DNA of 42,710 bases from Gemmatimonadota bacterium (GTDB lineage Bacteria > Gemmatimonadota > Gemmatimonadetes > Gemmatimonadales > Gemmatimonadaceae), in assembly GCA_016218305.1 (NCBI GenBank), contig JACREJ010000097.1:1-42710 (forward strand). The letters are read 5' to 3'. Below are positions 1-42,710 of the stretch, piece by piece. The notes beneath the pieces are model-generated. The model did not search any database, was not told where the DNA came from, and worked only from the letters and a program-made list of their open reading frames with translations. Position 1 is the first letter of the stretch. Each line of letters starts with the position of its first letter. The translations under genes were made by a program, and so were the position numbers.

Positions 1-177
1 CCCGGGATGCACGTCACGCGCGGCACGCCGCTGGCGGCCGTGCTTGCCCGCGATGAGGCCGGCATCGAGGTGGGCGAGCAGTGCGTGCGGGAGGCCGTGG
101 TCATCGGCGACGGCGACGTCGTGCAGCCGGCGCTCATCAGCCACCGGGTGACGGCGGCGGGCGTGCAGGCGCTGTAG
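1..177 (+). CDS. C-terminal end of a pyrimidine-nucleoside (thymidine) phosphorylase, cut by the window start
   Basis: Only the last 58 residues are present; frame 1 is open from base 1 to the TAG at 175-177. The stretch GTPLAAVLARDE, then a short helix, VREAVVIGD and PALISHRV follows the C-terminal PYNP domain of pyrimidine-nucleoside phosphorylases, where a lysine/glycine turn (KGEALATIH type) precedes a helix and a final Pro-Pro-Leu-Ile strand. These enzymes split pyrimidine nucleosides with phosphate in cytoplasmic salvage. The catalytic and glycosyltransferase domains lie outside the window, so the substrate type cannot be read. A 7-bp hairpin directly follows the stop. Other proteins with a PYNP or lipoyl-like hammerhead tail remain possible. 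Confidence 0.6.
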   Translation, partial: PGMHVTRGTPLAAVLARDEAGIEVGEQCVREAVVIGDGDVVQPALISHRVTAAGVQAL

Positions 178-196
178 GGCGAGGGGGGACCTCGCC
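178..196 (+). terminator. Hairpin right after the phosphorylase stop
   Basis: Perfect inverted repeat GGCGAGG / CCTCGCC with a 5-nt loop, starting at the base after the TAG. There is no T-run after it, so it is either a Rho-independent terminator of weak type or an mRNA 3' end stem. Confidence 0.4.
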
Positions 197-276
197 AAGG
201 CTCGGGTACGGCGGCTCGTGGCCGGCGAAGGACTGGAAATAAACAATCGCCAGTCCCCATCCGTAGTCACCATCGG

Positions 277-308
277 GAATCCAACTCCGGGCTCCCACTC
301 CTCAATCG
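277..308 (+). repeat. AATC-type intergenic repeat, copy A (32 nt)
   Basis: Aligns without gaps to 5184-5215 (24 of 32 identical) and 21891-21922. The shared pattern is ATCC.A.TCCG.GCTCC near the start and AATCG at the end. It lies 10 nt before the serine hydrolase start and takes the place of a Shine-Dalgarno leader. Confidence 0.55.
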
Positions 309-317
309 TCCCCGCGC

Positions 318-1688
318 ATGTCTGCACTTCGCGCCCTGCTCGTCGGCGCCCTGCTCGGCGCCCCGCGCTTCGTTCCGCTCGCCGCGCAACTCCCCTCCGA
401 CTCTGCCATCCGGGCCATCGTCAAGCCGCGCGTCGACACCGGGCTGTTCGCCGGCATCGCGGTCGGCGTCGTGTCGCGCGACAACCAGCGCCGCGTGCTG
501 GCCTACGGCCCGAACGCCGGCGTCCAGCCGTTCGACGGCAACACTGTCTTCGAGATCGGCTCCATCACCAAGACATTCACCGCGGCCATCCTCGCCGACA
601 TGGTGCGCAAGGGCGAGGTGTCGCTGGCCGATCCGGTGGCGAAGCTGCTGCCGCCCGGCACCGTCGTCCCGGAACGCGACGGCAGGCAGATCACGCTGCT
701 CGACCTCGCCACGCAGAGCTCGGGCCTGCCCCCCATGCCCGACAACTTCGCGCCGAAGGACCGCGAGAACCCGTACGCCGATTACACCGTGGCGCAGCTG
801 TACGAGTTTCTTGGCCGGTACAAGCTGCCGCGGGCCATCGGCGAGAAGTACGAGTACTCCAACCTCGGCGTCGGCCTGCTCGGCCACGCACTGTCGGTCC
901 GTGCCGGCATGGACTACGAGGCGCTCGTCGCGCAGCGCGTGCTGAAGCCGCTCGGCATGAAGGACACGCGGGTGGCGCTCGATGCGTCCATGAAGAAGCG
1001 GCTGGCGCCCGGGCACAGCGACAACCGCACGCCCGCCAAGAACTGGGACATCGCGACGCTGACCGGCGCCGGCGCCCTCCGCTCGACGGTGAACGACATG
1101 CTCACCTACATCCGCGCCAACGCCGACTCCGCATCCAGTCCGCTGGGCCCGGTGCTGGCGATGACGCACGCCGAGCGGCACGGCATCAACGCCGCGATGT
1201 CGATCGGCCTCGCATGGCACCGCCTGAAGACGCCGGCCGGGCGCACGCTCGTCTGGCACAATGGCGGAACCGGCGGCTACCGCACGTTCACCGGCTACAA
1301 CGAGGCGACGGGCGAGGGCGTCGTGGTGCTCTCCAACACGGCCCGCGGTGTCGATGAAATCGGCTGGCACCTGCTCGACGCGTCGGTGCCGCTGCCGCCC
1401 ATCCCGAAGCCGCACAAGGAAGTCCCGCTCCCCGTCGAGTCACTCGACCGCTACGTGGGCACCTACGCCTTCACACCGGCCTTCGCCATGGCCATCACGC
1501 GCGAAGGCGCGCAGCTCTTTGCCCAGGCCACCGCGCAGCCGCGCTTCCCGGTCTTCGCCGAGGCCGAGGGCGAGTTCTTCTTCAAGGTGGTCGACGCGCA
1601 GCTGTCGTTCACCCGCGACAGCACGGGCACGGTGACGGGACTGGTGCTGCACCAGAACGGACTGCACATGCCGGCGAAGCGCAAATGA
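318..1688 (+). CDS. Serine hydrolase of the beta-lactamase / penicillin-binding protein family, exported
   Basis: 456 residues. An N-terminal hydrophobic signal of about 24 residues ends at LAAQ, so the protein should act in the periplasm. The class C beta-lactamase/DD-peptidase triad is readable: S82-I-T-K85 (nucleophile and base), Y180-S-N182, and H314-N-G-G in place of KTG. After the catalytic domain (to about residue 350) comes a small C-terminal beta domain (about 370-450) of the type often found behind such hydrolases (DUF3471-like). The family includes esterases, D-aminopeptidases and DD-carboxypeptidases, so the substrate is open; the following NlpC/P60 peptidase and dipeptide epimerase make a peptidoglycan peptide plausible. 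No Shine-Dalgarno is seen before the ATG; the leader is an AATC-type repeat. Confidence 0.9.
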   Translation: MSALRALLVGALLGAPRFVPLAAQLPSDSAIRAIVKPRVDTGLFAGIAVGVVSRDNQRRVLAYGPNAGVQPFDGNTVFEIGSITKTFTAAILADMVRKGEVSLADPVAKLLPPGTVVPERDGRQITLLDLATQSSGLPPMPDNFAPKDRENPYADYTVAQLYEFLGRYKLPRAIGEKYEYSNLGVGLLGHALSVRAGMDYEALVAQRVLKPLGMKDTRVALDASMKKRLAPGHSDNRTPAKNWDIATLTGAGALRSTVNDMLTYIRANADSASSPLGPVLAMTHAERHGINAAMSIGLAWHRLKTPAGRTLVWHNGGTGGYRTFTGYNEATGEGVVVLSNTARGVDEIGWHLLDASVPLPPIPKPHKEVPLPVESLDRYVGTYAFTPAFAMAITREGAQLFAQATAQPRFPVFAEAEGEFFFKVVDAQLSFTRDSTGTVTGLVLHQNGLHMPAKRK

Positions 1689-1698
1689 CCGGCTAGGG

Positions 1699-1738
1699 GG
1701 AATTGGAATGCGTGGCTGCGCCGCGCATTCCGAATTCC
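1699..1738. terminator. Bulged hairpin after the serine hydrolase
   Basis: GGAATTGGAATGCG at 1699-1712 pairs with 1724-1738 with a single bulged G, leaving an 11-nt loop. It starts 11 nt after the serine hydrolase stop. It lacks a T-run on either strand, so it may be an mRNA-end stem rather than a true terminator. Confidence 0.4.
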
Positions 1739-1857
1739 GGCTCGGCCGTCAGCGCGGCTCGCCCGCCATCCGCGAGTTGTCGAACCGGCGGCTGGCGGTG
1801 CCACTGGCGTGGAGGCAATTTTTCCGGAGCCCCGCCGAACACACTCCGGTCGATCCC

Positions 1858-4263
1858 ATGACTCGCCCACTGAAGTCTCTCGCCCTGCTCGCGTTCGCCG
1901 TGCTCAGCCAGACGGTCGCACCGGCGTCCGCCGCCGCGCAGGACGATCCGTGCAAGGCGGTGCTCGCGCCTCTCCGCGCGCGCTACGCCCCCGATCGCCG
2001 GGTGGCGATCTTCGACGTCACGTGCGTGCCGCTCGGAGCCCAGCTGGTGGTGAAGGGCGACGTCGGCCAGGCCGACGCGCGACGGGACATCCTGGCCGCC
2101 GTGGCGGCCGCGCGCCCTGGCGCCGTCGTCGACAGCATCCGGGTCCTCCCCGACCCGGCCCTCGCCGCGTCGCCGTTCGGCATCGTGAAGGTGAGCGTGG
2201 GCAACGTGCGCTCCAACCCCGCGCATTCCGCCGAGCTGGCCACCCAGGTGATGATGGGAATGGTCGTGACGCTGCTGAAGCGGCAGGGCGACTGGTACTA
2301 CGTCCAGGGCCCCGATCGCTACCTCGGCTGGCTCGAGGGCGCGGCGATGCACCTGGTGAATCAGGCGGGCGTCGATGCATGGGTGAAGGCGCCGCGCGTC
2401 ATCATGACCGAGTACTTCGGCGTGGTGCGCGCCAAGGCGGATACCGGATCGCTGCCGGTGAGCGACGCCGTGCCGGGCGTGCTGTTCAAGGCCGGCGCCC
2501 TGCAGGGCAAGTGGCGCGCCGTCGAGACGCCGGACGGGCGCAAGGGCTTCATCGAGCGTCGGCTGGTGGCGGACTATGCCAAGTGGAAGGCGACGCGAAC
2601 GCTGACCGCGGCGACCGTCGAGCAGACGGCGAAGCGCTTCATCGGGGTGCCGTATCTCTGGGGCGGCACGTCGCCCAAGGGGATGGACTGCTCGGGGTTC
2701 ACCAAGACCGTCTTCCGCCTCAACGGCCTGGAGCTGAACCGCGACGCCAACCAGCAGGCGCAGATGGGCACCGACGTCTCCGTTGGCGACGACATGCGGC
2801 AGCTGTCCAAGGGAGACCTGCTCTTCTTTGGCCAGAAGGGCACGGCAGAGAAGACCGAGCGGATCACGCACGTCGGCATCTACCTGCAGGACAAGCTGAT
2901 CATCCACACGCCGGGAGGATCGGGCGTGCGCATCGACAGCTTCGACCCCACGGCGCCGAACTACAACGAGGGGCTCGTGAAGAGCCTCGTGCGCGCGCGG
3001 CGTATCATCCCGGCGGTGCAGCCGGAGGGCGCGTCAGCCCGTCAGCTTCGTCACGCCGATCCCCGGCCGGTCGCGCAGCGTCACCTTGCCGTCGATCACC
3101 TGCGTGCCGTCGTAAACGTCGTTGCCGATCAGCAACGCGCCGTCGAGGTCGGCCCAATCCACCATTGGCGACAGGTGCGACGCGGCGGAGATGGCGCACG
3201 AGGTTTCCGTCATGCAGCCGAGCATGACCTTCATCCCCAGCGAGCGCGCGAGCACGATCATCTTGTGCGCCTCCCGCATGCCGGTGCACTTCATCAGCTT
3301 GATGTTGATGCCGTGGTAGACGCCCTTGGCGTGCGGGATGTCCGTCAGCCGCTGCACCCCCTCGTCGCCGATGATCGGCAGCGGGCTGCGCTCGGTGAGC
3401 CAGGCGAGGTCGTCCACCTGCTCCTTGGGGAGCGGCTGCTCGACCATCACCACGTTCTTCTCCTTCAGCCAGTGCAGCATGTCCAGCGCCGCCGCCCGGT
3501 CCTTCCAGCCCTGGTTCACGTCGGCCGTGATCGGCTTGTCGGTCACGGAGCGTATGGTCTCGATGATCATCCGGTCCGTGTCGCGGCCCAGCTTGACCTT
3601 CAGCACCTTGTACGCGGCGGCTTCCCTGGTTTTCTGGCGCACCACGTCCTGCGTGTCGATGCCGATGGTGAACGACGTGTAGGGCGTCCGGGCCGGATTG
3701 AAGCCCCAGATGTTGTACCACGGCTGGTGCATCAGCCGTCCCAGCAGGTCGTGCAGTGCAATGTCCACCGACGCCTTGGCCGCCGTGTTGCCCGACGTGA
3801 TCGCGTCGACGTCGCGCAGGATCGTGTCGAGTTCGAACGGATTCTCGTACTTCGACAGGTCCACGCGCGCGAGGAAGTCGAGCACCGACGCGTGCGACTC
3901 GCCCAGGTACGGCGGCATCGACGCCTCGCCGTAGCCCGTCACGCCGTCGTACTCGATCTCGGTCAGCACCACGGGCGTCGTCGTGCGCGACGAGTTGGCG
4001 ATCGTGAAGACGTGCCGCAGTTCCAGCGTGTACGGGCGGTACCTGAGTGTCAGGCGCGGCTTCGCGCCCCGCCGCGCTGCCTGGGCGGACGCCGCCGCCG
4101 GCAGGGAGGCGAGCGAGGCGGCGACGGCCGAGCCGGCGAGGACCGACGATTGCTTCAGGAAGTCACGACGGTTGTGCGTCACGGATTGCTCCTGCTAGGC
4201 CATGGACTGCGGCCGGCCGCCATGGGCGACCGGCGTCAACGCGCGGCATGCGTCGCGTGCTAG
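1858..4263 (+). CDS. Exported SH3b-SH3b-NlpC/P60 peptidase (YkfC-like); frame runs on through the opposite gene
   Basis: The recognisable protein is the first ~391 codons. A signal peptide (MTRPLKSLALLAFAV..., cleavage near ASAAAQ) supports the ATG at 1858 over one at 1708. Two SH3b-like modules follow (about residues 104-165 and 186-240), then an NlpC/P60 domain (about 248-385) with catalytic Cys278 (in MDCSGF), His338 (in THVGIY) and His350 (in IIHTPGG). This layout matches YkfC/Spr-type gamma-D-Glu endopeptidases that cut cell-wall peptides. The frame has no stop at the domain end: it continues, antisense to the whole epimerase gene, to a TAG at 4261-4263. The extra ~410 residues are Arg/His/Val-rich, typical of an antisense shadow, and are probably not a natural domain. 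Confidence 0.75.
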   Translation: MTRPLKSLALLAFAVLSQTVAPASAAAQDDPCKAVLAPLRARYAPDRRVAIFDVTCVPLGAQLVVKGDVGQADARRDILAAVAAARPGAVVDSIRVLPDPALAASPFGIVKVSVGNVRSNPAHSAELATQVMMGMVVTLLKRQGDWYYVQGPDRYLGWLEGAAMHLVNQAGVDAWVKAPRVIMTEYFGVVRAKADTGSLPVSDAVPGVLFKAGALQGKWRAVETPDGRKGFIERRLVADYAKWKATRTLTAATVEQTAKRFIGVPYLWGGTSPKGMDCSGFTKTVFRLNGLELNRDANQQAQMGTDVSVGDDMRQLSKGDLLFFGQKGTAEKTERITHVGIYLQDKLIIHTPGGSGVRIDSFDPTAPNYNEGLVKSLVRARRIIPAVQPEGASARQLRHADPRPVAQRHLAVDHLRAVVNVVADQQRAVEVGPIHHWRQVRRGGDGARGFRHAAEHDLHPQRAREHDHLVRLPHAGALHQLDVDAVVDALGVRDVRQPLHPLVADDRQRAALGEPGEVVHLLLGERLLDHHHVLLLQPVQHVQRRRPVLPALVHVGRDRLVGHGAYGLDDHPVRVAAQLDLQHLVRGGFPGFLAHHVLRVDADGERRVGRPGRIEAPDVVPRLVHQPSQQVVQCNVHRRLGRRVARRDRVDVAQDRVEFERILVLRQVHAREEVEHRRVRLAQVRRHRRLAVARHAVVLDLGQHHGRRRARRVGDREDVPQFQRVRAVPECQARLRAPPRCLGGRRRRQGGERGGDGRAGEDRRLLQEVTTVVRHGLLLLGHGLRPAAMGDRRQRAACVAC
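3034..4182 (-). CDS. Dipeptide epimerase (L-Ala-D/L-Glu type), enolase superfamily, Tat-exported
   Basis: 382 residues from a GTG start with AGGAG six bases before it. The N-terminus carries a twin-arginine signal (NRRDFLKQ, then a hydrophobic stretch ending near ASAQA), so a folded enzyme is sent to the periplasm. The muconate-lactonizing/epimerase residues are in order: K195-x-K197 (acid/base pair), metal ligands D221, E248 and D273, K295 or K298 on the opposite face, and a D345-x-D347 substrate-type motif. Such enzymes invert the Glu of L-Ala-D-Glu released from murein. It converges on the NlpC/P60 peptidase, whose product would be this substrate. Periplasmic export is unusual, since YkfB/YcjG are cytoplasmic. 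The substrate is inferred from context and motifs. Confidence 0.88.
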   Translation of the reverse strand: MTHNRRDFLKQSSVLAGSAVAASLASLPAAASAQAARRGAKPRLTLRYRPYTLELRHVFTIANSSRTTTPVVLTEIEYDGVTGYGEASMPPYLGESHASVLDFLARVDLSKYENPFELDTILRDVDAITSGNTAAKASVDIALHDLLGRLMHQPWYNIWGFNPARTPYTSFTIGIDTQDVVRQKTREAAAYKVLKVKLGRDTDRMIIETIRSVTDKPITADVNQGWKDRAAALDMLHWLKEKNVVMVEQPLPKEQVDDLAWLTERSPLPIIGDEGVQRLTDIPHAKGVYHGINIKLMKCTGMREAHKMIVLARSLGMKVMLGCMTETSCAISAASHLSPMVDWADLDGALLIGNDVYDGTQVIDGKVTLRDRPGIGVTKLTG

Positions 4264-4994
4264 GCCCGGAGCAGGGCCCACACCGAGGGCAGCGCTCCGA
4301 ACAGCCACATCACGACGCCCGCCAGGATCGCCTTCTCCCTCGGCAGCTTCGCGACCACCGCCAGGCCGATCGCGATCAGCACCGTCACCCAGAGCGTGAA
4401 GACGTCGAGGCGGCCGAGGATGCCTAGGAGCCCCTGCGACATCTCCGGGTCGAGGAACCGGCCGACGCCGAGCGAGAGCTGGTACCGACCCCGCAGCCCG
4501 CTCGTGTCGAGCAGCATGCCCTGGATGGCGACGCCCACGGACTCGATCACCCTCGGCAGGAAGGCGTAGGTCGCGATCATCGTCGCCGCGGTATAGCTGA
4601 CCTTCGCCCCGACGATGCGCGCGGTCAACCACCCGCAGAGGCCCGTCAGGAGCATGGCGATCGGGATGCCGACGAACGCGCCGATGCTCATCGAGTAGCC
4701 GGCGATCTTCTTGCCGGCGTCGATCTGCGCCTGCGTCATGTTGGGGTTGGACTTCATCGCCTGGGCCATGGCGCGCGAGTACTCGGCGTCCATGATCCCC
4801 TCCATCGTGCCGCGGTTCACGAGGAAGAGGCCGCCCAGCAGGAGCGTGACGATCACCATCACGGCGAAGAACCCCGAGTTCGCGCGTCGCGCAAACACCT
4901 CGCGGGGTGAGACGAAGATGTCGACGAAGTCCTCGACCAGCGACGCCTTCGGCGGCGTCGGTGCGGCGGGTGCGTTGTCGGTGCTGTCGGTCAT
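4260..4994 (-). CDS. Yip1-domain integral membrane protein
   Basis: 244 residues from the ATG at 4994, which has GGAG seven bases upstream; a further start at 5033 has no such support. A short Pro/Ala-rich cytoplasmic N-tail (to about residue 20) precedes VEDFVDIFVSPREVFARR, the sequence typical just before the first membrane helix of bacterial Yip1-family (PF04893) proteins. About five hydrophobic helices follow (starting near residues 40, 105, 140, 195 and 220). No catalytic motif is visible and the bacterial family has no settled role. It follows gyrB on the same strand but a strong hairpin at 5125-5151 separates them, so it probably has its own transcript. Confidence 0.75.
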   Translation of the reverse strand: MTDSTDNAPAAPTPPKASLVEDFVDIFVSPREVFARRANSGFFAVMVIVTLLLGGLFLVNRGTMEGIMDAEYSRAMAQAMKSNPNMTQAQIDAGKKIAGYSMSIGAFVGIPIAMLLTGLCGWLTARIVGAKVSYTAATMIATYAFLPRVIESVGVAIQGMLLDTSGLRGRYQLSLGVGRFLDPEMSQGLLGILGRLDVFTLWVTVLIAIGLAVVAKLPREKAILAGVVMWLFGALPSVWALLRA

Positions 4995-5124
4995 GACCGG
5001 CTCCAGTCGGTGTGATGGGAGGCACACGCGCATGAAGTTGCAGGTCCGCGCCCCCCGCGCTCAACTCGCGGCGAGTTCCGCCGCGCCCCCGTGCCCGAGT
5101 CCGGAAACGGACGGAGAAGGAACA

Positions 5125-5151
5125 GGCCCGGGCGCATCCCGCGCCCGGGCC
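5125..5151 (-). terminator. GC-rich terminator hairpin after gyrB
   Basis: Perfect 11-bp inverted repeat GGCCCGGGCGC / GCGCCCGGGCC with a 5-nt loop, about 67 nt past the gyrB stop. On the minus strand it is followed by a pyrimidine-rich tract (TGTTCCTTCTCC). Confidence 0.6.
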
Positions 5152-5183
5152 CATCCCGGTTCCCCATCCTCAATCGCAATCCC

Positions 5184-5215
5184 CGATCCGACTCCGAGCT
5201 CCCTATCCGTAATCG
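5184..5215 (+). repeat. AATC-type intergenic repeat, copy B (32 nt)
   Basis: Aligns without gaps to 277-308 and 21891-21922. Here it lies 2 nt beyond the stop codon of gyrB, on the opposite strand relative to that gene. The bases before it (CAATCGCAATC near 5171) also match the run-up to copy C. Confidence 0.55.
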
Positions 5216-5217
5216 CC

Positions 5218-7264
<2,047 letters not shown>

Positions 7265-7302
7265 CCGGGGCAGTACTTTATAAGTGATTGTAAAATAAGC
7301 AC

Positions 7303-7611
7303 TTAACGATAGAGCTCCCAGCGAATCCGCTTCACGATCTCCGTGCCGGCACTCTTGTTCACTTTCGCGACCAGTGAACGCTCCATCATCGAGAGTTCCT
7401 GCACCCATCCGTTGGTCTTGACGCTCACGGTGAGCGTGCCGTTCTCCGCGATGGCCCGTGCGTGCGTCACCGCGGCGATCTGAGGCCCAACGGCCGCCGC
7501 CCAGTGTCCCAGCACCTCCGCACGCGCGATGCGCGCGCCCAGCGCGCTGCCGGACAGCATGTCGGCCAGTGCGTCCCCCACCTTGGCCGGGCCGCGCCGC
7601 CGTTCGCTCAT
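7303..7611 (-). CDS. dciA: DciA-like DUF721 protein (replicative helicase operator)
   Basis: 102 residues. The start (ATG at 7611) overlaps the recF stop in an ATGA, indicating translational coupling. The sequence VGDALADMLSGSALGARIARAEVLGHWAAAVGPQIAAVTHARAIAENGTLTVSVKTNGWVQELSMM contains the DUF721 pattern: a helix, W..VVG..ia.hT, then a K-homology-like beta part (ENGTLTV, WVQELS). DciA proteins load or regulate DnaB in bacteria without DnaC/DnaI. Position between recF and gyrB is the usual one for this family. The assignment rests on the DUF721 pattern plus synteny; a helicase-loader function in this lineage is inferred. Confidence 0.82.
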   Translation of the reverse strand: MSERRRGPAKVGDALADMLSGSALGARIARAEVLGHWAAAVGPQIAAVTHARAIAENGTLTVSVKTNGWVQELSMMERSLVAKVNKSAGTEIVKRIRWELYR

Positions 7612-8762
7612 GCCCCCTCCGTCAGCGCGCCGCCGACAATGCGATAGCGCGCCAGCCGCGTGAACCGTCCCGGGATCTCCTCCGGTCGCGGCACGCAGAG
7701 CACGACCTGGCCGACGCCCGCTTCCAGCAGCAGGTCGAGCACGCGCGCCGCCCGCCGGTTGTCGAGTTCGGCAAACGGGTCGTCGAGCAGGAGCACCGGC
7801 AGCGTGGCGCGGCAGGCGCGGAGCGTGGCCGCCTCCAGCAGGCGCAGCGCAATCGCCCCCGTCCGCTGCTGCCCGGCCGAACCCACCACCCGCAGGTCGC
7901 GGCCGTCGAGCGTCAACGCGAGGTCGTCGCGGTGCGGCCCGGCATGCGTGCTGCCGCGGCGCAGGTCGTGCTCGCGCGTGCGCTCCAGCGCGGCGCGCAG
8001 CGCGCGGGCGCTGTCGCCGTCGTCCGGCAGCGACGTCGCGTACGCCATCGCCGCGCGTCCCGGCTCCCCGATGGCGTGCGAGAGCCGCGTGAACTCGGCC
8101 GCGTGCGCGCTCACCCACGCGCGGCGCTCGTCCACCAGCACGGCGCCGTGCTCGGCGAGCGCCGGCTCCCACGCTGCCACCGCGTCGTCGCCGCGCCGGT
8201 GGCGCGCCGCGTCGCGCAGCGCGGCGGTGCGCCGCTCCAGCGCGGCGCGGTAGTGGCGCAGCGCGCGCAGGTAGCGCGGCGAGGTGAGGGCCAGCGTGAT
8301 GTCGAGGAACCGCCGCCGCTCGGCGGGACCGTCGCTCACCAGCGTCACGTCGCGCGGTGCCAGCAGCACCGACGGCAGCGCGCCCAGCGCGTCGGTGATG
8401 CGCGGCAGCTCGACGCCGTCGCGCGTGACCTTCTTGCGGCCGGCGCGGTCGGCGCCGGCCCCCAGTTGCACAACGCCGTCGGGGCCATGCACCGTGGCGT
8501 GCACGTGAAAGGCCGGGGCGTCGAAGCGGACGAGGTCGCGGTCGCGCGCGCCGCGCACCGACCGGAGCTGCTCCACGTACGCGAGCGCCTCGAGGAAGCT
8601 CGTCTTCCCCTGGCCGTTCTCGCCGACGATGGCGATGCCCTCGACGGGCAGCGCCACGTCGATGCGCGCGAGATTCCGAAAGTCACGCACGGCGAGCTCC
8701 GCAACGCGCGTGCGCGCGTCCGGCATCGGCTGCAGGGCTGCCGCCGCCGGCGCCGCCGCCAT
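7608..8762 (-). CDS. recF: DNA replication and repair protein RecF
   Basis: 384 residues. This SMC-like ABC ATPase binds gapped DNA and helps load RecA. Walker A is G47-ENGQGKT54, preceded by the typical VRDFRNLARIDVALPVEGIAIVG; the family motif TRDGVELPRITDALGALPSVLLAPRD is partly kept; the signature region reads SAGQQRTGAIALRL; Walker B is LLLDDPFAELD. The ATG at 8762 lies 2 nt after the enoyl-CoA hydratase stop with GGAG seven bases before it; an ATG at 8726 is the alternative and would remove an Ala-rich tail. Its stop overlaps the dciA start. No dnaA or dnaN lies nearby, so the classic dnaA-dnaN-recF-gyrB order is split here. Confidence 0.95.
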   Translation of the reverse strand: MAAAPAAAALQPMPDARTRVAELAVRDFRNLARIDVALPVEGIAIVGENGQGKTSFLEALAYVEQLRSVRGARDRDLVRFDAPAFHVHATVHGPDGVVQLGAGADRAGRKKVTRDGVELPRITDALGALPSVLLAPRDVTLVSDGPAERRRFLDITLALTSPRYLRALRHYRAALERRTAALRDAARHRRGDDAVAAWEPALAEHGAVLVDERRAWVSAHAAEFTRLSHAIGEPGRAAMAYATSLPDDGDSARALRAALERTREHDLRRGSTHAGPHRDDLALTLDGRDLRVVGSAGQQRTGAIALRLLEAATLRACRATLPVLLLDDPFAELDNRRAARVLDLLLEAGVGQVVLCVPRPEEIPGRFTRLARYRIVGGALTEGA

Positions 8763-8764
8763 CC

Positions 8765-9544
8765 CTATTCTCCGCTGAACTGCGCGGGGCGCTTGGCCAG
8801 GAACGCCGCCGTCCCCTCTGCCATGTCCTTCGTGGCGCCGAGCGTCCCGAACAGACGTGCCTCGAGCGCCATCGCATCGTCTGCCGGGCGGTCGAAGCCG
8901 TCGTTGACCGCCTCGATGGCGCGCGCCACGGCGACCGGCCCGTTCTTCGAGACCTGGAGCGCAATCGAACGTGCCACGTCGTGCAGCGTCGCCGTCGTCG
9001 CCACCACATCCACGAGCCCGATGCGGTACGCCTCGGCGGCGTCGATCTGTTCGCCGGTGAGGATCAGCTGCAGTGCGCGCCCCTTGCCCACGAGGCGCGG
9101 CAGGCGCTGCGTGCCGCCATATCCCGGAATGAGCCCGAGCTTCACTTCCGGCAGCCCGAACTTGGCGTGCTCCGACGCCACGCGAATGTGGCAGGCGAGC
9201 GCGAGTTCGCATCCGCCGCCGAGCGCGAAACCGTTGACGGCCGCAATCACCGGCTTGGGAAGGCGCTCGATCCGGTTGAAGATCGCCTGGCCCTGCGCGG
9301 AGAGGCGCTCGAGGCCGGCGGCATCGTTGGCCGCGATCTCGGCGATGTCGGCCCCCGCTACGAAGCTCCGGCCCGCCCCCGTCACGATGACGGCGCCGAC
9401 CAGGCGATCGGTTGCCAAGGCGGTGAAGACGCCGTCGAGCTCCGCGAGCACCCGCGCGTTGAGCGCGTTCAGCTTGTCGGGGCGGGTGATGGTGACCGTG
9501 GCAATGCGGTCGACGACTTCGACGGTCAGGAATTCGTAGGGCAT
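8765..9544 (-). CDS. Enoyl-CoA hydratase/isomerase family protein
   Basis: 259 residues from MPYEFL (ATG at 9544; an alternative start 9 nt upstream adds MRA). Crotonase fold. The oxyanion-hole region AGADIAEI is present, and both catalytic glutamates of true enoyl-CoA hydratases are kept: Glu113 (in ALGGGCELALACHI) and Glu133 (in LPEVKLGLIPGYGGTQRLPR). It should hydrate trans-2-enoyl-CoA in fatty-acid or amino-acid breakdown; chain length cannot be read. It is the first gene of a minus-strand run into recF (2-nt gap), so the two are probably co-transcribed although their functions are unrelated. Upstream, a divergent repeat-filled spacer separates it from mtnA. Confidence 0.93.
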   Translation of the reverse strand: MPYEFLTVEVVDRIATVTITRPDKLNALNARVLAELDGVFTALATDRLVGAVIVTGAGRSFVAGADIAEIAANDAAGLERLSAQGQAIFNRIERLPKPVIAAVNGFALGGGCELALACHIRVASEHAKFGLPEVKLGLIPGYGGTQRLPRLVGKGRALQLILTGEQIDAAEAYRIGLVDVVATTATLHDVARSIALQVSKNGPVAVARAIEAVNDGFDRPADDAMALEARLFGTLGATKDMAEGTAAFLAKRPAQFSGE

Positions 9545-9582
9545 GGCGCGCACCGAAATATGGAGATAGGCAAAGTTACCGG

Positions 9583-9739
9583 CGGTGCAGGGGGCAGGGA
9601 ACAGGGCGTGGTGCAGGGGAGGGGGAGCGGGGTGTGGTGAACGGCAAGGCGGCGTACTGGTCCCGCGTCACTTGTTTCCGCAGCCCTCCTCACCACACTC
9701 TTTCCCCGATCCCCCGCACCACACCCTGATCCCCACACC
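9583..9739. repeat. Heptamer-period repeat spacer between divergent enoyl-CoA hydratase and mtnA genes
   Basis: Left part is purine-rich with 7-nt words (GTGCAGG, GGGCAGG, GAACAGG...) and several G-runs; right part (about 9685-9739) is pyrimidine-rich with CACCACAC/CCCCGATC words that complement the left (GGTGTGGTG / CACCACAC). The same G-run words recur at 31382-31420. The right arm runs directly into the GTG start of mtnA, leaving no Shine-Dalgarno. Confidence 0.6.
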
Positions 9740-10756
<1,017 letters not shown>

Positions 10757-10763
10757 GGGAGCC

Positions 10764-11084
10764 ATGAACCTGACGATCGCCTTTCTCCTGTTCACCGGGG
10801 GAGCGCCCCGCAGCAGCAATGATCCGTGGTTCGGCCGGGACAAAGTGCTGCACTTCGTGGGGTCGGCCGTGGTTCAGGGGGCGGCATACTCGCTCTTTCG
10901 CCAGGACGCGCGCTACACCGTGGCCGCGCAGCGCGCGTCGCTGGTGACCGTCGCCGTGGGCGTCGGCAAGGAGCTGTACGACCTGCGCCACCCGGCGCGC
11001 CACCGCGCCAGCTGGCGCGACCTGGCGTGGGATGGCGTGGGCGGCACGGCGGCCACGGTGGTCGCGAAACAGGCCGACCGCTGA
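10764..11084 (+). CDS. Small YfiM/DUF2279-like membrane or periplasmic protein
   Basis: 106 residues, ATG with GAGG five bases upstream, 7 nt after mtnA. The sequence has a short hydrophobic N-terminus, then DKVLHFVGSAVVQGAAYSLF, a hydrophobic alanine/valine helix, VGVGKELYDL, and ASWRDLAWDGVGGTAAT. The order D-K-x-x-H-F, G-K-E-x-x-D and D-x-x-x-D-x-x-G resembles YfiM-like (DUF2279) proteins, which are predicted to be membrane-associated and have no assigned role. The match is by eye and modest. No Cys lipobox is seen. Confidence 0.6.
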   Translation: MNLTIAFLLFTGGAPRSSNDPWFGRDKVLHFVGSAVVQGAAYSLFRQDARYTVAAQRASLVTVAVGVGKELYDLRHPARHRASWRDLAWDGVGGTAATVVAKQADR

Positions 11085-11145
11085 CCGCCGCCCGTTTGCA
11101 TTCCCGGCGCGCGCACGCAAATTCGGAGCACCTCTTCCCGCCGGC

Positions 11146-11358
11146 ATGACTGACTCCGAGACGCAGCCCCCGGACTACACGAAGCGCCGCAGTAACTTCG
11201 TCCTTCGCGCGTTGATCGACGAGATGCTGGACCAGGTGCGGGCTCTTGATCGGCACTCGGCGACGATGACCGAGGGAGAGCGCGCGCAGGCCGAGCAGGA
11301 GCTCGATGCGCTCATGGCGCGCGTCCGTCGCGCGGCCATGAAGGGACCCGCCGCCTGA
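11146..11358 (+). CDS. Small charged protein of unknown function before the CcmF-like gene
   Basis: 70 residues (ATG at 11146). It is highly charged, without a signal or membrane segment: a polar N-terminus, then ALIDEMLDQVRALDRHSATMTEGERAQAEQELDALMARVRRAA, likely two amphipathic helices forming a hairpin or coiled coil. I do not recognise the family. Its TGA (11356-11358) overlaps the 5' end of the CcmF-like frame, which suggests co-translation with that gene. Codon use looks like the neighbours. An upstream in-frame start (11032) would place it inside the previous gene and is less likely. Confidence 0.6.
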   Translation: MTDSETQPPDYTKRRSNFVLRALIDEMLDQVRALDRHSATMTEGERAQAEQELDALMARVRRAAMKGPAA

Positions 11359-11396
11359 TCCAGCTCGGCGATCTGTCGCTGTGGCTCGCGCTCCTG

Positions 11397-12920
11397 ATGG
11401 GGGCGTGGGGAACGGGGCTGGGCTTCTCGGGCGCGCTCTCCGCTCGCGCCGACCTCTCCGCCAGTGGTGAGCGCGGGGTGCATGCCGCCACGGTGTTCGC
11501 GACACTGTCCCTGGCGGGCTTGGGATGGGCGCTCGCGGTGGGCGACCTCACGTTTCGCTACGTCGCGACCTGGACGTCCTATGCCACGCCGCTGCCGTAT
11601 CGCGTCGGCGCCATGTGGGCGGGGCCGTCGGGTGCGCTGCTGCTCTGGGCGGTGGCGCTCGGCGCGGGGGCGTCGCTCGCGTCCGGGACGCTGCGGCGCG
11701 GCAGCGTGCTGCGCGCCTGGACGTCTGCGCTGCTGGCGCTGCTGCTCCTCGCCGTGCTCGCGATGGCGTGCTTCGACACGAATCCCTTCCTGCGGCTGCC
11801 GTTCCCGCCCGATGACGGACGCGGACTGGCACTCGAGTGGCTGCGCCCGGTGGTGCTGGCGCAGGTGCCACTCGGCTACGCGGCGATGGCGCTCGTTGCC
11901 GTCCCATCCGTCCTCACCGTGATGGGCGCCATGGGCAAGGCCCCGTGGCGGGCGACGACCCAGCGCTGGGCGCTGGTGTGCTGGGGACTGCTGGGCGCGG
12001 CGATGCTCCTCGACTGGCGTCGGCGCTATGGTGACACGGCGTGGGCCGACGATTGGCGCTGGGCACCGGTGCACGCGGGCACGGCCTTCGCGTGGGCGGG
12101 GGCGTCGCTGCTGGTGCTCGTCTCGTGCCGTCGCTGGCGCGCCGAGGCCTCGATACTCGCCGGCTTCGCCGCCTTCACGCTCGCGCTCGTCGGACTCACG
12201 CTGCAGCGTGCCCACGGCTGGGAGGGCGTGCATGCGTTTGCGACGTCGGCGATGGGTCGCGCCGCTGCCTGGCTGGCCCTGGCCGCTGTCGTCGCCGTCG
12301 CCGTGGATGCGCTGCGCACGTTGCGCGGCACCGCCGGCGTCTCGGCGCTCGCGCTGCGCGCGACGCACGGTGCCACGCTCGTCGTGGCGGCGGCGCTCCT
12401 CGCGGCGGGCTTCGCGCGCGGCAGCGACGTCGCCGTGCGCGAAGGTGAGCGCGTGGTCGCCGCCGACCGCTTCGGCAGGCCATGGACGCTCTCCCTCGAG
12501 GGCGTCTCGACGGTTGGACGCGTGAATGTCATCTCCAACGTGGTGGCCGTGCGCGGCGCCGTGAACGGACGTGCGCGCGCGTACGTGACAGCCGAGGTCC
12601 GGTCGTTGTTCAAGGGCGCGTCGTCGGCGCCGGTGGACCAGCTCCAGCTCGCGGGCATCTCCGCCGGGCTCGTGCAGGACCTGCGCGTGGACGTGCGTGA
12701 GGCCAACACCGCCGACGCCGTCCTCACCGTGCGGTTCGTCCCCGCCGCGAGCTGGATCTGGCTGGCCGGCGCGCTGGCCGTGCTTGGCGCGCTCGTGGCG
12801 GCGCTTACCCCGGCGCGCCGCGAGCCGGAAGAACCGGCGGGCGTGCCGGCGAATCCGGATGCGCCGCATGTGCCGGATGCCGCGGCCGAGGCACCGCCCG
12901 CCGTCGCGGGGGTCGCATGA
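11397..12920 (+). CDS. Divergent CcmF-like cytochrome c biogenesis protein with degenerate WWD motif
   Basis: 507 residues from the ATG; homology to the CcmF N-terminus seems to begin 13-14 codons earlier (IQLGDLSLWLALLMGAWG), where only CTG (11355) or ATC is available. About ten hydrophobic helices. The CcmF signature W-G-G-x-x-G-S-L-L-L-W appears as MWAGPSGALLLW near residue 74, and the C-terminal periplasmic beta region and final helix (PAASWIWLAGALAVLGALVAAL) follow CcmF. The central haem-handling motif (WGxWWxWDPVEN in CcmF) reads W-A-D-D-W-R-W-A-P-V-H-A: the tryptophans and P-V remain, but Asp and Glu are lost. CcmF is usually about 640-680 residues, so a middle section is missing. Its haem lyase role is doubtful. 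The stop overlaps the next gene in an ATGA. Confidence 0.75.
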   Translation: MGAWGTGLGFSGALSARADLSASGERGVHAATVFATLSLAGLGWALAVGDLTFRYVATWTSYATPLPYRVGAMWAGPSGALLLWAVALGAGASLASGTLRRGSVLRAWTSALLALLLLAVLAMACFDTNPFLRLPFPPDDGRGLALEWLRPVVLAQVPLGYAAMALVAVPSVLTVMGAMGKAPWRATTQRWALVCWGLLGAAMLLDWRRRYGDTAWADDWRWAPVHAGTAFAWAGASLLVLVSCRRWRAEASILAGFAAFTLALVGLTLQRAHGWEGVHAFATSAMGRAAAWLALAAVVAVAVDALRTLRGTAGVSALALRATHGATLVVAAALLAAGFARGSDVAVREGERVVAADRFGRPWTLSLEGVSTVGRVNVISNVVAVRGAVNGRARAYVTAEVRSLFKGASSAPVDQLQLAGISAGLVQDLRVDVREANTADAVLTVRFVPAASWIWLAGALAVLGALVAALTPARREPEEPAGVPANPDAPHVPDAAAEAPPAVAGVA

Positions 12921-13006
12921 ACGTGCCGCTCCTCATCGGCGTCGCGCTCGGCGCGCTCGCGGTGGCCTACGTGCTCTGGCCGCTGCTGCGGCCGCCGCAG
13001 CGCTAG
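12917..13006 (+). CDS. 29-residue single-pass membrane peptide, coupled to the CcmF-like gene (CcmI N-terminus-like)
   Basis: ATG overlaps the preceding TGA (ATGA). Translation begins MNVPLLIGVALGALAVAYVL and ends WPLLRPPQR: one transmembrane helix with a short basic tail. The ...WPLLR ending looks like the first helix of CcmI (CycH N-terminal segment), which sits beside CcmF in cytochrome c maturation operons. Its position, coupling and the hairpin directly after its stop all argue for a real gene. A chance frame of this length cannot be excluded by eye. Confidence 0.55.
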   Translation: MNVPLLIGVALGALAVAYVLWPLLRPPQR

Positions 13007-13032
13007 CGTCGCGCGGCCAGCGCCGCGCGACG
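13007..13032. terminator. Hairpin between convergent genes
   Basis: Perfect 10-bp inverted repeat CGTCGCGCGG / CCGCGCGACG with loop CCAGCG, beginning at the base after the mini-gene TAG and ending 23 nt before the stop of the opposite GNAT gene. It probably serves both strands. Confidence 0.55.
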
Positions 13033-13055
13033 GCGCTGGATGGCCCGGGCGGCCG

Positions 13056-13535
13056 TCAGGCCGCGGAGGCGCGGTCCTCGCGCAGGACGCGGGAGAAGCA
13101 GTGCTTCTCGGCCATCTCCACCTCGGTGCGGTCAATGCGCGTGTAGCGCAGCACCTTCTCGGGGAACTCGTCGAGCTTTTCCTTCAGGAAGCCGCACGAC
13201 TCGAAGATCTTCTCGGAGAACGACGTGGCGAAGATCTCGTCGTAGCCGCGGCGCCGCGCGAGCTCGGTGATCTCCTCGATGAGCATCACGCCGTAGCCGC
13301 GGCCGCGCGCCGACGGGTGCACGGCGAGCCCCACGAGTTCGACCAGCGACGGCGAGTACTCGTCGAGCGCCACGCAGCCGACCACCTTGCCCGTCTCGCC
13401 ACGGATGACGAGGTAGTCGGACAGGTGCTCCTCGACGAACTGCTTGGTGCGGCGCAGCGTCTTGCCCTCGGGGGCGAACATGTTGTTGAGCGCGGCAATC
13501 GCCGCGATGTCGCGCTCGGTAGGACGGCTGATCAT
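13056..13535 (-). CDS. GNAT-family N-acetyltransferase
   Basis: 159 residues. The acetyl-CoA binding motif A is VELVGLAVHPSARGRGYGVMLIEEITELARRRGYDEIFATS, with the R-G-x-G-Y-G loop, and the motif B region reads EKIFESCGFLKEKLDEFPEKVLRY. The last ~30 residues (IDRTEVEMAEKHCFSRVLRED) are an extension I cannot place. The layout, a stand-alone GNAT with a CGF and P-K ending, resembles short N-acetylglutamate synthase-type acetyltransferases, but the substrate is not readable. The ATG overlaps the stop of the ABC permease (ATGA), so it is the third gene of the ABC operon. Confidence 0.85.
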   Translation of the reverse strand: MISRPTERDIAAIAALNNMFAPEGKTLRRTKQFVEEHLSDYLVIRGETGKVVGCVALDEYSPSLVELVGLAVHPSARGRGYGVMLIEEITELARRRGYDEIFATSFSEKIFESCGFLKEKLDEFPEKVLRYTRIDRTEVEMAEKHCFSRVLREDRASAA

Positions 13536-15277
13536 CCGCGCTCCGTTGCCTCAAGGCGCCGCAGCGCCACTCGAATGGGAATCACCGTGCAGGCCACGCA
13601 CACCAGCATCGCCGCGCCGAACCCGAGCACCATCTCCACCGGGCTGGCCTCCGTGTTGAAGGCGCGGGCCGCAAGATAACCATAGACCGGCCGCGCCTCG
13701 AGGATGATGGTGCCGCCGATCATGCCGATCGACGCCATCATGAACAGCAGCCCGCCGAACGACGTCGGGATCTGCGCGGCGTTCTCCGTCTCGTACTGCG
13801 GGAACATCGTCCCGAAGCCGATGGCGAGCCCGGCAATGGCGAAGGTCATGAACGTGATGGTCAGGACCGACACCAGGAACATGAAGACGGAGACCTGCAG
13901 CAGGTAGTCGGTCACGCCCACGATGCCGAGGGCGAGGACGAGCAGCGGCAGCGTGCCGACCCAGAACTTGGCCCACAGCAGGTCGCGCATCGCCAGCGGG
14001 CTGGAGCGCAGCAGCCAGAGCGTGCGCCCCTCGAGCGAGACGCCGGGGAAGATGAAGCGCGCCGCGATCGACGCGAGCACGAAGCCGGCCAGCACCAGGT
14101 TGAGGAACGGCACCACGTTGATCAGGAAGAACGTGATCCCCTCGCCCCGGAGCGGCAGGTACTTGATGTTGAACACGTACACGACGACGAGCACGGCGAG
14201 CAGGATGAGCTGGCTCCACTGCGTCGTGTCGCGGAAGAAGAGGCGCAGCTCCTTCATCACGAGTTCGCGCTTCAGCGTGCCGGCCGGCGCCAGCACCCGC
14301 ATCGCGACCCGCTGCAGCAGGCCGGCGTGCGCCCAGCGCTCGGCGCTCTCCTGCGCCTTGCTGAAGCCGGCGGCGTACAGCGCGCGGTGCAGCAGCGCGC
14401 CGAGCACGACGAGCGCCGCGGCCGTGGACCAGAGCATGTACATGGAGAGCCAGTCGGGCCGGTCGGCGAGGTAGCCCATCACCGACTTCTGGAACCACTC
14501 GCTGGGGAGCAGCGGCGACGTCGGGCCGCGCAGCACCGCGATGAAGTCCACGAGCGACCGGAAGCCCTCGGGTCGGGCCAGCTTCTCGGGGCGCACCAGG
14601 CGGAACAGCAGCACGATGCCGCCCGCCGTGAGCACGGCGATGACGCTCAGGATGTCGCGCGTGCGCCGGGCCGGGAAGATGTTCACGAGGAGCAGCGTTG
14701 TGGCGCTCCCCAGCACCGAGGGAATGACCAGGAACGGCACGATCGTGAAGACGATGAACAGGCCGAAGCCCCATCCGCCGTCGTACGCAATGCCGTACGC
14801 GGTGAACATCGGGATCGCCATCAGCACGACCATCCAGCTCGAGAAGATCGTCGTCTCCGAGAGCTTGGCCGCGTACACCCGCAGCCAGTCCACGGGCGCC
14901 GAGACCAGCAGGTCGAGGTCCTTGGCGAGGAAGAACGACGAGAGGGCCGTGATGATGTTCGACAGCAGCAGGAGCGAGAAGAAGCTCACCAGCATCAGGC
15001 CGAGCAGCTTGCCGGCGAGCAGCTCGCCGATCTCGGGCACGCCCTTGAAGTAGTTGAGCAGGCGATAGAGCAGGCCGAAGATGAAGCCCCAGAACAGCAG
15101 TCCGACGACGGCGAGGATCGTGTAGCGCGCGCCGCGGCCGCGCTCGCCGGCCAGCGCGCGGGCGCGCGCCGTGAGCACCTTGGGCATCAGGATCCACAGC
15201 AGCGGCGCGTCCGGCTTGGCCACCGTCGTGAACGGCACCTGCGGTGCGTCCGGCGAGTGCGGGGGATACTGCGTCAT
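13532..15277 (-). CDS. ABC exporter permease, two-module membrane protein
   Basis: 581 residues with about 12 hydrophobic helices, in two halves separated by a polar stretch (about residues 330-360, KAQESAERWAHAGLLQRVAMRVL...KRELVMKELRLFFRDTTQWSQ). The half-sequence KDLDLLVSAPVDWLRVYAAKL and its counterpart EGRTLWLLRSSPLAMRDLLWAKFW are repeated motifs, the pattern of the large ABC-2 type exporters (ABC_export, EcsB-like). The partner ATPase lies 36 nt upstream and the GNAT gene overlaps its 3' end. Cargo unknown. Four 7-nt repeats fill the leader and appear to supply its ribosome-binding site. Confidence 0.85.
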   Translation of the reverse strand: MTQYPPHSPDAPQVPFTTVAKPDAPLLWILMPKVLTARARALAGERGRGARYTILAVVGLLFWGFIFGLLYRLLNYFKGVPEIGELLAGKLLGLMLVSFFSLLLLSNIITALSSFFLAKDLDLLVSAPVDWLRVYAAKLSETTIFSSWMVVLMAIPMFTAYGIAYDGGWGFGLFIVFTIVPFLVIPSVLGSATTLLLVNIFPARRTRDILSVIAVLTAGGIVLLFRLVRPEKLARPEGFRSLVDFIAVLRGPTSPLLPSEWFQKSVMGYLADRPDWLSMYMLWSTAAALVVLGALLHRALYAAGFSKAQESAERWAHAGLLQRVAMRVLAPAGTLKRELVMKELRLFFRDTTQWSQLILLAVLVVVYVFNIKYLPLRGEGITFFLINVVPFLNLVLAGFVLASIAARFIFPGVSLEGRTLWLLRSSPLAMRDLLWAKFWVGTLPLLVLALGIVGVTDYLLQVSVFMFLVSVLTITFMTFAIAGLAIGFGTMFPQYETENAAQIPTSFGGLLFMMASIGMIGGTIILEARPVYGYLAARAFNTEASPVEMVLGFGAAMLVCVACTVIPIRVALRRLEATERG

Positions 15278-15305
15278 CTCCCGTCTCCCGTCACCCGTCT
15301 CCCGT
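15278..15305 (-). repeat. Four tandem heptamers forming the permease ribosome-binding region
   Basis: On the minus strand: ACGGGAG, ACGGGTG, ACGGGAG, ACGGGAG, then ATG. GGGAG of the second-last unit stands 7 nt before the start codon. Together with 8 further nt they are the entire gap between the ATPase stop and the permease start. Confidence 0.75.
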
Positions 15306-15313
15306 CTGTCCCT

Positions 15314-16072
15314 CTACGCATCGAGCACATCCATGAGATTCCGCGCCGCATTCTCGCCCGTGAGCCGCAGGAAGACCTCCTCCAGCCCGCTGCCGCCGTA
15401 GATCGCCGACGTGCGCAGCTCCTCCATCGTGCCGAGCGCGTGCATGCGGCCGTTCACGATGATGCCGATGCGGTCGCACAGCGACTCGGCCGTGGCCAGC
15501 GTGTGCGTGCTCATCATGATCGTGTGCCCGCGCGCCGCGTACTCACGGAACAGGTCGCGCAGGATCTTGATCGCCTTGGGGTCGAGGCCGACGTGCGGCT
15601 CGTCCACCACGATCACGTCCGGGCGGTGCACGAACGCGCTTGCGATGATCAGCTTCTGCCGCATGCCGTGGCTGTAGCTCTCCACCAGCTCGTCGCGCCA
15701 CTCCTCGAGGTCGAACAGCGCCAGCAGCTCGCGCGCGCGGTGCTCCACGTGCGGCCCATGCTGGTCGTAGAGACCGGCGACGAAGCGCAGGAACTCGCCG
15801 CCCGTGAGCTTCTCATAGATGAAGGGCCGGTCCGGGATGAAGCCGAGCTTCGCCTTGGCCGCGATGGGGTCCACCGCGAGATCCACGCCGCCAATCTCCA
15901 CGCGTCCCGCCGTCGGCTTCAGGATGCCCGCGATCATGCGGAGCGTCGTCGTCTTGCCGGCTCCGTTGGGGCCGAGGAAGCCGAACAGCTCACCCTGCGG
16001 GACGTGCAGGTCGAGCCCGTCGACCGCGACGAACGAGCCGTAGTGTTTCGTGAGGCCGGTGAGGCGAATCAT
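15314..16072 (-). CDS. ABC transporter ATP-binding protein
   Basis: 252 residues from MIRLTGLTKHYG (ATG at 16072); longer readings run into repeat sequence. Walker A is GPNGAGKTT, the Q-loop region reads LGFIPDRPFIYEKLTGGEFL, the signature is SYSHGMRQK (LSGGQ-like, as in many ABC-2 exporters), Walker B is DVIVVDEPHVGLDP, and the switch histidine is in MMSTHTL. All catalytic residues are therefore present. The C-terminal SGLEEVFLRLTGE is typical of CcmA/NatA-type exporters. It should drive the 12-helix permease encoded just downstream. Substrate unknown. Confidence 0.93.
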   Translation of the reverse strand: MIRLTGLTKHYGSFVAVDGLDLHVPQGELFGFLGPNGAGKTTTLRMIAGILKPTAGRVEIGGVDLAVDPIAAKAKLGFIPDRPFIYEKLTGGEFLRFVAGLYDQHGPHVEHRARELLALFDLEEWRDELVESYSHGMRQKLIIASAFVHRPDVIVVDEPHVGLDPKAIKILRDLFREYAARGHTIMMSTHTLATAESLCDRIGIIVNGRMHALGTMEELRTSAIYGGSGLEEVFLRLTGENAARNLMDVLDA

Positions 16073-16077
16073 CAAGG

Positions 16078-16178
16078 CAGATGGTAGATGGTAAGGGGGT
16101 AGATGGCGGATGGTTGAAGGAGGGGCTGCACGCGCGTTGCGCACATCTACCCTCTACCTTCGACCATTCACCATCTGT
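16078..16178. repeat. Facing heptamer repeats; right arm forms the end of the transglutaminase gene
   Basis: Left arm: AGATGGT, AGATGGT, AAGGGGG, TAGATGG, CGGATGG words. Right arm (about 16144-16178): CTACCCT, CTACCTT, CGACCAT, TCACCAT words, complementary to the left. The centre is GCACGCGCGTTGCGC. The right arm reads through the stop codon of the minus-strand transglutaminase gene, so its last residues (MVNGRR) are repeat-encoded. Confidence 0.65.
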
Positions 16179-17722
16179 ATCTCAAGGTTCCCGATCAGCC
16201 GCAACAACTCCGCCTGCTGCCCGAGCCCGCCCACGACAAAGCGCAGGTGCGCCGCATCGGCGGGGAATTGCCCGAACGTCGGGTCCACCGGCACCCACTC
16301 GTCGAGCCAGACCTCGGGCCAGGCGTGGTAGTAGAACTTGCCGCGCACGTACGCCAGCCCGGTGGCGATGCGCGCCGGAATCCCGACGGCGCGCGCGAGC
16401 GCCACGTAGAGCTGCGTGTGCTCATTGCAGTCGCCGCGGCGGGCGCGCAGCACCTGCAGCGCGTTGGGCACGCTGAAGGTCACTTCCTTGGCCAGCGAGT
16501 CGTGCACCCAGCGGTTCAGCTTCTCGGCGACGCGGCGCGCGTCGCGCTCGAGGCCCGTGATGGCGATCGCCTTCTGCACGATCGCGATGTCGTTGGACTG
16601 CAGCAGCGGCTCGGCCGCCAGCTCGGCGCGGAATCGCGCCAGGAACTCCGGCGCGCGCGTGGTCAGCGAGTACGACTTCGACGGCAGCGTGGCCCGCTCG
16701 ACGAGCAGCGTGTCGCCGCGCAGCGACTGTCGGCCGCCGGCGAGGTCGTAGCCGTCCAGCGACACGCCGGTCAGCCGCACGCGAAGGCGCGGCAGCGCCT
16801 GCGCGCTCAGCGAAACCCCGGCCGAAATCGCCGTGCTCTCGAAGATGTCGCGGTCCGGCGCGCCGCCGCTTGCCGCCGCCGCGTCCCGCGCGATCCGCCA
16901 ATTCTCGAACGCGAGTTCGTACGCCATGCGGCGCAGCGTGATCCCCGCCGCCTGCCTGGCCTGCACCACACGCCCCTGCGCGTCCACCCACGTGTCGAAC
17001 CCTGCGCCTTCCTCCCCCACCACGTGCCAGGCGCGCACCGTGTCGGTGAGGGCGCTCTTCCACGTGCGGGCCGCGGCGTCAAAGCGCGCCGAATCGTCCA
17101 CGACGAACAGGCTCTCCGCCATGACCGTCAGCGCGACGTCGCGGGACTGCATCTGCTGCGGGTCGAAGGTGGGCACGCGATACGTCTTGCCGCGCTTCGG
17201 CACCTCGCCGAGCGCCACGGCGAGCGGCGCGAGCGTCGGCACCAGCACCGGGCCGCGCACGGCGACGCGCTGCGTGTCCGCCGCCTGGCCCGGCACGTCC
17301 ATCGCGAAGATCACCACGCTGTCACCCTCGACGCGCCCGACGACGCGCATCGGGGTCTGCGCCGCCTCAGCCTGCACGTCGAACGTGCGGAGCGCGAGCG
17401 CGCGCGAGAGCAGCACGACCGACCGGGCCGACGCGCGATGCACCGTGCCGGCGAGCGGAAGGTCGGCGACGAAGTAATCCGTGACCTCGATGCCATTGGC
17501 GACCGTGTCGATCGTCGTGGACGCGAAGCCGATGCGCACGCCGTTCTGTTCCACCGTATAGAACGCCGAGCCCGGACTCAGGCGCATCGCCGCCTCGGCG
17601 AGGCGCTCGGCCCGCCCCTGGAAGAACTCGCGGCGCACGAGCAACGCCAGCCCGCCGCTCCAGGCGACGAGCAGCAGCACCGCGACGAGCAAGCGGCTGC
17701 GGCGGCGTTCGAGGCGGCTCAT
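16154..17722 (-). CDS. Exported transglutaminase-like (cysteine peptidase fold) protein
   Basis: 522 residues from the ATG at 17722 (MSRLERRRSRLLVAVLLLVAW...), an N-terminal membrane anchor or signal with a strongly basic start. A long beta-rich middle region of unknown fold (about 40-380) precedes the transglutaminase-like core. Its triad is readable: Cys431 in RARRGDCNEHTQLYVALARAVGIPAR, the His in YYHAWPEVWL, and the Asp in WVPVDPTFGQ. Such proteins in bacteria cut or link peptides outside the membrane; the substrate is unknown. The C-terminal six residues are encoded by intergenic repeat sequence. The upstream TPR gene ends 61 nt earlier on the same strand, so the pair may share a transcript. 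Confidence 0.88.
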   Translation of the reverse strand: MSRLERRRSRLLVAVLLLVAWSGGLALLVRREFFQGRAERLAEAAMRLSPGSAFYTVEQNGVRIGFASTTIDTVANGIEVTDYFVADLPLAGTVHRASARSVVLLSRALALRTFDVQAEAAQTPMRVVGRVEGDSVVIFAMDVPGQAADTQRVAVRGPVLVPTLAPLAVALGEVPKRGKTYRVPTFDPQQMQSRDVALTVMAESLFVVDDSARFDAAARTWKSALTDTVRAWHVVGEEGAGFDTWVDAQGRVVQARQAAGITLRRMAYELAFENWRIARDAAAASGGAPDRDIFESTAISAGVSLSAQALPRLRVRLTGVSLDGYDLAGGRQSLRGDTLLVERATLPSKSYSLTTRAPEFLARFRAELAAEPLLQSNDIAIVQKAIAITGLERDARRVAEKLNRWVHDSLAKEVTFSVPNALQVLRARRGDCNEHTQLYVALARAVGIPARIATGLAYVRGKFYYHAWPEVWLDEWVPVDPTFGQFPADAAHLRFVVGGLGQQAELLRLIGNLEIQMVNGRR

Positions 17723-17783
17723 CGGGACGCGCGCTCGTGGACGTCGGCCGTACGCACCTGCGGGCGCGCGGGCTCGCGGCGCG

Positions 17784-18842
17784 TCACCGGCCCTGCGCCT
17801 CGCGCATGTGGCGATACGCCACGGCCGCGTCGGTGGGCCGGCCCAGGCGGTCCAGCACGATGCCCACACCCTTGAACGCGCGCCAGTTGGCGGGGTCGAG
17901 CCGGGTGGCATGCTCGTACGCATGCAGCGCCGCGGCGAGCTGGTCCACGTGGTTGAGCGCCTCGCCAAGGTAGAAATGGGCGAGGGCGTCCTCGGCGCGC
18001 TGCGCCGCCGCCTTCTGCAGCGGCTCCACTGCGTCGCGCCACCGGGCGCGTCGGCACGCGAGGATGCCCACCTGCAGCTGCACCTCGGGGTCGTCGGCGC
18101 GCAGCTTGGCGGCCCGCTTGAGTTCGACCTCGGCCTCGTCGTACTTCAGGCGACTGCCCAGCAGGAACGCCCGTGCGCAGATGAGGCGCAGCTCATCGCC
18201 GCCGGCGGCGAGACAGACGTCCAGCGCCTCGAGCGCGGCGCTCGCGTCACCGTGCTTCTCGAGCGCGTGCGCGTACGCGATGGCGGCCTCCGCGTCACGC
18301 GGCGACATCTCGGTGGAGCGCTTCAGCGGATCGAGTGCGGCCGTCGGCACCGCCACGGGGGCGGGCCGGCGCGCCGGCGGTACGGGCTCGGAGGGAGCGT
18401 GCGCGGCCGTGCCCCGGGCTGCCGGCGCCGGACGCCCACCAGCTGGACGCGTCGAATCGCCGGCCGCGACGTCGGGGTGCGCGGGCTTCGGACCAGCGGC
18501 GGGAGTCCAGGCACCCGCTGGGCGCGCCGCGGACGGGACGGCCGGACCGCCCGATGCGCGCTGCGCCGCGGCCCGCGCGCGCAGCACCGCGGGGGTCGCC
18601 TCTGCCTCCTGCACGATGCGCACCGACCAGCTCGGTCCCGCATCCTCGACATCATCGTAGGAGGACTCGCCGCAGACCGGCGGCTCGCGGAACGCCACCA
18701 TGGCCGAATCGGCGTTCGCACTCGTCCCCTCGGCCTCCCGGTCCACCCGTAGCTGCGGCACGGCCTCGACATCGCCGAATGAGAGCTGGGCGGGGTCGAA
18801 GCTGGGCAGGGCGGGAGTGGGACGCGGGTCTCGGGAGTTCAC
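17784..18842 (-). CDS. TPR protein with long Pro/Ala-rich N-terminal region
   Basis: 352 residues. The first ~170 are low-complexity, rich in Pro and Ala ([18 protein letters not shown] and similar), probably disordered. From about 180 to the end come at least four tetratricopeptide-type helix pairs: [61 protein letters not shown] and [22 protein letters not shown], ending with a last helix pair. No enzyme motif and no signal peptide. It probably scaffolds protein contacts in the cytoplasm. It is transcribed divergently from uvrA. Confidence 0.8.
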
Positions 18843-18964
18843 GAGCCTCAGAGGGTAGGGGACCGATGGAACAATCTAGCCCGCGGGTCGCTTGGTCGGC
18901 CAACGGGACCCGTGGACTACGCCCGACTCCCATCTGGCGGTTCCCGGAGCCATCTTACAAAGCT

Positions 18965-21775
<2,811 letters not shown>

Positions 21776-21781
21776 CTGGCT

Positions 21782-21809
21782 GATGGTAGACGGTAGATGG
21801 TAGAAGGTA
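21782..21809 (+). repeat. Four tandem heptamers after uvrA
   Basis: GATGGTA, GACGGTA, GATGGTA, GAAGGTA in strict 7-nt register, 7 nt after the uvrA stop. Same words as at 16078-16115. Confidence 0.7.
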
Positions 21810-21890
21810 GATCGAGCAGGCGGTTGGCCACCGATCACCTCCTACTCGTTCGCCGTTCCGATCGCAATCATCATCGCCAATCGCAATCTC

Positions 21891-21922
21891 AAATCCCAAT
21901 CCGAGCTCCAACTCAATAATCG
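21891..21922 (+). repeat. AATC-type intergenic repeat, copy C (32 nt), ending in the sdaAB start codon
   Basis: Aligns ungapped with 277-308 and 5184-5215. Its last base is the G of the sdaAB GTG. The 40 nt before it are further AATC/ATCG words at 6-7-nt spacing. Confidence 0.55.
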
Positions 21923-22596
21923 TGGTCTCGATACTGGATATCATCGGCCCCGTCATGGTGGGCCCCAGCAGCAGCCACACGGCCGGCGCGTGCCGGCTGG
22001 GGCTGCTCGCGCGCAACCTTGTGGGCGGCACGCCGCAGAAGGCGCACGTCGAGTTGCACGGCTCCTTTGCGCGCACCGGCGAAGGGCATGGCACCGACAA
22101 GGCGATCGTCGGCGGCTTCCTTGGCTTCCGGCCCGATGATGACCGCCTGCGCACGGCGCTCGAGATCGCGGCGGGCGAGGGCCTCGCCTACACGTTCAGC
22201 AAGACCAAGCTCGGCGAGGAGAATGAAGTCCACCCCAACACCGTGCGCATCACGGTGGAGCGCGACGGCAACACCTCGGTGATGCTGGGCTCGTCGCTCG
22301 GCGCCGGCCGCATCCTCGTGAGCGAGATCGACGGCTACCCCGTTGAGGTGCACGCCAACCACGACACGATCGTGCTGGTCGCCGAGGACATCCGCGGGTC
22401 GATTGCCCGCATCACGACGCTGCTGGCCGAGGATGGCGTCAACATTGCCACTATCCGGGTCTCGCGCCGTCAGCGCGGCGGCGACGCGTTCATGGTCATT
22501 GAAGTGGACGAGCCGCCCGGCGATGTCGTCCGCGACCACATCAAGGAACTCCCCTGGGTCCGCTGGGCAGTGACGCTGGATCGGCTGACGTCGTAG
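21922..22596 (+). CDS. sdaAB: L-serine dehydratase beta subunit
   Basis: 224 residues, GTG start, no Shine-Dalgarno. It is the non-catalytic half of the two-subunit Fe-S serine dehydratase, which turns L-serine into pyruvate and ammonia. The family opening is clear: SILDIIGPVMVGPSSSHTAGACRLGLLAR, then FARTGEGHGTDKAIVGGFLGF. The second half is an ACT domain (about residues 150-220, NHDTIVLVAEDIRGSIARITTLLAEDGVNIATIRVSRR), which in this family can bind serine and control activity. The alpha subunit gene follows after 66 nt filled with pyrimidine-rich repeats. Confidence 0.95.
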   Translation: MVSILDIIGPVMVGPSSSHTAGACRLGLLARNLVGGTPQKAHVELHGSFARTGEGHGTDKAIVGGFLGFRPDDDRLRTALEIAAGEGLAYTFSKTKLGEENEVHPNTVRITVERDGNTSVMLGSSLGAGRILVSEIDGYPVEVHANHDTIVLVAEDIRGSIARITTLLAEDGVNIATIRVSRRQRGGDAFMVIEVDEPPGDVVRDHIKELPWVRWAVTLDRLTS

Positions 22597-22662
22597 CCGC
22601 CTCTCTTCACTCGTCCCGCACCGCGTCCCTCGTCCCCTCGCCTCTACCCCGTCCCGCGTTCC
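22597..22662 (+). repeat. Pyrimidine-rich heptamer-period spacer between sdaAB and sdaAA
   Basis: The whole 66-nt gap is C/T-rich with CTCGTCC, CCTCGCC, TCTACCC, CGTCCCG words. Its last 27 nt match the repeat ending at 23688 and, inverted, the one starting at 23543. It ends directly at the sdaAA GTG. Confidence 0.65.
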
Positions 22663-23541
22663 GTGTACTCATCTCTCGCCGCTGCCATCCAAGACGCCGA
22701 ATCCCGCGGCCTCCGCCTCAGCGCCGTCGCCCTCGAGGCCGAGTCGCGCGACAACGGGCGCTCGGTGGCCGACATCCGGCAGGTGCTGGGCCGCGCGCTG
22801 GCCGTGATGCGGCAGGCCGTGGCGCGCGGTTCGGCAGGAGACCTCAGGAGCGCATCGGGACTCGTTGGCGGCGACGCGGCCAAGCTGCGCGAAGGGCCGG
22901 CCGGCCCGCTCAGCGGCACGCCGTTCCGCGAGGTGCTCATGCGGGCGCTCGCGGTGCAGGAAGTGAACGCCGCCATGGGCGTCATCGTCGCCGCCCCAAC
23001 GGCGGGCGGCGCTGGCGTGCTCCCGGCGGTGCTCACCGGACTCGCCGACGCGCAGGGCCTTGATGACGAGCGACTAATCGACGCGCTCGCCACCGCCGGG
23101 CTGATTGGCGCGATTATCGCGGAACGCGCGTCGCTGAGCGGGGCCGAGGGTGGCTGTCAGGCCGAAACTGGCGCGGCGGCCGGGATGGCGGCGGGAGCCG
23201 CCGTCGAGATGCTCGGGGGCACCCCATCGCAGTGCGGCCACGCGGTGGCGCTCGCGCAGCAGGGGACGCTCGGACTCGTCTGCGACCCGCTCGGCGGACT
23301 CGTCGAGCTGCCCTGCGTCTTCCGCAATGCCACGGGCAGTGCCATCGCCCTCGCCGCCATCGAGATGGCCCTCGCTGGGATCGAGTTCGCCATCCCCGCC
23401 GATGAAGTCATCGATACGATGGGGCAGATCGGCCGCGAGATGGACGTCCGCTACCGCGAGACGGCCGGGGGAGGGCTGGCGGCGACGCCGACGGGACGGC
23501 GGCTGGCGAGGGAGCGGCTATACCAATTGAAGAAGCACTGA
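22663..23541 (+). CDS. sdaAA: L-serine dehydratase alpha subunit (Fe-S)
   Basis: 292 residues, GTG start. It is the catalytic subunit carrying the [4Fe-4S] cluster that acts as a Lewis acid on the serine hydroxyl. The three cluster cysteines are Cys165 (in EGGCQAETG), Cys207 (in GLVCDPLGG) and Cys218 (in VELPCVFRN); the 42- and 11-residue gaps equal those of known bacterial serine dehydratases. The glycine-rich APTAGGAGVLPAV loop is also typical. Together with the upstream ACT-containing beta subunit it forms the complete enzyme. The gene is bracketed by inverted copies of the same heptamer repeat. Confidence 0.95.
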   Translation: MYSSLAAAIQDAESRGLRLSAVALEAESRDNGRSVADIRQVLGRALAVMRQAVARGSAGDLRSASGLVGGDAAKLREGPAGPLSGTPFREVLMRALAVQEVNAAMGVIVAAPTAGGAGVLPAVLTGLADAQGLDDERLIDALATAGLIGAIIAERASLSGAEGGCQAETGAAAGMAAGAAVEMLGGTPSQCGHAVALAQQGTLGLVCDPLGGLVELPCVFRNATGSAIALAAIEMALAGIEFAIPADEVIDTMGQIGREMDVRYRETAGGGLAATPTGRRLARERLYQLKKH

Positions 23542-23542
23542 C

Positions 23543-23688
23543 GGAACGAGGAGGGGGTAGAGGCTTGGCGAGGAGGGACGAGGGGTGGAACGGGGAGGGA
23601 GATCTCCGGGCGCGCCGATGACCTACCTCCTCGTTCCATCCCCCGTCCCCCGTCCCCCGTCCCTTCGCCTCTACCCCCTCCTCGTTCC
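23543..23688. repeat. Repeat-built palindromic spacer after sdaAA, with a G-quadruplex-like run
   Basis: 23543-23564 and 23667-23688 are a perfect 22-bp inverted repeat (GGAACGAGGAGG... outward). Inside the left arm, 23575-23599 has four G-runs with loops of 4, 6 and 1 nt. Inside the right arm, CCCCGTC stands three times in tandem, continuing as CCTTCGC, CTCTACC, CCCTCCT. Confidence 0.75.
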
Positions 23689-23739
23689 GAAGCAGTTCGA
23701 AAAACGCCCGTACGACTGGCGCCGTTCCTGTGTCAGTGT

Positions 23740-23768
23740 GAAACTTTCATCTACGGGGCAGACGTAGA
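23740..23768 (+). promoter_or_regulatory. Possible ECF-sigma promoter of the PspA operon
   Basis: GAAACTT (23740-23746), 16 nt, CGTAGA (23763-23768), about 30 nt before the YbjN-like start. GAAAC...CGTA is the ECF pattern, as for SigW, which drives pspA in Bacillus subtilis. Measured from TGAAAC the spacing is 2 nt longer than SigW prefers. Confidence 0.4.
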
Positions 23769-23797
23769 GTCCCCCACACGTTGCATCAGGTGAGGCC

Positions 23798-24202
23798 ATG
23801 GTCAACCGCGAAGACATCGAGAAGTTCCTCGACCGGCTGTCGAATGAAGGCGCCACATACCGTGAAATCGAGCCGGGGCTCTGGTCCATCAACCCGGGCG
23901 GCGAGTTCGACATGAGCGTCGTCGTCCACCACTCCCCGCCGGTCGTCGTGCTGCGCGTGAAGGTGATGGACTCGCCCAGCGACGATTCGACGAGCGCGCG
24001 CGTCAACCGTCGCCTGCTGGAGTTCAACGCCACCGACCTGCTGCACGGGTCGTACGGCATCGACAATGGTTCGATCGTGCTGACCGAGGCGCTCGAGCTC
24101 GACCACCTCGACTTCACCGAGTTCCTGGCCGCTTACGAGAGCATCACGCTCGCCCTGCCTTCGCATCTCCGCGAGCTGGCGACGATCCGCGAGGCAAAGT
24201 GA
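23798..24202 (+). CDS. YbjN-like / type III chaperone-fold small protein
   Basis: 134 residues, ATG with AGGTGAGG upstream. The pattern is helix (REDIEKFLDRLS), beta strands (YREIEPGLWSI, FDMSVVVHHSPPVVVLRVKVM), helix (ARVNRRLLEFNATDLLHGSYGI), strand (GSIVLTEALEL) and C-terminal helix (LDFTEFLAAYESITLALPSHLRELATI). This order fits the YbjN/CesT chaperone fold. No catalytic residue stands out. It directly precedes pspA with a 2-nt gap and shares its operon; in several bacteria such proteins accompany PspA-type stress systems, so a chaperone or regulator role is inferred, not shown. Confidence 0.75.
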   Translation: MVNREDIEKFLDRLSNEGATYREIEPGLWSINPGGEFDMSVVVHHSPPVVVLRVKVMDSPSDDSTSARVNRRLLEFNATDLLHGSYGIDNGSIVLTEALELDHLDFTEFLAAYESITLALPSHLRELATIREAK

Positions 24203-24204
24203 CG

Positions 24205-24978
24205 ATGGGTATCTGGGACCGCTTCACCACGCTCCTCAAGTCGAACATCAACGACCTGATCTCGAAGGCCGAGAATCCGGAGAAGATGCTCGACCAGATC
24301 GTCGTCGACATGCGCTCGCAGCTGCAGCGTGCCAAGCAGCAGGTGGCGGCCGCCATCGCCGACGAGAAGCGCCTGAAGGACCAGGCCGAGTCCGAGTACA
24401 AGGCGGCGCAGGACTGGGAGCAGAAGGCGATGCTCGCCATCAAGGAAGGGCGCGACGATCTCGCCAAGCAGGCGCTGGTGCGCCAGAGCGAGCATTTCGC
24501 GCACGGCCAGCAGCTCGAGGCCACCTGGCAGGCGCACCAGGCCGAGACGGAGAAGCTCAAGAACTCGCTGCGCGACCTCAACGACAAGATCGAGGAAGCG
24601 AAGCGCAAGAAGAACCTCCTGCTCGCCCGGCAGCGCCGCGCGCAGGCGCAGGCCCGCATCAACGAGACGATGTCGTCGATGTCGGAGAAGTCGGCGTTCG
24701 AGGCCTTTGCGCGGATGGAAGAGCGCATCGACCAGAACGAGCGCATGCTCAAGGCGAGCACCGAGATCGAGGAGGAGTTCACCGGCGACCGCCTGCAGCA
24801 CGACTTCAAGCAGCTCGAGAAGGTGGCGGGCGCGGCGAGCGCCGATGCGCAGCTGCTTGCGCTCAAGCAGAAGATGGGGCTGCTCGGCGCGGGCGCGTCC
24901 GCCCCGCCGCGGCAGATCAGCGCCGGCGAGGAGATCGCGCACGCCGAGATCGAGGATGCGCGCGAGGAGAAGAAGTAG
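24205..24978 (+). CDS. PspA/IM30 (Vipp1) family membrane-stress protein
   Basis: 257 residues from MGIWDRF (ATG at 24205; an upstream GTG at 24199 overlaps the previous stop and is the alternative). The amphipathic N-terminal helix MGIWDRFTTLLKSNINDLI is followed by AENPEKMLDQIVVDMRSQL and about 170 residues of continuous coiled coil, the hallmark of PspA/IM30, which oligomerise on damaged inner membrane to keep it tight. An Ala/Gly/Pro linker and a short acidic tail (EEIAHAEIEDAREEKK) end the protein; it lacks the long Vipp1 C-terminal helix. Neighbours: YbjN-like before, AI-2E/PerM transporter immediately after. Confidence 0.93.
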   Translation: MGIWDRFTTLLKSNINDLISKAENPEKMLDQIVVDMRSQLQRAKQQVAAAIADEKRLKDQAESEYKAAQDWEQKAMLAIKEGRDDLAKQALVRQSEHFAHGQQLEATWQAHQAETEKLKNSLRDLNDKIEEAKRKKNLLLARQRRAQAQARINETMSSMSEKSAFEAFARMEERIDQNERMLKASTEIEEEFTGDRLQHDFKQLEKVAGAASADAQLLALKQKMGLLGAGASAPPRQISAGEEIAHAEIEDAREEKK

Positions 24979-26043
24979 TTGACGGACAGCGTGGCGCCGC
25001 GCCGCTTCGGCCCGGCGCTCGCCGGCGTGGCGGCGGCGGCGCTCCTCGTCTGGCTGGCGGGGCGCGTCGCCGACCTGCTTCTGCTGCTCTTCATCGCCAT
25101 CCTGCTGGCAGTCTACGTCGGCGCGACCACCGATTTCCTGATCGCGCGCACGCGGCTGCCGCGCGGCGCCGCCTTTGTCGCCGCCATCGTCGGCACCATC
25201 CTCGCGGTCATCGGCATCGGCTCGCTCCTCATCGGGCCGGTGGTGGCGCAAACGCGCGAACTGCTGAGCGTCCTGCCGCGCTATGTGCCCACGTGGGAAG
25301 CGCAGCTCGAGGGATTGATCGCGGGCATCCCGGGCCTGGGCGACCTCGTGCGCCCGGGCGAGCACAAGCTCGTGCAGCTGGCGATGGAGGAGGTGCGCGA
25401 CTTCGTGGGTGACGTCGTGCCCCGCGTCTTCGGCGTGCTGCACGGCTTCATCAACCTGGTCGGCGTGCTGGTGATGGCGCTCTACCTCGCGCTGCGCCCC
25501 GACATCTACCTCGACCTCGTCGTCACGCTCACGCCGCCGCGCCACCGCGACACGGCGCGCGACGTCATTCGCGAGGCGACGCTCGCGCTCCGCGCGTGGA
25601 CCTTCGCCCAGCTGCTCGCGATGTTCGTGCTCGGCGCGCTGACGGCGCTGGGGCTCTGGATCCTCGGCGTCCCCTACTGGCTGACCTTCGGCATCTTCAC
25701 CGGCGTCGTCGCGCTGGTGCCGTTCTTCGGCACGCTCATCTCCTCGCTGCTGCCGGCGCTCTTCGTGCTGGCCGACGGCGACTGGGTCAAGGCGCTGCTC
25801 GTCGTGGTGTTCGGCTTCGTCATCCACTTCATCGAGAACAACGTCGTCAACCCGCTCATCATGCAGAAGCACGCCAGCCTGCCGCCCGTGCTGACCATCA
25901 TGAGCGTGCTGATCTGCGGCAAGCTGCTGGGCCCGATGGGCCTGCTCGTCGCGGTGCCGGGCCTCGCCGTGCTGCTCGTCCTGCTGCGCAAGCTGCTCGT
26001 CGAGCGCGGATACGGCAGCGGCGCGGCGGTGCTGGACGGTTGA
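24979..26043 (+). CDS. AI-2E/PerM family transporter
   Basis: 354 residues. The TTG start adjoins the pspA stop. Seven or eight hydrophobic helices, with a long polar loop (about 100-150, VLPRYVPTWEAQLEGLIAGIPGLGDLV...) after the third, and the family motifs YLTFG/PYWLTFGIFTGVVALVPFFGTLIS, FIENNVVNPLIMQKHASLPPVLTIMSVLICGKLLGPMGLLVAVPGLAVL near the C-terminus. Members include TqsA and proteins exporting other small molecules or ions, so the substrate is open. Being last in a PspA operon points to a membrane-stress or permeability role. Confidence 0.9.
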   Translation: MTDSVAPRRFGPALAGVAAAALLVWLAGRVADLLLLLFIAILLAVYVGATTDFLIARTRLPRGAAFVAAIVGTILAVIGIGSLLIGPVVAQTRELLSVLPRYVPTWEAQLEGLIAGIPGLGDLVRPGEHKLVQLAMEEVRDFVGDVVPRVFGVLHGFINLVGVLVMALYLALRPDIYLDLVVTLTPPRHRDTARDVIREATLALRAWTFAQLLAMFVLGALTALGLWILGVPYWLTFGIFTGVVALVPFFGTLISSLLPALFVLADGDWVKALLVVVFGFVIHFIENNVVNPLIMQKHASLPPVLTIMSVLICGKLLGPMGLLVAVPGLAVLLVLLRKLLVERGYGSGAAVLDG

Positions 26044-26114
26044 GCGCGCCGCGCGGTTTTGATGCGGACTGCACCCGTACGGTGACGCTCCCGAGCGGCT
26101 GACACCGCACACTC

Positions 26115-26138
26115 GGCGCACCCCCAGCGGAGTGCGCC
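26115..26138 (+). terminator. Hairpin before the ABC-like gene
   Basis: GGCGCAC / GTGCGCC, 7-bp perfect stem, 10-nt loop, about 70 nt after the transporter stop and 1 nt before the next GTG. It could end the PspA operon or shape the next leader; there is no T-run. Confidence 0.35.
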
Positions 26139-26139
26139 C

Positions 26140-27039
26140 GTGCCACCAGCCGTCGTCTCGTTCCAGAACATCCGCAAGGTGTACCCCGCAGCGCTCTCCG
26201 GCGTGCGCGGCGGGGTGGTGGCCCTCGACGGCGTGAGCGGCGAGGTGCACGAGGGCGAGATCGTGGGCGTCGCCGGGACAGGCGGCGCCGGCAAGAGCAC
26301 GCTGTTGCGCATCGCGGCCGGCATGCTGCGCGCCGACAGCGGCGAGGTGAGCTGGCTGGGCGCCGCCGCATGCCCGCCGCGCCTCGCCGCCTTCATTCCC
26401 TCGCACACAATCCTCCATGAGTTCCTGACCGTGCGCGAGTCGCTGCGGTTCGCCGCCGTTCAAGGTGAGCTCTCCGGCGCGCGCCGAGTCGTCGCCGAGG
26501 ACCTGTGGCCGGCCCGGCTCGGCCTCGCCCACCGTCTGGAGGCGCGGGTCGGCACCCTGACGACGGTGGAACGGCGGATCGTGGCGCTCGCCGCGGCGCT
26601 GCAGGGCGCCCCGGCGCTGGTGGCGTTCGACGGCGCGTTGGACGGCCTCGACCCCACGGCGCGACGCGACCTGCGGCGCGCACTGCAGGTGGTGTCGTCG
26701 AGCGGGGTCGCCGTGCTCATCGGCGCCGCGGACCTTGGCGTGCTCGCCGGGGTCGCGCACCGCGGCGCGCTGCTGCGGGAGGGGCGCCTGGTGGCGTGGA
26801 TCGACCCGCGCGCCGCCGCGCCGCGCAATGCGCTCGAGCTAGCGGTGGGCGCGCCGCGCGTGGCCGCCGCCCGCCTGCGCCGGCACGTCGCCGCCTCATG
26901 CCGCCGCGATGGGGCGGTGCGCGTCCCGCTCGCGGACCGCTCCGCCGAGGAAGTGCTCGCGTTGTGCCGGGAGGAAGGGATCAGGGTACTCCGATCTCGG
27001 GTGGTCACGGAGCCTGTCTCCCGGTGGACGGTACCCTAG
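26140..27039 (+). CDS. ABC-type ATPase lacking most catalytic motifs
   Basis: 299 residues, GTG start. Walker A is intact (G46-TGGAGKST), but the rest is degenerate: the Q-loop glutamine is absent (FIPSHT), the signature LSGGQ reads LTTVE (about 140), Walker B ends FDG instead of DE (D164, then G165 where the catalytic Glu should be), and the switch histidine is Ala (GAADL near 195-198). ATP binding is therefore plausible but hydrolysis doubtful. The D-loop GLDP remains. No permease gene is adjacent; cysS starts 21 nt later. The C-terminal ~60 residues (RRHVAASCRRDGAVRVPLADRSAEEVLALCREEGIRVL) form a small extra domain like those in CcmA/NatA exporters. Confidence 0.8.
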   Translation: MPPAVVSFQNIRKVYPAALSGVRGGVVALDGVSGEVHEGEIVGVAGTGGAGKSTLLRIAAGMLRADSGEVSWLGAAACPPRLAAFIPSHTILHEFLTVRESLRFAAVQGELSGARRVVAEDLWPARLGLAHRLEARVGTLTTVERRIVALAAALQGAPALVAFDGALDGLDPTARRDLRRALQVVSSSGVAVLIGAADLGVLAGVAHRGALLREGRLVAWIDPRAAAPRNALELAVGAPRVAAARLRRHVAASCRRDGAVRVPLADRSAEEVLALCREEGIRVLRSRVVTEPVSRWTVP

Positions 27040-27060
27040 GCGCCCGGCTAGCTTTCCGGC

Positions 27061-28473
27061 ATGCCCGAGTTCCGCCTCTACAACTCGATGTCGCGCTCCG
27101 TCGAGCCGTTTGTCCCGGCCGACGGGGAGACCGTGCGCATCTACGCGTGCGGTCCGACCGTGTACAACCCCGCGCATCTCGGGAACTTCCGCACGTTCCT
27201 CTTTGCCGACCTCATGCGCCGCGCGCTCAAGCTCGCGGGGTTCAAGGTGAAGCAGGTGATGAACCTGACGGACGTGGACGACAAGATCATCAAGCGCGCC
27301 ACCGAGCAGAAGAAGTCGGTGCGCGAGGTGACCGAGCCGGTCATCGGCCTGTTCAACGCCGACCGCGACTACCTGCGCATCGAGCCGGCGGAGCACTATC
27401 CGCGCGCCACCGACTTCATCGTGGAGATGGTGGATCTCGTGCGCCGGCTCGAGCAGAAGGGGATCGCGTACCAGGCCGACGACAAGTCCGTCTACTTCGC
27501 CATCGACAAGTTCCCCGGCTACGGGCGACTCTCGCGCCTCGACACGCGCGAGCTCAAGACGGGCGCGCGCGTGGCGCAGGACGACTACGCCAAGGAGAAC
27601 GCGCAGGACTTCGCGCTCTGGAAGGCGGCGACGCCGGATGACGAGGCGTGCGGCGCGGCGTGGGACTCCCCGTGGGGGCGCGGCCGTCCCGGCTGGCACC
27701 TCGAGTGCTCGGCGATGGCGATGAGCCTGCTGGGCGAGACGATCGACATCCACACGGGCGGCATCGACCTCCAGTTCCCGCACCACGAGGACGAGATCGC
27801 GCAGAGCGAGGCGGCGACCGGCAAGCCGTTCGCGCGCTTCTGGTGCCACGGCGAGTTCCTGCTCACCGACGGCAGCAAGATGGCCAAGCGCGTGGGCAAC
27901 GTGGCCACGGTGGAGGACCTGCGCGCGCAGCACGTGAGCGCGGCGGCGGTGCGGCACCTCATGTTCTCGACCCACTATCGCAAGCAGCTCAACCTCTCCG
28001 GGGCGGCGCTCGAGGCGAGCATCGAGGCGGTGCGTCGCGTCGGCGATTTCGCGGAGCGGCTCGCGGCGGCGACTGGCGGCACGCCGAAGCTGGCGGAGCT
28101 GGCGGAGACGTTCCGCGCGGAATTCGACGAGGCGCTGCGCGACGACCTGAACGCACCGCGCGCGCAGGCGGCGCTGTTCGTGTTCATCAATCAGGCGAAC
28201 GCGGAGCTCGACAAGCGCGGGGGCGACGCGGCCGGGCTGGCCGCGGCGCGTGAGGCCTTTGCGCGCGCTGACGGCGTGCTGGACATCGTGCCGGCGCGTG
28301 AGGACGTGGATGCCGGCCTGGCGGCCTGGGTGGACCAGCAGCTGGCGGCGCGGAAGGCGGCGCGTGGGCGGCGCGACTTCGCGGCGGCCGACGAGATCCG
28401 CAAGTCCTTGGAAGAAAAAGGGATAGTGGTGGAGGACACACCACAAGGCGCACGCTGGAAGAAGGTGCGCTGA
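27061..28473 (+). CDS. cysS: Cysteinyl-tRNA synthetase
   Basis: 470 residues. Class I aminoacyl-tRNA synthetase that charges tRNA-Cys. The HIGH motif reads H39-L-G-N in CGPTVYNPAHLGNFRTF, with the zinc ligand Cys30 just before. The remaining zinc-site sequence is GWHLECSAMA...HTGGIDLQFPHHEDEIAQSEA, and the KMSKS motif is the variant K273-MAKR with VGN after it. The C-terminal anticodon-binding part follows (RRDFAAADEIRKSLEEKGIVVEDTPQGARWKKV). The start at 27061 gives the normal N-terminus; no Shine-Dalgarno is evident. It is the last core gene before the A/T-richer island. Confidence 0.97.
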   Translation: MPEFRLYNSMSRSVEPFVPADGETVRIYACGPTVYNPAHLGNFRTFLFADLMRRALKLAGFKVKQVMNLTDVDDKIIKRATEQKKSVREVTEPVIGLFNADRDYLRIEPAEHYPRATDFIVEMVDLVRRLEQKGIAYQADDKSVYFAIDKFPGYGRLSRLDTRELKTGARVAQDDYAKENAQDFALWKAATPDDEACGAAWDSPWGRGRPGWHLECSAMAMSLLGETIDIHTGGIDLQFPHHEDEIAQSEAATGKPFARFWCHGEFLLTDGSKMAKRVGNVATVEDLRAQHVSAAAVRHLMFSTHYRKQLNLSGAALEASIEAVRRVGDFAERLAAATGGTPKLAELAETFRAEFDEALRDDLNAPRAQAALFVFINQANAELDKRGGDAAGLAAAREAFARADGVLDIVPAREDVDAGLAAWVDQQLAARKAARGRRDFAAADEIRKSLEEKGIVVEDTPQGARWKKVR

Positions 28474-28497
28474 CGGGCGCGGCCGAGTCGCCGTAAA

Positions 28498-28508
28498 GCC
28501 AACAATTA
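28498..28508 (+). repeat. Left copy of island-flanking direct repeat
   Basis: GCCAACAATTA, identical to 31225-31235, preceded at both sites by AA plus one base (13 of 14 matches). It also forms part of a small stem (CCAACA at 28499 / TGTTGG at 28511). Confidence 0.4.
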
Positions 28509-28587
28509 GGTGTTGGGTCAGTTTGAATCGGGGGCGCGATGAAATCCGCCTCTGACGGCACGCTTCTTGTGGCGGTAGATTCGCCGC

Positions 28588-28947
28588 GTGAAGAAATTTC
28601 TGGCGATTTGGAATCAGGCGAGCGTCATCGCAGGCGTGGTGGCGCGCATCGCCTATCGGGTGGTCGAAGGGGGGCTGGTTCTAGGCCTCTTCGTTATCGC
28701 CTGCTACGCTGGGTATTGGCTCGTTTTCGGAGACGTACAGGACCCGCGTTATGCTCGCATGACTGCGTTACTCTCGCTGGCGAGTGCGAACTGGCAGGCG
28801 GTTCTACTGCTTCTCATTCCCCTCTTCTACCGGACGGTGAGGACATTCGCGGAGGAGGTGCAGGAATTCGCGGGGGCGAAACGGCGGAGCAGCTTGCCCG
28901 GACCGGGATCGGAGGCGCAGAACCCCGCCAACCTGCCTACCCAATGA
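28588..28947 (+). CDS. Small membrane protein of unknown function
   Basis: 119 residues, GTG start. Two hydrophobic segments are visible: about 28-48 (EGGLVLGLFVIACYAGYWLVF) and about 65-85 (LSLASANWQAVLLLLIPLFY), followed by a polar C-terminal tail of ~35 residues (RTVRTFAEEVQEFAGAKRRSS...). I do not recognise the family. Its TGA overlaps the ATG of the next gene (ATGA), so the two products are made together. Base composition is more A/T-rich than in the flanking core genes, consistent with later arrival. Confidence 0.65.
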   Translation: MKKFLAIWNQASVIAGVVARIAYRVVEGGLVLGLFVIACYAGYWLVFGDVQDPRYARMTALLSLASANWQAVLLLLIPLFYRTVRTFAEEVQEFAGAKRRSSLPGPGSEAQNPANLPTQ

Positions 28948-29237
28948 GTGTCTTCACTTTGGGGGCTAACAGGAACTACGGAGCGCAGTACACCGTTCCG
29001 ACTAACGGTGCGATTCGCTTCGAGGTCGAGTCAGAGCGACCCATCGTTGTGTTGGTGATGGACGCGGCGAACTTCGCAGCATTTCGCGCAGGCAAGGTGC
29101 ACTCTTTCTATGGGTCTTCCGCTCCAAACACTGTGCATAAGCAGAGCTGGACGTTGCCATTCAGGGGCCCGTGGTATCTGGTTATGGTCAACTACTCCAA
29201 CCAGCCCGTAGCCGTGCACTTCAACGCATGGAGCTAG
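28944..29237 (+). CDS. Small beta-sandwich-like protein, resembling DUF1883
   Basis: 97 residues, coupled to the upstream membrane protein (ATGA overlap). All-beta in appearance: TLGANRNYGAQYTVPTNGAIRFEVESERPIVVLVMDAANFAAFRAGKVHSFYG..., then KQSWTLPFRGPWYLVMVNYSNQPVAVHFNA. The order 'V.V.LMD..N...Y..G', then 'W.L...GPWYLVMVN', is the pattern of DUF1883-type domains, some of which are joined to TIR domains in other bacteria; here no TIR is present. The similarity is by eye. Its TAG shares bases with the stop of the opposite transposase gene (CTAG at 29234-29237). Confidence 0.6.
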   Translation: MSVFTLGANRNYGAQYTVPTNGAIRFEVESERPIVVLVMDAANFAAFRAGKVHSFYGSSAPNTVHKQSWTLPFRGPWYLVMVNYSNQPVAVHFNAWS

Positions 29238-30088
29238 CCGAGAAGAGCCAGCACGTCCCCTACCTTCCACACGCGATCCGTAACGCCAGCCGCCATTGCT
29301 GGCGTTACGTGTATTCCGCCATTGGCCTTTGTAAGCGTGTGGTGCGGGCGACAGAAGTTGTAGTACATGAAATGCAGGGAGATCGCCCAAAGATGGTTCT
29401 GCATCTTCTTCGAGTAGCCGTTGGTCAAGCGCGTGTAGCGGCGGCTGCTCATCCGGATGGTGAGGTTGGCGCGCTCGGCGTAAGACGTGCTGACGTGGAT
29501 CGGATCGGGGTTGCCCATGATTGGCGTTATCTCAGTCCCTACGCACTCGGCAGGGCTATAGCGCCGTGAGGTTTCCCGTGAGAGGCCGTCGCCGTACAGC
29601 TTCACCAACATGGCGTAATCCACGCCATTCCACCCGAACGCTTGCTCGACGGCGGACAGATACGCCCTGTGGCCGTCCGTGGTGAGTTGCACCCTGCTAG
29701 CGAGCCGTCCGGCTAGGTCTTCCAGAAAGATCGTAGCGGCAATCGCATCGCGTGGGCCGACGTGCCAGCACGGAATCAGCTTGGTGTCGGCGCAGATGGC
29801 CGTCCATGTCCAGCAATCGCCGCGCTCGCCCGTTCCGCGCAGTTCTTCCGGGGTGTTCTTCTCCTTCGCCCCGACGAAAGACCAAATCTCGTCGCATTGA
29901 ATCCGCTTGCACGGGAGATTGACAAGGGTGCGACGTTGGTAGTCGAGACAGGCCTCGCCAACCTCGGCGAGAAGCCGCAACGCCGTTCCCTTCGCGCTCC
30001 CCGTCATGCGACACGCGGCACGAATCGAGGCCCCGTCCACCAAGGCCCGGACTATTGCCGCTCGGCGGTCTGGGGATAGCCGATTCAT
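29234..30088 (-). CDS. IS1-family type DDE transposase
   Basis: 284 residues. N-terminal helix-turn-helix (RRAAIVRALVDGASIRAACRMTGSAKGTALRLLAEVG), then the DDE core: first Asp in QCDEIWSFVGAKEKN, second in LTTDGHRAYL, and the Glu in SYAERANLTIRMSSRRYTRLTNGYSKK. The C-terminal YYNFCRPHHTL and VTPAMAAGVT are typical of this IS1-like group. The frame is full length. I see no matching terminal inverted repeats, and the opposite gene ends on the same four bases, so a complete IS is not demonstrable; it may be a remnant or a resident gene. A regulated-looking promoter stands at its 5' end. Confidence 0.85.
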   Translation of the reverse strand: MNRLSPDRRAAIVRALVDGASIRAACRMTGSAKGTALRLLAEVGEACLDYQRRTLVNLPCKRIQCDEIWSFVGAKEKNTPEELRGTGERGDCWTWTAICADTKLIPCWHVGPRDAIAATIFLEDLAGRLASRVQLTTDGHRAYLSAVEQAFGWNGVDYAMLVKLYGDGLSRETSRRYSPAECVGTEITPIMGNPDPIHVSTSYAERANLTIRMSSRRYTRLTNGYSKKMQNHLWAISLHFMYYNFCRPHHTLTKANGGIHVTPAMAAGVTDRVWKVGDVLALLG

Positions 30089-30092
30089 GGCT

Positions 30093-30123
30093 ACAATATG
30101 CTTGAGCGCTCAAGCATTGTCAA
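30093..30123 (-). promoter_or_regulatory. Transposase promoter with a 20-bp palindromic operator between -35 and -10
   Basis: Minus strand: TTGACA (30118-30123), 19-nt spacer, TATTGT (30093-30098), ending 4 nt before the ATG, so the transcript would be leaderless or nearly so. The spacer is filled by the perfect palindrome ATGCTTGAGCGCTCAAGCAT (30098-30117), the usual layout of a repressor site. Confidence 0.6.
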
Positions 30124-30141
30124 TAGGGAAAAGAAGCAAAA

Positions 30142-30170
30142 CACCCCCGGCGAGGTCTTCGCCGGGGGTG
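30142..30170 (-). terminator. Rho-independent terminator after the tRNA pair
   Basis: Perfect 12-bp stem CACCCCCGGCGA / TCGCCGGGGGTG, 5-nt loop, followed on the minus strand by TTTTGCTTCTTTT. It ends the minus-strand unit that carries the two tRNAs. Confidence 0.8.
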
Positions 30171-30212
30171 GCGGAAGTATTGACACGCGAATTGCGTGTT
30201 AATACCTTCCGC
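30171..30212 (-). other. Long stem-loop directly behind the ochre-type tRNA
   Basis: 30171-30188 pairs with 30194-30212: 18 bp with a single bulge and one G-U pair, loop GAATT. It begins 10 nt past the tRNA 3' end and abuts the terminator, so it may guide 3' processing. Confidence 0.6.
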
Positions 30213-30221
30213 GTGGAAGGG

Positions 30222-30306
30222 CGGGAGCGGAGGGATTCGAACCCTCGGGGGTTAGGGCCCCGTCGGTTTTAAAGACCGCTGCGATAAGCCACTCTGCCAC
30301 GCTCCC
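30222..30306 (-). tRNA. Class II tRNA with anticodon UUA (ochre-suppressor type), tRNA-Ser-like
   Basis: 85 nt. Acceptor GGGAGCG pairs fully with CGCTCCC, position 73 is G (as in tRNA-Ser), U8 is present, the D-loop has AGTGG, the T-arm GAGGG-TTCGAAT-CCCTC is perfect and there is a long variable arm. The anticodon loop is CTTTAAA closed by GGT/ACC, giving anticodon UUA (complement of 30270-30272), which pairs with the stop codon UAA. Mismatches at 12-23 (A-C) and 27-43 (G-A) weaken it. CCA is not encoded. Either a suppressor tRNA of a mobile element or a decaying tRNA. Confidence 0.7.
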
Positions 30307-30320
30307 GTGGACGTGTTGTG

Positions 30321-30404
30321 AGGAGAGCAAGGGAGTTGAACCCTGGGCGCTGTAACGCCCGCCAAGTTTTTGAGACCCGTTTCCAGACCGCTGGGCTACT
30401 CTCC
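30321..30404 (-). tRNA. Class II tRNA-like, anticodon CAA (Leu), structurally imperfect
   Basis: Anticodon loop CTCAAAA between CGGGT and ACTTG gives CAA (30370-30372), a Leu UUG reader. A long variable arm (GGCGGGC...GCGCCC) and a T-loop TTCAACT are present. Acceptor GGAGAGT pairs with GCTCTCC, but then position 8 is not U; with CGGAGAG as acceptor, U8, A14 and G18-G19 fall in place but the 3' side is one base out of step. The D-stem pairs poorly. Possibly a pseudo-tRNA. Confidence 0.5.
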
Positions 30405-30419
30405 GAAGAATCAGTTTTG

Positions 30420-30449
30420 AAGCGGCCACCTCTCAACGGGTGGCCGCTT
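30420..30449 (-). terminator. Hairpin between the winged-helix-like gene and the tRNAs
   Basis: Perfect 11-bp stem AAGCGGCCACC / GGTGGCCGCTT, 8-nt loop, 2 nt after the TAA of the gene at 30452-30856. On the minus strand it is followed by only a weak T-tract (CAAAACTG), on the plus strand by TGTT. Confidence 0.55.
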
Positions 30450-30451
30450 TG

Positions 30452-30856
30452 TTATCCGAGTAGTCTTGCCCCCTCTGCGGTAAGGTAGTATCCGCCGTCG
30501 GGGCGCCTCTCAATGCGCCGACGGATGACTGCTTGTCCAATGATGTTCGCCATGTTCTTGCGGGGCCGCGTCGAGTTCGTTTCGACGCTTCGCAGCAGAA
30601 TGTCAATCAGGGCACCCTGACGAATTCCGGGATTACCGGATACGGCGGAGAGGACTTCCTGCGCCACGCTGCGCCCGGAGTGAACGAGGGTCTGGCTCTT
30701 TGGTGCGCGTGCCATGCGTGTCTCTGTCGTCGCCGGTATCTGCACGGGTGCGGCTGCGCCATAGAGTTCACGCAGGCCCAACAGCAGCTTGCGCTCGGCT
30801 TCGATCTGCGCGAGCCGGGCGTCAATGCCTTCGATAGTGAGCGGGTACGAGGCCAT
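30452..30856 (-). CDS. Unknown protein with coiled-coil start and winged-helix-like end
   Basis: 134 residues, ATG at 30856, TAA stop. The N-terminus (IEGIDARLAQIEAERKLLLGLRELYG) is a likely coiled coil for pairing. A basic linker follows, then GRSVAQEVLSAVSGNPGIRQGALIDILLRSVETNSTRPRKNMANIIGQAVIRRRIERRPDGGYYLTAEGARLLG, whose helix-helix-strand pattern with a final 'RRPDGGYYLT..G..LL' wing is that of winged-helix DNA-binding domains. It has its own promoter with an internal inverted repeat, so it may be self-regulating. Family not recognised. Confidence 0.65.
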   Translation of the reverse strand: MASYPLTIEGIDARLAQIEAERKLLLGLRELYGAAAPVQIPATTETRMARAPKSQTLVHSGRSVAQEVLSAVSGNPGIRQGALIDILLRSVETNSTRPRKNMANIIGQAVIRRRIERRPDGGYYLTAEGARLLG

Positions 30857-30862
30857 GGCCTA

Positions 30863-30891
30863 GAATTATCATAGGCAGGCCTACGTGTCAA
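30863..30891 (-). promoter_or_regulatory. Promoter of the winged-helix-like gene with a small operator
   Basis: Minus strand: TTGACA (30886-30891) and a TAATTC (17-nt spacing, 30863-30868) or GATAAT (15-nt, 30865-30870) -10 box. Between them lies TAGGC-CT-GCCTA (30872-30883). The -10 is only 7-9 nt before the ATG. Confidence 0.5.
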
Positions 30892-30921
30892 GGTGTTTGG
30901 CGTCCTTTCGGGCCTAGTGCA

Positions 30922-31167
30922 CTATTGCACACCCCAACGCTTCCGTGCCGCCTTCTTGGCGATTTCCGCCCTGCGCTCTGGCGTCAATGACTCGGCACGG
31001 GCCTTGCCGCCCCTCAGGCCGCCCTTTCGGCCCAACGCGACGGCGGCAGGGTCTTTCTTGCGCTGGGGCGGCTTTACGGCCTCTCCCGTGGCCTGCGCGA
31101 CGACACGCGCGGCCAAGAGGTTCGGGTCTGTCGGTGGCTTCTTTCTTGAGCGGTCAGGCATGACCAC
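30922..31167 (-). CDS. Small basic Lys/Arg/Gly-rich protein
   Basis: 81 residues from a GTG with GGGAG nine bases upstream; an in-frame ATG two codons later is the alternative. The N-terminal half (MPDRSRKKPPTDPNLLAARVVAQATGEA) precedes DPAAVALGRKGGLRGGKARAESLTPERRAEIAKKAARKRW. This 'VALGRKGG.KGGKARA..LTPE.R.EIAKKAA..RW' pattern recurs in many short bacterial proteins of unknown role, sometimes labelled histone H1-like because of its charge. DNA or RNA binding is plausible from composition only. First gene of the minus-strand unit of the island. Confidence 0.7.
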   Translation of the reverse strand: MVMPDRSRKKPPTDPNLLAARVVAQATGEAVKPPQRKKDPAAVALGRKGGLRGGKARAESLTPERRAEIAKKAARKRWGVQ

Positions 31168-31224
31168 ATGATAAAGCTCCCGTCAAATCCGCGCCATACT
31201 CTTAGGGTCTGAAAGTGACCCAAT

Positions 31225-31235
31225 GCCAACAATTA
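31225..31235 (+). repeat. Right copy of island-flanking direct repeat
   Basis: GCCAACAATTA, identical to 28498-28508. It stands 8 nt before the -35 box of the tRNA operon promoter. Confidence 0.4.
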
Positions 31236-31242
31236 CAACGGC

Positions 31243-31271
31243 TTGACACTTGCCATGAACGCGAGTATTCT
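31243..31271 (+). promoter_or_regulatory. Strong promoter of the tRNA operon
   Basis: TTGACA (31243-31248), 17-nt spacer, TATTCT (31266-31271), 26 nt before tRNA-Thr. The best -35 box seen in the window, as expected for stable RNA. Confidence 0.75.
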
Positions 31272-31297
31272 AAGAGTCTCGCAAAAAATGGCCAGTC

Positions 31298-31370
31298 GCT
31301 GACGTAGCTCAACTGGCAGAGCACTTGATTTGTAATCAAGCGGTTGCGAGTTCGACTCTCGCCGTCAGCT
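31298..31370 (+). tRNA. tRNA-Thr (anticodon UGU)
   Basis: 73 nt. Acceptor GCTGACG / CGTCAGC, D-loop with AACTGG, anticodon loop TTTGTAA closed by CTTGA/TCAAG, T-arm GCGAG-TTCGACT-CTCGC, discriminator U. CCA not encoded. First of four tRNAs in the order Thr-Tyr-Gly-Thr, identical to E. coli thrU-tyrU-glyT-thrT. Confidence 0.97.
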
Positions 31371-31381
31371 CTGTTGGCGAA

Positions 31382-31420
31382 TGGTGCAGGGTGAGGTGCA
31401 GGGAACAGGGTACAGGGAAA
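31382..31420 (+). repeat. Heptamer-period G-run repeat between tRNA genes
   Basis: GTGCAGG, GTGAGGT, GCAGGGA, ACAGGGT, ACAGGGA in 7-nt register. Shares GCAGGGAACAGGG with 9591-9605. Four GGG runs with loops of 9, 4 and 4 nt. Confidence 0.65.
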
Positions 31421-31422
31421 AT

Positions 31423-31505
31423 GGTGGGGTACCCAAGTGGCCAACGGGAGCAGACTGTAAATCTGCCGGCGTATGCCTTCGAAGGTTCGAATCCTTCCCC
31501 CACCA
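31423..31505 (+). tRNA. tRNA-Tyr (anticodon GUA)
   Basis: 83 nt, class II with a long variable arm. Acceptor GGTGGGG / CCCCACC, anticodon loop CTGTAAA closed by CAGA/TCTG, T-arm GAAGG-TTCGAAT-CCTTC, discriminator A. CCA not encoded. Confidence 0.96.
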
Positions 31506-31559
31506 CTTGAGCAGCGGGCGGTGCGGCGAAGGTGACAGGTGGGAAACGGTGGGTGACTT

Positions 31560-31632
31560 GCGGGAGTAGCTCAGCTGGTAGAGCGCAAGCCTTCCAAGCT
31601 TGATGTCGCGGGTTCGAGCCCCGTCTCCCGCT
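31560..31632 (+). tRNA. tRNA-Gly (anticodon UCC)
   Basis: 73 nt. Acceptor GCGGGAG / CTCCCGC, anticodon loop CTTCCAA closed by CAAGC/GCTTG, T-arm CGGG-TTCGAGC-CCCG, discriminator U. Confidence 0.97.
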
Positions 31633-31636
31633 CTGA

Positions 31637-31680
31637 AGAGAGACAACAGAGAGACAACAGAGAAACAACAGAAAGACAAC
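31637..31680 (+). repeat. Four tandem 11-nt repeats between tRNA-Gly and tRNA-Thr
   Basis: AGAGAGACAAC twice, then AGAGAAACAAC and AGAAAGACAAC. No G or C runs, likely single-stranded in the transcript, which would leave the flanking tRNA ends open to processing. Confidence 0.8.
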
Positions 31681-31684
31681 AGAT

Positions 31685-31757
31685 GCTGGCGTAGCTCAGT
31701 CGGTAGAGCACACCCTTGGTAAGGGTGAGGTCACCGGTTCAATCCCGGTCGCCAGCT
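31685..31757 (+). tRNA. tRNA-Thr (anticodon GGU)
   Basis: 73 nt. Acceptor GCTGGCG / CGCCAGC, anticodon loop TTGGTAA closed by CACCC/GGGTG, T-arm ACCGG-TTCAATC-CCGGT, discriminator U. In E. coli the next gene would be tufB; here tuf is absent and rpmG follows. Confidence 0.97.
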
Positions 31758-31855
31758 CTTGATGGTGCAGCAGGCAGGGCGTTGGACATGGCACGCAGTG
31801 CCACGGGGGCGGTCAACCGTGAACCGCCAATACTCGCAGCGTACAGGAACCTGAC

Positions 31856-32008
31856 ATGCCCCGCGACAAGATCATCCTCGCGTGCAACGATTGTAAGAAC
31901 CGCAACTACTTCACCACCAAGAACAAGCGCCTGCATCCGGAGCGCGTCGAGTGGAAGAAGTACTGCCCGCGCTGCAACAAGCACGTGGTGCACAAGGAGA
32001 CGAAGTAA
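31856..32008 (+). CDS. rpmG: 50S ribosomal protein L33
   Basis: 50 residues: starts [20 protein letters not shown] and ends [14 protein letters not shown]. It is the zinc-binding form of L33, with two CxxC pairs at Cys10/Cys13 and Cys37/Cys40. L33 sits in the large subunit near the E site. It lies between the tRNA-Thr gene and secE, 1 nt from the latter, the usual position in many phyla. The 98 nt before it hold two small inverted repeats (TGGCAC/GTGCCA near 31791, GGCGGT/ACCGCC at 31808-31828). Only GGAA, eight bases before the ATG, resembles a Shine-Dalgarno. Confidence 0.95.
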
Positions 32009-32009
32009 A

Positions 32010-32228
32010 GTGGCCGTCGAGGTGGTGCCTCAGGGTCCCGTGCAGAAGACCGTCACGTTCTATCACGACGTGGTGGCCGAGATGAAGCGGGTGACCTGGC
32101 CGGACCGGCCGCAGGTGCGTCAGCTCTCCGTGGGTGTCGTGCTGCTCTCGTTGTTCATCGGGGGCGTCATTGCGCTGATGGACGTGGTGCTCCAGCAGCT
32201 GCTGGTGCGCCTCCCCTCGGCGTTCTAG
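32010..32228 (+). CDS. secE: Preprotein translocase subunit SecE
   Basis: 72 residues, GTG start 1 nt after rpmG. It is the short single-helix SecE of most bacteria: a cytoplasmic amphipathic helix with the conserved FYHDVVAEMKRVTWPDRPQV, followed by one membrane helix (LSVGVVLLSLFIGGVIALMDVVLQQLL). It clamps SecY in the SecYEG channel. The neighbours nusG downstream and rpmG upstream give the normal order. The next gene begins 8 nt later. Confidence 0.95.
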   Translation: MAVEVVPQGPVQKTVTFYHDVVAEMKRVTWPDRPQVRQLSVGVVLLSLFIGGVIALMDVVLQQLLVRLPSAF

Positions 32229-32236
32229 GAGCCTTC

Positions 32237-32779
32237 GTGACGCATCGGTTTTACGCGATCCAGACGACCTCTGGGCACGAGAACAAGGTGCGGTCGCTGA
32301 TCCAGCGGAAGATTGACGCGGATCCGGCGGCCCCCGAGGCGCGTGCCATTCGGCAGGCGCTCGTGCCCACGCAGGAAGTCGTCGAGATCAAGAACGGCAA
32401 GAAGGTCACGGTCGAGCGCAAGGTGTATCCCGGGTACGTGCTGGTGGAGATGGAGGCGCACGAGGACGCGCTGCACACCATCGGCAACATCCAGGGGGTC
32501 ATCAAGTTCGTCGGCAAGGACCGCGATCCGCAGCCGTTGCGTGAAGATGAAGTGCGCCGCCTCCTCGGCATCGCCGACGAGGCGGAGGAAGCGCCGCCCA
32601 AGGAGGAGATCCCCTTCCTCGTGGGGCAGGCGGTGGCCATCACCGACGGTCCGTTCACGGACTTCAATGGTGTGGTCGAGGAAGTGATGCCCGACAAGGG
32701 CAAGGTGCGGGTGTCGGTGTCGCTGTTCGGACGGCCGACGTCCGTGGAGCTGGATTATCTGCAGTTGCGGGCGCACTAG
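32237..32779 (+). CDS. nusG: Transcription termination/antitermination factor NusG
   Basis: 180 residues. GTG start with AGGAG six bases upstream. The NGN domain (RFYAIQTTSGHENKVRSLIQRKI...VPTQEVVEIKNGKKVTVERKVYPGYVLVEMEAHEDALHTIGNIQGVIKFVG) binds the RNA polymerase clamp. The KOW domain (FLVGQAVAITDGPFTDFNGVVEEVMPDKGKVRVSVSLFGRPTSVELDYLQL) contacts Rho or the ribosomal protein S10. Length and domains are normal. A 240-nt spacer with a nested palindrome follows before rplK. Confidence 0.97.
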   Translation: MTHRFYAIQTTSGHENKVRSLIQRKIDADPAAPEARAIRQALVPTQEVVEIKNGKKVTVERKVYPGYVLVEMEAHEDALHTIGNIQGVIKFVGKDRDPQPLREDEVRRLLGIADEAEEAPPKEEIPFLVGQAVAITDGPFTDFNGVVEEVMPDKGKVRVSVSLFGRPTSVELDYLQLRAH

Positions 32780-32785
32780 GCGGAG

Positions 32786-32945
32786 CGCCCTCGGTGACGT
32801 GGGTCCTCAACCACGTTGACCGCTATGCCGCCGAACTGATTGGAGATGGCAGAAGGGCGATGGGAGATCTCCCATCCCCCATCTCCTCTCTCCCATCTGT
32901 CGCAACGCCACGCGTGATGGCTGCCGTACTCACGCACCGAGGGCG
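32786..32945. repeat. Nested palindromic element between nusG and rplK
   Basis: Outer arms: CGCCCTCGGTG (32786-32796) and CACCGAGGGCG (32935-32945), extended by CGTGGGT / ACTCACG after a single bulge to about 18 bp. Inside, heptamer words form an 18-bp perfect palindrome GATGGGAGATCTCCCATC (32859-32876), flanked by GGAGATGG (32842) and CCATCTCC (32879). It could be an rplK leader structure or a small palindromic insertion. Confidence 0.6.
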
Positions 32946-33019
32946 ACCACGACCTCGCTAATCACACCGTGGGAGTCGGCGAGGCGATTGGCGCCCCGCC
33001 CGAACGTCAGAGGAGCACC

Positions 33020-33442
33020 ATGGCAAAAAAGGTCGTCGGTTTCGTCAAGCTGCAGATTCCTGCAGGCAAGGCGAACCCGGCCCCGCCGGTCGGCACCGCG
33101 CTCGGCCCGCAGGGAATCAACATCATGGCATTCTGCAAAGAGTTCAACGCTCGGACGCAGGGCCAGGACACGATTCTCCCGGTCGAGATCACGATCTACG
33201 CCGACAAGTCCTTCACCTTCATCCTGAAGACGCCGCCCGCGGCGATCCTCATCATGAAGGAGCTCGGACTGGAGAAGGGGTCGGGCCAGCCCAACCGCAA
33301 CAAGGTCGGCGCCATCAGCAAGGCGCAGATCAAGAAGATCGCCGAGCTCAAGATGCCTGACCTCAACTGCGACTCGATCGAGTCGGCGATGGCCATGGTG
33401 GCCGGCGCCGCGCGCTCGATGGGCGTGGAGGTAAAGGACTGA
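33020..33442 (+). CDS. rplK: 50S ribosomal protein L11
   Basis: 140 residues from the ATG at 33020, which has AGAGGAG five bases before it. Family signature: [43 protein letters not shown], with the proline-rich linker (KTPPAA) and the C-terminal rRNA-binding domain ([31 protein letters not shown]). L11 forms the GTPase-associated centre of the ribosome and senses uncharged tRNA via RelA. It overlaps rplA by one base. Confidence 0.97.
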
Positions 33443-34134
33443 TGCCCGGCACGCATGGAAAGAAGTACCGCGCGGCGGCCGCCAAGCGCGTGATCGAGCA
33501 GGCCTATGCGGCCAAGCAGGCGCTGGAACTGGTGAAGACGGGCGCGTACGCGAAGTTCGACGAGACGGTGGAGGTGGTGGTGCGCCTCGGCGTCGATCCG
33601 CGGCACGCCGACCAGGTGGTGCGCGGCACCGTCGTCCTTCCTGCGGGAACGGGCGCGACCGTGCGCGTGCTGGTGATCGCCGTCGGTGACAAGGCCAAGG
33701 AGGCCGAGGCGGCCGGCGCCGACTACGTGGGCACCGAGTACATCGCCAAGATCAAGGAAGGCTGGACCGAGTTCGACGTCATGATCGCCACGCCCGACCA
33801 GATGGGCCAGGTGGGCCAGCTCGGTCGCGTCCTCGGCCCTCGCGGGCTGATGCCGAACCCGAAGGCGGGCACGGTGACGATGAACATCGGCCAGGCCGTG
33901 AAGGAAACCAAGGCGGGCAAGATCGAGTTCCGCGTCGACAAGGGCGGCAATGTGCACGCCAAGATCGGCAAGGTCTCGTTCGGCCTCGACGCCCTCGAGA
34001 CGAACTTCACCGCGTTCATGGACCAGATCGTCCGGTCCAAGCCCGCGGCGGCGAAGGGTGTCTACGTGCGGAACCTGTCGATCTCGTCGACGATGGGTCC
34101 CGGGGTGAAGGTCGACACCACCCCCTACCGGTAA
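33442..34134 (+). CDS. rplA: 50S ribosomal protein L1
   Basis: 230 residues. ATG shares one base with the rplK TGA. Typical segments: [46 protein letters not shown], and the C-terminal [24 protein letters not shown]. It builds the L1 stalk that moves E-site tRNA. In many bacteria L1 represses its own operon by binding the rplK leader; the structured spacer at 32786-32945 could be the corresponding target (inference). Confidence 0.97.
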
Positions 34135-34140
34135 CGAGCC

Positions 34141-34626
34141 ATGAAGCGCACAGACAAGGAAAAGCTCGTCGCCGAGCTCAGCAAGAAGATCCAGGGCGCC
34201 AGCGCCCTCTATTACACCGACTTCACCGGGCTCAACGTGAAGCGGATGACGGACCTGCGGCGCCGCCTGCGGCGCGCGGGCGTCGAATACGTGGTGATCA
34301 AGAACTCGCTTGCCATCCGCGCGGTCAATGAGTGCGGGCTGGTGGGCCAGCCGATCAAGGGACCGACGGGCGTGGTGGTGGCGAAGGACGCCATCGCGGC
34401 GGCGAAGGTCCTCACCGACTTCGCCAAGGCCAATGACCAGCGGCCGGCGGTGAAGGGCGGTGTGTACGAGGGGGCGGTGGTCGACCAGGCGATGGTGTCG
34501 AAGCTGGCGACGATGCCGACCCGCGACGAGGCCCTGAGCATGTTTGCGGGATACCTCAACAGCATCCTGATGTCATTCGCCCTGGCCCTCGACGCGCGCA
34601 AGACGCAGCTCGAAGGCAGCAACTGA
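34141..34626 (+). CDS. rplJ: 50S ribosomal protein L10
   Basis: 161 residues, 6 nt after rplA. RNA-binding N-terminal part (EKLVAELSKKIQGASALYYTDFTGLNVKRMTDLRRRLRRAGVEYVVIKNSLAIRA), central fold, and a C-terminal helix (TRDEALSMFAGYLNSILMSFALALDARKTQLEG) that holds the L7/L12 dimers. The very small gap leaves no room for the usual L10 leader directly upstream, so any L10 autoregulatory site would lie inside rplA or be absent. Confidence 0.96.
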   Translation: MKRTDKEKLVAELSKKIQGASALYYTDFTGLNVKRMTDLRRRLRRAGVEYVVIKNSLAIRAVNECGLVGQPIKGPTGVVVAKDAIAAAKVLTDFAKANDQRPAVKGGVYEGAVVDQAMVSKLATMPTRDEALSMFAGYLNSILMSFALALDARKTQLEGSN

Positions 34627-34691
34627 TTCCCCAGGCGTCCGCCTGATCAACAACGCCCCAGGACTCCTGGGAAAACACGGAGAACACTACC

Positions 34692-35072
34692 ATGGCTAGC
34701 ACGACCCTGAGCAACGACGAAATCCTCGAGGCGATCGGCAACAAGTCGGTCATCGAGCTGGTCGAGCTCATCGACGCGTTCAAGGCGAAGTTCAACGTCA
34801 CCATTTCCGCGGCTCCGGCTGGCGGTGCGGCGGCTCCGGCCGCCGCGGCGGTCGAGGAGCAGACCGAGTTCACGGTCACGCTCACGTCGGCCGGCGCCAA
34901 GAAGATCCAGGTCATCAAGGTCATCCGCGAAATCACCGGCCTCGGCTTGAAGGAAGCCAAGGACCTGGTCGATGGCGCGCCGCAGACCGTGAAGGCCGGC
35001 GTCTCGAAGGACGAGGCCGCTGCCCTGAAGGCCAAGCTCGAGGCCGAAGGCGCCGGCGTCGAAGTCAAGTAA
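34692..35072 (+). CDS. rplL: 50S ribosomal protein L7/L12
   Basis: 126 residues. The N-terminal dimerisation part ([33 protein letters not shown]) is followed by the Ala/Pro hinge ([17 protein letters not shown]) and the factor-binding C-terminal domain ([68 protein letters not shown]). It recruits translation factors to the ribosome. GGAG nine bases upstream. A strong hairpin after its stop separates it from rpoB. Confidence 0.97.
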
Positions 35073-35084
35073 GGCCGGGGGTTG

Positions 35085-35113
35085 CCGGCGGTCCGGGTTG
35101 TCCGGACCGCCGG
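35085..35113 (+). terminator. Attenuator-like hairpin between rplL and rpoB
   Basis: Perfect 12-bp stem CCGGCGGTCCGG / CCGGACCGCCGG, loop GTTGT, 12 nt after the rplL stop. No T-run follows, so partial read-through into rpoB is expected, as with the E. coli rplL-rpoB attenuator. A second small stem (GCGGC/GCCGC at 35201-35215) lies before rpoB. Confidence 0.65.
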
Positions 35114-35267
35114 GTTCCCACCCTCAGCCCCAACGACACCCGTGATCGCACGCTTCGTCCCGCCGTACAACTGACGCGTTGCACGCCCTGACCCGCCCGC
35201 GCGGCAAATCGCCGCACGGCTGGGCCGGGGCCGTGTTCGCCTGTCCACCGGAACGCCCGGACCCGAC

Positions 35268-39833
<4,566 letters not shown>

Positions 39834-39836
39834 CCG

Positions 39837-42710
<2,874 letters not shown>

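Follow-up and report, generated by a model that had tools for sequence, protein, structure and literature searches.

The window analysed here is a stretch of 42,710 nucleotides from a Gemmatimonadota bacterium. Between cysS and a tRNA-Thr/ribosomal-protein operon, it carries a transposon of the IS1 type, and this transposon in turn holds two tRNA genes upstream of its transposase. The features of the locus are, in order of position:

28501-28508, forward strand: target-site duplication AACAATTA, left copy
28509-31227, whole element, no strand assigned: IS1-like transposon, 2719 bp (inverted ends, target duplication, empty sites)
28509-28530, forward strand: left terminal inverted repeat
28588-28947, forward strand: possible cargo gene, 119 aa
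28944-29237, forward strand: possible cargo gene, DUF1883-like (20.4 bits, below the Pfam cut-off of 26, for the frame 28539-29237)
29234-30088, reverse strand: IS1-like transposase, 284 aa, no internal stop, TAG end (NCBIfam NF033558)
30095-30123, reverse strand: transposase promoter TTGACA-17-CATATT, overlapping the palindrome TGCTTGAGCGCTCAAGCA
30142-30170, reverse strand: strong intrinsic terminator separating the tRNAs from the transposase promoter (12 pairs, 10 of them G-C, with a T tail)
30222-30306, reverse strand: class II tRNA with a Ser-type body and anticodon UUA (Rfam, ARAGORN, body typing)
30321-30404, reverse strand: irregular tRNA gene with anticodon CAA, U73 and an 8/4, allo-tRNA-like fold (ARAGORN, Rfam, MFE fold)
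30452-30856, reverse strand: cargo gene, 134 aa, no family match, TAA end followed by a hairpin
30922-31167, reverse strand: possible cargo gene, 81 aa, no family match
31206-31227, reverse strand: right terminal inverted repeat
31228-31235, forward strand: target-site duplication AACAATTA, right copy

The first-pass annotation had placed the UUA tRNA in an accessory island, and a mobile location is supported and strengthened, as the ‘island’ turns out to be a complete IS1-like transposon. Its inverted ends (GGTGTTGGGTCAGTTTGAATCG and GGCATTGGGTCACTTTCAGACC) match at 15 of 22 positions and are directly flanked by the 8-bp duplication, the combination of terminal inverted repeats and 8-bp target duplication expected of IS1-family elements. 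In eight genomes of the same genus the site is empty and uninterrupted, with AACAATTG where the window has AACAATTA, and the insertion is shown to be recent. Given these transposon ends and empty sites, an ordinary integrase-type island was rejected. Both hallmarks, inverted ends and 8-bp duplication, were seen in about half of the related elements (122/236), which come from many phyla.

As a side observation, the window element sits just upstream of what appears to be the promoter of the tRNA-Thr operon (31228-31298), and a host tRNA gene often lies 48-81 bp downstream of IS1-like elements (the window, L059, L073, L079, L106, L128 and L185). Of the 122 elements whose ends were mapped, roughly 9 lie no more than 100 bp from a tRNA gene, far more than a rough expectation of under 1, which hints at a target preference. 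Separately, one element on a viral contig is inserted in a long tRNA array (L174:1779-6135), within 2 and 8 bp of two tRNA genes.

The transposase resembles the IS1 model of NCBIfam (NF033558; E 1.3e-11) at 44.8 bits, below the curated cut-off of 100, and its relatives on plasmids are annotated as IS1 family transposases; Pfam and PDB searches with it returned no match. Its best named relatives, together with the gene content, point to Gemmatimonadota as the host phylum. Palindromes similar to TGCTTGAGCGCTCAAGCA also precede the transposases of L064, L093, L098 and L432. Since the terminator comes before the transposase promoter, the tRNAs of the window are probably expressed independently of the transposase.

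The tRNA gene at 30222-30306 had been described as a class II tRNA with a perfect acceptor stem and T arm, G73, an anticodon loop CTTTAAA and, in consequence, the anticodon UUA. Each of these points is borne out. ARAGORN calls a tRNA-Stop (tta) at 30219-30307 on the reverse strand, and the hit of the Rfam tRNA family (RF00005) to 30222-30306, a cloverleaf, scores 48.8 bits (window-wide E 1.4e-7) against a gathering cut-off of 29. The acceptor stem (7 bp) and the T stem (5 bp) are perfect, the anticodon lies at 30270-30272 and CCA is not encoded. One way in which the claim could have failed was a covariance-model fold with a different anticodon; the covariance model and ARAGORN both give UUA, which pairs with UAA as in an ochre suppressor. 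The two stem mismatches that had been noted correspond to exactly two non-standard pairs in the covariance model: one belongs to the D stem, the other is the uppermost pair of the anticodon stem. The fold energy is unexceptional (z -1.4), so support for the gene comes from the tRNA profile and from its recurrence, and not from fold energy. Its score is the joint lowest, with one other, among the 25 tRNAs found in the genome, an incomplete assembly (92% complete).

With the anticodon masked, nine of the ten nearest bodies among 687 reference tRNAs are Ser tRNAs, and this typing recovers Ser in 52/54 and Leu in 42/43 cases when each reference is left out in turn. Together with the long variable arm and G73, the body thus carries the features of Ser identity. 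The host has its own Ser-UGA gene elsewhere in the genome, which aligns with the UUA tRNA at 76% over most of its length. Read from its sequence, the window gene is a Ser-type tRNA whose anticodon lies one base away from Ser-UGA.

Fourteen base pairs upstream lies a second tRNA gene that the first-pass annotation did not contain. ARAGORN calls it tRNA-Leu (caa) at 30320-30404 on the reverse strand, the bodies nearest to it are Ser, and its best Rfam match is tRNA-Sec, at 39.3 bits under a cut-off of 47. In its MFE fold (z -2.3) the acceptor stem has 8 bp and the D and T stems 4 bp each, the D loop has 4 nt and the variable arm is long. This is the 8/4 branch of allo-tRNAs, but the gene has U73 in place of the Ser discriminator G73. 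The UUA gene, by comparison, has a 7/5 branch in both the covariance model and the MFE fold, and not the 8/4 or 9/3 of allo-tRNAs. The 134-aa gene upstream ends in TAA, as had been stated. Beyond this TAA its frame runs through both tRNA genes and the next TAA it encounters is that of the UUA tRNA's anticodon loop (30222-30480, reverse strand), probably a coincidence.

Blind scans were made for stop-reading tRNAs elsewhere. On viral contigs, a pattern scan for class II UUA tRNAs returned 107 stretches, 18 of them confirmed by ARAGORN, and five of these 18 (from two distinct elements) have an IS1-like transposase 135-142 bp downstream. In a control scan for amber tRNAs on viral contigs, none of 89 lies beside an IS1-like transposase (Fisher p 8e-5, or 0.02 with four copies of one element collapsed). 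Across 390 Gemmatimonadota genomes, the ochre class II scan matched the window only; across 396 Acidobacteriota genomes, it gave five pattern matches and one tRNA confirmed by ARAGORN (L440), which lies within an IS1-like element with ends and target duplication, on the strand opposite to the transposase. A scan of viral contigs for ACU gave 120 stretches with nine confirmed, about chance level, and for this reason only ARAGORN-confirmed tRNAs were counted.

The smallest of these elements (L347, 1323 bp) consists of a repeat, a UUA tRNA, a transposase and a repeat, with the duplication AATCTCCC. Another, present at L407, L418 and L432, is identical exactly up to the right inverted repeat, beyond which L407 and L432 diverge. 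Further ochre tRNAs, without an IS1-like transposase, were seen on viral contigs at L355, L358, L362, L375, L380, L390, L391, L396, L414, L424, L332 and L421. Many of them look Leu-like by eye, and near the one at L375 is a frame resembling an IS1595 transposase. Also without an IS1-like transposase, a viral contig carries irregular UUA and UAU tRNAs in tandem (L426:8059-8242, reverse strand), adjoining a frame that reads like a phage lysin.

Among the distinct transposases returned by our searches, which favour close relatives of the queries, 14 of 236 have an ARAGORN tRNA 57-254 bp upstream, all 14 on the transposase strand. Their anticodons are UUA (the window, L347, L432 and L611), ACU (L063, L064 and L187), GCU (L098 and L680), UAU (L093 and L603), AGU (L573), UGC (L605) and UAG (L076). 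A relaxed finder gave 15 elements with a tRNA on the transposase strand (including L138, which looks like chance, and L157, which is new), none with one on the opposite strand and none with one inside the transposase. Over 90% of the transposase relatives have no tRNA, so the tRNA must be regarded as optional cargo. Two further genes deserve mention alongside this census. The tRNA-like sequence of L157, which precedes its transposase by about 160 bp, has perfect acceptor and T arms and an anticodon arm that is much enlarged. In L088 (2741-2833), a Ser-like body, close to the UUA tRNA of the window, bears a Leu anticodon (UAA); it lies on the transposase strand, 668 bp upstream.

The constancy of strand and distance raises the question of what the tRNA does for the transposase. 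A decoding role does not need it, since a tRNA acts from anywhere, and it is the main fact that pure decoding leaves unexplained; it favours a cassette slot or a role in processing. The tRNA could serve as an insulator: RNase P and RNase Z would cut read-through transcripts at the tRNA, shielding transposase expression from outside promoters, while the anticodon drifts. The perfect acceptor and T stems beside variable D and anticodon arms are what such a device would show, and so are the sister elements L432 and L605, which hold different tRNAs in the same slot. Against this, the window already has a strong terminator between tRNA and transposase, the L440 tRNA is on the other strand, and drift alone should not yield ACU in three elements, keep U33 (retained in all but one anticodon loop of the transposase-adjacent tRNAs) or arrive at UUA in five places of the transposase tree. 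We regard insulation as distinctly unlikely.

On that tree, the 18 tRNA-bearing elements need 17 changes, and the five UUA elements (the window, L347, L432, L611 and L440) need five, in five separate places. Repeated gain, or exchange of tRNAs in a fixed slot, fits better than descent from a single ancestor. The UUA bodies differ as well: Ser-type in the window, Leu-type in L347, L432 and L440, and a short class I or mini-tRNA in L611. This also bears on a check named in the first-pass annotation, conservation of the UUA anticodon in related genomes: independent transposon relatives carry UUA tRNAs at the same place, and the opposite outcome, close relatives with an ordinary Ser or Leu anticodon at this locus, did not come true. 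Most of the 14 slot tRNAs combine a body with a mismatched anticodon (UUA, ACU, GCU or UAU). Nearest-neighbour typing of class I bodies lacks the power to establish that the ACU and GCU genes derive from Arg tRNAs.

Such recurrence bears on whether the tRNAs are merely decaying passengers, captured by chance, with anticodons that mutated once function was lost. The UUA tRNA of the window, with two broken pairs and a low score, would suit this account, as would the degenerate second gene and the tRNAs of L440 and L666, which lie elsewhere in their elements and on the opposite strand. Chance capture, however, should mostly deliver ordinary isoacceptors, whereas UUA recurs with Ser-type, Leu-type and mini bodies, and the acceptor and T arms are perfect, with conserved loop features. 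Decay is very unlikely in our judgement.

A third alternative is that the tRNA-like genes take no part in translation and yield decoy or regulatory RNAs for the transposon (e.g. titrating synthetases, nucleases or modification enzymes), with an odd anticodon that avoids normal decoding. Irregular forms do occupy the same slot, namely the 8/4 CAA gene of the window, the L611 mini-tRNA and L157 with its expanded arm, and some allo-tRNA(UAU) forms were inactive in E. coli according to a review (Krahn et al. 2020, PMC7609411). Yet ACU and GCU read common Ser codons, so these tRNAs are not kept out of decoding, and U33 is retained along with mostly intact anticodon stems. On balance we consider decoys unlikely.

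What an active UUA tRNA would mean depends on how UAA is used. The host code is unchanged: core genes end in UAA (rplA, rplL and rpoB, with rpmG added by reading the sequence) and the transposase contains none, in line with the earlier statement that UAA is a normal stop of rpmG, rpoB and rplL. Past the UAA, the next in-frame stop comes after 33 codons in rplL and 163 in rplA. After the UAA of rpoB (35268-42710), no in-frame stop follows in the remaining 958 codons of the window, presumably rpoC, and read-through of this UAA would produce a fusion of RpoB with the protein encoded next. That an active UUA tRNA would extend host proteins is a fair deduction. With core genes ending in UAA, strong suppression should be harmful to the host, which makes a weak or conditional effect likelier.

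The element itself is independent of UAA read-through, since its transposase frame is free of UAA and closes with TAG. That the element recodes its own genes was accordingly rejected for the transposase, and L347 has no gene besides its UUA tRNA and transposase. The transposases of UUA elements stop at TGA or TAG, with no clear difference from a background of 31 TAA in 147. In the ACU and GCU elements, AGY codons fall at conserved Ser columns of the transposase, ordinary Ser codons being kept, and these columns gave no sign that the elements use altered decoding.

Our preferred reading treats the two tRNA genes ahead of the transposase as a cassette and the Ser-type UUA tRNA as a mobile, natural ochre suppressor; we see this as about evenly balanced between right and wrong. 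The tRNA would be transcribed separately from the transposase, receive CCA from a host enzyme and be charged with serine. Recognition by SerRS and LeuRS ignores the anticodon, so that tRNAs with changed anticodons can still be charged. For SerRS, this is documented (Krahn et al. 2020, PMC7609411), and Ser charging would be expected in spite of the UUA anticodon because SerRS does not read it. The charged tRNA, competing with release factors, would then insert serine at some UAA codons. Judging from sequence features, Ser charging and UAA suppression are likely, and suppression is probably of low efficiency or conditional. The two broken pairs and the joint-lowest score count against a suppressor and may point to weak activity or decay. 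The constant strand and distance, the lack of any sign that the elements use altered decoding, and the absence of a tRNA from most relatives count against it as well. Our best guess for the transposon's gain is low-level mis-decoding as a passenger trait, and not recoding of its own genes.

More broadly, IS1-like transposons may be a widespread vehicle for altered-decoding tRNAs (stop suppressors and tRNAs of swapped identity, among them allo-tRNAs) that have repeatedly entered a single slot next to the transposase and spread low-level code changes between bacteria, a reading to which we give slightly less than an even chance. It would make transposons a possible natural vehicle for tRNAs that alter decoding. 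With a defined element that carries them, two questions become testable in common laboratory strains: does mobile DNA pass suppressor tRNAs on, and how are these tolerated by hosts whose rpoB and ribosomal genes end in UAA?

Several known systems offer a comparison. Laboratory ochre suppressors have been derived from Ser tRNAs by a single-base change of the anticodon, which the synthetase ignores. The window tRNA shares the one-base change and the anticodon-blind synthetase, and differs in being natural, transposon-borne and known here from its sequence. The suppressor tRNAs of recoding phages are likewise stop-anticodon tRNAs on a mobile element in a standard-code host. Such phages, however, reassign the stop in their own genes, whereas the window transposase lacks an in-frame UAA, and the 89 amber tRNAs of viral contigs were never found beside an IS1-like transposase. 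With IS1-family insertion sequences, the element shares transposase similarity, inverted ends starting with GG and the 8-bp target duplication; unlike them, it has a single open transposase frame scoring below the family cut-off, and it carries cargo genes and tRNAs. We found no reports of IS1-borne tRNAs in our searches of open-licence papers.

The closest parallel is with allo-tRNAs (Mukai et al. 2017, via Krahn et al. 2020, PMC7609411), Ser-type tRNAs with a long variable arm and non-Ser anticodons, including UAU and ochre ones, some of which have been suspected of a link with transposable elements (Krahn et al. 2020, PMC7609411). The CAA gene of the window folds 8/4 like an allo-tRNA, and in L093 and L603 the UAU genes show an additional C(-1):G73 pair; the UUA gene of the window, in contrast, has the canonical 7/5 form. 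Since their description in 2017, allo-tRNAs have had no clear home or purpose, and their link to transposons was previously only a guess. Here the transposon is defined by its ends, target duplication and empty sites, with repeated acquisition in its relatives, and so gives that guess a concrete vehicle.
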